In this document: piece by piece, positions 1-64,000 of the stretch
Numbering within the stretch: position 1 is the stretch's first letter
Layout of the letters: each line of letters opens with the position of its first letter
Assembly (NCBI GenBank): GCA_937922925.1
Contig: CALAKU010000024.1
Span: 17,296 to 81,295 of the forward strand
Source: an uncultured Arenicella sp.
Lineage (GTDB): Bacteria; Pseudomonadota; Gammaproteobacteria; Arenicellales; Arenicellaceae
Direction of reading: 5' to 3'
DNA: 64,000 bases
Translations under genes and position numbers: made by a program
The notes under the pieces: generated by a model
Told to the model about the DNA's origin: nothing
Database searches by the model: none
What the model saw: the letters and a program-made list of their open reading frames with translations, nothing else

Positions 1-378
1 GCCGCCGCATTCAAAGAAAGTCACTGGGATTTGTTTTCTGTAGGTTTTTCAGAACTGACCTGTTGCGCTGACCAGAACAGCAAATTAGAAGTCATGCAAT
101 TAATCGATGACGCTTTGATTACTCTTAGCGGCATTGATCATTGCTTTGTCTTAAATATGAACGTGCAAACACCAGCTTCCGAGCATGGGCAAGACCAGCG
201 AGCATCAGAACTAGGCGCCGCAAACCTTGAAGGTCAGCTTGCCGGAACTTTCGAAGCGCTTTCGGCAAGCGGTCTTGCGGCAAGCGATCTTGCGACAGGG
301 ATTGAGCTTGATGGTGTAGCGCCTTTGATTTGCAGGTCTTTAGGTATCAATTACCCTCGCTTTGAGTTGCCTATTTGA
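1..378 (+). CDS. C-terminal part of an uncharacterised protein whose 5' end lies outside the window
   Basis: Frame 1 is open from base 1 (AAFKESHWDLFSVGFSELTCCADQ...) to TGA at 376-378; the listed TTG start at 31 is probably internal. Confidence 0.6.
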   Translation, partial: AAAFKESHWDLFSVGFSELTCCADQNSKLEVMQLIDDALITLSGIDHCFVLNMNVQTPASEHGQDQRASELGAANLEGQLAGTFEALSASGLAASDLATGIELDGVAPLICRSLGINYPRFELPI

Positions 379-442
379 ATGAACCGCTTTTTTGGCTGGC
401 AGCCGATATAGTCTGTATTGTGCTATTAAATTGAATTGCCCA

Positions 443-2548
443 TTAATTGGTTTGTAGTAGCTCCTTAAACCAAGGTTCCAGTGCAAGATTTCGGCCCACG
501 TGGCGCGCCCCTTGCTCGCTCAAATGGGTGCCATCGAAAATGATTAGATGGCCATCTCTCGTAACTCGCTGGCAGCCCTCAAGACTGCAAAATTGAGGAA
601 GTAAGTCTATGTACTCATAGCGTTTGGCGTGTTTTTTCAATAAGTCATTAATCCGCAGAGCACTGTCATTCAGTGGTGTTTTGATTTTGTGTAAATTGGG
701 TTTGAAAGCCATTTTTGCAAGAAAGGCCATGCCGTCAAACTGCTGGGTTTTTTGGCCCAAGATATAGACTTTCTTAGCCCCAGATTCTCCTAAGAAATGC
801 GCGCTTTGGATAACGTATTTAACAAAGTGATCTATGGTTAGAAAGGTCGCCAAAATAACGGCATCGGCCTGTTTGATCTGCTTGATAGAGTCGAATACTT
901 TTTGATGTTGTTGACGACATATATCAGCCCGGCTACCAAAAATACTTTGATACTGATCATCGTTTAAGGCAAACATGGTTTTGCAATTGCCATCGATCTT
1001 GATGGCCGCTAAATCTAATTGTTCAGCGCTGCCACCTTCGATAAATACATTGATGAGATCGGCGGCCATACTGTCGCCAATCACTAAGACTTTGGGCTTA
1101 CCAGAATGTTCAAAGCCCTCTTGTTTGGACTCTATGTTTTGCCAAAAGTAATTGGCGTAGTCGTCGCGCGTGAACTTTAGTTCTTCTACCACCGCGGCCG
1201 GATAACGCCAAAGCCAGCCATTAGATGCCTGAGAATGAAAGGCAATGCCGATTAGAGAGACTGCTGCTATCGCTGAGCTCATTAGAAATGGGGTATTGTT
1301 TTTTGCTCTATGGTTTGTTGCCCTATGGTTTGTTGCCCTATGGTTTGTTTGCCCTGTTTGCCCGTCGGTAATTTTTTGCCCAGTTCGAGCTTTGCGAAAC
1401 GGTTGTTCTATAAAGCGATACATCAAATACGCTAAAACAAATGAGGTAATAAATACCCCAATCATTTGCGTATTGTTCAGCTCGTTTGCTAGATAGTAAC
1501 GATAAAAAACAATCAGCGGCCAGTGAATCAGATACAGCGAATAGCTGATCAGCCCAATGCCAACCATTACGCGATTACTTATTAGCGACGCAACTGGATG
1601 ATTGGGGCCAGCCAATATTAAAAGCCCCGCGCCAATACAAGGTAGCAACGCTGTATAGGATGGGAAGTCGGTTTGGCTATCGAGTGAATACAGAGCCATA
1701 ATAATTAAGCCCAAACCGATCACGAAAAGAGTGGAGCGCAGCCACCTTGATGCTCGCTCTAGATCGACAAAGACCAAGGCAGCGCCGATGCCAAATTCAT
1801 AGAGCCGAAAGGGTAGAGTGTAAAACGCAAATGAGCGAACCTCGCCCCAAGAGAAGATGCTTTCAAGAGCCAATTGTTGATTAAACCAAGCCGTATTTAG
1901 TGCAAGGCTGGCAAGGCTCATCAGCGCAATAAAAGCCACAATGACTGACGCATTCCCTATCTTGCTTGCTTCGTCGGCTGGCGCTTGAAGCCTAGGCTCT
2001 CGGCTCTTTGACCAAGCAACTTTACTTAGTAGCAATACGGTGAGCGGCCACAACAAATAAAATTGTTCTTCAACGCTCAAGGACCACGTGTGCAATAACG
2101 GTTTGGATTGGCTAGCGAAGTCAAAGTAGTCGGCGCTTTGCCAAAAATAGAAGTTACTGACACTGAGCACCGCAAAGATGAGCGAGCGCCCAAAGTCGAC
2201 CAAGTGTTGGGGAGAAAGCAGAGCGTACGATAGCAATAAGCACAACAAAAAGGTTGCGCACATTGCTGGGAACAAACGCCGCACGCGGCGCAGATAAAAG
2301 TTGCCAAAGCGAAACTGCTGGGTTGAATGAATCTCGCGAACAATTAGGCGAGTGATTAAGTAGCCACTAATCACAAAGAAAATATCAACGCCAACAAAAC
2401 CGCCGGGCAGCAGTGTTTCACTGAGATGGAAAACAAGGACTGACAGCACGGCGATGGCTCTGAGGCCGTCGATATCGGGGCGATATCCTAGTGTTTGAGT
2501 CGAGGTGGGTTTAGAAGCTATGGTATTCAAATGTTTTGCAGCGCTCAT
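443..2548 (-). CDS. Acyltransferase 3 family membrane protein with C-terminal SGNH-like domain (O-antigen/peptidoglycan O-acetylase type)
   Basis: YRPDIDGLRAIAVLSVLVFHL and FVGVDIFFVISGYLITR motifs; C-terminal VLVIGDSMAADL and DGTHLSEQGARHVG resemble SGNH hydrolase blocks. Confidence 0.92.
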   Translation of the reverse strand: MSAAKHLNTIASKPTSTQTLGYRPDIDGLRAIAVLSVLVFHLSETLLPGGFVGVDIFFVISGYLITRLIVREIHSTQQFRFGNFYLRRVRRLFPAMCATFLLCLLLSYALLSPQHLVDFGRSLIFAVLSVSNFYFWQSADYFDFASQSKPLLHTWSLSVEEQFYLLWPLTVLLLSKVAWSKSREPRLQAPADEASKIGNASVIVAFIALMSLASLALNTAWFNQQLALESIFSWGEVRSFAFYTLPFRLYEFGIGAALVFVDLERASRWLRSTLFVIGLGLIIMALYSLDSQTDFPSYTALLPCIGAGLLILAGPNHPVASLISNRVMVGIGLISYSLYLIHWPLIVFYRYYLANELNNTQMIGVFITSFVLAYLMYRFIEQPFRKARTGQKITDGQTGQTNHRATNHRATNHRAKNNTPFLMSSAIAAVSLIGIAFHSQASNGWLWRYPAAVVEELKFTRDDYANYFWQNIESKQEGFEHSGKPKVLVIGDSMAADLINVFIEGGSAEQLDLAAIKIDGNCKTMFALNDDQYQSIFGSRADICRQQHQKVFDSIKQIKQADAVILATFLTIDHFVKYVIQSAHFLGESGAKKVYILGQKTQQFDGMAFLAKMAFKPNLHKIKTPLNDSALRINDLLKKHAKRYEYIDLLPQFCSLEGCQRVTRDGHLIIFDGTHLSEQGARHVGRNLALEPWFKELLQTN
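1305..1349. repeat. Three 15-bp tandem units g(c/t)cctatggtttgtt inside the acyltransferase gene, encoding TNHRA repeats
   Basis: gctctatggtttgtt / gccctatggtttgtt / gccctatggtttgtt at 1305-1319, 1320-1334, 1335-1349. Confidence 0.95.
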
Positions 2549-2640
2549 TTGCGCGATGATGGATTTGCCTATTCTCGCAGAGAATTCGCCAGCGGATAAT
2601 CGGCGAAGTTTACCAGATTGCCTTCAACAGCAGCAGGCCT

Positions 2641-3045
2641 TCAAAACCCAAATTCGCGCATGTCTTGCAGCAGTCGTTGGCCTTTAAGAATGGCAGACTC
2701 CAACTCAGAAGGCTTAGGCTCGTGCGCGGGTGTGACGATCTTAGACAACAGTCTTAAGAATTCAGCTAAGGCTTTTCTTTCTTCGCTTAGTAAGGCTGAA
2801 GATCGGCGAAAAAGAACTTCAATCTCTTCTCGTTGACGCAAGAACGGCAAGTCGTTTGGTGGGCTAAGAGAATCAGGCTTGGATAAACCATAGAGCATGT
2901 TTTCGATTAATGGTGATAATCGCCGCCGCAAACCACGTGCGCGCCAACGCCTTAGGGCACCTTGCTTGTATGAGCGAATGGCCATCAAGCTGATACACAG
3001 CGAAAATACTGACAAGGAAAGCTTAATCCAAAAAACTACTGACAT
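2641..3045 (-). CDS. Hypothetical protein with one N-terminal transmembrane segment
   Basis: 134-aa ORF; hydrophobic start MSVVFWIKLSLSVFSLCISLMAI then basic/coiled sequence. Confidence 0.55.
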   Translation of the reverse strand: MSVVFWIKLSLSVFSLCISLMAIRSYKQGALRRWRARGLRRRLSPLIENMLYGLSKPDSLSPPNDLPFLRQREEIEVLFRRSSALLSEERKALAEFLRLLSKIVTPAHEPKPSELESAILKGQRLLQDMREFGF

Positions 3046-3146
3046 TTTATGTACAATGATTGAAAAGACAAAAGCGCGAACACAAGTTTATTTGAAATAA
3101 AGTTGGGTTCCGTTTTCTAGTTTACTCAGTAAGTAAGTGAAAGTGG

Positions 3147-3662
3147 TTGGTCATGGGTTTAGATAATCTAGCTAATTTGGCGGAAATATTAGCGGCGATT
3201 TTGGTGATTATTTCACTGGTGTATGTTGGTGTGCAGATCAAACAAAACACCAGCGCTTTGCGATCTAACACCGCGCATAATACCTCAGAAGGCTTTACCG
3301 ATCTGTACCTTATACTTGCTAAGAGCAAAGAAATGTCTGATATTTTTGCTCGCGGCTCGCACGATTTTGATTCTTTGGATTCAATCGAGAAGGTTCAGTT
3401 TTACGCTTATTTCCATAAATTTTTTCGCAACTACGAAAACGCCTATTATCAATTTTCCAGATCGGCATTAGAGTATGAGTCATTCGATGGGCTGACCAAG
3501 CAATTGGAAATGGTGAGTTCTATGCCGGGCGTGCGTGTCTATTGGAAGGATCGCAAAAATTGGTATAACGAGGGCTTTCAACAATTCGTCGATGAATTGC
3601 TTAATGACGATGTGCCAGAAAAATTTAAGTTAGCTGGTACTACTTCTCCCGCTCAGCCCTAG
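3147..3662 (+). CDS. Hypothetical membrane-anchored protein (NLAEILAAILVIISLVYVGVQIKQNT family)
   Basis: 171-aa ORF with N-terminal TM segment in a pattern common in marine proteobacterial hypothetical proteins. Confidence 0.75.
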   Translation: MVMGLDNLANLAEILAAILVIISLVYVGVQIKQNTSALRSNTAHNTSEGFTDLYLILAKSKEMSDIFARGSHDFDSLDSIEKVQFYAYFHKFFRNYENAYYQFSRSALEYESFDGLTKQLEMVSSMPGVRVYWKDRKNWYNEGFQQFVDELLNDDVPEKFKLAGTTSPAQP

Positions 3663-3743
3663 GCCTCCTTCTCACTCCTAAGCCCTTTCTGTCTGGCCAC
3701 GCAGAAGCTAAAAATATATTGAATCGCAGACGCCGTGCTTATC

Positions 3744-4145
3744 TTAAGGCAGGTCTGCCACGACGTCACTAAAGCGGCGCAATACAAAACGGGCTTGAGC
3801 GAGGGATAGCTTAGTGCGCGCTGAAATAGTGACCACGCAGTCAGTACCTCGATAGTTGGTGCGACAAAAAAGTGTGTTGCCACCTTTTGATTCTATAATA
3901 GTGATATCGAATTCTTCTTCCGTGAACTGAATCGACGACGAGTTGCTTATCGCACACAAGGAGCTGGCGATGGCAGCGACTTTGTCGGCTTCCATCCCCA
4001 TTTCTTTGGTCGCAAAAGATTTAATGCTAAAACCATCAAGCGTGCAGAGGCTGATCAATGTGATCTCGCGATGATCGGCGCACAGAGATTGGATCGCGTC
4101 TAGTAACCCGGCGTTGTCATCGATGTCGACGTTTGTTGTGCTCAT
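3744..4145 (-). CDS. Roadblock/LC7 domain protein
   Basis: 133 aa; ITLISLCTLDGFSIKSFA ... MEADKVAAIASSLCAISNSSS ... ESKGGNTLFCRTNYRGTDCVVTISA matches roadblock/LC7 layout. Confidence 0.82.
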   Translation of the reverse strand: MSTTNVDIDDNAGLLDAIQSLCADHREITLISLCTLDGFSIKSFATKEMGMEADKVAAIASSLCAISNSSSIQFTEEEFDITIIESKGGNTLFCRTNYRGTDCVVTISARTKLSLAQARFVLRRFSDVVADLP

Positions 4146-4216
4146 TATGTGTTGATGTCTTTCGACTAACTCGGCTGTGACTGCATAGAAGAAAAGGTTT
4201 TGCCGTTAAGGGCTTT

Positions 4217-4747
4217 TTAATACTGACTGATTGCCGTTAGGGTGTATAAAAGGTTGATCGCGGAATCTTTCGCTCGATTATCGACTTCGATAACCGGTGC
4301 CACTAATTGGTGGGCCTTTAGCACTGTTTGTATTTCCTCGACTAAGTCCTCAACCTGCTCGGCGCCAGCGTTCTCGATGTGGCTTAGTGCAATAACGCAC
4401 GGCGTCTTGCGTTGGCCGGGTTCAAAAAAGCTTAGCAAGTGGTCAAGATTTGCCATGTCGGCGTGCTCGGCGTATTTAAACAAAATAACCAACCCCCAGA
4501 TTGACTTGCTGACCATTTCCCAAAGAAATGAGTAACGCTCCTGACCGGGCACGCCATATAAGCCCAAGGCGGTTTGTTCATCCAAGCGTATTCGCCCGTA
4601 GTCTATACCAACCGTCGTAAATTGCTTGCCGATATCGATGGTGGATTCTACTTCTGTCTCAAAAGGGCTAATTTCACTGAGAGTAGACACTAGCTGCGTT
4701 TTGCCAGCTCCGAGTTCGCCAACAATAGCGAGTTTTTTGTATTCCAT
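4217..4747 (-). CDS. Small Ras/Arf/MglA-like GTPase (conservon-type)
   Basis: P-loop [16 protein letters not shown] switch-I-like segment, [16 protein letters not shown]3-like motif; canonical NKxD not obvious (ALSHIENA). Confidence 0.85.
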
Positions 4748-4753
4748 TTTGGT

Positions 4754-5479
4754 CTAGCGTTTGGCCAAAAACATTTTCATTTTTTGATAAAACCCATCTC
4801 GATTCACTTGCGTCGCAACTAGAGGCGTTTTGTCGTCGAGTGTGTCAACAATCAAAATGCCCATTTCGTCGAACAAGGTGAGTAAGCGATTAGTGATGCT
4901 GCGCGTTTCCGGCGTCATGCGTCGAGTCATGTCATCGTAGCTGCGCACGCCAGATGCCAGATGCGCGCAAAATTCGATCACACTAGGTGTTTGTCTAATG
5001 CGTTTGAAATCTGGCCAACGTTCTAGCCGTAAGCGCGTACCAGCATAGGAGTCGCGACGACTCGGCCGCTTGATGCCCAATAGCGCTTGTTGTGATTGTG
5101 AAAGTTTGACCACAAACTCAGAATGATCACGAATAAAGGCACGAATAGCGGGATACCGCGGCATCGAACTCACAAGTTTCAGAGCATGAGCCTCAAGATA
5201 ACGTTTGCTGATGTTTGTTTCGGCTAAGACTTGTACGTTTGTATGCCTTGAGTCAGCTTGGATTTTATCGAACAGCCGATCAACATCCTTGACCTTGCCT
5301 TCAATCAATTGAATGTATTGATTGCTTGTAAACGACAGAAGGCCGGATATGCCATTGGCAGCGTTGTTCCGACGACTTTTCTGATAAATTTCGGGTAGCT
5401 CACGGGGCATGAGCCCAGTGCCTTTGGCCTTGACTGGGTCGCTAATATACAAAACCGCTTTCAGTCTATGTTCGGGCAT
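4754..5479 (-). CDS. BLUF (blue-light FAD) sensor protein with C-terminal winged-helix-like extension
   Basis: LKAVLYIS, SRRNNAANGISGLLSF, NQYIQLIEG, ADSRHTNVQVLAE align to BLUF conserved blocks; C-terminal LERWPDFKRIRQ... region. Confidence 0.85.
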   Translation of the reverse strand: MPEHRLKAVLYISDPVKAKGTGLMPRELPEIYQKSRRNNAANGISGLLSFTSNQYIQLIEGKVKDVDRLFDKIQADSRHTNVQVLAETNISKRYLEAHALKLVSSMPRYPAIRAFIRDHSEFVVKLSQSQQALLGIKRPSRRDSYAGTRLRLERWPDFKRIRQTPSVIEFCAHLASGVRSYDDMTRRMTPETRSITNRLLTLFDEMGILIVDTLDDKTPLVATQVNRDGFYQKMKMFLAKR

Positions 5480-5494
5480 ATCTACTCCTATCTA

Positions 5495-5563
5495 ACGACA
5501 ACCATCCTAGAGCGGTTGTCGTCATTACGATAATAAGAGGGCGATCGAAAAAAGCTCGATCGC
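5495..5563. promoter_or_regulatory. Two tandem hairpins between the roadblock and BLUF genes
   Basis: acgacaacc (5495-5503)/ggttgtcgt (5514-5522) and gcgatcga (5541-5548)/tcgatcgc (5556-5563). Confidence 0.7.
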
Positions 5564-5582
5564 TGGTATAGAGAGAGTACTC

Positions 5583-5945
5583 CTATACAGATAGCGCCGT
5601 ATCAACCGTCAGCACGTTGCGTCGTGCCAAGGCCAAGTTAGCTTTTGTTTTATCCAATACTAAATAGATAAACAAGCCTTCTTGCTTAGTTGTTGGTCTG
5701 ATAATGTGAAACTGGTCTTGGAGTGTGATTAAGATATCGTCAATCGCACCCTGGATCCCCAATGACTTCATTGTCTTCATTTTTGCCTTTACTACTTCTG
5801 TGTTCCCAGCCGCAGCTAAATCCAGATCGACGCCACCGCCGATCGAACCCAATGACATCCCAGACGTATAATCAACGATGCACGCGCCCATTGCGCCGTC
5901 TGTTGTCATCAACGCCTTTAGGCTCGCATCAATATTATTAGCCAT
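5583..5945 (-). CDS. Roadblock/LC7-like domain protein (first gene of the BLUF operon)
   Basis: 120 aa; MGACIVDYTSGMSLGSIGGG ... DDILITLQDQFHIIRPTTKQEGLFIYLVLDKTKANLALARRNV. Confidence 0.75.
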   Translation of the reverse strand: MANNIDASLKALMTTDGAMGACIVDYTSGMSLGSIGGGVDLDLAAAGNTEVVKAKMKTMKSLGIQGAIDDILITLQDQFHIIRPTTKQEGLFIYLVLDKTKANLALARRNVLTVDTALSV

Positions 5946-6010
5946 ATTTATTTCTCACCGAATAAAAGTTAAGTTCCCCGCAGGAGGGATATTATCTTGA
6001 TAAATCACTT

Positions 6011-6059
6011 TAAGACTATCCTCCAAACGAACTCTGTAGTTGTATCACAAATAGTCTTA
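6011..6059. promoter_or_regulatory. 9-bp inverted repeat upstream of the roadblock-BLUF-GTPase operon
   Basis: taagactat (6011-6019) and atagtctta (6051-6059), perfect arms, 40-bp centre-to-centre. Confidence 0.65.
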
Positions 6060-6162
6060 GAAAACCTTAAATTGTTCTATTTGTGGGTTTGATTATCAGT
6101 ATTGATAAAGCCCAATGGTAAACTCAATACATTAAACTGCAACCCAGTGAGCATTAAATACT

Positions 6163-7338
6163 GTGAAATTTACTCCTGCCATTGAGCGCTTGGCCAAACT
6201 GGGTGACGACAGTTGGGCCGTGTATAAAAGCGCTAGGGCTAAAGCAGAGCAAGGTGAGGATATTATTGAGCTTACAATTGGTGAGCCAGATATTCCCACG
6301 CCTGATTATCTTATAGATGTGGCGATAGAATCATTGCGAAACGGCCGAACAGATTATTCGCCCGGTGCGGGTGAATTGAACTTACGCCAAGCCCTAGCTC
6401 TGCGTTATTCAAAGATGACGAAACGAGAAATTGGGGTTGAGCAAGTATTGTGTTTCCCAGGGACGCAAACAGCTTTGTACGCGGTTATGCAGGCGATCGC
6501 GGGCGAGGGTGATGAAGTTATTGTTGGCGACCCAATGTATGCAACCTACGATGCCGTTATTGCCTCATCGTGCGCCCGCCAAGTGGCGGTGCCCTTAAAG
6601 CCAGAGGATGGGTTTCGACTGCAAGCCCAGCAAGTTGAGTCTTTAGTCAGCGAGAATACCACCACTTTGTTCCTCAATAGCCCGCACAATCCCACCGGCG
6701 CGGTACTCAGGCCAGATCAGGTGCATGCCTTGGGCGAATTGGCGATTAAACACGACTTATGGATTTTATGCGACGAGGTCTATGACGAACTATTGTTTGA
6801 TGCGTCGGCCTTTTGCTCGCCGCTTAATTTCCCCGAGTTTGCAGAGCGTACCTTGGTAGTCAGTTCGATTTCCAAATCGCATGCCGCTCCTGGCTTTCGC
6901 AGCGGATGGTGTATAGGGCCAGCTGAATTTTGCGAAAAGATGCTGCCATATTCAGAGGCGATGTTATTTGGCGGGCAACCCTTTTTGGCAGACGCCACGG
7001 CCATAGCGATTTCCAAACCTTCTCCTGTGGCCGAATCCATGAAAAAGCGATTTGCAGCGCGCGCTCAATTGTTGGCCGAGCGCGTGACGCAAGAGACCAC
7101 ATTAAGCGTGCATCAACCAGAAGCTGGAATGTTTGCCTTATTGAATGTGTCGTCGCTGAATATGAATGGCAAAGACTACGCTTGGCATTTATTAGATCAC
7201 GCTAAAGTCGGTGTGATGCCCGGCGCTTCATTCGGGGCGGGCTTGCAGGATTGGGTTCGGGTTTGTCTCACTGAGTCGGATGAACGATTTGCTGCTGGCG
7301 TTGAACGCATTATCAAGCACGCAAACTCAATTGCTTAA
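6163..7338 (+). CDS. aruH: PLP-dependent aminotransferase class I/II, AruH-like (arginine:pyruvate transaminase)
   Basis: GTG start; NSPHNPTGAVL, CDEVYDELLF, SSISKSHAAPGFRSGW (PLP Lys); immediately followed by an AruI-like gene. Confidence 0.82.
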   Translation: MKFTPAIERLAKLGDDSWAVYKSARAKAEQGEDIIELTIGEPDIPTPDYLIDVAIESLRNGRTDYSPGAGELNLRQALALRYSKMTKREIGVEQVLCFPGTQTALYAVMQAIAGEGDEVIVGDPMYATYDAVIASSCARQVAVPLKPEDGFRLQAQQVESLVSENTTTLFLNSPHNPTGAVLRPDQVHALGELAIKHDLWILCDEVYDELLFDASAFCSPLNFPEFAERTLVVSSISKSHAAPGFRSGWCIGPAEFCEKMLPYSEAMLFGGQPFLADATAIAISKPSPVAESMKKRFAARAQLLAERVTQETTLSVHQPEAGMFALLNVSSLNMNGKDYAWHLLDHAKVGVMPGASFGAGLQDWVRVCLTESDERFAAGVERIIKHANSIA

Positions 7339-7352
7339 GCCTTCGACCACTG

Positions 7353-8945
7353 ATGCAAAGTAACATCACGGTAGGGCAGTATTTAATTCGATGTCTCGAG
7401 CGCTTGGGGGTTGAAGTCGTATTTGGCATCCCGGGTGTTCACACCATCGAGCTTTACCGCGGGCTGGCCGCGAGTTCAATTTGCCACATCACGCCACGCC
7501 ATGAGCAGAGCGCAGGTTTCATGGCCGACGGGTATTATCGAGCAAGTGGTAAAATAGCCGCCGCCTTTGTGATTAGCGGCCCGGGCTTAACGAATTGTCT
7601 GACCGCGATGGCACAAGCTCGAGCTGATTCGATTCCGATGCTAGTGGTCTCAGGAGTCAATGAAACTGAAACCTTAGGCAAAGGTCATGGCCATTTACAC
7701 GAACTGCCCAATCAGCAGGCGCTAATAGAGACCATGGGCATTGTTAGTGAGCATGTTGGCAGCGCTAGCGAGTTACTGCCTGCGTTGCAGAGAATTAAAC
7801 TGGCGTTTGCAACGCAACGCCCAGCGCCGATTCATCTGCAAATTCCTTTGGATGTGATGGTGCAGACTTGCGCCGATGTGCCTCTGCGCTTGCCGCTGAA
7901 AAAAATCAAGGCTCCAAGTGTGAATGAGGCAATCAAGGCGATAGACGCCGCGCAACGGATTGTGATTATCGCCGGTGGCGGCAGCATTGCTGCTGCCCAT
8001 GACGTTCAAGTGTTGGCGGAACGTTGTGATGCTCCGGCGGTGCTAACCATTAATGCGCGTGGGCTGCTAGCAGATCACGACCTTAGCATTCCAGCGAGCC
8101 CAAGCCTGTCGTGCGTGAGGGATTTAATACGCGAAGCCGATTTGGCTATCGTAGTTGGTAGTGAGTTAGGCCCCACAGATTTTGATATTTATAACCAAGG
8201 CTTGGTGGTCGGTCTGCCGAGAACGGTTCGTATCGATATCGATACGGCCAAAGTCGCACAAAGCGACGATGATATTTATTTGTACGGCCCAGCTGAACAA
8301 TTGATACCGAAGATGGCCCTAGATGTTGCTCAACGACGGCCGTCTGCTGCCTGGGGCGCGAGTAAAGCTCGCGAGGTAAGAATGGCCGCACGTCAATGCC
8401 TGCCACTGGCCTATTTAGGACTGGTAGAGATCGTTGAAGCGATCCGCGACGCTTTGCCTAATTCGATAATCGTTGGCGATTCAACCCAAGCCATTTACGC
8501 GGCCAATATGGTCTATGGGCATGATTCGCCGCGCGGTTGGTTTAATTGTTCAGTCGGCTATGGTGCCCTGGGTTATGCAATTCCGGCGGCGATTGGCGCT
8601 GCGATAGCCAAGAGTAAGCGGCCAGTCATATGTGTGGTTGGTGACGGCGGAGCGCAGTTTAGCCTAGCCGAACTCAAGGTGGCGGTTGAAGAAAAGCTGC
8701 CCGTTCTATTTTTGGTTTGGAACAATGCAGCCTATCAGGAAATAGCGACGGCCATGCAAGAGGCCGATGTTGAAGTGCTCGGTTGTCATCCAGCTCCACC
8801 AGATTTTTATCATTTAGCTCAAGCCATGGGGCTAAGTTATCGCTGTGTTAAAGCGCAGGCAGACCCTATTTGTGTGGCATTGACAGGCTGCGCTGCCGCC
8901 AAGCAAGGCGGCCCTCATTTGATCGAAGTAAATGCCAAACTGTAA
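7353..8945 (+). CDS. aruI: TPP-dependent decarboxylase, AruI-like (5-guanidino-2-oxopentanoate decarboxylase)
   Basis: GVEVVFGIPGVHTIELYRGL, TPRHEQSAGFMADGY, VGDGGAQFSLAEL ... VWNNAAY TPP signature; pairs with AruH-like gene. Confidence 0.82.
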   Translation: MQSNITVGQYLIRCLERLGVEVVFGIPGVHTIELYRGLAASSICHITPRHEQSAGFMADGYYRASGKIAAAFVISGPGLTNCLTAMAQARADSIPMLVVSGVNETETLGKGHGHLHELPNQQALIETMGIVSEHVGSASELLPALQRIKLAFATQRPAPIHLQIPLDVMVQTCADVPLRLPLKKIKAPSVNEAIKAIDAAQRIVIIAGGGSIAAAHDVQVLAERCDAPAVLTINARGLLADHDLSIPASPSLSCVRDLIREADLAIVVGSELGPTDFDIYNQGLVVGLPRTVRIDIDTAKVAQSDDDIYLYGPAEQLIPKMALDVAQRRPSAAWGASKAREVRMAARQCLPLAYLGLVEIVEAIRDALPNSIIVGDSTQAIYAANMVYGHDSPRGWFNCSVGYGALGYAIPAAIGAAIAKSKRPVICVVGDGGAQFSLAELKVAVEEKLPVLFLVWNNAAYQEIATAMQEADVEVLGCHPAPPDFYHLAQAMGLSYRCVKAQADPICVALTGCAAAKQGGPHLIEVNAKL

Positions 8946-8980
8946 ATGCGAATACAAATAGGGGCTTTGCCAAAAGTCTG

Positions 8981-9041
8981 CGTTTAAGCCAAGGATTACG
9001 CCTGAGCCGAAGCTTGCGCTCAGGCCGAAGCTCGCGCCGAG
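8981..9041. repeat. Degenerate ~18-bp repeats with hairpin between convergent aruI-like and peroxiredoxin genes
   Basis: Related units gagccgaagcttgcgct / aggccgaagctcgcgcc; inverted arms gcctgagc (9000-9007)/gctcaggc (9018-9025). Confidence 0.7.
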
Positions 9042-9048
9042 AAAGAGG

Positions 9049-9699
9049 CTAGCCAGCGATGGACTTGAGTATATTCACAGCGTCTTGAGGTTCTTGGCGT
9101 TGGGTGTAATCCGACTCGACAAACGCACTTGCGATTTGCGCTTTTTGATCAACGACAAATGTGGCGGCCAGTGGTAAGTCAAATTGCCCCTCGCCATTGT
9201 GAGCCGACAAGTCGATGCCAAAACGTTCATAAATCGGTTTTAACTCTTCAGATAAAGTGAACACGATGCCGAGCTCTCTGGCGTAGGCCGAATCGACATC
9301 GCTTAGCACGTCAAAGCCCAATTCGTTTTTTTCCTGAGTGCTTAGAGAGGCATCGGGTAACTCAGGTGTGATCGCAATCAAGTTGCCACCGGCGGATTGT
9401 ATTTCGCCGAGTGCGGTTTGATAGGCCTTTAGTTCCAAATTGCAATAGGGGCACCAGCCCCCGCGATAAAAAGTAATAATCGCTGGCCCTTTTGCCAAAA
9501 AATCGCTTAATCGCCGAGTTTGCTTGCTTTGATTTACTAAGGAAAACTCTGGCAGTTGATCACCAACCTTAGGCGCATTCGCTTCCAGATTTAAGTTGAT
9601 GACAGATTGTAATGCGTCTCCCATAACGGCACGGATGTCGTCAGGAATGTTTTTGGCTGAGTTTTGTTTGATTTGCTTGAGTTGCTCTTGCAAAGACAT
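9049..9699 (-). CDS. AhpC/TSA family peroxiredoxin-like protein
   Basis: FYRGGWCPYCNLELKAYQ; start chosen at MSLQEQLKQIKQ inside the 9049-9786 ORF. Confidence 0.85.
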   Translation of the reverse strand: MSLQEQLKQIKQNSAKNIPDDIRAVMGDALQSVINLNLEANAPKVGDQLPEFSLVNQSKQTRRLSDFLAKGPAIITFYRGGWCPYCNLELKAYQTALGEIQSAGGNLIAITPELPDASLSTQEKNELGFDVLSDVDSAYARELGIVFTLSEELKPIYERFGIDLSAHNGEGQFDLPLAATFVVDQKAQIASAFVESDYTQRQEPQDAVNILKSIAG

Positions 9700-9948
9700 A
9701 AATAAGTTCTCGTTAAATGGTTTATCTAAAACGCAGTTGCTGAACAATTGATTCGAATAGCGGTTCTCTTTGACTGCTTTTAACAATAGCTATCAACACC
9801 TGCTAGACCTAAGATGATAATAGAGGTCGATGAAGTCAGGGTTAGTGGCCATGCTATTCTCAGCGCGATTACGCGAAAATTTGTTTTGTTGGTTTGTTAA
9901 GACGAGTGGTTTCGCACCGCGAGTGCTTAGAAAGAAGAGTTCGGCTAA

Positions 9949-12144
9949 ATGATGATAAAAAAAATGGTCAAATACAGTCTCGTTATACTGTTCAGTGTGT
10001 TTCTTGGAGTTGGGATATGGCTCTATCATCCTCACGCCGAGCCACCAGCGGCCACAGACTTGAGCGCCGCGGCCAATGCCTATGACGTAGAAGTAATTAG
10101 AGACAGTTGGGGAGTGCCTCATATCTATGGTAAGCGCAATGCCGATGTCGCCTTTGCGGTCGCCTACGTGAACGCGCAAGACGATTTAGAGACCATGCTC
10201 GAAACCATCGCAGCAACGCGCGGGGTTTTAGCGCGTTACCGAGGTAAGGCGGCGGCAACTACCGATTATTTAGTGGCATGGATGGATGTTCATGGCACGG
10301 TGGCTCGGCGCTATGAGCGCGACGTTCCCGCTGATGTAAAGGCTTATGTTAAAGCCTATGCCGACGGTTTGAACGTTTTCGCCAGCCAATACCCCGAAAA
10401 AATTTGGCCCGGGCTTGCGCCGTTCACTGAACAAGATGTGATTGCCGGCTTTGTGTTTAAAACTCCCTTTTTCTATGGCTTAGATAAAACGCTGCTAGAG
10501 CTATTCGGCGATGAACGCGAAACCCGTATCGCGCTGACACCGAGTGATCAAGCTGCTGCTTGGACGGCAACCAGCGAACCGCAAGCCGAGGTTGGTTCGA
10601 ATGCAATTGCGGTTGCGCCCCATCGGTCGGGCGATCAGAAAACTCGTTTGCTGATTAACTCGCATCAGCCAATGAGCGGCCCAGTAGCCTGGTGGGAGGC
10701 GCATCTAGTGTCGGAGGAGGGCATGAATATGACCGGGGGATTGTTTGCCGCGACACCAATCGTTCTGCATGGTTTTAATCAACATTTAGCATGGGCAAAC
10801 ACGGTCAGCGAACAAGATCTGGTCGACGTGTATCCGCTCAGTGTTAACCCAAGCAATAAATCCCAATATCGGCTTGACGGGCAATGGCTAGACTTTGAAG
10901 AGCGCAGCGTCACTATTAAGGTGAAGCTATGGGGGCCGTTTGCGTATCCCGCCAAGCGTAAAGTGCTACACAGCCGCCATGGGCCGGTTATTCAAAGTAA
11001 GCATGGAACCTATGCAGTGCGTTATGCCGGCATGGGCGAGATTCGCCAATTTGAGCAATATTATCGGCTCAACCATACGTCCAACTTGGATGAGTTTATG
11101 CAGGTAATGAGCATGAATGCCTTGCCGAGTATTAATTATGTTTACGCAGACAAAGATGGTCGTACCGCGCTGATCCATAATGGCCAATACCCCGATCGAA
11201 ACCCCGCATGGGATTGGAGCGCTGATATGCCTGGCGATACGTCAGCCGTTATTTGGCAAGGCTATCGACCATTCTCGCAAGTCCCGAGGCTGATTGATCC
11301 CAAAAGCGGGGTGCTCTATAACGCCAACAATACGGTGTTTATTTCCACCGATGGCGACGACAATTTAAAGCCAGAGGACTTCCCCACGTCGATGGGCCTG
11401 CAAACCAATCAAACTAATCGAGCAATGCGCTTGCAAGAATTATTACCTGAATTTTCTGTTATCGGGCGGCAGGAACTCGAGGCGATCAAATTCGACACTC
11501 AATACTCGGATCGCTCGAAAGCGGCTAAGGTCGTGAGTACCGTTTTGGCTCACGAATGGAAAGACGAAGACAAATATAAAAGCGCGGTAGCGCATCTAAA
11601 AAAGTGGGATAGAAACATGCGCGCCGACAGCCGCACCGCGGCGTTGGGAGGCTTGACGGTGTTACCAAAGGTCACGCAAAAGTACACAGGCATAAAAGCC
11701 CCGGCGCCGATTGACGCATTTCGCAACGCCGTTGACTATTTACTAAAACATCATGGGCGGCTTGATGTGCCTTGGGGCGAGGTCAATCGCTTGGTGCGAG
11801 GCGACTTTGATTTCCCAGTCGACGGCGGCTCAGATATCTTGCGCGCGATTTATCCAAAAGAATTAGGCGACGACGGCCGGCTTATCGCTAACGCTGGTGA
11901 TACCTGGATGGCGATTGTTGAATGGGATCAAAACGGTGAGATGTCGGCTGATGTAGTTCATCAATTCGGGAGTTCGTATTCTGACCAATACTCCAAGCAC
12001 TATAACGATCAGGCCGTCCTGTTTGTACAAAAAAAATGGCGGCCCGCGTTACGAGAGCGAGCTGCCATTGAGTTGGATGCGATATGCCGTTACCGTCTAG
12101 GTAAGCATGCGAGCGATGTTGATCTGCAAAGAAAATGCGGGTAG
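9949..12144 (+). CDS. Penicillin acylase family (Ntn-hydrolase) protein
   Basis: DSWGVPHIYGKRNADVAFAVAYVNAQDD; autoprocessing-type GSNAIAVAPHRS; HGFNQHLAWANTVS. Confidence 0.92.
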   Translation: MMIKKMVKYSLVILFSVFLGVGIWLYHPHAEPPAATDLSAAANAYDVEVIRDSWGVPHIYGKRNADVAFAVAYVNAQDDLETMLETIAATRGVLARYRGKAAATTDYLVAWMDVHGTVARRYERDVPADVKAYVKAYADGLNVFASQYPEKIWPGLAPFTEQDVIAGFVFKTPFFYGLDKTLLELFGDERETRIALTPSDQAAAWTATSEPQAEVGSNAIAVAPHRSGDQKTRLLINSHQPMSGPVAWWEAHLVSEEGMNMTGGLFAATPIVLHGFNQHLAWANTVSEQDLVDVYPLSVNPSNKSQYRLDGQWLDFEERSVTIKVKLWGPFAYPAKRKVLHSRHGPVIQSKHGTYAVRYAGMGEIRQFEQYYRLNHTSNLDEFMQVMSMNALPSINYVYADKDGRTALIHNGQYPDRNPAWDWSADMPGDTSAVIWQGYRPFSQVPRLIDPKSGVLYNANNTVFISTDGDDNLKPEDFPTSMGLQTNQTNRAMRLQELLPEFSVIGRQELEAIKFDTQYSDRSKAAKVVSTVLAHEWKDEDKYKSAVAHLKKWDRNMRADSRTAALGGLTVLPKVTQKYTGIKAPAPIDAFRNAVDYLLKHHGRLDVPWGEVNRLVRGDFDFPVDGGSDILRAIYPKELGDDGRLIANAGDTWMAIVEWDQNGEMSADVVHQFGSSYSDQYSKHYNDQAVLFVQKKWRPALRERAAIELDAICRYRLGKHASDVDLQRKCG

Positions 12145-12181
12145 CGAAGGCTTTGTACCGACGGTATTCAGAGTAATCATA

Positions 12182-12211
12182 AGGGCTGTAAATTACAGCC
12201 CTCATGTTTTT
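12182..12211 (+). terminator. Rho-independent-like terminator after the acylase gene, possibly bidirectional
   Basis: agggctgta aat tacagccct followed by catgttttt. Confidence 0.7.
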
Positions 12212-12226
12212 GTCGGCGAATAAAAC

Positions 12227-12631
12227 CTATCCCATGGTATCCAATTCGCACGAACATTCCGTGCCAGTACCTGGGTCACTCTCAGTAACATTGCACAATT
12301 CAGCGCCCATGTCGTTTGCCTCAAACTCACAAGCCGCTTGGCAATTGTCGGCGTTTGCACGATTACCTGCTAGCGGGCCACCAAGCGTTGTATCGGTGGT
12401 ACACATTTCAGCCGCGGGTGTCGTAGTAGGCGCTGGAGTCGTTGTCGGAGCAGCCGTTGTGGTTGGATCGTCATCCGGCATCGACGTTTGCGCATGCGCT
12501 GGAAGGGCAACAGCGTTCAGCACCGGTTTACTCCATACTGGAGTGAGTAGACCCGCGGCACTCAAGCCGAGTAAGCGCCGACGTAGTTTGTCGCGTTTTA
12601 TCGGTGACACATCATGTTTACTTGTCTTCAT
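12227..12631 (-). CDS. Small secreted Cys-rich protein with twin-arginine-like leader and Thr/Pro repeat linker
   Basis: KRDKLRRRLLGLSAAGLLTPVWSKPVLNAVALPAHAQTS then PTTTAAPTTTPAPTTTPA and Cys-rich tail; start at MKTSKHD. Confidence 0.75.
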   Translation of the reverse strand: MKTSKHDVSPIKRDKLRRRLLGLSAAGLLTPVWSKPVLNAVALPAHAQTSMPDDDPTTTAAPTTTPAPTTTPAAEMCTTDTTLGGPLAGNRANADNCQAACEFEANDMGAELCNVTESDPGTGTECSCELDTMG

Positions 12632-12658
12632 AATATCCTCGTTCATTATGCGGCCCGC

Positions 12659-15600
12659 CTAACTGTCTGAATCGTCAAGTAACAATAGCTGAATGATCGA
12701 CGGTATCGTATTAATACGACGGTCAACCGAGTCAGGTACATTGTTTTGATTGTTGTCGGTATCGGCAACCCCAGGGTTTGACCCAAACTCAAACTCTTCA
12801 AAGTTTGTGAATCCGTCACGGTCTAGATCGCCATCACGATCCAGCGAATTACGCGGGTTCAGCCCATTGGCGGTTTCAAAATCGTTGGGCATACCGTCGC
12901 CATCAATGTCGTCGTCGCACACGTCGCCTATGCCGTCGCCTTCAAAATCCATTTGATCGGGGTTGGGGTTCACAATGCAATTGTCTTCGTCGTTTGGTAC
13001 GCCATCAAAGTCGTTATCCGTGACTTCGATCGCACCGGCGTCAAATAAATCGCCTTGCGGGCGTTCAAAACCTCGCTGATCCACCAAGGTACCTTGCTCG
13101 GGGCCTTCGCCATCAAATTCCAAGAAGACGCTGGGAAAGAGTTCGGTTTCGGCGCGCGCATCAACCGCAACGCTGCCTTGCAATAAATCGTGTGATAAAC
13201 CGCAAGTTGGGCCTTCAATTCCTAATTGTGGTTCAACGCAGCCATTGTCTGTGAGAAGCCCAAGATTAATGCTGTCCGACAAAGTGATACCCGACCCCAA
13301 AGCACAGCTTTCGTTGTCGGTGAAGTTTCCTGCAGCAAAATCAATTGAAGAAGGGTTAGCGCAGGCAATGCCTGAATCGCCGCTAATGATGCTGTCATAG
13401 ACCTCCAGCTGACTCCTAGGCACGCCTGGGCCTCCAAGATTATTGTCGAAACCTGGCAGCTGCCCCGAGAATAACGCGGAGCCTACGGTAGGAAAAGATT
13501 CTCGAGGTATCTCTCCATCGTCAATAGCGATGTTTGCAATGTCGCTTGCGCCTTTGCCTTGTGGCCCAGTATCTAAGAGAAACCCTAATACCGACGAGCT
13601 ATTGTTAGCTACTGTTATGTTATTGGTCTCGGCAAAACCAAAATTGGCTAGGCCGCCGCCAACACCGAAGAAGGTGCCACTACCGGGAACCGGATCGCCT
13701 ATTGAACCAAAACCGATTACGTCCTCAATTGGTTGAATGTAGGTCGCCGAATTCGCGCTAATCGTCGTATTCTGCATGCCTAAAAAGCCAACATTCATTA
13801 GGGCTCCGCCCGAGCCATTGATTCGAAACCCAGCGCTTGGGACGCCGTCAACGGGCTCGCCGAATGGGCTCTGTTCAGGTATTGGTTCCGCGAATGGACT
13901 ATCTAATTCAAATAGGGCTGTGTTGCCGCTGAACGAACTCTGATCCATCGAGATCTCGCCGCCGTTGAGGATGGCACCACCATTACCGCCAACCCTGCCA
14001 AACGTCATGGTCGCTGAATTTTCTATAAAGCTGGTGTTGCGAATAACCATAAATGTGCCAGCATTGAAAATTGCGCCGCCCTCGCCTTGGCCGATGATTT
14101 CCCCTTCAAATGGTGTTCCAGAAGAGGTATCTCTTTCATCAAAAGGTCGAGCAAAAACCGAGCTTTCGAAGTCGGCGCGTGCTGAGTTGCCAACGAATTG
14201 AGAATCACTGATTCGAAAAAACGTACGGCCGTTTCGGTTATTGGAACTGATCGCCCCACCGTTTACGGCTCGATTATTGGTGAATAATGAGCTTTGAATG
14301 AATACATCACCAAAGTTCGCTGCGATCGCCCCACCACTGCCAAAATTAGCCGACCCGTCTGGAATGCCGATAAAACCAAAACTTTGATCGTTTAATACTT
14401 GGTTATCGTTCGCCGATGCCAACACTATATCGAATTGACCACTGAGAAAATCGGGTGTGCTGACTTGATTATCATCAAAGGTGACCTCATTTAGAGTAAG
14501 CTCGGCAAAGGAGCTAAAGCGCCCTTGCGCGGTGTCTTGTGGCTCGGCAAGGCTATTCACCAAAAAACCTTCGGGATCACCAACCAAAATAGATCCGCCG
14601 TTGATAAAGCCCGCGCCGCCGGTCAGGGTCACCTGACTCATCGTCACTTCGGCATTTCTACCTACATTCAGATGGCGCCCAGAACCGACGCTGTCAATCG
14701 TAAACTCTTCACCACTGATTACTAAATTCGGCCGTTCTAAATCTGGGTTTTCAGGGTTACGAGTGTCGCTGGCTCTGTTAAACGCAACTGGGCCTACTCC
14801 GGGCAATTCAAAATCTTGCTCAATTTGCGTAAAAGTCGTTCCCTGTTCTGATTCGTTGTAGCAGGCAACCGCGGCATGAAATTCATAGCTATCGCCGACA
14901 AAGAGAGGGCTTGTGGCGCAATCGAGAATCGGGCGTTCGAATGCACCGACATCAGGCAAACCAGCCGTTGAACGTAATAGCTCGCGCTGATCCACGGTTT
15001 CTGCGCCGGTACCAAAACCGGTGTTAATAGCGATGCTGTCTTCCTGCAGCGCCAGAGTGCTGACACAACGACTACCAAAAACACCATCTATGGGCGTTAC
15101 GCAGCCATTGTCCAAGGGGAAATCTTGCAGTCTTAGCTCGTCTTCAGAGACAACATTGTTCTCAGCAACACCGCACGAAGCGTCAGTGGCAAAGCTGTTT
15201 TGAGACGTGGTTGAGAGGCTAGAAATGAAACACAATGGTTGAGAACCGCTTCCCGAATAAATATTGTTTTGCAGAGTCACCGTAGTCGAAGGGCCACCAA
15301 CTTGGGCCGTATCAACTTGGTCGTCATTCACCACTCCTGTGGCAATAGACAGTGTCGATGACGGGCTCGCTCCAAACGTCAACCTGCTTTGGGTTTCGGT
15401 TTTAAACTCAAACACAACATTGGCTCGATTCTGGCTGAACGTATTATGGTTCAATAGAACGGTGTAGGCTTCGCTGCCATTTTGAGCCGAATCCGACGTG
15501 GGCAAGTCTGGAGAAACGATGCCCACATTGGCGTAAGACACAGCACCACCGACGGTGGAAGAGTTGGCGAAAAAAGTATTGTTTTGCAGCTCGAGATCAC

Positions 15601-16531
15601 TTTCAGCATGGATCGCACCGCCGTAACCCTGGCTGTTGCTACTCGTACGGTTAAAAGTAAAACTACTTCGATTGACGGTCAGAGACCCTCTAGACTGCCG
15701 GACTGCGCCACCAAAGTTATCTGAGGTATTGTTGGCAAATTCGGTATTTGTAATGACAGTCCATTCATCGGTTTGCGCATTGATCGCGCCACCTTCGTCG
15801 GATCGGTTGGCAAAGAAAAACGAGTCAGCAATTTCAAGTTCGCCTCGCGAGTCGATGGCGCCGCCGCCATCGTTGGACTGGTTGCCGACAAACGAGCTGC
15901 CTTGCACAAGTAGCCTGCCTCTACTGAACACAGCGCCGCCTTGTTCGGCACCTCGAATCCCCGAAAAACTGCTAGAAACGAGCGTCAGTTGTGTGCCCTC
16001 GCTAACAAAAATAGCGCCACCATAGTCGTCAGGAATGAAGGGCAACTCCACCACAAGTGCCGATTCTGCTGCGGACTTAGTATTATTTGCAACGATAGGT
16101 CGGATTAGTCGATTCCGACTACTAAAGCCAAGATTACGAATCGTGACCGTAAGGGCGGCGGGTTCGGCCATGCCGTCAATCAATTCTCGAGTATCGTCTT
16201 GTGGAGGTTCCTGTTCCATTTCTTCGCCAATGACAAAATGTCGATTTCCAAAGGTTTGAATCACCACGTTGCGATCTTCGCCACCATCGATGGTAATGCT
16301 CTTATCGATAAAAATTTGGCGGTTTAAGACAATCGGCTGCAATGGATTGGCAAGATCAAAAACGATGGTGTCGCCGTCTTCGGCACTCTCAATCGCCGAA
16401 GGCAAGGAGCCCATTCCATCGCCAAAGGGTTGAGTTACCGTGAAAGTCTCGGCGTTGGCAATCGAGCTGAAAGCGAATAGAAGGGCACTGCATGAGGCCA
16501 CCAACCAGCCTCGTGTGAAGATAGAAATCAT
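12659..16531 (-). CDS. Very large secreted right-handed beta-helix (choice-of-anchor/polymorphic-outer-membrane-like) protein with C-terminal thrombospondin type-3-like Ca-binding segment
   Basis: Signal peptide MISIFTRGWLVASCSALLFAFSSIANA; repeated GGAI/NNSS beta-helix rungs; DNDFDGVPNDEDNCIVNPNPDQMDFEGDGIGDVCDDDIDGDGMPNDFE. Confidence 0.88.
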   Translation of the reverse strand: MISIFTRGWLVASCSALLFAFSSIANAETFTVTQPFGDGMGSLPSAIESAEDGDTIVFDLANPLQPIVLNRQIFIDKSITIDGGEDRNVVIQTFGNRHFVIGEEMEQEPPQDDTRELIDGMAEPAALTVTIRNLGFSSRNRLIRPIVANNTKSAAESALVVELPFIPDDYGGAIFVSEGTQLTLVSSSFSGIRGAEQGGAVFSRGRLLVQGSSFVGNQSNDGGGAIDSRGELEIADSFFFANRSDEGGAINAQTDEWTVITNTEFANNTSDNFGGAVRQSRGSLTVNRSSFTFNRTSSNSQGYGGAIHAESDLELQNNTFFANSSTVGGAVSYANVGIVSPDLPTSDSAQNGSEAYTVLLNHNTFSQNRANVVFEFKTETQSRLTFGASPSSTLSIATGVVNDDQVDTAQVGGPSTTVTLQNNIYSGSGSQPLCFISSLSTTSQNSFATDASCGVAENNVVSEDELRLQDFPLDNGCVTPIDGVFGSRCVSTLALQEDSIAINTGFGTGAETVDQRELLRSTAGLPDVGAFERPILDCATSPLFVGDSYEFHAAVACYNESEQGTTFTQIEQDFELPGVGPVAFNRASDTRNPENPDLERPNLVISGEEFTIDSVGSGRHLNVGRNAEVTMSQVTLTGGAGFINGGSILVGDPEGFLVNSLAEPQDTAQGRFSSFAELTLNEVTFDDNQVSTPDFLSGQFDIVLASANDNQVLNDQSFGFIGIPDGSANFGSGGAIAANFGDVFIQSSLFTNNRAVNGGAISSNNRNGRTFFRISDSQFVGNSARADFESSVFARPFDERDTSSGTPFEGEIIGQGEGGAIFNAGTFMVIRNTSFIENSATMTFGRVGGNGGAILNGGEISMDQSSFSGNTALFELDSPFAEPIPEQSPFGEPVDGVPSAGFRINGSGGALMNVGFLGMQNTTISANSATYIQPIEDVIGFGSIGDPVPGSGTFFGVGGGLANFGFAETNNITVANNSSSVLGFLLDTGPQGKGASDIANIAIDDGEIPRESFPTVGSALFSGQLPGFDNNLGGPGVPRSQLEVYDSIISGDSGIACANPSSIDFAAGNFTDNESCALGSGITLSDSINLGLLTDNGCVEPQLGIEGPTCGLSHDLLQGSVAVDARAETELFPSVFLEFDGEGPEQGTLVDQRGFERPQGDLFDAGAIEVTDNDFDGVPNDEDNCIVNPNPDQMDFEGDGIGDVCDDDIDGDGMPNDFETANGLNPRNSLDRDGDLDRDGFTNFEEFEFGSNPGVADTDNNQNNVPDSVDRRINTIPSIIQLLLLDDSDS

Positions 16532-16558
16532 TGTTATACCACCCGTTATTGTGAGTCT

Positions 16559-16575
16559 TAGGCTTAGTAAGCCTA
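16559..16575. promoter_or_regulatory. Palindrome taggctta-g-taagccta upstream of the beta-helix gene
   Basis: Perfect 8-bp arms around one base. Confidence 0.55.
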
Positions 16576-16620
16576 TATATCCGCTTACCATAATAACCTT
16601 AACTCAGGCGGCGCTTCATC

Positions 16621-16650
16621 AGACCAAAGTCCAATAACAGGACTTTAGTC
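16621..16650. promoter_or_regulatory. Imperfect palindrome agac-c-aaagtcc-aataaca-ggacttt-a-gtct
   Basis: Arms aaagtcc (16626-16632)/ggacttt (16640-16646) plus outer agac/gtct. Confidence 0.55.
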
Positions 16651-16700
16651 TAATAGTAAAACAATGCAAATTACGGTGTTTGGGGCGCTTTATCCATTTG

Positions 16701-17903
16701 CTAGCTGAGCTTGCTAACAACCTTTATCTCGTTTTCGAGTGTCCTGTGGACGGGGCAGCGATCGGCTATTTCAAGCATTCTTTGGCGCTGCGCGTCTTCT
16801 AGGTCTCCTTGAATATTGATGAGGCGCGTCAGGACATCTATTTTACCGTCAGTTTTCTCGCAATCTTCGCAATCCGAAGCATGAATCCGTGAGTGCTGCA
16901 CATCCACTTTGACTGAATCGACATTCAGCTTTTTGTGGCGAGCGTACATATTCAGTGTCATCGCGGTACAGGTGCCCAGTGCGGCCCCCAAAAAATCATA
17001 GGGCGTTGGGCCTAAATCTTTGCCGCCATAGCTCTTGGGTTCGTCGGCAATAAAGTGATGGCGCCCGGCTTGAACAGCGGTTAAAAAGCCATTGTTGGTT
17101 GCTGCCTCACTCACTACGCCGTCGACCGAGTCTTCGGTTTCTCTAAAATCAATGTATTTTAGGCACCAAGCCGATAACACATCAGCGGCGTATTGGGCGT
17201 CTTCGGTTTTCTGTAATAGGTGATCGGCATCGTCAAGCGTCACAAAGCTCTTGGGGTGCAAGGCTCGCGAGAAAATTTTAGCGGCTTCGTCGATTGATAC
17301 CGTGTCGTCAATCGGAGAATGCATCACCATAAGGGCTTTGCGCAGTTTTCGATAATCAATCGATTGGCTTTGAACGTCGCTGACAAAGCTTTGCTTGAAA
17401 GTAAAAGGGCGCCCAGCCAATTCGACTTCGGCCTCGCCGTCGTTCTCGAGCTTTGTCAGGTGAGCCTCAAGCAGATGCAATATGTGTTCAGGCTCAGAAG
17501 GCGAGCCGATGCTGGCAACCGCTTTGGCTGACTCGATTTTTTGAGACGCCGCTAAGATTGCGGTACCGCCTAAAGAGTGGCCTACTAGTAACTGCGGTGG
17601 CGCGTAATTCTGTTCAAGGAAGTTGGCTGCGTCGATTAAGTCGTCAACATTGGTCGAGAAATTGCTGTCGGAAAATGCGCCTTTGCTGCCGCCTAGGCCA
17701 GTAAAGTCGAAACGCATGGTGGCGATGCCATGCTGAGCCAGCGTCTCGCAAATAATAACGGCAGCTTTGATGCTCTTAGTGCACGTAAAACAATGCGCAA
17801 ACAAGGCAAAGGCTTTAGGCTCTCCAATATTCGGTTGGTGTAAAACGCCTGAAAGTTGTACGTTTTGTCGATTGGTAAAGCGTAGGTTAGTGTGCATGGC
17901 CAT
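16701..17903 (-). CDS. Bifunctional alpha/beta hydrolase - OsmC family fusion protein
   Basis: N-term LVGHSLGGTAILA lipase box; C-term YGGKDLGPTPYDFLGAALGTCTAMTLNMYA ... DRCPVHRTLENEIKV OsmC motifs. Confidence 0.93.
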   Translation of the reverse strand: MAMHTNLRFTNRQNVQLSGVLHQPNIGEPKAFALFAHCFTCTKSIKAAVIICETLAQHGIATMRFDFTGLGGSKGAFSDSNFSTNVDDLIDAANFLEQNYAPPQLLVGHSLGGTAILAASQKIESAKAVASIGSPSEPEHILHLLEAHLTKLENDGEAEVELAGRPFTFKQSFVSDVQSQSIDYRKLRKALMVMHSPIDDTVSIDEAAKIFSRALHPKSFVTLDDADHLLQKTEDAQYAADVLSAWCLKYIDFRETEDSVDGVVSEAATNNGFLTAVQAGRHHFIADEPKSYGGKDLGPTPYDFLGAALGTCTAMTLNMYARHKKLNVDSVKVDVQHSRIHASDCEDCEKTDGKIDVLTRLINIQGDLEDAQRQRMLEIADRCPVHRTLENEIKVVSKLS

Positions 17904-18013
17904 TCAGTTTTTATGGTGACGAGGTTGATATAGTATGACGAGATTGATTGAGACCGCCATCTTGGCTGGTCGCTTACGAACAAAATTACTTCTTACCACG
18001 ATTCTCGTAAATC

Positions 18014-19213
18014 ATGTTTAACCCGCTTTCTGCTGAGTTTACCCGCGACCCACATGCAATGTATCGTGCTTTAAGAGCCGATCCAAAGCCAGTTTACTCA
18101 CCAAAATTTAAGTTGTGGTTTTTATCTCGATACGATCATGTGTCAACGATTGCCTTGCATCCTAGTTCGGTAAGAAGCCTGGAGGGCTTGATTCCTCAAG
18201 CCGAGTTGAGGCAGCGCCAGCGCGATGCCAACTGGCACAATATGCCCTATCATGAGCGAGTCGTGCAATTTAGTTTGCTCGACAGCGATGGCCAAACCCA
18301 TCGGCGGCTCCGGGGTTTGGTGTTTGCCGAGCTAACTCACAAAAAAATGTCGACTCTGCTGCCCGCCTTAGATGCCTTTGTTGATCACTTGCTTGGAGGT
18401 CTGGCCGAGATCGGCGAATTTGATTTTGTCGGCGATTTTGCTCAACACATTCCCGGGTTTGTGATTGGTGAGTTACTCGGTATCCCTCTCGCGGATCGGC
18501 CGCAGTTACGGCGTTGGTCCGAAGACATCGTCCAATATTTTGACCTTGATCGAAGCGACGCTAAAAAACAGGTCGCCGAATCGGCCAGCGAATCGTTTTA
18601 TCATTATATTTGCGACCTGCTAAAAGAGAGCCATCATTCGAATTTACTCTCGGTAATGCATCAGGATTTCATTGATGGCAAATACAGTCTGGATGAATTG
18701 ATCTCAACGGTGATGTTGATATTAATGGCTGGGCACGGCTCGTCTATCGATATGCTCGGCAACACAATGCACCTTTTGTTGCAAAACCCAGACGCCTTGG
18801 CTCGCTTGCACAATCAACAAGGGTTTGACGATACAGCAATGCAAGAGTGTTTTCGGCTTGAACCACCGTTGCCGTTTTTTCATCGGCACATCATCGACGA
18901 TGTGGAATTGGCTGGCCAAACGTTTCCAGCAGGTACGACCTTTGGTTTGTTGTACGCGTCTGCCAATCGAGACGACGCCGTGTTCGAGAACCCCGATCAA
19001 TTGATCTTAGATCGCCATCCCAATCGACATTTGGCTTTCGGCAGAGGCGCGCATTTGTGTTTGGGTAACCACTTGGCTCGCCTAAGCATTGCTCGGGTTT
19101 TTGCGAAACTGTTTTCACGTTTCCGCCATTTTGAGTTACTTGAAGAACCGGTCCAATATCGCCCCGGCTTGTCAGTGCGCGGGCCGTTGGGCTTGTCCGT
19201 TCGTTTCACTTAG
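18014..19213 (+). CDS. Cytochrome P450
   Basis: Heme-binding AFGRGAHLCLGNHLARL; I-helix-like LILMAGHGSSIDML. Confidence 0.95.
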   Translation: MFNPLSAEFTRDPHAMYRALRADPKPVYSPKFKLWFLSRYDHVSTIALHPSSVRSLEGLIPQAELRQRQRDANWHNMPYHERVVQFSLLDSDGQTHRRLRGLVFAELTHKKMSTLLPALDAFVDHLLGGLAEIGEFDFVGDFAQHIPGFVIGELLGIPLADRPQLRRWSEDIVQYFDLDRSDAKKQVAESASESFYHYICDLLKESHHSNLLSVMHQDFIDGKYSLDELISTVMLILMAGHGSSIDMLGNTMHLLLQNPDALARLHNQQGFDDTAMQECFRLEPPLPFFHRHIIDDVELAGQTFPAGTTFGLLYASANRDDAVFENPDQLILDRHPNRHLAFGRGAHLCLGNHLARLSIARVFAKLFSRFRHFELLEEPVQYRPGLSVRGPLGLSVRFT

Positions 19214-19240
19214 GCCTATAGCTTAACCGCAGGCGAGTTA

Positions 19241-20029
19241 ATGACAGTATCCTTTACCGAACTCAGCGAGCAATTCAACGAATTGGGTTGGTGCCGTTTT
19301 CCGGCCGACACACCAATATTGAGTTGGGTAGACTCGATCAGGCGCGAGGCAGAATCCTGTCTCAGTGACCCCGCTTTAGCGCACTGGTGGCGCTATCAAC
19401 ACACTTGGTTTGTTGGCGTAAATTGTTTAGCCAATGACGATAGGGGCCGAGTGAATAAGGGCCCAGGGTTGGCTGGCGCTGCGGTTAACTTTATAGAGCA
19501 AACCTTGGGCTCTACGCTGCAACTCGATCAAGGGCAAATTTCAGCGATTATGCCCGGCTACCCTCGGGCCGACCCAGATCAAACTGAAGCGAGCTTCCGG
19601 TATCGCTTAAAGCGAGAGGCCGCGCACGTCGATGGGCTCTTGTTAGAAGACGGCGAGCGCTATGCCCGCGAATATCATGCTTATATCTTGGCGATAGGCT
19701 TACACGATGTGGAATCTGGTGCCTCTCCTTTTGTGGTTTGGAATGGCTCGCATAAGCTCATTCATCGCAGTTTGCGCTCGGAGTTAGACGCCTATCCCGA
19801 ACATCAGTGGCCAAGTATTCCGATCGGCGACGTTTATAAACAGGCGCGGCGAAGCGCGTTTGATGAATGTCAACGGGTAGAGCTGAGTTTGAACGCCGGT
19901 GAGGCGGTATTAGTCCATCGTTTAATGTTGCACGGCACGGCTGCTTGGCAATCGGATCAAAGAGGTGCCCGTGTGCTGTGTTTTTTTCGCCCGCAAACGT
20001 TGTTGCCACAAGCTTGGCTTAGTCTGTAA
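19241..20029 (+). CDS. Phytanoyl-CoA dioxygenase-like Fe(II)/2-oxoglutarate oxygenase
   Basis: AAHVDGLLLEDG (HxD) ... VVWNGSHKLIH ... EAVLVHRLMLHGTAAW distal His; 28 bp after the P450. Confidence 0.75.
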   Translation: MTVSFTELSEQFNELGWCRFPADTPILSWVDSIRREAESCLSDPALAHWWRYQHTWFVGVNCLANDDRGRVNKGPGLAGAAVNFIEQTLGSTLQLDQGQISAIMPGYPRADPDQTEASFRYRLKREAAHVDGLLLEDGERYAREYHAYILAIGLHDVESGASPFVVWNGSHKLIHRSLRSELDAYPEHQWPSIPIGDVYKQARRSAFDECQRVELSLNAGEAVLVHRLMLHGTAAWQSDQRGARVLCFFRPQTLLPQAWLSL

Positions 20030-21476
20030 AGGATTGCTCTGTAAAGGAAGACAGCTTAGGCGGTGCAGGGCGCTGGCCTATGAGTCGGCAGGTTTCTAAT
20101 TGTTCCTGTCGTTGTGCTTTGGCCTCCGCGTGTTCGTGGCCTTGGTTGTAAAACACCAGAACGTCGTCGCAATATTGAATGCGTTCAAATCCGGCCATAA
20201 AAAATAGTGGCCGTGCTAAAACGGCATCCGATGCGGCTTCTAGCCAACGGCCATTATTGTCTTTGAAGCACGCATAGTTTGGATCAAATAAACTCAAGCT
20301 TTGCATCAAGCCAGCTCGGTGTGAAATCGGATGAATGGGGAAGCGCATTTGATTGAGCTTGAGTTCAAGATCTAAATCGGCTTGATTGGCATAAGGCTGG
20401 GCATGACCAAGCTCCCCATGCTGACTCACGTACTGCCCATAGCTTAGCCAGCAATCCGTTTCTTGATACAGGCTGGCTAACCGCAGCAGGCTGGAATCAC
20501 TCGCCAACTGATCGTCGCCATCTAGATACATTACGACGTCGTTTGGCTCACACTCTAGAATAAAATTAAGCCGATTCCGTAAGGCTCCTTGGCGAGTGTC
20601 ATTGAGCTGGTATCGAATCCTAGGGTCACTATCAGTGAACAGTGATCGGGCGTCATCTGTTGACGCATCATCAATGAAATGCGCAGTGAAGTTTGAGTAA
20701 GACTGTTGGCGTATCGATGCCAGGCAAATCGGCAACCAAGAGGCGGCATTACGAAATGGAACTACAACTCGAATCCTTGGCGCTTGCGCGGGCGTGCTTG
20801 TGCGCTTCTTATTTGTGTGTCGCCTACGCTTGTTACTTGGTGACTGCCTGTTAGTTGGTGAATGAAGTGCGCTATGCTTTTTTTGATTAATGGATTGCAA
20901 AACGGGCTTACGCAAAGCCAATAGTAAATCGCGTTTTCTGCGCTCCAATTTTGGGTAGCGCAAGGCTTTACGCGAAGATTGAAGCAAGCCGACCTCGTTG
21001 GCCGAGGCGACGCAGATTAAAGCGTGTTCAAACCAACGCAAGCTGTCGTAATAGACGTCGAATAGCCCGAGCTGCTCACGCTCAGGTTTGCTATTGCGTA
21101 TTGCGTAGTCAATGTGCTCTTTGGCTTGGTTCAATTGTTGTTCGCTGCGATACAGCCGCGCTAAATCAACCCAAGGTTCAAGGCGCCATGGACGAATTTG
21201 TGTTGCCCGGGTATAAGACGAAATGCACTTTTCAATATAGATCGGCTTATCCTCAGCGGCACATTGTTGGGCTTGACGTTCAGCGAGTTTCCCCAGCGAA
21301 TAGTGAGCGAACCAGCGTTGCTCTTCGACTAAGGATGTGTTGTGTATTGGCTCTTGATTCTTGTCTGAGAGTTCCAAAAACAGGTTGAATCCATCTATTG
21401 CCGCGCGCAAGCGGCTATTTTCAAAGTGCTGCTTAGCTTGGTCGAAGGTATCTTGAATGGAAGGTGAGATGGTCAC
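20019..21476 (-). CDS. Glycosyltransferase family 2 with N-terminal TPR-like region
   Basis: RVVVPFRNAASWLPICLASIRQQSYSNFTAHFIDDASTDD ... VVMYLDGDDQLA. Confidence 0.87.
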   Translation of the reverse strand: MTISPSIQDTFDQAKQHFENSRLRAAIDGFNLFLELSDKNQEPIHNTSLVEEQRWFAHYSLGKLAERQAQQCAAEDKPIYIEKCISSYTRATQIRPWRLEPWVDLARLYRSEQQLNQAKEHIDYAIRNSKPEREQLGLFDVYYDSLRWFEHALICVASANEVGLLQSSRKALRYPKLERRKRDLLLALRKPVLQSINQKKHSALHSPTNRQSPSNKRRRHTNKKRTSTPAQAPRIRVVVPFRNAASWLPICLASIRQQSYSNFTAHFIDDASTDDARSLFTDSDPRIRYQLNDTRQGALRNRLNFILECEPNDVVMYLDGDDQLASDSSLLRLASLYQETDCWLSYGQYVSQHGELGHAQPYANQADLDLELKLNQMRFPIHPISHRAGLMQSLSLFDPNYACFKDNNGRWLEAASDAVLARPLFFMAGFERIQYCDDVLVFYNQGHEHAEAKAQRQEQLETCRLIGQRPAPPKLSSFTEQSFTD

Positions 21477-21649
21477 GCTGGTGCTTTTTATATTTGCTTC
21501 GTAGAGGCTGATCTTATAACGCTATATTTTACTGAACGATTTAGCTTCGCGGTTTAACGGCAGGGCTTGACAAGTAAGGCGTAACACCATTACATCAGCT
21601 TTATTTTTTGATGGTATCGTAATTAGCACTAATTTCGTAATCCAGTGTA

Positions 21650-22612
21650 ATGCGAACAATGCCACAAACTCTAAATGTATCTATAGCGCAAATAGCCCCG
21701 GTTTGGCTTGATAAAGCCGCCACTACAGAGAAAATTGTGTACGCGGTCAACACCGCTGCCGATCAAGGCGGGCAGCTTGTGGTGTTTGGCGAGAGCCTAT
21801 TACCGGGATACCCGTTTTGGCTAGAATTGACCGGCGGTGCCGAATTCAATTCCACTAAGCAGAAACAAATGCATGCCCATTATCTGCGTAATGCCATTGT
21901 AATCGACGAGGGCGATTTGCAAGCCATCCAAGAGGTCTGTGCCCAGCGCCAAATAGCGTGTTATTTAGGTACGATCGAACGAGCGCCAGACCGCGGAGGT
22001 AAATGCCTCTATTGCTCCTTGGTTTATATTGACGCGCAAGGCCAAATCGCTTCGGTGCATCGTAAACTGATGCCAACTTACGAAGAGCGGCTTACTTGGT
22101 CGCCCGGAGATGGGCATGGTTTACAGGTACATTCTTTGCCTCCGTTTACGGTTGGTGGTTTGAACTGTTGGGAAAATTGGATGCCTCTCGCGCGTGCGGC
22201 TCTGTACGCGCAAGGCGAAGATTTACACATTGCTGTGTGGCCCGGCGGTGAGCACAATACCCACGATCTAACGCGCGTTATCGCCAAGGAAGCGCGATCT
22301 TTTGTGATGTCGGTCTCGGGCTTAATGCGTGCTCAAGACTTCCCCGCGGATACGCCGTTAATCGAAGAAATACTCGCGCACGATAAGCCTTTCTATGCCA
22401 ATGGCGGTTCTTGTTTGGCCGCGCCAGATGGTCGTTGGTTAATCGAACCAATTGTTGGGGAGGAGCGCATACAAACAGTGGAAATCGACTTTAATGAGGT
22501 CTTACAAGAGCGGCAAAATTTCGACCCCAGCGGCCATTATTCCCGGCCTGACGTTACTAAGCTCACAGTAGACCGCCGCCGCCAATCGGTTGCTCAGTTT
22601 TTGGATGATTGA
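21650..22612 (+). CDS. Nitrilase / carbon-nitrogen hydrolase
   Basis: E-K-C triad context: VVFGESLLPGYP, HRKLMPTYEER, GGLNCWENWMP. Confidence 0.9.
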   Translation: MRTMPQTLNVSIAQIAPVWLDKAATTEKIVYAVNTAADQGGQLVVFGESLLPGYPFWLELTGGAEFNSTKQKQMHAHYLRNAIVIDEGDLQAIQEVCAQRQIACYLGTIERAPDRGGKCLYCSLVYIDAQGQIASVHRKLMPTYEERLTWSPGDGHGLQVHSLPPFTVGGLNCWENWMPLARAALYAQGEDLHIAVWPGGEHNTHDLTRVIAKEARSFVMSVSGLMRAQDFPADTPLIEEILAHDKPFYANGGSCLAAPDGRWLIEPIVGEERIQTVEIDFNEVLQERQNFDPSGHYSRPDVTKLTVDRRRQSVAQFLDD

Positions 22613-22624
22613 TCGCATTTTTGT

Positions 22625-22682
22625 TTCGCAAAACTTTTATTTCGCAAAACTTTTATTTTGCGAAACTTTTATTTTGCGAAAC
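22625..22682. repeat. Four ~16-bp tandem units that invert half-way, directly upstream of bioB
   Basis: ttcgcaaaacttttat x2 (22625-22640, 22641-22656) then tttgcgaaacttttat (22657-22672) and tttgcgaaac (22673-22682). Confidence 0.95.
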
Positions 22683-22733
22683 TAGGCCTCGCGTTACACT
22701 ACTGCCGTTGTATCCCAACATAACTACCTAACT

Positions 22734-23681
22734 ATGTCGACTAAACTCCGTCACGATTGGACGCGTGATGAGGTGCTGGCCTTATTTGATCAGCCCCTTA
22801 ACGATTTATTATTCCAAGCACACAGCCTGCACCGAGAATTCCACCAGCCCAATTCGGTTCAAGTAAGCCGTTTGTTGTCGATAAAAACCGGGCGTTGCCC
22901 CGAAGATTGCGCCTATTGCCCGCAAAGCATTCGCTTTAAAACGGGGTTAAAAGAAGAGGCATTGATGCAAGTTAGCGAGGTGTTAGAGCAAGCCAAATCT
23001 GCCAAAGAATCTGGCGCTAGCCGATTTTGTATGGGCGCGGCGTGGCGCAGCCCTAAAGACAAAGACTTGCCGACACTGGTCGCAATGATCGAAGGTGTGC
23101 GGGAGTTGGGTTTAGAAACGTGCATGACGCTGGGTATGCTCAACGACGAGCAGGCCAAGGTCTTAGCTGAGGCGGGCTTAGATTACTATAACCACAATTT
23201 GGACACCTCAGAAGACTATTACCAAGACATTATCTCAACCCGAACTTACGATGACCGCCTGCAAACACTTGAGTGTGTGCAAAACGCTAACATCAAAGTA
23301 TGTAGCGGCGGTATCTTAGGCATGGGCGAAGACAAAGTAGATCGTGCTGGGCTGTTGATGCAATTGGCGAACTTACAGCGACATCCTGAATCCGTGCCCA
23401 TAAATCAGTTGGTGCGGGTAGCGGGGACACCGCTAGAAAAAGCTCGTGATCTAGACCCAATCGACTTTGTTCGTTGTATCGCAGTTGCTCGAATCATGAT
23501 GCCAGCGTCAACCGTTCGATTGTCAGCTGGCCGCGAACAAATGAGTGACGAGACGCAGGCATTGGCTTTTTTTGCTGGCGCGAATTCGATCTTCTATGGC
23601 GAACGACTGCTCACTACCGACAACCCTGTTGAATCTCAAGATCAAGCCTTGATGAGCAAATTGGGCCTTGCGACCTGTTAG
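22734..23681 (+). CDS. bioB: Biotin synthase
   Basis: Radical-SAM [48 protein letters not shown]. Confidence 0.97.
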
Positions 23682-23849
23682 GCAGGCGGCTGATTAATAT
23701 CTTTGTGATCCACGTAATCAGCTGCCGCAATGGTCGCTGATTCCTCGGCGGCAATCGAATGCCAAAATTTACGCGTGAAATATAGGTGATCACCGGTCTA
23801 TTAGGTAACACAGCCAAAAACATCAGCGCTATCGTGCGCTTGCTCGCTA

Positions 23850-24491
23850 ATGAAATACCTCTTTTTGCCCACGTTTGCACTCCTCGTTAGCATCGTCTTC
23901 CCTTTCGCTCAACACCATCAAATAGGTGCCACTCATGAAGCACTGCTGCCGTCTTGGGGCAGCGAATCGTTCTCCCTGATTTCCGACGCGAATGCCCAAG
24001 AGCAGGAACAAGACCAAGCCCTAGAGCCTGATGCCGAAGAGCTTAATCCCAAGTTAAACAGCGAGGCTCAAACAGGTGAGATGACGTTCGAGCGAATGGC
24101 GGAACTGATTTTACAGCTTGATGAACAAGCAAAAAGAGAAGGCAATTTAGTCGAGTTTACTTTTGCCGGCCGCACAATTGTGTTGATCGCGGCTCCGCAG
24201 GCCAACCGCATGCGCTTAGTGTCAGGCATCACCGAGGCTCAGTCGCTCACTGATGATCAAATTTTGGCCACGCTTGTTTCAAATTATCATCTTGCCCTGG
24301 ACGCTCGCTATGCGATTGGAAACGGTGTTTTATTCTCGGTCTTTGTGCATCCATTGGCCGAGTTAGACGAATCTCAATTGCTCTCCGGGATTCGCCAAGT
24401 CGCAAGCTTGGCGTCTACGTTTGGCACGACCTATTCAAGCGGTGAGCTTAGTTTTGGCGTGGGGCAACAAGAAGAGCGAGTAGACATCTAA
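23850..24491 (+). CDS. Hypothetical secreted protein
   Basis: 213 aa with N-terminal hydrophobic signal and acidic linker; no family recognised. Confidence 0.6.
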   Translation: MKYLFLPTFALLVSIVFPFAQHHQIGATHEALLPSWGSESFSLISDANAQEQEQDQALEPDAEELNPKLNSEAQTGEMTFERMAELILQLDEQAKREGNLVEFTFAGRTIVLIAAPQANRMRLVSGITEAQSLTDDQILATLVSNYHLALDARYAIGNGVLFSVFVHPLAELDESQLLSGIRQVASLASTFGTTYSSGELSFGVGQQEERVDI

Positions 24492-24500
24492 TTTTTTGCC

Positions 24501-25403
24501 CTAAAAGAAAATCCAGTAAACGATTAATGCGAATAAGCCGTACTTAGTCGTTTTATACAGCGGCTTATTCCATTTTTTTAAACGACGAGATAAGACCCTA
24601 ATACCGTAGGCTTTCTCAAATATCTGATTGATTACGCCAACCTTTTCGCCAGTTTCATTTTGAGTTGCCGACGCTTTTAGCAAATTATCGCTAACCCAGT
24701 GACTCATGGCGTTGGCCCAGGCGTAGCGCAGCGGCCGATGGACATCTGCAAACAAAATAATCCGAGTTTGATCCGTGTTGTTGTGTGCTTCGTGGATAAA
24801 AGTCTCGTCGAATAGCACGTCTTCACCGTCGCGCCAGCTGTGCACTTGGTCATCTACTTTTATATAGCAATCATCGTCGTTAGGCGTTACCAAGCCTAAG
24901 TGATATCGCAAAGCGCCGGGATATGGATCACGATGTGGCGTTAATACGCCGCCCGGTGGCAAGCTGGCGAACATCGCCGCTTTAACGCTGGGCGCTTGCT
25001 TTAAAAGTTCCACGGTATTTGGGCAGCGCTGCGCCGCCGATGGCAGATTGTCGTCGTACCATTTCAAGTAAAAACGCGTCCAACCAGACCTAAAAAAAGA
25101 ATTAAAGCCAGCGTCGTTGAGCGTGTCAGACGCCTTTATTTGGCCGTCATCAGCCAAGGCCAAGGCTTCGTCGCGGATGGTTTGCCAATGACTTTTGAGA
25201 AACCTAAGATCATCGATTTGTTGAGAATCATGGATCGCTTGATTTGGAAACAAGCTCACGCGATTAATAAAAAAATTGTACGGAGAAATATAATTGGTAT
25301 GGGTCAAAATTTGACGCGACCATGGAAATCGAACCTTGCCGCGATAATGCATGTCCGCAATTGCGACCGCGTATAAAACAAAAATGAAAATACCTATAGT
25401 CAT
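24501..25403 (-). CDS. lpxO: Aspartyl/asparaginyl beta-hydroxylase family protein, LpxO-like lipid A hydroxylase
   Basis: LPPGGVLTPHRDPYPGALRYHLGL ... DEDVLFDETFIHEAHNNTDQTRIILFADVHRPL-type motifs; terminal TM segments. Confidence 0.85.
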   Translation of the reverse strand: MTIGIFIFVLYAVAIADMHYRGKVRFPWSRQILTHTNYISPYNFFINRVSLFPNQAIHDSQQIDDLRFLKSHWQTIRDEALALADDGQIKASDTLNDAGFNSFFRSGWTRFYLKWYDDNLPSAAQRCPNTVELLKQAPSVKAAMFASLPPGGVLTPHRDPYPGALRYHLGLVTPNDDDCYIKVDDQVHSWRDGEDVLFDETFIHEAHNNTDQTRIILFADVHRPLRYAWANAMSHWVSDNLLKASATQNETGEKVGVINQIFEKAYGIRVLSRRLKKWNKPLYKTTKYGLFALIVYWIFF

Positions 25404-25603
25404 GACTAACTAAATCGTTGGCTCCTGAATGTGAGTTTAACAAATCCAGTTAATAAATTAAGCTTAGGACTCAATACTGAGTGCGGGCGCATAATCAATA
25501 AAATCTCTTAATGTTCTAAAGACAGGTTTACATCATCATTGCTGGCAAGTGGTAAATTGAAGTCTTCGATTTAGTTTCTAGGGCTTAGAGTTACCGCGTT
25601 GCC

Positions 25604-26638
25604 ATGGTCACGCGAGTATCTACCAGAGGTATGTTTATGCGAAGACGCCGATTTATGCTATCCACTGTAGGATTGTGTCTATTACCCACTATGTCGGTTG
25701 CCAAGCGTTCTGCTTGGTCCACGGCTGCTTCACTGCCCATCAACGTTCAAGAGCTTTATCCGTGTGCACACCGGGGCCGCCTTTTTGTGGCCGGTGGTAT
25801 AGCGGCTCGCCTTGGTGTTCCGTATTTCACTGACCGCTGTTTTAGTTATGATCCCGAGCAAGATAAGTGGCGCGAGGAGCCAAGCTTACCTGAGTCGCTG
25901 CATCACGCGGCCTTGGTCAGCGATGGCGAAAATTTGTTTTGCATCGGCGGTTTCAATGGAAGCATCGGCCGTATTTGGAATATGCGAGCCGACATTTATG
26001 TGTTGCGATCCGATAAATGGGCCAAAGTCGGAGAGCTACCCAAGCCGCAGGCAGAGGGCGTATTGAGCCTCGCGCCAAACGGTCGACTCCACTTGGTCAG
26101 TGGCCAATCACCGATAGGGCAAGCGAATAGCGACCGGCAAGACCATCGCGAAGTCGACACTCATTTAAGTTGGAAGTTTGGCGAGGCAAACTGGCAAACA
26201 GAAGCCTCAATTCCAACCCCTCGTAATAGCGCCACCGGGGGATGGATAGGTGACGACTTGATTATTGCTGGTGGGCGTACAGCCAAGGGTAATTTAAACA
26301 CAACTGAAATTTACAACTTGGCGAGCCGAAGCTGGCGCACTGCAAAACCATTGCCGACCCCGCAAGCGGGCACCGCCAGTGTTGTTATTAATGGTAGCTT
26401 GGTCGTTTTTGGTGGGGAGATATTTGTTCCCAAATCTGCAGTGTTTGCAAATGTTTGGCGCTACGAAATCGAACCCGATGACTGGACAGCACTGCCGGAT
26501 ATGCCAACCCCGCGGCATGGTATCGGTGCGGTACGTTTTGGCCAAAACGCCTACGTGATTGGTGGGGCTACCAAACCCGGTGGGCGCGGTACCAGCAATT
26601 TGAATGAGGTGTTTGATTTGTCGCTTCTTTCTAGCTAA
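25604..26638 (+). CDS. Kelch-repeat beta-propeller protein, probably exported
   Basis: Repeated LFVAGG/LFCIGGFNG/LIIAGGRTA/YVIGGATK blades; MRRRRFMLSTVGLCLLP leader. Confidence 0.85.
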   Translation: MVTRVSTRGMFMRRRRFMLSTVGLCLLPTMSVAKRSAWSTAASLPINVQELYPCAHRGRLFVAGGIAARLGVPYFTDRCFSYDPEQDKWREEPSLPESLHHAALVSDGENLFCIGGFNGSIGRIWNMRADIYVLRSDKWAKVGELPKPQAEGVLSLAPNGRLHLVSGQSPIGQANSDRQDHREVDTHLSWKFGEANWQTEASIPTPRNSATGGWIGDDLIIAGGRTAKGNLNTTEIYNLASRSWRTAKPLPTPQAGTASVVINGSLVVFGGEIFVPKSAVFANVWRYEIEPDDWTALPDMPTPRHGIGAVRFGQNAYVIGGATKPGGRGTSNLNEVFDLSLLSS

Positions 26639-26671
26639 ACGCTCACAAATTCTAGCTAAAAGCTCACAAAT
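26630..26671. repeat. 21-bp tandem duplication spanning the kelch gene stop codon
   Basis: tctagctaaacgctcacaaat / tctagctaaaagctcacaaat (20/21 identical), then partial third copy. Confidence 0.95.
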
Positions 26672-26674
26672 TAA

Positions 26675-27574
26675 CTAAACCAGCTTTGCTGCTTCTTCTA
26701 CAACGATGGCATGACGCAAAGCAAGCGCCGCTTGGTCGCGATCGTAACCGCCACCGATGACGGTCGCTATCGGAATCTGCCGCTCTCTCAGCGTAGTCAA
26801 GACATAGCGATCACGTTCTCGTATTCCAGCAAGGCTGACATCCAGTAACCCTAAGGGATCATCTTTGTAAACGTCGACCCCGGCGTCATAAAGTACAAGA
26901 TCAGCTTGGCTCTGCGCCAAAGCAGTGTCTAAGGCGTCGGCGACTTGTTGAAGATAGGCCTCATCACTTAAGCCTTTGGGTAAGTCGATATCTAAGTCAC
27001 TTTGTTGTTTGCGCGCCGGGAAGTTTTTCTCACAATGTATCGAGCAGGTATATGCATTTGCTTCGTCGGCTAATATTGCCGCGGTTCCATCTCCTTGATG
27101 CACATCACAATCGAAAATCAAAACGCGTTGAGCTTTACCCGTTTTGAGTAAGCTCAGCGCCGTAATGGCAAGATCGTTTAGCACACAATAACCTGAGCCA
27201 AAGTTATAATGCGCATGATGCGTGCCACCGGCTAAGTGGCAGGCGATGCCATCTCTTAGTGCCAAGTGGGCGGTTAACAGAGTGCCGTTCGGCGAAATCA
27301 ACGTGCGATTAACCAAGCCTTGCGACCATGGCAAGCCTAGTCGGCGCAGCGCTTTTGGCGACAGCTCGCCGCTCACGAAATCCTTGATATAGGCAGGGCA
27401 ATGCGCTAATTCAAGAAGGTCCTTGCGAGCCTGCCCCGGTCGCAAGCAAGCTTGCGCTTGAATGTGTTGAGAGTTGCATAAATAGTCGTATAACAAACGA
27501 AACTTTTGCATCGGAAAGCGATGCGCCGTTGGGAATTGATAACTGTAGTAAGGGCTTGATACCGTGGCAAGCAT
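26675..27574 (-). CDS. Histone deacetylase family (acetylpolyamine amidohydrolase-like) protein
   Basis: HHAHYNFGSGYCVLNDLAI, VLIFDCDVHQGDGTA, LYDAGVDVYKDDPLG. Confidence 0.93.
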   Translation of the reverse strand: MLATVSSPYYSYQFPTAHRFPMQKFRLLYDYLCNSQHIQAQACLRPGQARKDLLELAHCPAYIKDFVSGELSPKALRRLGLPWSQGLVNRTLISPNGTLLTAHLALRDGIACHLAGGTHHAHYNFGSGYCVLNDLAITALSLLKTGKAQRVLIFDCDVHQGDGTAAILADEANAYTCSIHCEKNFPARKQQSDLDIDLPKGLSDEAYLQQVADALDTALAQSQADLVLYDAGVDVYKDDPLGLLDVSLAGIRERDRYVLTTLRERQIPIATVIGGGYDRDQAALALRHAIVVEEAAKLV

Positions 27575-27680
27575 AGGGCGCAGTGGTTTGGCTAAGTTGT
27601 TGATGGCTAAGTTGTTGATGTTTTAACGGTACTCGTGGTGATGCCTGTCGCTACGTTGACCAATCTGTATACCCAGATAC

Positions 27681-28916
27681 TCAGATCGTTCCATCGGCTG
27701 AGACCGTGGCTACTGGTTTACAGCTCACCAAGATCAATAGAGCGAGGACGGTCAACACTGCGCCGATCGCGAAAGGTGCACCAGGGAAGTAAAACGCGGC
27801 ATTTTCAGCGGTATAAAAAGCGAGCGCATTATTATACAAAAGTGGCGCAAACAAGGCGCCTAGTGCTGCCATACTGGCATTAAAGCCTTGCAATTCGCCT
27901 TGTGCGTTCGCGGGGATGCGTCTCGACATCATCGAATTAATGCTGGGCATAACCATGCTTTGTAACCCAATGACGGCGCAAAGTAAAAGAGCGATGGCGG
28001 GCAGAGTATTTAAGCTGTATACGATCATTCCTAGCAAGCCAACGGCCATACCAAAGATGGCGGTATGACGTTCGCCAAATCGGTTTACGAACCGCCCTAG
28101 TAGCTGCGCTTGAACCAAGGCCATTGACAAGCCAACCAAGGTTAATGATACGCCCACCATTTTAGCATCCCAACCGTAGACGATAGGAGCAAAGTAACCC
28201 CAAGTCATCGGATAAATGTTGGCGCAAACAACCCAAACAAAATACACCAAGGAAATTCGCAGAACGCCCGTATGTTGGCGCAAGCTTTTAAGCGCGCCAA
28301 ACGGGTTTGCGCGATTAAAATTAAATGGGCGCCTTGCGTCTTCGGGCATGGTTTCTGGAAAGGCGATCAGCCCGTAAATAAATGTAATAAAGGCCAAACC
28401 AGCGGCGACAAAAAATGGTGCGCGAGTTCCCCATTCGCCTAAAAAGCCGCCAATGGCTGGGCCAACGATAAAACCAATTCCGAAGGCTGCGCCAACCAAT
28501 CCAAAGCTTCTTGCGCGATCTTCTGAAGACGAAATGTCAGCCATGACCGCATTGGCAGGGCCAAACACAGCACCTAATGCTCCAGCGATCCCCCTGCCGA
28601 TGAAAAGCCAGAGAATACTCGGCGCTAACCCCATTAATATAAAATCGACTCCGTAGCCAAATAAAGACAGTAAAAACACTGGGCGTCGGCCGAAACGGTC
28701 GCTTAGATTGCCAACGATGGGGCCCATCAAAAACTGACAAACAGCGTATATGGCGGCGATCCATCCACCGATGTAAGCCGCTTGTGAAAGGCTGACTTGC
28801 TCGAGCTCTACAATCAACTGCGGCAATACCGGCATAATGATGCCAAAGCCCACCGAATATGAGAACACAGTCAATATCACAAACCGTTTGGCGTTGTTTT
28901 TATCTCGTTCCTGCAT
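27681..28916 (-). CDS. MFS transporter, TCR/Tet family
   Basis: [28 protein letters not shown] motif A; ~12 hydrophobic segments. Confidence 0.93.
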
Positions 28917-29142
28917 TGTCGGTTTGTGGCGATTTTAAGCTTTGCGGTTTGCAAGCATAGCACTGGCAGAGCCCGGGCCTGTGCAGGAATTTACTTGTTT
29001 ACGGCACATCTATGCCAACAATGATCGTTTGAGGTTGAGTTATTCACCATGGTGGTTTATTTTTGCTTTGGGGGGCATCAATTAGGCTCAAATATTAATC
29101 CACCGCAAGTTTTAGGCAAGTTTTAGGTAGTACGGGGGAATC

Positions 29143-29634
29143 ATGAAATTTTTATTCGCGACAGGGTTTGCGCTGTCATTGTTATCGACCACGGTTTTTC
29201 CTGAGTCAGCAAAAGCTACGGGGCCAATACAGCCCGTTTATTCTCTGAAGAATCTTGGCGAGACCGTTGTTAACGGTGAGGCCTTCAAGAAATTGGAAGT
29301 GCGTTGCAATACCCACGACCAGCTTCGCTATATCCATCGAAACCAAGGCTCTGAAGAATGGTGCGCTTATGGCCTTGGCGACAAATGTTCAGATGATCGT
29401 ATTGAGGCCGCAGGGTTCGCTTGTTTGATGAGCAGCAACGAGGTCGCCGCGTTAAGTCGCGAAGCGCCGGCTCCGCTGGTGGTTGACCCAGACTTAAAGC
29501 AACGTCTTGAGCAACGAAAAAAGCTGGAAGACGAGCTCTATGCGCTGGAACAAAAGCGTATTGAAATTCGTCAGCGCCAGTTGGAGTTGCGAAAACGCGA
29601 GGTTGAGCTCAGCGCAAAATTAGAGCAAGGTTAG
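29143..29634 (+). CDS. Hypothetical secreted protein with C-terminal coiled coil
   Basis: Signal peptide MKFLFATGFALSLLSTTVFPESAKA; LEQRKKLEDELYALEQKRIEIRQRQLELRKREVELSAKLEQ. Confidence 0.7.
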   Translation: MKFLFATGFALSLLSTTVFPESAKATGPIQPVYSLKNLGETVVNGEAFKKLEVRCNTHDQLRYIHRNQGSEEWCAYGLGDKCSDDRIEAAGFACLMSSNEVAALSREAPAPLVVDPDLKQRLEQRKKLEDELYALEQKRIEIRQRQLELRKREVELSAKLEQG

Positions 29635-29689
29635 CGTTTAAAAATCCTGCCAAGGGGCTAAAGGGTCTAGCTAAAAGGTTTAAGAGTCG

Positions 29690-29737
29690 GACAAAAACTA
29701 AGCGCTGGACAAAAACTAAGAGCCGGACAAAAAAAAA
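29690..29737. repeat. 18-bp tandem repeat, three copies, in spacer
   Basis: ggacaaaaactaagcgct / ggacaaaaactaagagcc / ggacaaaaaaaa. Confidence 0.9.
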
Positions 29738-29766
29738 GCAAACAGCAGAATTAACTACTGTTTGCA
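29730..29766 (-). terminator. Rho-independent-like terminator for the minus-strand DUF4870-like gene
   Basis: Arms gcaaacag (29739-29746)/ctgtttgc (29759-29766); run of A on + strand gives a T tract on minus strand. Confidence 0.75.
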
Positions 29767-29828
29767 AAAGGTAAGAGTGAGAAAATGATGAGAGGCACTG
29801 TTGCGAAGTGCCAAACTCTCATCGGTCA

Positions 29829-30176
29829 TTAAAGCGGATAAGGGTGATCCGCTAAAATTTTGCCTACCCCGTTTATCACGCGGTATAAACTCCACAACCA
29901 GGTTGCAAGTAAAATGACGTAGCCGATTGCGGCGACAATCAAAATCCAGCCCACGACAGTCCACAATAAGCCCCACCAGAAAACGCGAATTGCATTGGTG
30001 TAGTGGCTGTGGTAAATCGTGCCCAAGGCGCTTCGCCGTTTGATCATCGCCCAAACCGCTCCGACTAGAATCGGAATTGCAGTAAACAATCCCACACCAA
30101 TCAGAATGTAAGCAATGATCGCATGGCTCTTGGCCTCGCTTTTGGTCAAAACCGTTGCGTTTGCGACGGTATCCAT
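29829..30176 (-). CDS. DUF4870-like small membrane protein
   Basis: 115 aa with TM segments; HYTNAIRVFWWGLLW ... YRVINGVGKILADHPYPL. Confidence 0.75.
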   Translation of the reverse strand: MDTVANATVLTKSEAKSHAIIAYILIGVGLFTAIPILVGAVWAMIKRRSALGTIYHSHYTNAIRVFWWGLLWTVVGWILIVAAIGYVILLATWLWSLYRVINGVGKILADHPYPL

Positions 30177-30558
30177 ACAAGTCTCCTAGTTAAGTTTGAC
30201 GCTTACCATATTGCCTCGAGATGCGCGGCAATCCTATAGCACATATGGACTAGGTAAATAGACTAGGCGTAAATAGATGGGGTTGCGGTATAGATAGCAG
30301 CACCGGTTGTGCTCCTAGTGCACTTCCATCGAGCTATACCACCGATTAGTTTTATCTATCATTCAAAATCAAGGCACTTGAAAACAGATGTTGTTAAAAA
30401 AACCAAGCCTGTTGTTATCGAGCAACATTTTGAGCGAATACGCTTGTCAATCTTAATCCTCGGTTAAAAAGGCACTCCAGGGCGCTCAATCAAAAGATAC
30501 TCCTCACATGAACAATGAGTTCTCTCTTTTTTCATAACTCTCTCTTCTTTATCTTGAT

Positions 30559-30589
30559 ATCGCCGCCCTCATAAGCGGCGATTTTTTTT
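30559..30589 (+). terminator. Strong plus-strand intrinsic terminator in an intergenic region with no plus-strand gene
   Basis: atcgccgc cctcataa gcggcgat followed by ttttttt. Confidence 0.8.
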
Positions 30590-30610
30590 GCCTAGTGAAT
30601 CGATATGGCA

Positions 30611-31270
30611 CTAATGACGAGTCGAGCGACTCAGGTCTTGATCTTTGTTAAGGATCGCAATAAACGATTTAATCTGATCTTCTCGGCTTTTCGTTTCGAT
30701 CAGCAGTTGTTTGTCTTGAGCATCCAAAGGCAAATATCCAAATAAGTTATTAACGATTTCGGTCGAGCTCAGTTGTTCCATGACGGCCCAATCCGTGTCT
30801 ATCTCTTTGGCCATAAAATACTGTTTTAAGGCGGCCAAGAGTGCCAGATTTGAATCGCTGCTATTGTTCTTATCATTTGTTTGCGCTTCAAGCAGAAGAT
30901 CGCTTTCGAAGTCCTTCCAATTTGGTTTGACGATTCGATACTCTCGAACGCTAGGGAGTTCTTCTTCAATACGATATCGGCAGAGGCCTTTTAGTGTGAC
31001 CTCAAGGCGACCGTCTTGAGTTTCTTCGTATCGGTAAATACGCCCAACGCAGCCCACATTATATAAATTTGGCTGGTCTTGGCGGTCGCTGGGTTGGACC
31101 ATTCCAATGAGTTGATTGCTGCGCATGGCATCTTGCACCATGCTTAGATAACGGGGTTCAAAGATATTCAGGGGTAAATGTCCGCCCGGCAAAATCACCG
31201 CGCCAGACAAAGGAAAAATGGGTAGGCTTTTCGGGAGCTGTTCAAAAGTTGGGGAAAAAGGGTGGGGCAT
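30611..31270 (-). CDS. Lon N-terminal (substrate-binding) domain protein
   Basis: LPIFPLSGAVILPGGHLPLNIFEPRYLSMVQDAM; GRIYRYEETQDGRLEVTLKGLCRYRI. Confidence 0.92.
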   Translation of the reverse strand: MPHPFSPTFEQLPKSLPIFPLSGAVILPGGHLPLNIFEPRYLSMVQDAMRSNQLIGMVQPSDRQDQPNLYNVGCVGRIYRYEETQDGRLEVTLKGLCRYRIEEELPSVREYRIVKPNWKDFESDLLLEAQTNDKNNSSDSNLALLAALKQYFMAKEIDTDWAVMEQLSSTEIVNNLFGYLPLDAQDKQLLIETKSREDQIKSFIAILNKDQDLSRSTRH

Positions 31271-31351
31271 TGGAGTCGCCTATTTTGAGTTGCCGAGTGT
31301 TTGATTTACCGAGTTGGGCGTGACGCTCAACTCCGTGTTTGCCCACAAAGT

Positions 31352-32053
31352 TTACTCAGCGACAGGTGAATCGCTTCTATACAAACGTACTTGGTTAAAG
31401 GCTGACGCTTCATCCAGATCGGGCACAGTATGACTTTGGAACTGCGCAACAAGGGTTAACGAACTCAGTTGATTTGGCGAAACCCTCGAATCGGCAACCC
31501 AAATATCGTCAAAAAGTGATTGTAAATCTGGCAGAAGCGGCAAGTTCTCGCGGTCGTAAAATACATCGGCGATAGCAATGACGGTATGTTTTGCCAAAGC
31601 AACTTGGTTGATTGAACCCACGGTTTGAATCTCAACCTGATTAATATCAGCGTTTGCTCGCGCGATGCTGCGGGCGATGGGGTCTTCGTCTAGGGCGATT
31701 GCCTTAAGGGCTCCGGCTTTTGCGGCGGCGATAGCAACGACGCCGCTGCCGCAGCCAAAATCCAGAACTACTTTATCGCGCACAAGATCAGGGTGATCTA
31801 AAAAGTAGCGCGCCAATACCTGCCCGCTCGCCCAGCAGAACGCCCAATACGGAGGCTCGTCCATAAGATCATGCGCCGCTTCGGCACTCAATTCATGCTG
31901 AGGATAATGTTCATCCAATAGAAACAACTTAATCTCAGGCACTTGAGGCAAGGAGTTTAACGCCAGCTCAGCCTGCGGTATTTTGTTGCGCAACGCTAAT
32001 GTTGCGGCGCTCATATCCGAAGGTGTGTTAGATTTATTGATACTCGATGGCAT
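31352..32053 (-). CDS. SAM-dependent methyltransferase (protein-lysine/PrmA-like family)
   Basis: PPYWAFCWASGQVLARYFLDHPDLVRDKVVLDFGCGSGVVAIAAAKAGA. Confidence 0.87.
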   Translation of the reverse strand: MPSSINKSNTPSDMSAATLALRNKIPQAELALNSLPQVPEIKLFLLDEHYPQHELSAEAAHDLMDEPPYWAFCWASGQVLARYFLDHPDLVRDKVVLDFGCGSGVVAIAAAKAGALKAIALDEDPIARSIARANADINQVEIQTVGSINQVALAKHTVIAIADVFYDRENLPLLPDLQSLFDDIWVADSRVSPNQLSSLTLVAQFQSHTVPDLDEASAFNQVRLYRSDSPVAE

Positions 32054-32246
32054 TGCTTAGCGTTACTTGAGTGTTACTTGAGCGTTTTTGAAGTTCTGAA
32101 CATCAGACAGTTTGCATAGTAAGTTGTTGCGGCTAAAAATATCAGTTGCCACACTTGCAAATATTAAAGGTAGTTGTGACTTCGTTATCAAACAGAGAAA
32201 CACGGCGAGCTGAGTACTTAGTCACTTATTTTGACGGCACCATACC

Positions 32247-32540
32247 ATGCGTTTATCGATTTTAATTTTGTGTATTATTTTGCCAATGGCGTCCTCTTGT
32301 TCTTCTATAGGGCAGCAGGCCCAAGCACCAGAAGTGAAAGAGGCGTTTGCTCCGAGTCGCCCGGCTCTTTATCGACAAGATTGCCTTGATGCTGGAGCGA
32401 ACATTATTGGCGACATCGGCGATGGTCGAATACATCGCCAAGACTACCTTTGCCCAAACAATCAGCCGCCCTTAGGCACCATTATTTACAGTGACGGCGA
32501 AGCCATGCCTATCGAAGGCGAAGTGTGCTGTGGCCGCTAA
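32247..32540 (+). CDS. Small putative lipoprotein
   Basis: MRLSILILCIILPMASSCSS lipobox-like leader; 97 aa. Confidence 0.65.
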   Translation: MRLSILILCIILPMASSCSSIGQQAQAPEVKEAFAPSRPALYRQDCLDAGANIIGDIGDGRIHRQDYLCPNNQPPLGTIIYSDGEAMPIEGEVCCGR

Positions 32541-32590
32541 CTATACGACTACCTCGTGTGGCTCTGCGATTATCGCGTGTGGCCCTGCGA

Positions 32591-33598
32591 TTAACGCGCG
32601 TGGCTTAGTACCGCGCGATACCTCACCTTGCCATGATGCAGGCGCTCGATTGCCTCGTTGATATCGCTAAATGCGTATTCTTCTATCACGGGTTTAATAT
32701 CGTGTTTTGCCGCAAACGCGAGCATTTGCGAAATAGTACTAGGGCTGCCCACCGGAGAACCCGAAATACTCAGTTGCTTGCCTAACAGCATCTGCACTCG
32801 AATCGCCATTGGATCGACTGGGATGCCCACAAAATTCAAACGCCCTTTGGGAGCCAATGTTTGCAGATAGAGCGCCCAATCCAGCGGCACATTGACTGTC
32901 GATAAAATCATGTCAAAGCGGTTGCGCGCCGATTTGATGGCGGCGTCGTCTCGCGAATTGAGCGTGTCGGACGCGCCCAAAGACAATGCTTCGTCGGTTT
33001 TCGCTTGGGTCGATGTAAACGCGGTTACCTCGCATCCCCAGGCGCTGAAAAATTGCAGCGCCAAATGTCCGAGCCCGCCAATGCCGATAATGGCAACTCG
33101 GTCGCCGGGTTTTACGTTGAATTGAACAATTGGATTAAACACGGTGACGCCACCACAAAATAGAGGGCCAGCGCTGGTGTGATCAATACCATCCGGTAGG
33201 GCGACGACACTGCTGGCTTGCGCTCGCACTCTATCCGCAAAACCGCCGTGGCGGCCGATGATTGTAGGCCGAGCCTGCGCGCATAAATTTTGATCGTCTT
33301 GATGACAGCTTTGGCAGTCATTGCAATAGCCTGAATGCCAACCCAAGCCCACGGCTTGCCCAATCGTGAATTGGTTTACCGATTCTCCAACCGCAGTGAT
33401 GCGGCCTATGACTTCATGGCCAGCGACTAGGGGATATCGACTTGCGCCCCATTCATTATTGATCATGCTGAGATCGCTGTGGCAAAGGCCACTTGAGTCT
33501 ATTTCTATCTCAACATCGTCGACCTTGAGTTCGCCGGGGTCGTATTCAAATGGCTGTAATTTCTCACCAGCGGCCATTGCTGCGTAGGCGTGTATCAT
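32591..33598 (-). CDS. Zinc-dependent alcohol dehydrogenase (YahK/CAD-like)
   Basis: GLCHSDLSMINNEWG, GHEVIGRITAVGESV, YCNDCQSCHQDDQNLC, IGIGGLGHLALQF. Confidence 0.93.
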   Translation of the reverse strand: MIHAYAAMAAGEKLQPFEYDPGELKVDDVEIEIDSSGLCHSDLSMINNEWGASRYPLVAGHEVIGRITAVGESVNQFTIGQAVGLGWHSGYCNDCQSCHQDDQNLCAQARPTIIGRHGGFADRVRAQASSVVALPDGIDHTSAGPLFCGGVTVFNPIVQFNVKPGDRVAIIGIGGLGHLALQFFSAWGCEVTAFTSTQAKTDEALSLGASDTLNSRDDAAIKSARNRFDMILSTVNVPLDWALYLQTLAPKGRLNFVGIPVDPMAIRVQMLLGKQLSISGSPVGSPSTISQMLAFAAKHDIKPVIEEYAFSDINEAIERLHHGKVRYRAVLSHAR

Positions 33599-33658
33599 GC
33601 TTGCTCCGTCTCTGTAAGATGCTTAACAGTCTACCGCGAAACACGTTAAACTGGGTGG

Positions 33659-34861
33659 ATGCATTGTAATTCGAGCCGCCGACGTTTCCTAAGTTTATTG
33701 GCCGCCTCTGCTGCGGCTAGCGCCTGTTCAGATGCCATTCCCCCTGATCGTTATACCCAAGACGACATCGAGTTGTTGGCAAAACAACGATTAGATGAGG
33801 CGGCGGCCAGTGGTCAAGGGCGCTTTGGTCTTCAACGATACGCAGGCTACCAAGGTTTGAGCGAACTACCCTGGTTCGAACTCGATGAAAATCAACAATT
33901 GATTTGTGTCGACGAATCGGTGCCGCCAGCCATCGATGTGCATTGTCATCTTGGGATGCGAGTGTTGTTCAAGCCAAAGTTGAATCAACATGAATCCAGT
34001 CAGCGAGTTCAGCATTTATTGGATTGCCAAGCGGATTGCGAATTGGACTTAGACGTTTACATGAACGCAAATTTTAGCAACAAGGCGTTAAGGCACCTGA
34101 AGCGAACCTTGCTAACCCAGGGCTTGTGGGGCAACGAGGTTGTGCGAACTCACACCATGGCGAATCTGATTAATGAGATGGATTCCATGCGGGTAGACAA
34201 AGCCATCTTATTGCCAATTAAGTTCGGCTTACCGTTTGGCGACGATTTGACTGAACAATGGCGCCGCGATGCTCAAAAACCCGTATTCAATAATCGCCTG
34301 CTAAGTGGTTTTTCGGTTGACCCTCATGCCGAAAACGCAATTGAAGAATTCAGGCAGCATGCCGCCAAGGGCTTTAAGATCGTTAAGCTGCATCCGCCAC
34401 TGCAAAAGTTTTTCCCCGACGACACCAAGTTAATGCCCTTGTATGAAGAGGCTCAAAGCTCAGGCGTGGTGGTGTTTTTCCATGGTGGGCGAGCTGGGAT
34501 TGAGCCGGAGTCATCCCATCCTTATGCCATGCCTCGGCACTACGAAGCGGCACTTAAGAACTTTCCCAAACTGAATTTCATTCTTGGCCATGGCGGTGCG
34601 CGCGACGGCGATGCCATGCTTGAGTTAATGCTCAAGTACCCAAATGCGTGGCTGGGTTTACAAGGTCAGGGTCTAAGCAAGCTGGACAACATCATTGATC
34701 GCAGTCGAGGCCAGCGTTTGTTGTTTGGCACGGATTGGCCGTTTTATCATATCGCTCCTTCGTTGGCGAAAATCTTGATGGTCACCGAAGCACCAGGGCG
34801 AATGGCCCTTCGCCGGCGCCTACTAAGAGACAATGCCGTATCGCTGTTTGCTTCGATATAG
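33659..34861 (+). CDS. Amidohydrolase family (TIM-barrel) protein with Tat/lipoprotein-like leader
   Basis: SSRRRFLSLLAASAAASACSD leader; DVHCHLGM, FILGHGGARDGDAML, LLFGTDWPFY. Confidence 0.85.
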   Translation: MHCNSSRRRFLSLLAASAAASACSDAIPPDRYTQDDIELLAKQRLDEAAASGQGRFGLQRYAGYQGLSELPWFELDENQQLICVDESVPPAIDVHCHLGMRVLFKPKLNQHESSQRVQHLLDCQADCELDLDVYMNANFSNKALRHLKRTLLTQGLWGNEVVRTHTMANLINEMDSMRVDKAILLPIKFGLPFGDDLTEQWRRDAQKPVFNNRLLSGFSVDPHAENAIEEFRQHAAKGFKIVKLHPPLQKFFPDDTKLMPLYEEAQSSGVVVFFHGGRAGIEPESSHPYAMPRHYEAALKNFPKLNFILGHGGARDGDAMLELMLKYPNAWLGLQGQGLSKLDNIIDRSRGQRLLFGTDWPFYHIAPSLAKILMVTEAPGRMALRRRLLRDNAVSLFASI

Positions 34862-34946
34862 ATAATCAGCTACTTCAGGTTTCGCATATTTGGTTTGACA
34901 TATTAAGGAAGCCCCAAATTGAATAGGCGAGAGCGACCTCGTCCAA

Positions 34947-34969
34947 ATGGACTATAGTCTAGCTAGACT
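34947..34969 (+). promoter_or_regulatory. Overlapping palindromes upstream of the 72-aa gene, containing ATGGACTATAGTC
   Basis: atggactatagtc (34947-34959) overlapping perfect palindrome agtctagctagact (34956-34969). Confidence 0.6.
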
Positions 34970-35028
34970 GCGCACTCTAAAATGCGATCATATAAGGGTT
35001 ACGGGGTTTCGCTAGGAAGGCGTATTGA

Positions 35029-35247
35029 GTGAGTAAGAGCATGCATATGTCGTCTATAAAGGTAGTAGCGAATAAAATTGAAGAGTTAGTTGTCTGTACT
35101 CTTCCAAATGGCGAAGAAATTGAAATCGAGATGATCGATGCTTGGGGGGACGAAGCGGGCTCTGCAGCCGACGTGGATTCAGCCTTAGATCTTTTGCAAA
35201 GCCATTTGCGAGATCAAGTTAAGGAAAAGCTAGGATTCGATGGCTAG
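35029..35247 (+). CDS. Small hypothetical protein
   Basis: GTG start with aggaagg ribosome-binding-like site at 35013-35019; 72 aa. Confidence 0.6.
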   Translation: MSKSMHMSSIKVVANKIEELVVCTLPNGEEIEIEMIDAWGDEAGSAADVDSALDLLQSHLRDQVKEKLGFDG

Positions 35248-35358
35248 CTAAAGATGGTTCGATACTGATTGAGGCAAGCGTTGTCGCCAGTCTATGCTTG
35301 CGCCGCAAGTAGACGCAGGTTATAAGGATTGCTGTAAGCATTTATTTTGAGGGCGTCC

Positions 35359-35976
35359 ATGACGACCGTCATTCCATTTTCAGAGGCGTGTGAGCGCAAC
35401 AAAGATCCTATCTTAGAGATCATTACGCCGTATCTAAACGCGGTCGATCGAGTGCTGGAAATCGGCACTGGCACAGCGCAACATGCGCTTCATTTTGCCC
35501 AAGCCTGCCCGCATTTAACGTGGCAAACTACTGATCAATCGGAATACTTGGAAGGCATCCGTGCGCAACTGCAAAACACACCGCAAAGTAATGTGCTGGA
35601 ACCTTTTGAACTCGATGTCAATCAAATTGATTGGCTAGCGCATTCGCAAGACAAGTCGGCTGGCTATCCTTTGCTGTACACGGCCAATACCTTTCATATT
35701 ATGACAGAGCAGGATGTGATTGAATTTTTTGCTGGCCTGCCGAAAATAGTTAGCTCGCATGCCACGCTGATCGTCTATGGGCCGTTTAGCTATCAAGGCA
35801 AATTCACCAGCCTAAGTAATGCCGAATTTGATCAGCGATTGCGTCAACGAGGCGTCGGCAGCGGTATTCGAGATATCGACTTCTTAACTCCCTTAGCCAA
35901 TCAAGCGGGCTTTAAACTAAAGCAAGACGTGGCCATGCCCGCGAACAATCAAATACTGGTTTGGCAAAAAAGCTGA
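35359..35976 (+). CDS. DUF938 family SAM-dependent methyltransferase
   Basis: FSEACERNKDPILEIITPYL ... VLEIGTGTAQHALHFAQACPHLTWQTTDQS ... TANTFHIM; start chosen at MTTVIPFSEA. Confidence 0.88.
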   Translation: MTTVIPFSEACERNKDPILEIITPYLNAVDRVLEIGTGTAQHALHFAQACPHLTWQTTDQSEYLEGIRAQLQNTPQSNVLEPFELDVNQIDWLAHSQDKSAGYPLLYTANTFHIMTEQDVIEFFAGLPKIVSSHATLIVYGPFSYQGKFTSLSNAEFDQRLRQRGVGSGIRDIDFLTPLANQAGFKLKQDVAMPANNQILVWQKS

Positions 35977-36025
35977 TTAGGTAAACCTCAACTATTCTTC
36001 TCTCCGGTATATCCGGGACATACTT

Positions 36026-37291
36026 ATGAAAATAATAAAATTGATAGCGCTTTTGTTGCTTGTGTTGGCGATCGCCGCAGCTCTTTGGTTTTACCGGCCC
36101 TGGTCTGACTTTTCGCCAGCACAGATAAGTGCTTTGCAAGACCCTAGCCGCTTCCCCAGTACGTTTCGCGATATGGAATCCTACGTGCCGTTTAGCTGGG
36201 TGAAAAAAGGCAACTTGCCGGTGCGAAAGTTTGGCGAGGACAATAAAAGCCTGAATATAGAGATGGGTCATCAAGGTGCAAGTAAAGCGCTTGAAACGTT
36301 TTTACAAGAGTCGACGACTACTGCATTGATTGTGATCAAAGATGGAGTCATCCGCCATGAACAGTATCGTTTAGGCTCGTCTTCCGACTCGCGTTTTACG
36401 TCATGGTCGGTGGCTAAAAGTTTTGTGGCAACGGCGGTTATGTCAGCGCATGAACAAGGTTTGATCGAGAGTCTTGACGACACGGCTTACAAGTATGCGC
36501 CTCAATATGCGGGCACCGATTTTGGACAGACCTCCATTAAAGGGCTGTTGGCCATGAGCTCTGGCGTTGAGTTTAAAGAAGACTACTTTGCCGATGATTC
36601 GGATATTCTCCCCTTCTTTTTTAATAGTTTTGTTTTGGGCCGCAATCCAGATACCTTATTAAAACCGTTTAAACGAACTCGCCCAGAGTTCAGCGATTTT
36701 CATTACATTTCTCCGAATTCTCATGTGTTGTCCGCAGTCTTACGCGGGATCTATAAAAAGCCCTTGGCACAGATTATCAGTGAACAGCTCTGGCAACCTC
36801 TGGGCATGGAAGCCGATGCAACATGGTTGCAACACAAACCCGGGCTGCAAGGCCAAGCCCTAGGGTATTGCTGCTTGAATGCGCGTTTACGCGACTATGC
36901 CCGCTTTGGACAATTCTATGTAGACGCAATGAATGGCCGCAATAAAACGCAATTGAAATTGTCGCCACAAGTTTTGCAGTCGTTAACGGAGCCTGCCAGC
37001 GCCGCTCATGCGCCGGGGCAGGGCACTTATGCTGGCCGCGGCTATAGTTGGCATTTTTGGCTACCAGAGCGCACGCGCGGTGTATTTATGGCGTCTGGAG
37101 TTTATGGGCAATATATCTGGATGCAGCCCAAAGACAACTTGGTTATTGTAAAAACCTCGGCCGACCCAGACTTTCTCAGTCGTTTCGCTGAAACCGAATC
37201 AATGTTTAGAGCGATTGCCGCGCACTATGTGACAGGTGCGCCTGCCGCTCAATCAACGCCAGCAATCGAGCCAGTAAATGAAGCCGAATGA
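36026..37291 (+). CDS. Serine hydrolase, beta-lactamase/class C PBP family
   Basis: SxxK motif TSWSVAKSFVATAV; FHYISPNSHVLSAVL; N-terminal TM anchor. Confidence 0.9.
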   Translation: MKIIKLIALLLLVLAIAAALWFYRPWSDFSPAQISALQDPSRFPSTFRDMESYVPFSWVKKGNLPVRKFGEDNKSLNIEMGHQGASKALETFLQESTTTALIVIKDGVIRHEQYRLGSSSDSRFTSWSVAKSFVATAVMSAHEQGLIESLDDTAYKYAPQYAGTDFGQTSIKGLLAMSSGVEFKEDYFADDSDILPFFFNSFVLGRNPDTLLKPFKRTRPEFSDFHYISPNSHVLSAVLRGIYKKPLAQIISEQLWQPLGMEADATWLQHKPGLQGQALGYCCLNARLRDYARFGQFYVDAMNGRNKTQLKLSPQVLQSLTEPASAAHAPGQGTYAGRGYSWHFWLPERTRGVFMASGVYGQYIWMQPKDNLVIVKTSADPDFLSRFAETESMFRAIAAHYVTGAPAAQSTPAIEPVNEAE

Positions 37292-38415
37292 TCAAGCTCA
37301 GTGCAGAGCAGGCACGCCGCCTAGTTGTCAATAGTCAAGGAGTCTACGCGGCCGCAAAACTCGGTACTGGCGCGACGGCGGTCGCTGAGATACTCAAACG
37401 ACTGAGCTATGTGCAAATCGATACCATTTCGGTGGTCGAAAGAGCGCATCATCACGTGTTCTGGTCACGCCATCCAAAGTATCAACATTCTTGGCTCGAT
37501 AAGGCTCTCGAAGAAAAGCTGGCATTTGAATATTGGTCGCATGCGGCTGCGTATTTGCCAATGCGTGACTATCGTTACTCCTTGCCTAAGAAGCGAGAGC
37601 TAGCTGGCGGTGGAAAACATTGGTTCGATAAAGACCCGCAACAAGCAAAGTATGTTTTAGACGTAATCCGTGAACGCGGGCCGATGATGGCGCGAGACTT
37701 TAAGCAAGCCCGATCCATCAAAAATCCCGGTTGGGGTGATCGTAAACCCGCCAAACAAGCCTTGGAGCGCCTGTTTATGGAGGGCGAGCTGATGATCGCC
37801 CGGCGAGACAACTTCCAAAAGGTTTTTGATCTTACTGAGCGAGTATTGCCCTCAGACATTGACAACAGCCTACCAAGTAATGGCGAATTTCTTGATTATC
37901 TAATCTTTAGATGTTTGGATGCGCAAGGTATCGCGACGGCGGCTCAAATCGCTTATTTAAGAAAAGGCATGGCGGCCAAGGTGCAACAACGTTGTTTGGT
38001 TCTTTGCGCACAAGGGCACTTAAAAGAGGCAAGGGTTAACAATCAAACGTATTTCCTTAAAGCGAGTTTCGAGGCATTGATTAGCCAGCGCATTCCAAAA
38101 ACAAGCATTAAGATTTTATCGCCGTTTGATAATCTGCTTATCCAGCGCCAACGCGCTAGCGATATTTTTGATTTTGATTATCAAATCGAATGCTATGTAC
38201 CCGCGCCCAAACGTCAATATGGTTACTTTGTACTCCCCATTTTACAAGGCACTCGATTTATTGGGCGAGTTGATGCTCGCGCAGATCGCAAACGCAAAGT
38301 ACTCGAATTAAACGGATTATGGTTTGAATCAGACCGCGCTAAATCGGCCAAGGATGAAGTGGTAAATGCGCTTGAAAAATTTGCCGACTTTAATCAGGTG
38401 GAATTCCAAGCTTAG
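37288..38415 (+). CDS. ycaQ: YcaQ-like (winged-helix, HTH_42) DNA glycosylase family protein
   Basis: LSYVQIDTISVVERAHHHVFWSRHPKY; EYWSHAAAYLPMRDYRY; overlaps preceding stop by 4 nt. Confidence 0.87.
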   Translation: MIKLSAEQARRLVVNSQGVYAAAKLGTGATAVAEILKRLSYVQIDTISVVERAHHHVFWSRHPKYQHSWLDKALEEKLAFEYWSHAAAYLPMRDYRYSLPKKRELAGGGKHWFDKDPQQAKYVLDVIRERGPMMARDFKQARSIKNPGWGDRKPAKQALERLFMEGELMIARRDNFQKVFDLTERVLPSDIDNSLPSNGEFLDYLIFRCLDAQGIATAAQIAYLRKGMAAKVQQRCLVLCAQGHLKEARVNNQTYFLKASFEALISQRIPKTSIKILSPFDNLLIQRQRASDIFDFDYQIECYVPAPKRQYGYFVLPILQGTRFIGRVDARADRKRKVLELNGLWFESDRAKSAKDEVVNALEKFADFNQVEFQA

Positions 38416-38517
38416 CGATGCACAGGTTTAGATGCACATGGCTTTCACAGATAAGAATAAGCCTTGACGTTCTGCGTTTATAGTCCGCTTATCGCAGACA
38501 CTCACTCAAAACTCGAT

Positions 38518-38685
38518 ATGTTTTCCCTATTCAAGACCGACCCGAGTAAAGCCTTACAAAAACAATATGACAAACTGTTGGCAGACGCTATGCAAGCTCA
38601 GCGAAAGGGCGACATTCGCTTATATTCACAGTTGAGCCAAGAAGCTGAAGATGTATTAAAAAAATTAGACTCTCAGAAAGAGTAA
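38518..38685 (+). CDS. DUF6435-like small protein
   Basis: MFSLFKTDPSKALQKQYDKLLADAMQAQRKGDIRLYSQLSQEAEDVLKKLD. Confidence 0.72.
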   Translation: MFSLFKTDPSKALQKQYDKLLADAMQAQRKGDIRLYSQLSQEAEDVLKKLDSQKE

Positions 38686-38740
38686 AAAATTCAAGTTTAA
38701 GAAACGGTTTTGGGTGTATTGAGCGGCCGCACTTTTGCGA

Positions 38741-39184
38741 CTATTCAGTCTCGTTATTAGATTGCTCAATAACTTGAGTCCAAACCTGTGTTTGGCAAAA
38801 AAACGCGATACAGCCCTTTACTTGCAGTGCGCCATCATCGAGGCGTTTGATAATTGATTTATAGGTTTTATCAGCCTCGGGGTCGTAGATTTTGCCACCA
38901 CGCCAGTCTTTTTTTCGGGCGTCGAAACCTTCAAGAATCGTAAGCCCCAGTACTTTTTTACCGGCTTTATTAACGGCTGTCTCCGCGGTCATGCCTTCTT
39001 CCAAACTATCTGGGCTTATCCAAACAACGGTGCCACAGGGAGTGCCATCGCCACAATCGGCAATTTGAATATGTGAATTTTTCTTTTGAGTAAGAAACGT
39101 GCCGTAGACATCAAGGCCATTGGCCCAGCTTGTGACAGGAGCCATCAACAAGATGACAAGCATTATTACGTTTGGCTTTTTCAT
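38741..39184 (-). CDS. DUF2147 domain secreted protein
   Basis: Signal MKKPNVIMLVILLMAPVTSWA; GKKVLGLTILEGFDARKKDWRGGKIYDPEADKTYKS ... LQVKGCIAFFCQTQVW. Confidence 0.88.
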   Translation of the reverse strand: MKKPNVIMLVILLMAPVTSWANGLDVYGTFLTQKKNSHIQIADCGDGTPCGTVVWISPDSLEEGMTAETAVNKAGKKVLGLTILEGFDARKKDWRGGKIYDPEADKTYKSIIKRLDDGALQVKGCIAFFCQTQVWTQVIEQSNNETE

Positions 39185-39258
39185 GTATTTAACTCCTATC
39201 ATCAATGCCGACTTTTGCGGGCGTGGGTTGGTGTTCAAAGGTGCTTACTTCGCGGCAA

Positions 39259-40584
39259 TCAATTTACTTCAACCGCGCCTACGTCACATTCTCCGGCTAA
39301 AGTAATAACTGCGATGGCGTCATTTTGAGCCACAATCGGGAGGCTAAGGCTGCCACCGTCACGCGGCTGGTCGCGCTGGTCTCGATTGGTACATATATCG
39401 ATGTTGCCAGTATCTAACGCTGGGCTATCGGCATCGGGTAAATGAGTTTGTGTATTACCACCATTGTCTGTGAGATTGCCAAGCATGGGGTCGATGGCTC
39501 TTGCGTTGTTTGAACAACCGCCGTTTTCAATAATGCTCGCTTGGTCAATCCTGAAAGTAGAATAGCCATCAATGCTGCAGTCAGGTCCCACACCAAATTC
39601 GCCGCCCATTATACTATTTGAAAAATTGACCGCTGAATTGGTGTATGTGACGCTGGCTTCACGTTGGATGTTGATATTGCTCGGTTGGTTGAAGTTGTTG
39701 CTGCGATTAGCATAAACCGTTGAGTTGCGAATATTGGTCGTGCTGCCGTAGATTCCGATACCGCCGACGTTGTTGGTTGACGTGTTTGACGACACTGTTG
39801 AATTAAGCAAAATTAAGCTGGTGTCTAAGCCCGAGGTGATTCCGGCGGCACTGCCATCAGAACGATTGCCGCTCACCGTCGTATTCTCAATTACCGCTCC
39901 GCCACCAAAGAGTACTTGAATGCCGGTCGAGTATTGCGCTCGATTGTCAGTGAACGAAGAGCTGTTGATAATAAAGTTGGAGTTGACACCTCGAAACCCA
40001 GCTCCGCCTCGATCAGCTTCATTACCATAGACCTCCACATTGTAGGCCTCCACTCGGCTCTCGACCGCATTCAATGCCGCGCCTCGGCTCGAGTAGTTTC
40101 CATACAGTTTGCTATTGGAAAGAATCAGTGTCGAGCTATTCAGCGCAACGGCTCCGCCATCGTTAGACGAGCTATTACCTTGCAGTGTCATCGAATCAAT
40201 ACTGACCGTCGAATTCGAAATATTGAATGCTCGGCTTCTCAAGGAACTGCTAATGTACGTGCCGTTTCCTTCTATCGAGACATTTAAATTTTCAATCGAA
40301 ATCTCTGAATTATCCAGATCAATGATTGGGGTGTCGTTACCTAGCGGGTCGATGACAATTCGATCGTTCACGCCGAATGCTTCACCTGTGTTGAAACAAC
40401 CGTTGTCTAAGGTCGGTTCACCAAGCAGCGCGATTGCTTCGCGTAATGAGCAGCCATCTACGGATACCGTGCTGTCTTCTTCGGTATTAACAGTGATTAA
40501 TGCCGCATGACTAATCGGGGTGGCGATTAAAGGACAGGCGCTAATGGCTAGCAATGCGCTATTGAGCCGATTTAAGGGAGGCAT
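39259..40584 (-). CDS. CSLREA-domain secreted right-handed beta-helix protein
   Basis: ITVNTEEDSTVSVDGCSLREAIALLGEP; repeated beta-helix rungs; NGGNTQTHLPDADSPALDTGN. Confidence 0.9.
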   Translation of the reverse strand: MPPLNRLNSALLAISACPLIATPISHAALITVNTEEDSTVSVDGCSLREAIALLGEPTLDNGCFNTGEAFGVNDRIVIDPLGNDTPIIDLDNSEISIENLNVSIEGNGTYISSSLRSRAFNISNSTVSIDSMTLQGNSSSNDGGAVALNSSTLILSNSKLYGNYSSRGAALNAVESRVEAYNVEVYGNEADRGGAGFRGVNSNFIINSSSFTDNRAQYSTGIQVLFGGGAVIENTTVSGNRSDGSAAGITSGLDTSLILLNSTVSSNTSTNNVGGIGIYGSTTNIRNSTVYANRSNNFNQPSNINIQREASVTYTNSAVNFSNSIMGGEFGVGPDCSIDGYSTFRIDQASIIENGGCSNNARAIDPMLGNLTDNGGNTQTHLPDADSPALDTGNIDICTNRDQRDQPRDGGSLSLPIVAQNDAIAVITLAGECDVGAVEVN

Positions 40585-40625
40585 GCGTTTTCTCTTTAAA
40601 GCTGGATTACTTGCATTTTCAAAAT

Positions 40626-40653
40626 AATACCACTAACTTGATTTGGTGGTATT
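40626..40653. promoter_or_regulatory. 8-bp inverted repeat in the divergent promoter region of the CSLREA gene and the giant repeat protein
   Basis: aataccac (40626-40633)/gtggtatt (40646-40653). Confidence 0.5.
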
Positions 40654-40808
40654 GCCGGGCTTAGATAAGATTCAATGAACGTTTTTTTAGCGAGGTTGGT
40701 TATATAAAAACTGTGTTCTCGACTAGTCCTTTTGTCGCATAGTTTTTATAGTTTTATGGGTTATTCTTGCTCAATAAAAAAAACGATAACAATAAATAAG
40801 GGTGAAAT

Positions 40809-43800
40809 ATGGGCAAATTTGAGGCGTCTATGAGGGCTGTCAGGGCGTTAGGGCAGCTTGTGTGTTTTGCAGTGGTACTGCTTAGCGGTTGTTTATTGCT
40901 GCCATCGACCGCCTCGGCGCAGGCCTTCACTTTAAGTGGATCAATCGAATTACCTGCTGGGCGCAGTGCGGATGAAGATATTTCATTTTCGGTGCAGGCG
41001 CGGCGCACTCCAACCTTTGTACTTGTATCATCGTCGCCGGCGGCCGACATCAGTGCTGGGACCACCTCCGCTGATTTTAGTATGACGATCAGCGATGCGC
41101 GCAACAATGGCGAGGATTGGACTCTCGTCTACTTTTGTAACTCCGGTTGTGAGGGTTTAGGCACACCGGGCGTCCACAACGAGGCCACCGGCACTCAATT
41201 GCTGATACCAGGATTTGAAGCAACTACATTTACTAGCGACACAACTGACATTGTATTTCCTATTTTAAAGGGCGACATCATCAGCGGGTCTATTTCATTG
41301 CCCAATGATCAAGTTGCACCTGCAGGTGGCTTGCAAGTTCGTGTTCGTCTTGTAAATACGGTGAACCCTTTTGAATTTGTTAACGGGCTTTTTCTCACTA
41401 TTCCCGAAAACGCAAATTCGGTGGATTACAGCATTACCTCAGATTTGAGCGATACCGACAATCGTTATCGAATCAGTTACGATTGCGATTCAAGTTGCGA
41501 AGGCTTGTATCTTGATCGAGGCTTTTCTGCCGGTGCCGCGACCGTGGTCGCAGAGAGTGATGCAGTGCTGGTCAATGGCGGCAGCGACGTATCGCCCATT
41601 AATCTCACCTTGCTTTCAGCTAGTCAAATCAGTGGTGAAGTGGTTATGCCAGACGAAGTGGCGACGCCGGCGGGAGGCCTAAGCTTACGAGTAAATGCAG
41701 TTGATGTCGATGATACATCGACGTCAATCTCACAGACGATCACCATCGACGAAAACTCGGATCGACAAAATTACTCCATTCCCATCCCTGGCAACACATC
41801 CGCAAGATGGTTAGTGACTTACTCTTGCAATAATGCCTGCGAGGGATTTTCCAGATTAGGAAATCGCTACAGCGATCAAGGCACGGTCACGGCATTCGAA
41901 GCCCAAACCTTGTTAACAGGCAGTTTGAGTTACGGCGATATTAACTTCAATGTGCTCGAAGAGCGCACCATCAGTGGCACGGTCTCTCTGCCCGGTGGAG
42001 CCGTCGCTGACGAAGATATTTCGGTTCAAGTATTTGTCAGTGACCAGAACGACATTGCTCAAGTCAATAGTACCGGGGTTACCATTTTGAGCGGAGAGTC
42101 GAGCGTTGCCTATGAATTAGAAATGCCAGACCTAGCCAATTTGGAAACCGACTATCGAGTTAGGTATTCCTGTAGTAGCTGCACACTATTTCAAACGTCT
42201 GGCTTTTACACCACTACCGGTACCGTCAGTAATTTTAGCGATTCAAGCACGGTTGCCGACGATGCTGATCAGAACAACATTGATCTCACTTTATTACCAC
42301 CAACTACCATCAGCGGTTCGATCAGTGTGCCCGGAGCCACACTCACTACGCCATTGATGATTGAGGTTGTGGCGCGCAATCGTCGCGATCCCAACGACAG
42401 ACAAGCCACACAAGTGACAGTGCCGGCCAACGATACAAATGCCGCGGCTTTCAGTGTGCCAATTTCATCGTCTGATCGAGATCAGTGGTTTATCAGTTAC
42501 GAGTGTCCGAATGGTTGCCCTGGGTTTTTACAACCGGCCTTTTTTGCCGCCGATAACGGGGCCACGGTTAACTCAGGCGACGCTGATGAATTTGAGGGCG
42601 GCACGGATGTCACAGGCATTCAATTTTCTCTATTAGCCTCAAGAAGGATCAGTGGCACCATCAGCTACCCCGACGACGTGCAACCACCAGCCGAAGGGGC
42701 CATGATCCAAATATCGGCGCGCGACGAGAACGTGACGACGACACCGTTTGTTATTGTTCAACAAACGGTTACCGTGTTGCCAAGTCAGGTTGCTGATCAG
42801 GCGGCGAGTATCGACTATGTTTTAGATACGGTGCCCGATGACAATGCGGCTTGGCGCGTTAGTTATTCCTGCTTGAGCGGCTGCGACGGAATCGTTGACG
42901 GCGGTTTTTACAGCAGCACAGGTACCGTCTCAAACTTTGGAGATATCACTCTTCTAGAAGTAGCTGATTTACCCTTCGACAATATCGATCTCGATCTGAT
43001 TAAAGCCGACACTATCAGCGGAACTTTGAGCTTAAACAGTGATCAAGTCGCTCCGGCGGCAGGCTTTCCGTTCAGAATCACCGTCGATTCTGGGCCTTCT
43101 ACGCCGATCTTTTTTGAATTCGTAACGATTGAAGATGGCCAAAACTCAGTCGATTACTCGGTTAAAACGATAAGCGATGACAATGTAAATTGGCGGGTGC
43201 AACACAGCTGCGCAGGCGATTGCGGCAGTAATGTAATCAGGGGCTTCTATGCTGGAGACACGACCACGCCGCTGCCAGACGAGTCGCTAGCTTTGTCGGG
43301 CGGCAACGACCACTTTGATATTAATATGGAAACCCTGGCCGCTTTTGAAATTTCAGGCATGGTGGCGTTACCGGCAAACGAAGTTGCGCCACTGGGAGGT
43401 TTTGAGGTCAGCATTGATGCTTTTGATTCGGTGAATCAAGAATTTTCTCAAATCCGCCCGACCATCCCACAGGGCATGAACTCAACCCCTTATAGCTTGC
43501 CGATTAACCCAGACGAATCCGCCCGTTGGCGAGTTCGATATTCGTGCTTTAACCAACCGCAATGTGTGGGTAAGCTGGATTCAGCCGACCATGTAGGTTC
43601 GCCTGTTGGAACCGGCGAAGGGCTTGCAACGCAATTTGTCGGGGGCCAAGATCATCCCAATGTGTTGTTGACCATACTGAACGGGCGAACCATCTCTGGG
43701 TCGGTAAGCTTACCCGGTGGCCAATTGGCGCAAGGCGAAGACGTTGTTTTGTCGGTAAGTGTGCTGCCCATGTCCGGCCCGTTTGTAAGCAGCGATTCAC

Positions 43801-45923
43801 GGCGGGTGGTGATTGAAGTGGGGCAAAATTCGGCCGACTACACATTAGACGCCAGTTTAGAGGCAAGCGAGCCTTGGATAGCCCGTTATCGGTGCGATAG
43901 CGGCTGCGGAAACTTTGTTGACCAAGGCTTTTTCTCAGCGAGCGGAACCCAATCTGATCAAAGCGCGGCAACGCCGCTTGGCCCGGATCAAGATCATCCA
44001 AATACCGATTTCACTTTACTGAATGCCGTCGAATTCTCTGGGTCGTTGAACTTGCCAGCGCCGGTTACGGGTGACGCCATCTTTCGTGTTATCGCCGAGC
44101 AAACGCAAAGCAATGAACGAGTTAGTCAAGTGCTTGAATTTGTAAATGGAAGCGACAGCATGGCCTTCATGCTTACTTTGCCTGCTCAAGACTCAACTGA
44201 GTGGCGACTGTCCTATTCGTGTGACGACAACTGCGATGGATTTGTTCGTGACGGTTTCTTAGGCGACGCAGGTACCGAATTAAATCAAGAGGATGCAAGG
44301 CTATTAAGCAGTGACGAAACCGTTAGCGGGCTTACTTTAAATGTAATTCAATCGTTTGAATTTGCCGGCACATTTCGTTTTCCAAACCTTGCGACGGTTC
44401 AGCAAGAAACCCCGGTTCAACTCACTATCGAAGGCACTACGGTCAGTGATTCGCAAATCATTCGAATTGCGCAAGGTGCCAATAGTGGTGCGTTTTCACT
44501 GATGCTTCCTGGTTCCGCCAGCGGCGAGGCGCTCATCTTAAGCTACGACTGCCTTGGTGATTGCCCAAGAACCAGCAGACAAGGTTTCTTTAACTCTACT
44601 GGTGGTGAATTTTTACAGGAAAATGCTGAAACCTTAGATTTTGACGCAAGCCTAGCTGCGATTGATTTTGTCGGCGCGCCGCAGATCGAATTGAGTGGTT
44701 CTATCAATATCAACCCCGATGATATAGATCTAGCCTCGGGCGATATTCGTTTTGAAGTGGTGCTTGATGACCTGAATTCAGAAAAATCCGAGGTGCTGAG
44801 CGTTGATGTGCTTAACGGACAAACCAGTGGAGATTTTGCCTTTTTCGTCGACCCTGATCCAAGCGTTGATTGGTTGATGAGTTATAGCTGTATTTCCGAG
44901 AGTGACGTTTGCCAGCCATTCTTTGACGGCTTTTATCGCAATTCAGCGCCAAGTAATGTCACCGTAAAGGAATCTGAGGTGACGCTTCTGCCTGCCGAAG
45001 TAGAGCGAACCGATCTCGACATGACGGTGCTCGCGTCCTTTACCGTGACCGGCAGCGTTAGCTTGCGACCTGAAGAGCTTGCCCCCGCGGGCGGTATTAC
45101 CCTATTGGTTGGATTGCAGCGTGATACGATGACGCAAGATCCAAGAGACAACATTTTTGTCAGGGCGTTTATACCAGAAGGCGAGAGAGTAGCGGCTTAC
45201 GAATCCAAAATATCACCGGACGCAGACACCGAATGGATCGCGTCCTATCAATGCGAGCTGGGTTGCGATGGTTTAATTCAACGAGGCTTTTTCTCAAGAA
45301 GTGGTACTCGACCCTTTTTGACCAGTGTGACTTTACTAGACGGCGGGCGAGATCATGCGAGCATTAATCTGCGAATTCTTGAAGGTGAAACCATCAGTGG
45401 CACTGTCTCTTTACTGCAAGGCGAAGTCGCCAGCGGTGGCGGCGTTGAGTTAGAGATTTCGGCCTTCGATGTGGCGGCCAATAGTGGGTTTGCAGAGCTT
45501 GATATTACTACCAGAATTCCGGCTGGGCAAAATTCTGCACCGTATTCAATTACCGTGCCAAGTAGCACCGCATCTCGCTGGCGGATAAGTTATCAATGCC
45601 AGATAACCTGTTTAGGCTACGCGCCGACGGGCATCTACAATTCCGCCGGTACTGTCATAAATACACAAGACGCCGAGCTTCTGGCTGGTGGTCAGGCTCG
45701 CGAAGGAATTGATATGCTGGTTCTTCACGAAGACGCCCAGCTGAATGATGACGACGGCGACGGTGTCTTAAACGATGCTGATAACTGCCAATTTATTCCT
45801 AACCAAGACCAAGCTGACAGCAATCGAAATGGGCTTGGTGACCTTTGTGACGACGAAGGAGACGCACCACTGTGCGTGCCTATCCGCGCGACCAATGGAG
45901 CGATCGCCTTGATTTGCGTATAA
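40809..45923 (+). CDS. 1704-aa secreted protein with ~14 tandem ~110-aa beta-rich Cys-pair repeats and C-terminal thrombospondin type-3-like segment
   Basis: Signal-like N-terminus; recurring ISG(T/S)(V/I)SLP ... W(R)VSY(S/D)C..(G)C(D/E)G ... G(F/Y)(Y/F)SS(T)GT; tail DDDGDGVLNDADNCQFIPNQDQADSNRNGLGDLCDD. Confidence 0.9.
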   Translation: MGKFEASMRAVRALGQLVCFAVVLLSGCLLLPSTASAQAFTLSGSIELPAGRSADEDISFSVQARRTPTFVLVSSSPAADISAGTTSADFSMTISDARNNGEDWTLVYFCNSGCEGLGTPGVHNEATGTQLLIPGFEATTFTSDTTDIVFPILKGDIISGSISLPNDQVAPAGGLQVRVRLVNTVNPFEFVNGLFLTIPENANSVDYSITSDLSDTDNRYRISYDCDSSCEGLYLDRGFSAGAATVVAESDAVLVNGGSDVSPINLTLLSASQISGEVVMPDEVATPAGGLSLRVNAVDVDDTSTSISQTITIDENSDRQNYSIPIPGNTSARWLVTYSCNNACEGFSRLGNRYSDQGTVTAFEAQTLLTGSLSYGDINFNVLEERTISGTVSLPGGAVADEDISVQVFVSDQNDIAQVNSTGVTILSGESSVAYELEMPDLANLETDYRVRYSCSSCTLFQTSGFYTTTGTVSNFSDSSTVADDADQNNIDLTLLPPTTISGSISVPGATLTTPLMIEVVARNRRDPNDRQATQVTVPANDTNAAAFSVPISSSDRDQWFISYECPNGCPGFLQPAFFAADNGATVNSGDADEFEGGTDVTGIQFSLLASRRISGTISYPDDVQPPAEGAMIQISARDENVTTTPFVIVQQTVTVLPSQVADQAASIDYVLDTVPDDNAAWRVSYSCLSGCDGIVDGGFYSSTGTVSNFGDITLLEVADLPFDNIDLDLIKADTISGTLSLNSDQVAPAAGFPFRITVDSGPSTPIFFEFVTIEDGQNSVDYSVKTISDDNVNWRVQHSCAGDCGSNVIRGFYAGDTTTPLPDESLALSGGNDHFDINMETLAAFEISGMVALPANEVAPLGGFEVSIDAFDSVNQEFSQIRPTIPQGMNSTPYSLPINPDESARWRVRYSCFNQPQCVGKLDSADHVGSPVGTGEGLATQFVGGQDHPNVLLTILNGRTISGSVSLPGGQLAQGEDVVLSVSVLPMSGPFVSSDSRRVVIEVGQNSADYTLDASLEASEPWIARYRCDSGCGNFVDQGFFSASGTQSDQSAATPLGPDQDHPNTDFTLLNAVEFSGSLNLPAPVTGDAIFRVIAEQTQSNERVSQVLEFVNGSDSMAFMLTLPAQDSTEWRLSYSCDDNCDGFVRDGFLGDAGTELNQEDARLLSSDETVSGLTLNVIQSFEFAGTFRFPNLATVQQETPVQLTIEGTTVSDSQIIRIAQGANSGAFSLMLPGSASGEALILSYDCLGDCPRTSRQGFFNSTGGEFLQENAETLDFDASLAAIDFVGAPQIELSGSININPDDIDLASGDIRFEVVLDDLNSEKSEVLSVDVLNGQTSGDFAFFVDPDPSVDWLMSYSCISESDVCQPFFDGFYRNSAPSNVTVKESEVTLLPAEVERTDLDMTVLASFTVTGSVSLRPEELAPAGGITLLVGLQRDTMTQDPRDNIFVRAFIPEGERVAAYESKISPDADTEWIASYQCELGCDGLIQRGFFSRSGTRPFLTSVTLLDGGRDHASINLRILEGETISGTVSLLQGEVASGGGVELEISAFDVAANSGFAELDITTRIPAGQNSAPYSITVPSSTASRWRISYQCQITCLGYAPTGIYNSAGTVINTQDAELLAGGQAREGIDMLVLHEDAQLNDDDGDGVLNDADNCQFIPNQDQADSNRNGLGDLCDDEGDAPLCVPIRATNGAIALICV

Positions 45924-45965
45924 GGTAATCTTGATAAGATTAGATTTTGGCCGGAATATTATTGC

Positions 45966-46045
45966 GAAGATTGGTGTGGATGATGGTGCAAATATTGGTG
46001 AAAGTATGAAAGTATTGGTGCGAATATAGGATGAAAGTATCGTGC
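45966..46045. repeat. Degenerate direct repeats after the giant repeat gene
   Basis: Recurring attggtg / gcgaatat / gaaagtat words in gatgatggtgcaaatattggtgaaagtatgaaagtattggtgcgaatataggatgaaagtat. Confidence 0.6.
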
Positions 46046-46189
46046 TTCAGCTCGATGCCGCCCGTTAACGGCTCGCGCATTAAGCCTAGCAGGCCAGATT
46101 GTTCAAAACGTCAGATGAGCTTGGTTTGCAAGCGGCATGTCTACGGTTGCACCAAAACCCATCTTAACCGGGGTGTTTAAACAGCGGTT

Positions 46190-46510
46190 CTAATGAGGTA
46201 GGTGTCTAGAATGTAGTGCTTGATTTTGCCATTCAATAACAGAATCATCTCTCGAGTCTTCTAGGCTCTGTCGACAGCTGGCGATTTCATTTTCGGATAA
46301 ATTCAGGGAAACCAATATTTTATTAAATAGCTCGTTTAGTTGATCGTCATCGGTGGCGATTGCAATCGAACCCATCTTGAAAAGAATGGCGTGATCATGC
46401 AGTTTTAAATACGAAATCTTCCTTGTTTTCGCGATCCGCACAAAATTGCTCATCAAGCTAACTGTTGCAGCACTCAAGCGAAAATTATGGACATAGGCAA
46501 TATTCACCAT
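46190..46510 (-). CDS. Small hypothetical protein
   Basis: 106-aa ORF; no recognised family; upstream ATGGACTATAGTC element. Confidence 0.6.
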   Translation of the reverse strand: MVNIAYVHNFRLSAATVSLMSNFVRIAKTRKISYLKLHDHAILFKMGSIAIATDDDQLNELFNKILVSLNLSENEIASCRQSLEDSRDDSVIEWQNQALHSRHLPH

Positions 46511-46569
46511 TGTTCCATACTCCTATTTTTTACCAACCCAAGATCACTATACGTGGTTCGCTCGAGCGT

Positions 46570-46582
46570 GACTATAGTCCAT
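46570..46582 (-). promoter_or_regulatory. ATGGACTATAGTC element upstream of the 106-aa gene
   Basis: Reverse complement of gactatagtccat; identical to 34947-34959. Confidence 0.55.
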
Positions 46583-46708
46583 ACGTCTTAGTCCGAGCCG
46601 GTAAAGGCAGTGATTGCCTGCCGTTGAGCCCCTGATAGCCAACTATTAACTGAATGACACACGCTTATTGATTGATCCAGCATGTGCGATACTTTGCTCA
46701 CCGGCTAA

Positions 46709-48178
46709 TTGCGTCAAAATAAGATTGTGAATATCCCCCATAGGTCTACTTGCCTAAATCGGCTTGCTCTATTCTCGCTGTTATTCGCCTTAGTTTTAGC
46801 GCCCGCATTAAGGGCTCAAAGCAGCCCGGAACAAGCCGACAAGCGTTCTCAGGCAACCGCCGTTTTAGTTGAAGAGCCCTCAGCGCTAGAAAAAGAGCCC
46901 TCAGCGCAAGCACAAGAGCCCTCAGCGCAAGCACAAGAGCCCTTAGCGCTAGAACAAGAGCCCTTAGCGCAACAAAAAGAACCTTCAGCGCAAGAACAAG
47001 CCCCCCCAGCTGAGCAACAACCGCTCTCTTTACTGGGCGACTCGATCGAGCCAGGGTCTTCCAAGATTTTAACTTGGGCGCTTGAGAGTGGATTTTCAGA
47101 TGTCTCTGCCCCGGCTTCTGTGTTAGTGGTCAATGGCTTACAGCCGGGGCCAACCATGTGTCTTACTGCGGCGGTCCATGGGGATGAATTAAATGGCATT
47201 GAAATCGTTCGCCGAGTCGTTTACGAATTAGATGCGCAAAAGCTTTCAGGTGCGGTAATCGCAGTCCCTATTGTTAACTTAGAAGGCTTCAAAAGGGCGA
47301 CTCGTTACTTGCCAGACCGACGTGATTTGAATCGTTATTTCCCCGGTCGTGCCAATGGCAGTTTTGCGTCGCGTATTGCATTCTCCTTTTTTGGCGAGGT
47401 GATTTCGCATTGCGACTTTCTGATTGATGTTCATACGGGGTCGCTCGATCGCACGAATTTGCCGCAAATACGGGCCAATCTAACCGATGAAAAAGTCGCT
47501 GATTTGGCTGGCAGAATGGGGTCTATTGTGGTGCTGCAAAGTAACGGTCGCGTTGGCACACTGCGTCGAGCTGCGACTGATGCGGGTATTCCGGCGGTGA
47601 CCTTTGAGACCGGTGCTCCGAATAATCTACAAAAAAAAGCAGTAGAAGAGGGTGTTAAAACCATCAACGCCGCACTACGTTCACTAGGCTTAACCGCTGC
47701 TTCGTTTTGGTTACGTAGCAAAGAGCCGATTTATTATCGCTCGCGCTGGATTCGGGCCAGTCAAGGCGGCATTTTGTTCAGCAAGGTGGCCTTGGGCGAT
47801 AGCGTTAAGGAAGGCACGGTATTGGGCTTATTGAGTAACCCTATTACCAACAAGACAGCCGAAGTCATATCGACGATGGAGGGGCGAGTCATTGGTATGG
47901 CGCTTAATCAAATTGTCTACCCAGGCTACGCGGCCTATCACATCGGATTGAAGTCGTCAGCGGTCGAGGCAAGCGAGCCAATGGATGAAAGCGACCTAGA
48001 GAAAGATATTGCTGTCGAACAATTACCGAGCCCTGATTTGCCCGCCTCACTACCGGCTGCAAACGCGCCCATTGTTGATTCGCAAGAGCCATCAGCAACC
48101 GTCAGCGACGACAGCGGTGTTGAAGAGGCGACCACCATTGAAGAAATGGAGTTGCCCACAGCTAAAGAGAAAAACTAA
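46709..48178 (+). CDS. Succinylglutamate desuccinylase/aspartoacylase (M14-like) family exported protein with N-terminal heptapeptide repeats
   Basis: PGPTMCLTAAVHGDELNGIEIVRRV; DLNRYFPGR; CDFLIDVHTGSLDRTNLPQIRANL; TTG start uncertain. Confidence 0.87.
   Translation: MRQNKIVNIPHRSTCLNRLALFSLLFALVLAPALRAQSSPEQADKRSQATAVLVEEPSALEKEPSAQAQEPSAQAQEPLALEQEPLAQQKEPSAQEQAPPAEQQPLSLLGDSIEPGSSKILTWALESGFSDVSAPASVLVVNGLQPGPTMCLTAAVHGDELNGIEIVRRVVYELDAQKLSGAVIAVPIVNLEGFKRATRYLPDRRDLNRYFPGRANGSFASRIAFSFFGEVISHCDFLIDVHTGSLDRTNLPQIRANLTDEKVADLAGRMGSIVVLQSNGRVGTLRRAATDAGIPAVTFETGAPNNLQKKAVEEGVKTINAALRSLGLTAASFWLRSKEPIYYRSRWIRASQGGILFSKVALGDSVKEGTVLGLLSNPITNKTAEVISTMEGRVIGMALNQIVYPGYAAYHIGLKSSAVEASEPMDESDLEKDIAVEQLPSPDLPASLPAANAPIVDSQEPSATVSDDSGVEEATTIEEMELPTAKEKN
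46874..47020. repeat. Seven 21-bp tandem units encoding EPSAQxQ heptapeptides
   Basis: EPSALEK EPSAQAQ EPSAQAQ EPLALEQ EPLAQQK EPSAQEQ APPAEQQ. Confidence 0.95.
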
Positions 48179-48241
48179 ACCTTCGGCACGAACTGGTACA
48201 CTCTTGCCTTTGATAAGAAGAATAATCGTTACTAGATATCC

Positions 48242-48970
48242 ATGCCTATCATGACTCAGATACGGCGGGTTGCATTAAGTTTTGGCTTAATGACATTGGC
48301 CGCCTGCACAACTTTAGAAACAAACACCGACGAGTTGCAATCGCCGAGTGTTCAAGAGCAATTAGATGACCTTGGCGAGCGCCTGAGTTCGTTGAGCGAT
48401 GGTCTGGATTCGCAATACCAATCAATTTGCAAAGAGCAAAATGCCGAACTTGAATCTGAGTTAAAAAAGAACGAGTCACGCATCAGCAAGTTACGTAAAG
48501 AAAATTCCAGTTTGGAAAAAAGTTGCGCTGAGAAAACGCCATTGTTGTTCGGCAATCAGATTGTGGTTGGTGAAATCGAAAATATTACCTTGGTTGAAGA
48601 GGGTTTTAGTAGTTCTGCCCGGATCGACACAGGTGCCGAGACTTCGTCTTTAGGCGTCTACGATTTACGAGCATTTGAACGCGATGGCAAACAGTGGGTT
48701 CGATTCAAGTTAGAGAACAAAAAGTCGGCCGCAAGTTTCGAGTATCGTGTGCGTGGTAGAGCCAGAATTAAACAGAGCGCCATTAGTGAAGGCGATGAGC
48801 GATACGAGATTCGATTGTCGATTCGACTGGGCGATAAAACCTATGCGCGCCAAATATTTAATCTCTCGGATCGCAGTTTTCTTGAACATCAAATTCTAAT
48901 TGGCCGCAGCTTTTTGACCGACGTGGCGGTTGTTGATACTGCTTCCCGATATCGTTTGGGGCGCAAATAA
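48242..48970 (+). CDS. RimK-associated retropepsin-like 'ATP-dependent zinc protease' family lipoprotein
   Basis: Lipobox-like LMTLAACTT; SSARIDTGAETSSLGVYDLRAFERDGKQWVRFKL; LIGRSFLTDVAVVD. Confidence 0.87.
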   Translation: MPIMTQIRRVALSFGLMTLAACTTLETNTDELQSPSVQEQLDDLGERLSSLSDGLDSQYQSICKEQNAELESELKKNESRISKLRKENSSLEKSCAEKTPLLFGNQIVVGEIENITLVEEGFSSSARIDTGAETSSLGVYDLRAFERDGKQWVRFKLENKKSAASFEYRVRGRARIKQSAISEGDERYEIRLSIRLGDKTYARQIFNLSDRSFLEHQILIGRSFLTDVAVVDTASRYRLGRK

Positions 48971-48971
48971 A

Positions 48972-50465
48972 ATGAACTCTCGTTTGCCCTTCTTCTTTTT
49001 GTTATTTGTACTGATAGCCGTTGGCCTTGGCAGCATCTACTATCGATATGCGCAAACCGGAGTGCCGTTAACGCCGGGCCAACGAATAGATGTTTGGCAG
49101 GTTGAGGCGCAAATTGAATTTCAAGGCTTGGGGGAGCCGGTCACGGTTACCCTGAATTTACCGGGCGACTCACAATTTGAACTCTTAGAAGAATTCACCG
49201 CATCACCTGCATATGGCGTCAATATAGCGCGCGATGAACAACAGTCTAAGGTGGTTTGGAGTAAGCGCGAGGTAACTGGGCCGCAAACGCTTTACTACAA
49301 AGGCTCGTATAAGGAGGCGTTGAATCCGACCAGTGACATTGCCCCAGCTTTGGTTAACAACGCGACTCCGACTTTATTGATAGAGCCTTATGCCAGCAGC
49401 GCCAAGGCTGTATTAGCCCAGGCGACAAGCCAATCCGGCAACCAAGAAACTTTGGTTGAGCAAGTTGTGCAATTGATTAATTCAGACAATCAAAATGTCG
49501 CAATGCTGCTCTCACGCTATTCTCGTACTCGCACGTTTACGTTATTGATGGAGCAAGCCAATATTCCCGTTAAGTCAGTGCGTGGCTTGCAACTTGAAGA
49601 CGAGCGTCGTAATCAATCGTTGATCCCGATGGTCAAAGTATATGCCGACAAGGAATGGCGTTTATTAAACTTGAGTCGCGTCGTGCTCGACGAAGAAAAT
49701 CCGCTAATGATTTGGCTTGAGGAACAGCCATTTTTACTTGATGTCGTGGGCGGCGAAGACTCATCGATTCGTTTTGCTATTAGCAAATTCAGAACCAGCG
49801 CCGTGAGCGAGGCCAACAAAGTAGCTCGGCAAAACGCTTGGGGCTTTGGGCTCTATAGTTTGCCAATAGCCGAGCAGAATTTATTTCGCAGCATTTTATT
49901 GTTACCCATTGGTGCCTTGGTGGTCGTATTTTTACGTATTTTGGTTGGAGTACGATGCAGCGGAACGTTTATGCCCATTCTGATTGCTACGGCGTTTATT
50001 CAAACTGAATTACTGAATGGCTTACTAGGGTTCACTTTAGTTGTGGCCGCAGGTTTGGTTATTCGTTCTTATCTGTCCCATCTTAATCTACTGATGGTCT
50101 CGCGTATTTCTGCGGTGGTGATAGTCGTGATCGGCATTATTATTGCCTTTACGGTTTTTGCTTTTCGGATGGGTTTAACCGAAGCTCTAACGATTACGTT
50201 TTTCCCGATGGTCATTATGGCGTGGACTATCGAACGGATGTCGATTCTGTGGGAAGAAGAAGGTGCGCGTGAGGTCTTGGTGCAAGGTATGGGCAGCTTG
50301 TTTATAGCGATCGTCGCTTATCTATTGATGGACAACCAACTTGTGCGTCATTGGGCGTTTAATTTTCTTGGTGTTCATGTCTTGATTATGGCTGCGATCT
50401 TGATGATGGGGCAATACACCGGGTATCGCTTGCTTGAACTTCGCCGCTTTAAGCCTTTAGCTTAA
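48972..50465 (+). CDS. Inactive transglutaminase-like protein fused to seven TM helices
   Basis: Start chosen at MNSRLPFFF; N-terminal TM, periplasmic region, then RCSGTFMPILIATAFIQTELLNGLLGF and multiple TM helices; gene order matches known cluster. Confidence 0.82.
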   Translation: MNSRLPFFFLLFVLIAVGLGSIYYRYAQTGVPLTPGQRIDVWQVEAQIEFQGLGEPVTVTLNLPGDSQFELLEEFTASPAYGVNIARDEQQSKVVWSKREVTGPQTLYYKGSYKEALNPTSDIAPALVNNATPTLLIEPYASSAKAVLAQATSQSGNQETLVEQVVQLINSDNQNVAMLLSRYSRTRTFTLLMEQANIPVKSVRGLQLEDERRNQSLIPMVKVYADKEWRLLNLSRVVLDEENPLMIWLEEQPFLLDVVGGEDSSIRFAISKFRTSAVSEANKVARQNAWGFGLYSLPIAEQNLFRSILLLPIGALVVVFLRILVGVRCSGTFMPILIATAFIQTELLNGLLGFTLVVAAGLVIRSYLSHLNLLMVSRISAVVIVVIGIIIAFTVFAFRMGLTEALTITFFPMVIMAWTIERMSILWEEEGAREVLVQGMGSLFIAIVAYLLMDNQLVRHWAFNFLGVHVLIMAAILMMGQYTGYRLLELRRFKPLA

Positions 50466-50467
50466 AT

Positions 50468-50515
50468 AAGCCCTTAGCCTAGAAACTTACATCAAGCCCT
50501 TAGCCTAGAAACTTA
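50468..50515. repeat. 22-bp perfect direct repeat (period 26) between the 7TM and ATP-grasp genes
   Basis: aagcccttagcctagaaactta at 50468-50489 and 50494-50515; degenerate copy aagcctttagctta overlaps the upstream stop codon. Confidence 0.97.
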
Positions 50516-50525
50516 TAAGCCACTA

Positions 50526-51491
50526 ATGTTAAAGCGCCTCTCTAACAAGCTTGCCAATCCTCGAGTACTAAGAGCGCGCGGCGTTATGGGCATGAATCAG
50601 CGTAACTTGTCGTACATTGCGCGCTACAATGATCGGCGTCTTTACCCCAATGTCGATAACAAACTGCGTACCAAGGAAATTGCCTTAGAAGAGGGCATCT
50701 CGGTGCCAGATCTATTGGGCCAAGTTGTCTATCAACATGATGTTGAGGCGGTGTTCGATTTGCTGCCAGAGAGTGGCCGCTTTTGTATCAAGCCAGCCAG
50801 CGGCAGCGGCGGTAAAGGCATCTTGGTGGTAGTAGATAAATCTCAAGACGGCTTCAAAAAAGCGTCTGGTGCCTATGTTCAAGAGCGAGACATTGTGCGC
50901 CACGTATCGAACATTCTTGCTGGCTTATTCAGTCTTGGTGGCGACGCCGATGTGGCGATGGTCGAGTCCTTGATCGAATTCGACCCAGTCTTCAACGGTT
51001 ATAGCCACGAAGGTGTGCCAGATATTCGGATCATCGTCTTTAAAGGTTATCCAGTGATGGCTATGTTGCGTTTAGCAACTCACGCTAGCGATGGTAAAGC
51101 CAACCTGCATCAAGGAGCTGTGGGCGTGGGTTTGGATATCTGCTCTGGTAAAGCCGTGGCCGCAGTGCAGTTTAATCAACCCATTCACTCGCATCCAGAT
51201 ACGGGTAGAGACTTAAGCCAAATCGCCATCGAAAACTGGCCCTCGTTAATGCATTTAGCGGCGCGTTGTTATGAGGTTTCCGGGCTTGGTTACTTGGGTG
51301 TAGATCTAGTATTGGACAAACAACGAGGCCCGCTGGTTTTGGAACTTAACGCGCGTCCCGGTTTGGCAATACAGATCGCGAATCAGCACGGCATGTTGCC
51401 AAGGCTCAAGCAAATAGAGGCCTTGCAATTGCGTCGCCCTCCCCTTGTCGATCAGCGCATCGAATGGGTTTTAGAGCAGTGGTCTAGCTAG
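50526..51491 (+). CDS. RimK-type alpha-L-glutamate ligase-like ATP-grasp protein
   Basis: GMNQRNLSYIARYNDRRLYPNVDNKLRTKEIALEEGISVP; FCIKPASGSGGKGILVV; LVLELNARPGLAIQIAN. Confidence 0.92.
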   Translation: MLKRLSNKLANPRVLRARGVMGMNQRNLSYIARYNDRRLYPNVDNKLRTKEIALEEGISVPDLLGQVVYQHDVEAVFDLLPESGRFCIKPASGSGGKGILVVVDKSQDGFKKASGAYVQERDIVRHVSNILAGLFSLGGDADVAMVESLIEFDPVFNGYSHEGVPDIRIIVFKGYPVMAMLRLATHASDGKANLHQGAVGVGLDICSGKAVAAVQFNQPIHSHPDTGRDLSQIAIENWPSLMHLAARCYEVSGLGYLGVDLVLDKQRGPLVLELNARPGLAIQIANQHGMLPRLKQIEALQLRRPPLVDQRIEWVLEQWSS

Positions 51492-51497
51492 TCTAGA

Positions 51498-52493
51498 TCA
51501 AGGGTTAAGAACGATATCAGCCATTAGCTTGGCATGTTCGCTCGAGGCGTTTAAGCAAGGAATGTATGCATAGTCTTCGCCGCCCGCTTGTCGAAAAATT
51601 TCTTGGTTTTCACCTTCGATTTCTTCCAGCGTTTCTAGGCAATCAACGCTAAAGCCCGGGCAGATAATATCCACCGATTTAACCCCTTGGGCGGGCAGTG
51701 CTTCTAAGGTTTTATCGCAATAGGGTTGCAACCACTCTTGCGCGCCTAAACGAGATTGAAACACCAGCATCCAATCGTCGTCACTCAAACCAAGATAGTC
51801 AGCGATGGCCAAGGCACTTATCCGGCATTGTTGCTGATAGGGGTCGCCGCGCTCGACATACTTTTTAGGCACACCATGAAACGACATAATTAGCTTTTCT
51901 TTGCGGCCATGTTCTTGCCAATGCGATTTGATTGTCTCCCCAATCGCGCGAACGTATCCCGCTTGTTGATAATAATCGCTTACAAACCGCAGTTCAGGAA
52001 CCCATCGCTGTTTGCGCAAGGTTTTGGCTATGCCATCAAAGGTTGAACCGTTCGTGCTACCGCTGTACTGCGGGTACAAAGGAATCACAACGAGTTTGCG
52101 AATGCCTTGCTCATGTAATTCATGTAGGGCTGATTCAATACTTGGTTTGCCATAACGCATGCCCACAACAACGTGGAAATTCTCACCAAGGTGCGCCTGC
52201 GTTTTTGCTGCTAGTGCTTGAGTATTTAGCAAAAGAGGTGAACCGTCTTCTGTCCAGATCTCGCGGTAGGTCGCGGCGCTTTTATGCGAGCGTACATTAA
52301 CGATGATGCCTTTAACTAACAGAGCCCTGAATAAATGAGGCAGCTCGATTACCCGCGGGTCCATTAAAAATTCTGAGAGATAATTACGCAAACCCGGGCA
52401 GACAGGGCGATCCGGTGTGCCTAAATTCGCGAGGATTACGCCGGTCTTATTAGAGTGGCGTGTGGTGTCTGTGGCATTGCCGTAATATTTCAT
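51498..52493 (-). CDS. hemH: Ferrochelatase
   Basis: GVILANLGTPDRP; LSEFLMDPRVIELP; VVIPLYPQYSGSTNGS; MSFHGVPKKYVERGDPY. Confidence 0.96.
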   Translation of the reverse strand: MKYYGNATDTTRHSNKTGVILANLGTPDRPVCPGLRNYLSEFLMDPRVIELPHLFRALLVKGIIVNVRSHKSAATYREIWTEDGSPLLLNTQALAAKTQAHLGENFHVVVGMRYGKPSIESALHELHEQGIRKLVVIPLYPQYSGSTNGSTFDGIAKTLRKQRWVPELRFVSDYYQQAGYVRAIGETIKSHWQEHGRKEKLIMSFHGVPKKYVERGDPYQQQCRISALAIADYLGLSDDDWMLVFQSRLGAQEWLQPYCDKTLEALPAQGVKSVDIICPGFSVDCLETLEEIEGENQEIFRQAGGEDYAYIPCLNASSEHAKLMADIVLNP

Positions 52494-52774
52494 GCGCGCA
52501 GTGTAGAGATTCGCTTGTTAATCCAGCGTGAGACTCTTGTGGCCAAGTCGGGGTATTGAGATATTAACACCGCTTGCTGGCGCAGTGGTCTGGGATTCAA
52601 TGATTATTGCGAACACGATTTGCTTAGAACTTTTACGAATTAACTTTGCATATGATCTGTGCGTTACATGCTTGTATGGCTATTTGTTGGTCTCGTAAGC
52701 TCAAAATCGTAAGACTTAGGCGCGATTACCGTTCTATTTAAAGGCGACTTTGTGATTTTCAGTTTTGACCTTTT

Positions 52775-53581
52775 ATGCGACTCTACAATTTGGTTCTATT
52801 AACCTTGGCCTTAATATTCTCTACAAGCAGTTTGGCTAATCCTTACATCGATGCTCTACCCGCGTGGCAGAGTACTTTGAATCGCTATGTCGACGACCAA
52901 GGCCGCATCGATTTTAGGTCGCTTGCAGGCGATACCAAAGAACTGGATGAATTCGTGAGTGCAATCGCTCAGATTAGCCCCGACAGCCATCCTGCTATGT
53001 TTCCCACGCACGCCGATAAGCTGAGTTACCAAATCAATAGCTACAATGCTCTGGCAATGCGAGGTGTTATTGACCGCGATATTCCAGCGAACTTTAGTAG
53101 CTTATTAAAGCGCGCTTCTTTCTTTTTATTGCGCAGCGTCGTGATTGGCGGCAAGAAGACAAACCTCTATGATTACGAAAACAAAGTGATTCGCAAAATG
53201 GGCGATGCCCGTATCCACTTTGTCTTAAATTGCATGGTGGTAGATTGCCCGCCACTATTGAAAAAAGTGTTCAAGCCCGAAACCTTAGACTCTGATTTAG
53301 AGCAAGCTACCGTCGACTTTTTTAACAGCGATAAATACGTGCAGGTTAACTCCGATAAACAGCAAGTTTGGTTATCACGCTTACTCAAGTTTTATACTAA
53401 AGACTATGTTGAATCGGGTAAAAAACAAGAGCTAATTTCTTACGTAAATCAATATCGAGATATGCCGCTGGCTGACAATTATAAAGTGAAATTTCTTGAC
53501 TATGACTGGACGATTAACCAACAACCCAAACCATTTACGTCGAAACTCGAGTTGGCATCACCAAGCGATAGCGGAACCTAA
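52775..53581 (+). CDS. DUF547 domain secreted protein
   Basis: Signal peptide; QINSYNALAMRGVID ... DYENKVIRKMGDARIHFVLNCMVVDCPPLLKKVF. Confidence 0.9.
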   Translation: MRLYNLVLLTLALIFSTSSLANPYIDALPAWQSTLNRYVDDQGRIDFRSLAGDTKELDEFVSAIAQISPDSHPAMFPTHADKLSYQINSYNALAMRGVIDRDIPANFSSLLKRASFFLLRSVVIGGKKTNLYDYENKVIRKMGDARIHFVLNCMVVDCPPLLKKVFKPETLDSDLEQATVDFFNSDKYVQVNSDKQQVWLSRLLKFYTKDYVESGKKQELISYVNQYRDMPLADNYKVKFLDYDWTINQQPKPFTSKLELASPSDSGT

Positions 53582-53648
53582 GATAACCGCGTCATTCAAG
53601 ACGGCAGCGGCTAACATAACAGCGGCTAAGAAAACGCTGCCTACTCTC

Positions 53649-53685
53649 TTGTTGTGGAGTTAGAGCATTTGTCGTGGAGTTAGAG
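53649..53685. repeat. 17-bp duplication (period 20) covering the start region of the alpha/beta hydrolase gene
   Basis: ttgttgtggagttagag (53649-53665) and ttgtcgtggagttagag (53669-53685). Confidence 0.92.
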
Positions 53686-54432
53686 AATAAAGGCGCGGTA
53701 GTCGCCTACGATGCTCACCAATGTGGGCCTCATAAAAAGACATCGCCAAGCGTCGTATTTTGCTCTGGTTTCAAGTCGTCTCGCCACGGTAACAAAGCTT
53801 TGGCGTTACACGATTACTGCGCCGAATACGATTTAAACTTCGTGCGCTTCGACTATCGAGCGCATGGAGATTCATCAGGCGAATTTGGTGAGTGTGGCAT
53901 AAATGAATGGCTAGAAGACGTTATTGCTGTAGTCGAGTCGTTGACTAAGGGGCCAGTCATTCTGGTCGGCAGTTCAATGGGCGGTTGGCTTTCTTTGCTT
54001 GCGGCGCTAGCGCTGCCGGAAAGAATCAAAGGGTTGTTGTTAATCGCCTGCGCCGCCGATATGACTCGCTATTATCCGGCGCGCTTGGAAGGCTTGCATG
54101 CCGAAGTTGATACCAAGGGCCGTGCCTTTTACCGAGTCCCGAATAGGTACGATGACGAAAGCGATTATCTTGTTTATCAGCACCTTATCGACAGCGCCCC
54201 GCCGTTTTACCTATTAGATAAACCCATCAACATAGATTGCCCGGTACGCATGCTGCATGGCGCGCAGGATGATGTTGTGCCTTGGTATCGCTCGCAATCT
54301 GTTATGAAAAATTTAACAGGCTCTGACGTTAAGCTGACTGTGCTCAAAGATGGAGACCATCGTTTATCAAAAGAAGGTGAGCAAATGGTTATCGAAACCG
54401 CGTTGTGTGAATTAATTGCTAAGGCCGAATAA
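53674..54432 (+). CDS. Alpha/beta hydrolase
   Basis: GPVILVGSSMGGWLSLLAAL nucleophile elbow; FVRFDYRAHGDSSG; LHGAQDDVVPW; GDHRLS; GTG start. Confidence 0.9.
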   Translation: MELENKGAVVAYDAHQCGPHKKTSPSVVFCSGFKSSRHGNKALALHDYCAEYDLNFVRFDYRAHGDSSGEFGECGINEWLEDVIAVVESLTKGPVILVGSSMGGWLSLLAALALPERIKGLLLIACAADMTRYYPARLEGLHAEVDTKGRAFYRVPNRYDDESDYLVYQHLIDSAPPFYLLDKPINIDCPVRMLHGAQDDVVPWYRSQSVMKNLTGSDVKLTVLKDGDHRLSKEGEQMVIETALCELIAKAE

Positions 54433-54528
54433 AACCCTATTTTTAATCGTAAACGCCTACTCTATCTCAGAGATCTGTGATATCCCTATACGTGTAGTTG
54501 TTAAGGAATAGTATGCGACGGGGGAAAT

Positions 54529-56616
54529 ATGGCAACGATCAAATCGGTAGATGGCACAGCCAAGCAACGAGTTCAGGCTAAGTTACGAATGATTCGTAAC
54601 GGCGGCAGTATCGTTAATTCGGTGCGTGCAAGCCGATGCGCCTCGGTAGCGCAACGCCAACAGAGCTTTAATAGTCAGCAAGGTTCTAAGTCAGAAAGCG
54701 GGGCTTTATCAAAATCGGCATCCGGTGAAACGACTTGGGAATCGGTCGATGCGGGAGCCAACGACATCATCGTTGACGTTTTCATTGAGCTGCAAGACGA
54801 GTTTGTCGATTTGTACCAGAGTCTTTGCTTGCCCAACCCAAACGAGTTGCAAGACGATGCGCGATCCAACCTTGAGTTAAACATAACTCAAGCCGCGGGC
54901 CGCTATCTCACCGCCGAAGTGTCACTCTCTATGCTAGATATGTTGCAGCAGTGTTCGCAAGTTGTATCTATCGAGCTTGGGCAAGAGATCAAAGTGGCTC
55001 CGCCAATCCTAGCGCAGCAAGTCGATTTGAGCGCCCGCCCGCCCTCGCGCCGAATTAAAGATCGATTCAAGCATGATAAAGGTGCCAATGTTCTGATCGG
55101 CATTATTGATATTGGTGGTTTTGATTTCGCGCATCCAGACTTTCTTGATAACGAGGGCGAAACTCGGTTTATTGAAATATGGGATCAAGCAGGAGAAACG
55201 CGCAAGCCTCCAGCGCCCTATAGTTATGGCGCTTTGATTGAGCAAAAGCACATGAGCCGGGCTATTCAAGCCAGCGCAAGTGTGGGCGGCCTGCCAGCGT
55301 ATGAGTTAGAACCGCAAAGTTTGCAGATGCGCGCATCGCATGCAACTCATGTGACGAGTATTGCCGCCGGTGCCAAAGGTATCTGTCCGAAAGCTTTACT
55401 CGCAGGTGTCTCCTTGGCGTTGCCAAGCGATCACAATGACCGGCGCTTGTCGCTGTATGACTCAACCCGTCTGGCACACGCGGTGGATTATTTGTTCGAC
55501 CTAGGCAAGCGCTTGGACAAACCCGTGGTGATCAATATCAGCCTTGGCACAAATGGGCATGCTCATGATGGCACGAGTATTGTGAATCGATGGCTTGAGC
55601 GTGCTTTGGATGTGCCGGGTCGAGCGATCTGTGTGGCGGCCGGTAACGCAGGTCAAGAAGCCCCCACTGGCCCAGACGATTTAGGCTTTATGCTAGGCCG
55701 AATTCACTCTAGTGGACGCATTAGCGCCAGCGGCTTGAGCAGCGACCTAGAATGGGTTGTGGTTGGCGATGGCAGTGGGGATCTATCTGAGAATGAATTA
55801 GAAATTTGGTATGGGCCACAAGACCGCATTGCGATTGAGATTCGGCCGCCAGACAGTTCTAAGTGGATTGGGCCGATCGAACCTGGCGAGTTTCTTGAAA
55901 ATAAATGGTTAAAAAATACCGGGTTTCTAAGTATCTACAATAATCTTTATGCGCCTTCAAATGGTGACAATCACATTGCGATTTTTTTAAGCCCCTTTAT
56001 GAGTGAGACCGCCCCTATTGGTATTAAACGGGGTAAATGGACAGTCCGCTTGCACGGTCGAGATGTACGCGATGGGCGCTTTAATGCCTGGATCGAGCGT
56101 GATGATCCGCGCCGAGTGCGCCGAGCCAAGACTGAATCAGCATGGGCCTACCCCTCGTTTTTCTCGCGCCGAACGGCCGTTGATAATTCAACCGTGAACT
56201 CCTTGGCGGCCGGTCATAAAATCATCTCGGTAGCCAACTATGATGAAGATAAAGAATCCATACACATTACCAGCAGCCAAGGCCCAACCCGAGATGGACG
56301 CAGTAAGCCAGAAATCGCTGCGCCGGGCGCCGAGATATTAGCTGCAAACGGCTTTGCCTCACGGGACAAACCATGGGTAAAGATGACGGGCACCAGCATG
56401 GCTTCGCCCTATGTGACTGGTGTCGTCGCGCTAATGTTAAGCGCCGACCGTCAACTCACGGCGGCGCAAATCTCTGGCATTCTCAAGCGCAACGCCAAAC
56501 CCTTACCAAGCACCAACTACAACTGGCAAAACGATGCTGGTTTCGGTGTGGTGGACGCCGCGAGCAGTGTTCGCGAAGCTTCCGACATTCATACTCTTAA
56601 GGACAAAACAGGATGA
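54529..56616 (+). CDS. S8 family (subtilisin-like) serine peptidase
   Basis: IGIIDIGGFDFAHPDF (Asp), RASHATHVTSIAAG (His), MTGTSMASPYVTGVVALML (Ser). Confidence 0.93.
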   Translation: MATIKSVDGTAKQRVQAKLRMIRNGGSIVNSVRASRCASVAQRQQSFNSQQGSKSESGALSKSASGETTWESVDAGANDIIVDVFIELQDEFVDLYQSLCLPNPNELQDDARSNLELNITQAAGRYLTAEVSLSMLDMLQQCSQVVSIELGQEIKVAPPILAQQVDLSARPPSRRIKDRFKHDKGANVLIGIIDIGGFDFAHPDFLDNEGETRFIEIWDQAGETRKPPAPYSYGALIEQKHMSRAIQASASVGGLPAYELEPQSLQMRASHATHVTSIAAGAKGICPKALLAGVSLALPSDHNDRRLSLYDSTRLAHAVDYLFDLGKRLDKPVVINISLGTNGHAHDGTSIVNRWLERALDVPGRAICVAAGNAGQEAPTGPDDLGFMLGRIHSSGRISASGLSSDLEWVVVGDGSGDLSENELEIWYGPQDRIAIEIRPPDSSKWIGPIEPGEFLENKWLKNTGFLSIYNNLYAPSNGDNHIAIFLSPFMSETAPIGIKRGKWTVRLHGRDVRDGRFNAWIERDDPRRVRRAKTESAWAYPSFFSRRTAVDNSTVNSLAAGHKIISVANYDEDKESIHITSSQGPTRDGRSKPEIAAPGAEILAANGFASRDKPWVKMTGTSMASPYVTGVVALMLSADRQLTAAQISGILKRNAKPLPSTNYNWQNDAGFGVVDAASSVREASDIHTLKDKTG

Positions 56617-57908
56617 AAATAGAAGCATTCCACGTAAAAGATGGCGACTGCCTGCTCCTCAGTACCGACACCTCCAATGTATTGGTTGATGGTGGGCGAG
56701 GCACAGCGTTTAAAGATCATGTCATGCCGCGACTGGCGCAGTTAGAGCAACAGCAATTGGATATCGATCTGCATGTCATATCGCACATTGATGATGATCA
56801 TATCTCCGGCGCACTCGAACTCATCGAATCCCAAATTGCATGGAAAGCATTTGATTTCCAAAGCCAGGATTCAGACTTTATCGGCCCAAGCCCCAAATTA
56901 GCGCGCACACCTGAGATAAAACAAATTTGGCACAATGGTTTTAACGAACTCATCAACGACGACTCAGGTAAGGTTGAAGGTGCGTTAAATTCAGCAACCC
57001 GAACTCTTGGGCTCAATAGCACCTACAATAATTTGTTTGAGTTGTACGAGAATCTAACCAACGGTGTACGCAGCACCATCGAATACAATTACCGTTTGGA
57101 TTTATGCGGTTTCGGTGATCGGCTCAACATTCCCTCCGCGCGCAGCGACAAGCTAATCGTGTTAGCCAATGACACCAGCCCCATCGTAGTAGGGGACATC
57201 AGTATTCGCATCTTGGGGCCAACGGTTGCGATGTTGAACGAGCTGCGAGACTACTGGAATGATTGGCTAGAAAATCACAATTTAGATGTGCCAGCGCTGC
57301 GCCGCGAAGCCGAGCAAGATGCTCAGGATTCCGGTATCAGCCTCGAACAAGCGACCTTAAATTTGTTGTTAAAAGAGGCCAGCAGTTTGGGCGAAGGCGA
57401 AGATGGCATCAGTGAACCCAATTTGGCATCTTTGACAATGCTGCTCGAACATCAAGGTAAGACTGTATTGTTGACTGGCGATGCAGGTAGTCGCGAGTTA
57501 TTAGATGGCCTCGCGCAACACGGTATGTTGGATAGTGGTGCGCTGCATGTGGATGTTTTAAAGGTGCAACATCACGGTGCAGCCGCCAATGTGACCAAGG
57601 AGTTTTGCGAGAAAGTCACTGCCACACATTACATTTTTTGCGGTAACGGTGCTCACACAAATCCCGAGAAAGTTGCGGTCGACGGCCTCATTGAGCATCA
57701 CCTCGCAATGGTACCCGGCGATGCGCCAATGCATCTCTGGTTTACTACACATAGCACAACCAAAGGCATCACCAAAAAGCAAAAAGAATACTTAGAATCC
57801 CTCGAGCAACATCTTGATCAGAGGTGGGCTAACCAAGCAGCGCGCATCGTTCGGCATTATCCTCAAGATGATGGTGTTAGTTTAAGCGTAAAAATTGATT
57901 TAAGTTAG
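56613..57908 (+). CDS. ComEC/Rec2-like MBL-fold metallo-hydrolase
   Basis: VISHIDDDHISGALELI, VLLTGDAGSRELL, VQHHGAAANVTKEF; ATGA overlap with S8 peptidase stop. Confidence 0.88.
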   Translation: MKIEAFHVKDGDCLLLSTDTSNVLVDGGRGTAFKDHVMPRLAQLEQQQLDIDLHVISHIDDDHISGALELIESQIAWKAFDFQSQDSDFIGPSPKLARTPEIKQIWHNGFNELINDDSGKVEGALNSATRTLGLNSTYNNLFELYENLTNGVRSTIEYNYRLDLCGFGDRLNIPSARSDKLIVLANDTSPIVVGDISIRILGPTVAMLNELRDYWNDWLENHNLDVPALRREAEQDAQDSGISLEQATLNLLLKEASSLGEGEDGISEPNLASLTMLLEHQGKTVLLTGDAGSRELLDGLAQHGMLDSGALHVDVLKVQHHGAAANVTKEFCEKVTATHYIFCGNGAHTNPEKVAVDGLIEHHLAMVPGDAPMHLWFTTHSTTKGITKKQKEYLESLEQHLDQRWANQAARIVRHYPQDDGVSLSVKIDLS

Positions 57909-57924
57909 CAATCAAAGACAGGCT

Positions 57925-57953
57925 AAAAGAGCCGCGACTAGAACGGCTCTTTT
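57925..57953. terminator. Bidirectional intrinsic terminator between MBL gene and ahpF
   Basis: aaaagagccg (57925-57934)/cggctctttt (57944-57953). Confidence 0.88.
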
Positions 57954-57982
57954 GCTCCAACGCTCGGAAAACATTAGCTGGC

Positions 57983-59566
57983 TTATGCAGCCAAGCTCTG
58001 GTCAGAATCTTGTGCCTTTGTCTCGTAGGTGAGCAAATACTCAAAGGCCGCCAATGATGCTTTTGATCCTTCGCCCATAGCGATGACGATTTGCTTATAC
58101 GGTACGGTGGTCACATCGCCGCAGGCAAAAATGCCTTCTTCTGAGGTTTGGCATTTCTCGTCGATGATGATCTCGCCATATTGCGTGCGCTCGACCAAGC
58201 CTTCGGCGAATTGGCTATTCGGGATCAAACCAATTTGCACGAACACACCGGCGAGCTCGATTTGCTCGATCTCACCTGAGTCTCGGTGCTCAAATTCAAT
58301 CGCGTTGACTTTGCCGTTTTCTGCGAGAATTTGCTTGGTAGCCACATTTTTCAAGATGGTGATGTTGTCTCGTTTTTCGGCTTGGTCTATCAGCACTTGG
58401 TCGGCTTTGAGTGTTGGCATAAATTCGAAAACGGTGACGGACTTAACAATACCGGCTAAGTCTAAAGCCGCTTCAATGCCCGAATTACCGCCGCCGATGA
58501 CGGCAACGTCTTTGCCTTTAAAGAAAGGCCCATCGCAATGCGGGCAATAGGCCACGCCATTGCCGATGTTTTCTTTTTCACCGGGTACGCCAAGTTCCCT
58601 CCAATTTGCTCCAGTCGCTAGAATTAAGCTCTTGGTCTGAATGGTCTCACCAGACGACAGTGTCAGTGTTTTGACCCGACCTTTTTCGATGTTGTTAACC
58701 CGCACATGTTCTTTCACAGTGATTTCGTAGTCTTGTAAATGCGCTTGCAAATTCCCCGTGAGTTCAGGGCCCGTGGTCGATGAGATCGAAATAAAATTTT
58801 CGATGCCCATGGTATCTTTCACTTGGCCGCCCAAGCGCTCAGCGACTAAGGTCACTTTAAGACCTTTGCGAGCGGAATAAATGGCTGATGCTACACCGGC
58901 TGGGCCACCGCCAACGACGGTGACATCTTGCAATGGCAAGCTGGGTTCTGAACTTGCATGGTTCATGGCCGGATATTTCTCAGCCATTTTGGTAACGAGT
59001 TCGCTGATGCTGATTTTGCCATTGGCAAAACGCTCACCGTTTAAAAAGACAACGGGTACGCCTTGGATGTCGCGTTTTTCGATTTCGTCTTGAAACAAAC
59101 CACCGTCAATCATCTCGGTACGAATATTGTCATTGACCAAAGCGAATTGATTGATGGCTTGCACAACGTCAGGACAGTTATGGCAATCAAGGCTGACAAA
59201 CACTTCAAACGTGGCGGTTTGATTGACGCGTTTAAGCATGTTGACAAGCGCGTCGTCTAATTTCATTTCAGTCCCCGACGCCCAAAGAATCGCCAACACG
59301 ATCGAGTTGAACTCGTGGCCGCTCGGGATGCCAGAAAACTGGATACCCGTGGTTTTGTCGGTTACCAATTCAAAGGTAATCGGGCTACGAAATCCGGCGT
59401 CACGTTCTTCGAGTTTGATGTGGTCGGAAGCGGATGCGATGCCGCTTAAGAACTCAAGCAGTTCAGCACGTTTTGCGTGCTCACCGGTTTGCAATACGAA
59501 GGTAACATCGTTCTTCATATTGGCGGTGTAGTTCTTGAGCGCGTTCAAAATATCATTGCTTAACAT
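57983..59566 (-). CDS. ahpF: Alkyl hydroperoxide reductase subunit F
   Basis: N-terminal double thioredoxin-like domain with CHNC; VVGGGPAGVASAIYSARKGL; GVAYCPHCDGPFFKGKDVAVIGGGNSG. Confidence 0.96.
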   Translation of the reverse strand: MLSNDILNALKNYTANMKNDVTFVLQTGEHAKRAELLEFLSGIASASDHIKLEERDAGFRSPITFELVTDKTTGIQFSGIPSGHEFNSIVLAILWASGTEMKLDDALVNMLKRVNQTATFEVFVSLDCHNCPDVVQAINQFALVNDNIRTEMIDGGLFQDEIEKRDIQGVPVVFLNGERFANGKISISELVTKMAEKYPAMNHASSEPSLPLQDVTVVGGGPAGVASAIYSARKGLKVTLVAERLGGQVKDTMGIENFISISSTTGPELTGNLQAHLQDYEITVKEHVRVNNIEKGRVKTLTLSSGETIQTKSLILATGANWRELGVPGEKENIGNGVAYCPHCDGPFFKGKDVAVIGGGNSGIEAALDLAGIVKSVTVFEFMPTLKADQVLIDQAEKRDNITILKNVATKQILAENGKVNAIEFEHRDSGEIEQIELAGVFVQIGLIPNSQFAEGLVERTQYGEIIIDEKCQTSEEGIFACGDVTTVPYKQIVIAMGEGSKASLAAFEYLLTYETKAQDSDQSLAA

Positions 59567-59638
59567 GATTGATTCTCCAATAAAATGGTTAGCTAAGGCC
59601 GGGCGCGGGGGTGTGTAAACCCGGCCTAACGCTCAGGC

Positions 59639-60202
59639 TTAGATTTTGCCGACTAAGTCTAAAGATGGCGCCAATGTTGCTTCGCCTTCTTGCCATTTGG
59701 CTGGGCAAACTTCGCCAGGATTGTTGCGTACGTATTGCGCTGCTTTTACTTTGCGCAGTAAATCGCTGGCGTCACGGCCAATGCCTTCGGCGGTGATCTC
59801 CATCGCCTGAATGATACCGTCTGGGTCAACAATAAAAGTAGCGCGGTCAGCTAAGCCAACGCCTGGACGCATCACATCAAAGTTGTTAGTAATAACGCCA
59901 TTTGGATCGCCTAACATCGTGTACTCGATCTTGCCGATCGTGTCAGATGCATCGTGCCAAGCTTTATGTACGAAGTGCGTATCAGTTGATACTGAAAATA
60001 CCTCTACGCCCATACCTTGTAATTCAGCGTACTGGTCTTGCAAGTCGCCAAGCTCAGTTGGGCAGACAAAAGTAAAGTCTGCTGGGTAAAAGAAAAAGAT
60101 GGCCCATTTGCCTTCGACGTCTTTTTCGCTTACTTCAATGAAATCACCATTGCGAAAAGCTTGAGTGGTGAACGGTTGAATTGCAGTGTTAATAAGAGCC
60201 AT
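59639..60202 (-). CDS. ahpC: Alkyl hydroperoxide reductase subunit C (peroxiredoxin)
   Basis: [37 protein letters not shown]. Confidence 0.97.
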
Positions 60203-60350
60203 GGTGTTTCTCCAAGATTAGATAGAAAAGTAAGTTGTTTATTTAACGAGAATAAGAATAAGGCGCGATTGTTAATTTATAAAGTAGATTGTTTTGAATA
60301 TAATGATCAGTATTTTAGAATATAGATATTCCCTCATTTAACCGCTTCAT

Positions 60351-61265
60351 ATGATCTCGCTCAAACAAATCCGTTACGCGCTGGCGGTGGCCAAGCATTT
60401 ACATTTTCGCAAGGCCGCCGAAGACTGTGCTATTTCGCAATCAGCCTTGAGCACCGCTCTTTCCGAAATGGAGAAGTTGCTTGGCTTTGCGGTTTTTGAG
60501 CGCGACAACAAAAAAGTACTCATCACGCCTGTCGGCGCTCAGTTTTTGGACAAAGCACAGAGCTTGCAATTGCAGGTCGATGATTTAATGAATCTTGCTG
60601 ATGCACAACGAGGGACGCTAAGTTTTCCCATGCAAGTTGGCATGATTCCAACGATTTGCCCGTATTTACTGCCCAGAGTATTGCCCGAGCTGGCATTGCA
60701 GTACCCAGAATTTGAGATGAATGTGTATGAAGAGCAGTCGGCGCAGTTAGTTGACAAAGTACGCAGTGGTGAAATCGACACCGCGGTACTGGCTTTGCCG
60801 TACCCAATCGAAGGTTTGCTGAGTTTCGAGTTTTGGCAAGAAGACTTGTTTTGGATATCGCACAAAGAGGATAATCCCAGCACTAATGAAGTCGTGACCA
60901 CCAAAGAGTTGGAGCAATCAAAGTTGATTTTGTTGCGAGATGGACATTGCCTGAAAGATCATGCTTTAAGTGCCTGCCAGCTTTCGAGCGAACAAGCAAA
61001 GAGCCTGAATGCCACCAGCTTAACCACTTTGATTCAGTTGGTCATCGGTCGTTTTGGTTCAACGTTAATTCCGGAACTTGCGTTAACGCAATTGGTCAAA
61101 GCCAACCCCAGTTTAAGCGTTAAGCGCTTGGCCGAGAAAGGCCCGCACCGACGTTTAGCGTTTGTGGTAAGGCCCAACTACACCAATCTTAAAAACATTG
61201 ATGCCTTGATACAGATATTCAAGTCGCAACTCAAACAACAACAAACCAACTTAGCCGCATCATGA
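60351..61265 (+). CDS. oxyR: LysR-family hydrogen-peroxide regulator
   Basis: N-terminal LysR HTH; LLRDGHCLKDHALSACQ contains an OxyR-type redox Cys; divergent from ahpC. Confidence 0.92.
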   Translation: MISLKQIRYALAVAKHLHFRKAAEDCAISQSALSTALSEMEKLLGFAVFERDNKKVLITPVGAQFLDKAQSLQLQVDDLMNLADAQRGTLSFPMQVGMIPTICPYLLPRVLPELALQYPEFEMNVYEEQSAQLVDKVRSGEIDTAVLALPYPIEGLLSFEFWQEDLFWISHKEDNPSTNEVVTTKELEQSKLILLRDGHCLKDHALSACQLSSEQAKSLNATSLTTLIQLVIGRFGSTLIPELALTQLVKANPSLSVKRLAEKGPHRRLAFVVRPNYTNLKNIDALIQIFKSQLKQQQTNLAAS

Positions 61266-62347
61266 GTAACCAAACCGTTATTATCGGAGCCGGTATCAGT
61301 GGCCTAGTGGTTGCGCTGCGCCTTGCTCAACAAAGCCAATCTTTTAAAGTGCTTGAATCGCGCTCACGCATTGGCGGGCGGATCAAATCGGTTGCTGGTT
61401 TTGATCTAGGGCCGTCTTGGTTTTGGCCGGGGCAAGCCAACGTTGAAGGCTTAGTGAGAGAGCTGGGCTTGAGTGAGCGAGTCGTAAATCAATATTCCAA
61501 AGGCGAGGGCGTTTACGAGCGAGCCGATGGGTCAGTGGTTCGTGGGGTTGGTGGCTTTTCTATGGGAGGTTCATATCGTTTGCAAGGCGGGCTTGCTTAT
61601 CTAACTAAGGCAATTGAAGAAGAAATAAATCGCTTATACGGCCAAGACTGGTTGCACTTGAATTCGTCGGTGACCCAGATCACAGCCGTTGATGATTCCA
61701 TTGAATTGAGAGTCTCTGCGCCTCAGCAAAGCTACTCAGGGCAGCGCGTCGTTTTAGCCTTGCCCCCACGCGTTGCTCTGGCGTCAATCGATTTTTCTCC
61801 AGCGCTAACTGAGGATCGAACAATAAGCCTCAATCAAATCGAAACTTGGATGGCTGGGCATGCCAAAGCGGTATTTGAATACCCCGAGCCGTTTTGGCGA
61901 CACCACGGTCTGTCTGGTGATGCAATCAGCGAGCGCGGCCCTTTACGCGAGATTCATGATGCCAGCCTCGACGATCAAACGCGCTATGGCTTATTTGGTT
62001 TTTTTGGCCTTGAACCGCCAGTGCGCAAAAACCTAGACGGCGAGGCCAAACAAGCACAGTTGCAATCGGCTTGCTTGGCACAACTGTCGCGCTTATTTGG
62101 CGAGCAAGCTGCGCAGCCCTCACAGGTTTACCTACAAGATTGGTCGCGCCAATGGCAAACCGCAACCGAGTTAGACCAGCGTATTCAAAGTCACCATCCT
62201 TTGAATCAGTGGTCAGATAAAACCGAAGCCAGTTTTGATCACAGACTTATTTGGAGTTCCAGCGAGGCCGCTACTGGGCAAACCAATGGCTACATTGAAG
62301 GTGCTGTAGTCGCGGCCGAGGCGACGGTCTCGCAATTAGTCAGATAA
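61262..62347 (+). CDS. FAD-dependent amine oxidase (monoamine oxidase-like)
   Basis: VIIGAGISGLVVALRLAQQSQSFKVLESRSRIGGRIKS; C-term GQTNGYIEGAVVAAE. Confidence 0.92.
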   Translation: MSNQTVIIGAGISGLVVALRLAQQSQSFKVLESRSRIGGRIKSVAGFDLGPSWFWPGQANVEGLVRELGLSERVVNQYSKGEGVYERADGSVVRGVGGFSMGGSYRLQGGLAYLTKAIEEEINRLYGQDWLHLNSSVTQITAVDDSIELRVSAPQQSYSGQRVVLALPPRVALASIDFSPALTEDRTISLNQIETWMAGHAKAVFEYPEPFWRHHGLSGDAISERGPLREIHDASLDDQTRYGLFGFFGLEPPVRKNLDGEAKQAQLQSACLAQLSRLFGEQAAQPSQVYLQDWSRQWQTATELDQRIQSHHPLNQWSDKTEASFDHRLIWSSSEAATGQTNGYIEGAVVAAEATVSQLVR

Positions 62348-62402
62348 TCAGAATCGCGAACCTAAGGCGGCGAGCAGCTTAAAAATAGGCGACAATTCAC
62401 GT

Positions 62403-63038
62403 ATGAATCTACAAGAGTTCCGACAAAGTTATACGCAAGGGCGTTTGCGCCGGCACGACTTGCAAGCAAATCCGATCGCGCAATTTGAGCAGTGGTTAAA
62501 TGAAATGCTGGCTTCGGGCTTAGCCGAGCCTACGGCGATGAGTGTCGCGACGGTGAATGATATTGGTGAACCCAGCCAGCGTTACGTTCTACTCAAACGT
62601 GTCGACGAAGAGGGTTTCGTATTTTTTACTGACATGCGGAGCCAAAAAGGCAAAGAAATTGCGGTCAATGCCAAAGTGAGCTTGCTGTTTCCATGGCACG
62701 CATTCGAACGGCAGGTTCGAGTCAAAGGGCAGGCCTGCGAGTTACCGCGTGCCGACGTAGACGCTTACTTTAATTCTCGCCCGTTAGGCTCTCAACTCGC
62801 CGCCTATACTTCTGAGCAAAGCCAAGTGATTGACTCACGCAGCAACTTAGAAAAACAGTATCAAGCTAACCAACAAGAACTGGGTGACTCAATTCCATTG
62901 CCTGATCGATGGGGCGGCTATCGAGTCACACCGTTTGAAATAGAATTTTGGCAAGGCGGCGAGCACCGCTTACATGACCGCTTCCGATATCGCTTTACAG
63001 ACCAGGATCAATGGATCATCGAGCGACTCCAGCCGTGA
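62403..63038 (+). CDS. pdxH: Pyridoxamine 5'-phosphate oxidase
   Basis: GEPSQRYVLLKRVDEEGFVFFTDMRSQKGKEI; GGYRVTPFEIEFWQGGEHRLHDRFRY. Confidence 0.97.
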   Translation: MNLQEFRQSYTQGRLRRHDLQANPIAQFEQWLNEMLASGLAEPTAMSVATVNDIGEPSQRYVLLKRVDEEGFVFFTDMRSQKGKEIAVNAKVSLLFPWHAFERQVRVKGQACELPRADVDAYFNSRPLGSQLAAYTSEQSQVIDSRSNLEKQYQANQQELGDSIPLPDRWGGYRVTPFEIEFWQGGEHRLHDRFRYRFTDQDQWIIERLQP

Positions 63039-63617
63039 TTGGCTTCGTGCTGAGGCTACATAATTGTTAGCGACTTGATTCCATGCTTGATCCAGTCACT
63101 TTGGTGCTCTATTCAAGGGGAAGTCATGATGTTGCTTATTGGTTTATTTAGGAAAAAGAGTTACCTGGCCAACTTTTTTGTCGGTTGTTCCAAACAGCCA
63201 GTTTTGTTCTTCGGCCAGAAAGAGTTCAATGAATGAGTCTGACCAAGGACAAGCACAACTAAACCTCGAAATAGCGGCTTGGTCGCAAACTTTAGAACCA
63301 GTTTAAGGATCGAACAGAGTTACGAATGGTGCTGTCTAGAAAATCACTTATCGCATTGGGCGATGGGTTGTTTATCTGGATAGGCTGTCTAATCAAGAAA
63401 CTCAACATATAGTTAATAACAATTAATGTTTAGCCATTCACCGTTATGCATGGTTTTACGGCATAGGAAATCTCTCTTGTCGTTAAATTTTTCAAAATTA
63501 TTGGAACTCGTAGCCGGAGCGGCTTATGCTGGATGAGTCTCACATAAGCTGTGGTACTTGTTTGGTGAGACTGTCCCCTACAGATACTACCCTACAGATA
63601 GTAAAAATAGGATTACC

Positions 63618-64000
63618 ATGAAAATCAGAAAAACCTTCTTGCGTCATACCCTTTGTGGCTTATCTCTAGCCTTGGTAAGCCAGTCAGCGGTTGCTGTCTT
63701 TCCAAGTGATCAATCAAACACTGTTACTTCAAGAGCGATTACCGCTACAACAAATCAATCGATTGTTACTCCACGTTTCATTGTTAAGTACGTTAAAGGC
63801 GCAAATGCTCGGTCGCTGTCCAGTTTGTCTTCGAATCTATCGGATATGGCGCAAGTAAGCGGGCACCAAATGAAAGTTTTGCGCGAAACCGCCACTGGTG
63901 CGTTCGTTGTACAAGCGCAAGGAGATATGACTCAGCTTGAAATTCAAAATATGGTGCAAGAGATGTCGGGAGATCCGAACATTGAGTACTTTGAAGAAGA
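63618..64000 (+). CDS. N-terminal fragment of a secreted S8 peptidase (signal peptide plus I9-like propeptide), runs off the window
   Basis: MKIRKTFLRHTLCGLSLALVSQSAVA; TPRFIVKYVKGANARSL ... MVQEMSGDPNIEYFEED. Confidence 0.72.
   Translation, partial: MKIRKTFLRHTLCGLSLALVSQSAVAVFPSDQSNTVTSRAITATTNQSIVTPRFIVKYVKGANARSLSSLSSNLSDMAQVSGHQMKVLRETATGAFVVQAQGDMTQLEIQNMVQEMSGDPNIEYFEE

Follow-up and report, generated by a model that had tools for sequence, protein, structure and literature searches.

In the window, i.e., the 64,000-nucleotide stretch of an uncultured Arenicella sp. genome that was analysed, a gene for a subtilase (S8) and a gene for a ComEC-like MBL hydrolase form a pair that is real, widespread and previously unnamed in the open-access literature, where we found no described S8-MBL pair. 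We consider it probable, at roughly two chances in three, that the pair is a mobile two-gene zymogen module in which a latent cytoplasmic Csp-type subtilase releases a DNase by cutting its partner's gates, and the DNase stops an invader. Under this reading, a third protease class, in at least eight phyla, would join trypsin-like proteases and caspases as activators of gated nucleases. Its novelty is limited by the study of Tuck et al. 2025 (PMC12799240), which already mentions a further radiation of nucleases with "other diverse" protease families; its text names no subtilisins.

Organization of the S8-MBL locus

Both genes lie on the forward strand, as do all features of the two proteins given below. 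The S8 gene (54529-56616) is an intact open reading frame encoding 695 amino acids and the MBL gene (56613-57908), also intact, encodes 431 amino acids. These coordinates, and the 4-bp ATGA stop/start overlap at 56613-56616 by which the two genes are translationally coupled, agree with the earlier note on this DNA. Pfam searches with the pair returned Peptidase_S8 (E 4e-26) and Lactamase_B (E 8e-10). The bidirectional terminator that had been reported was confirmed directly in the sequence at 57925-57953, where it separates the MBL gene from convergent ahpF. It is a hairpin with a perfect 10-bp inverted repeat (AAAAGAGCCG at 57925-57934 and CGGCTCTTTT at 57944-57953) and T tracts on both strands, and it was absent from the terminator scan because its 9-nt loop exceeds the maximum of 8 nt allowed there. 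No hydrophobic export segment was found on the S8 or the MBL protein. The best 15-residue mean hydropathy within the first 60 residues of the S8 protein was 0.62, which upholds the previous view of a protease without a signal peptide. The G+C contents of the two genes, 0.52 and 0.48, are close to that of the flanks (about 0.48). Elsewhere in the window, at 48930-51491, a 511-aa membrane protein is followed by an ATP-grasp protein (PF14397, E 1e-91).

Pairing and spread of the two genes

Relatives were sought in 84,980 species genomes with no query but the MBL alignment, and the best 80 of the 178 relatives found were kept. The query was a 3-row alignment; a single-sequence scan of genome contigs yielded no relatives. 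Among the best 50 of the 178, here called type 1, a homologous S8 gene lies directly upstream of the MBL gene in 50/50, with a spacing of -4 nt in 26, of -7 to +31 nt in 49 and of 208 nt in one. Because these relatives were found by the MBL sequence alone, the pairing is far beyond chance, and the linkage that the earlier note had seen at one locus is universal in the 50 best homologues. The distances between the S8 proteins also correlate with those between the MBL proteins (Mantel r 0.75, 0/5000 permutations). Among 109 genomes of the window's order, the full-length type 1 S8 and MBL genes occur in the same 3 and in no other.

In the MBL tree, type 1 is a single clade (support 99) in which eight phyla are intermixed: Bacteroidota, Actinomycetota, Planctomycetota, Chloroflexota, Pseudomonadota, Acidobacteriota, Myxococcota and Gemmatimonadota. 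Some of these labels come from MAGs that are possibly misbinned, and isolates from four phyla are included. The pair was also found on rhizobial plasmids, mostly conjugative ones larger than 150 kb; at some plasmid loci, genes for a Shedu-domain protein (L106), TIR-domain proteins (L105) or a caspase (L108) lie nearby. Inheritance is thus not purely vertical, and the pair is distributed as a mobile accessory module would be. Phage records gave only two weak matches; among the viral contigs, the search recovered a single AVAST locus and a single Csp-like S8 that is unpaired, both described below.

Carriage on conjugative plasmids would also suit an addiction or competition module of a plasmid or genomic island, in which the S8 protein activates the nuclease not upon phage infection but when the element is lost or a rival one enters; a two-component lethal-zymogen design would fit such a role. 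We regard this as quite unlikely, considering that most type 1 members are chromosomal or lie on unassigned MAG contigs and that no labile antitoxin-like partner is evident.

The setting of the window pair is a housekeeping one. Its immediate neighbours are an alpha/beta hydrolase gene and ahpF, and oxyR-ahpC-ahpF and ferrochelatase genes flank it. The peroxide-defence genes among them, together with the mostly metabolic neighbours of the homologues, speak for a non-immune stress or housekeeping unit, in which a cytoplasmic protease and a DNA-processing hydrolase would be fixed beside oxyR-ahpC-ahpF and serve in envelope, oxidative or DNA-damage stress. However, none of the 17 other same-genus genomes searched carries the pair, and oxyR-ahpC-ahpF is kept without it at six same-genus loci inspected, of which one shows only ahpF on its contig stretch. 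A unit of that kind is also hard to reconcile with its rarity (3/109 genomes of the order) and with a plasmid-borne, phylum-hopping pair, and we judge it very improbable.

A PADLOC search of the 114 genes flanking non-redundant type 1 pairs gave stray matches only (a raw count), namely, pVip-like, IetA, Csa3 and PDC-S04. No Pfam family recurred among these 114 genes, which are mostly metabolic, and all-against-all BLAST revealed no conserved third gene for type 1, save a patatin gene at one locus (L025). Such neighbourhoods are compatible with defence as well as with roles in addiction, plasmid competition or stress. The earlier note had proposed a cytoplasmic protease that activates a nuclease-type MBL enzyme in the style of conflict systems and had looked to defence islands for a check. 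The proposal is strengthened by homology to gated pro-nucleases, universal linkage, coevolution and mobility; enrichment in defence islands was not visible around type 1 pairs.

The MBL protein as a predicted gated pro-nuclease

In PADLOC, the MBL protein matched LmuA (5.6e-47), Avs1a (5.7e-30) and the RT-associated MBL, RTasMBL (5.9e-30). Its best NCBIfam match was Avs1a (E 7.6e-38), at 130 bits against an equivalog cut-off of 420. When 45 type 1 MBLs were compared by hhalign with four gated MBLs from AVAST, Canu-like and other contexts, the alignment covered 322 columns with a probability of 100 and an E of 1.4e-44. The relationship to the gated pro-nucleases Avs1a, LmuA-MBL and CanC extends over the whole protein. 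The metal site is intact. In the HIDDDH motif (residues 58-63; 56784-56801), H58 is conserved in 51/51 family members and D60, D62 and H63 in 50/51, and the metal ligand Asp290 of LLTGD (57480-57482) is conserved in 51/51.

Compared with ComEC of the same genome, the MBL protein is longer by about 90 residues between HxDxDH and the core strand that follows it, and by about 57 ahead of the PNLAS/GD motif. The first insertion, Gate 1, spans residues ~80-190 (56850-57182) and holds a shared IWHN motif at 105-108. Gate 2 spans residues ~206-267 (57228-57413), where the window MBL has about 60 aa and ComEC about 7. Both insertions are located at the same places as those of an Avs1a protein (L104) and of a Canu-like/CanC-like MBL (L013). 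The AF2 model has a pLDDT of 87, with the lowest confidence within the two insertions, at 172-178 in Gate 1 (pLDDT below 50, a disordered stretch) and at ~240-267 in Gate 2 (58-63 in the blocks covering 251-270). Outside these low-confidence stretches, the model predicts helix for much of both insertions. We predict that the MBL protein is a pro-enzyme, the two gate loops of which would cover its active site.

According to Tuck et al. 2025 (PMC12799240), the Hachiman DNase is activated when a protease cuts such insertions, and gate cutting in AVAST is supported by cut-site mutants and immunoblotting. In the L104 protein, the Ile closest to the known Avs1a cut site falls opposite window residues 148-150 in the alignment, and a cut site around residues 147-151, within Gate 1, can be proposed for the window MBL; the position is approximate. 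Type 1 MBLs have a moderately conserved A-x-S at 149-151, where the window MBL has T-N-G. The cut-site Ile is not conserved in the type 1 MBL family, so the specificity of the S8 protease must differ.

A Foldseek search with the MBL model revealed the phosphorylcholine esterase Pce as the top solved structure and ComEC as the fourth, so that DNA as the substrate rests on the closer sequence homology. Since MBL folds have many substrates, the pair might be a conflict module in which the MBL protein acts on another phosphodiester (RNA, a nucleotide second messenger or a phospholipid head group), and the subtilase, as a separate effector with the MBL protein as its regulator, degrades host or phage proteins. 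The match to Pce fits this alternative, as does a related clade in which the MBL gene and a different S8 gene are paired with a patatin-like phospholipase gene, which leaves room for membrane targeting among the wider family. We nevertheless think it unlikely, because the MBL protein is nearest by sequence to gated DNases and ComEC and has retained two insertions exactly at the known gate positions.

The S8 protein as a candidate latent activator

The S8 protein matched PF00082 (E 3.9e-26). Its catalytic D194 and H271, oxyanion N373 and S623 are kept in 50-51 of the 51 family members, and the catalytic Ser623 of GTSMASP (56395-56397) is conserved in 51/51. The AF2 model (pLDDT 81, pTM 0.86) has a prodomain-like alpha/beta domain at residues ~79-151 (54763-54981), also indicated by Foldseek and composed of E80-88, E117-123, E126-132, H135-140 and E145-150. 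Inside the protease domain, residues ~400-545 (55726-56163) were modelled as a jelly-roll-like beta insertion with successive strands from E404 to E540. The closest solved proteins, by sequence (E 1e-21) as well as by fold, are the Clostridium Csp germination proteases, which were the best Foldseek matches (E 1e-32 to 1e-35). Foldseek aligned the S8 model with Csp structures and pro-subtilisins over about 600 columns, exceeding the catalytic domain.

The jelly-roll insertion is a hallmark of Csp proteases (PMC3567191). In CspB, the prodomain remains bound until a signal arrives and shields an active site that is itself competent, and efficient cleavage of the zymogen pro-SleC requires the catalytic activity of CspB (PMC3567191). 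By analogy, the modelled architecture suggests that the window S8 is a latent activator protease. It had previously been left as an "effector or activator"; activator is the better reading.

The family also has an N-terminal conserved motif at residues ~9-34 (54553-54630) with the consensus KLxPKLRMxANGSxxVNxxRA, a candidate docking or sensing element. N30 and R33 are invariant and L19, R20, N24 and V29 nearly so in the 41-row alignment A4, and a loose pattern of the motif is present in 36/51 S8 proteins. In two genomes a second, divergent Csp-like S8 lies near the S8-MBL pair (L154:7777-9273 and L065:11778-14039), and the second Csp-like S8 of genome G024 has an in-frame TAA inside the matched stretch.

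Related gated MBLs and their partners

A second clade, type 2, comprises about 30 loci (L073-L103 without L075) in which a related gated MBL is paired with a different S8 protein, whose N-terminus is longer than that of type 1. A patatin-like phospholipase gene was found near 16/30 type 2 pairs, mostly directly adjacent, and one adjoins a single type 1 pair (L025). Clusters of patatin, different S8 and gated MBL genes occur, for example, at L082:6811-11326 and L079:6636-11287, and also at L021 and L025. Such a cluster resembles a three-gene conflict system whose effectors might act on membranes and DNA.

In a sibling species of the window's genus (G017), L013:2233-5772 encodes a caspase-domain protein, a 413-aa protein with no Pfam match and a gated MBL, a Canu-like arrangement. 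Taken with the type 2 pairs and this locus, the gated nuclease family is thus coupled to trypsin-like proteases, caspases and at least two kinds of subtilase. An AVAST type 1 pair was found on an IMG/VR viral contig (L104:6031-12966), with an Avs1a-type MBL (PADLOC 1.8e-84) and a 1911-aa partner with trypsin-like and NACHT/STAND domains. At L018 and L019 (genomes G065 and G039), a single reading frame of 1120 codons encodes a gated-type MBL fused behind an N-terminal region of at least ~330 residues; such a one-chain layout is unusual. On a prophage-like IMG/VR contig (L150:4317-6960), an unpaired Csp-like subtilase gene follows an amidase-like gene and directly precedes a weakly SIR2-like gene, a hint that subtilases of the Csp type may work with other effectors.

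Proposed mechanism

In the zymogen module that we favour, the MBL protein would be made as a ComEC-like pro-DNase with its active site covered by the two inserted gates, and the prodomain of the co-translated cytoplasmic subtilase would most likely keep it inactive. The cue that releases the subtilase would most plausibly be phage infection or some other intracellular insult. The subtilase would then cut the gates of the partner MBL and set off DNA degradation. This would kill or arrest the cell, and the invader would be stopped. Gate cutting by the subtilase would parallel that by the trypsin-like proteases or caspases of Hachiman, AVAST and Canu.

Unlike in the trypsin systems, no fused or adjacent sensor is evident at the S8-MBL pair. 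The compact two-gene format drops the fused sensor, and what trips the protease thereby becomes testable; the Csp proteases suggest release of a retained prodomain. A bolder proposal, which we put forward tentatively and hold to be somewhat doubtful, is that infection is sensed by the Csp-type subtilase itself, by means of its N-terminal motif and retained prodomain lock, and that the subtilase directly unleashes the gated DNase. The pair would then be the minimal known two-gene proteolytic immune switch, and spore germination and bacterial immunity would share a protease architecture for zymogen activation.

Comparison with described systems

The window pair shares several traits with known gated pairs: intact metal ligands, two insertions at the gate positions with low-confidence stretches, and an adjacent coevolving protease (50/50 linkage, Mantel r 0.75). 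The known proteases are trypsin-like or caspases, whereas that of the window is S8 by Pfam and by fold. The sequence homology of the MBL protein to gated MBL pro-nucleases spans about 320 columns. As described by Tuck et al. (PMC12799240), HamM/HamA, Avs1a/Avs1b, Lamassu and DRT likewise have a ComEC-like MBL, two active-site-proximal insertions and a partner protease. In those systems, however, a defence protein carries the protease as a fused trypsin-like domain, whereas in the window the partner is a free-standing upstream S8 protein, and no STAND, helicase, SMC or RT gene lies beside the pair.

The MBL of AVAST type 1 (Avs1a-Avs1b) is homologous to that of the window, as the PADLOC (5.7e-30) and NCBIfam (130 bits) matches indicate. 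Membership was rejected on the score of 130 against the cut-off of 420 bits and on the lack of a neighbouring trypsin-STAND Avs1b in the window. Judged by sequence, the window MBL is kin of Avs1a and not an AVAST member. Lamassu was rejected because no LmuB SMC protein adjoins the pair, whose neighbours are the alpha/beta hydrolase and ahpF, and Hachiman on missing partners and scores. In Canu (CanABC), a caspase complex turns on the nuclease, according to the same study (PMC12799240). Like the window pair, Canu has its protease encoded by a free-standing gene that lies upstream of that for the gated nuclease, but in the window a Csp-type subtilase takes the place of the caspase and there is no CanB-like third gene. 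Because the upstream gene is S8 rather than caspase CanA and CanB, membership in Canu was also rejected.

IetAS is another antiphage system with a subtilase, but the S8-MBL pair contains no IetA ATPase, and the IetS profile matched only type 2 S8 proteins and not that of the window. The Csp germination proteases (CspB, CspBA and CspC) share the prodomain, the jelly-roll insertion and the catalytic triad with the window S8. The latter scored 134 bits against a cut-off of 1250 for CspBA and 115 against 675 for CspC, and it is not assigned to either family. It differs from the Csp proteases in the additional N-terminal motif of its family, in not belonging to a spore-former and in having a predicted pro-nuclease, not a cortex hydrolase, as its partner.
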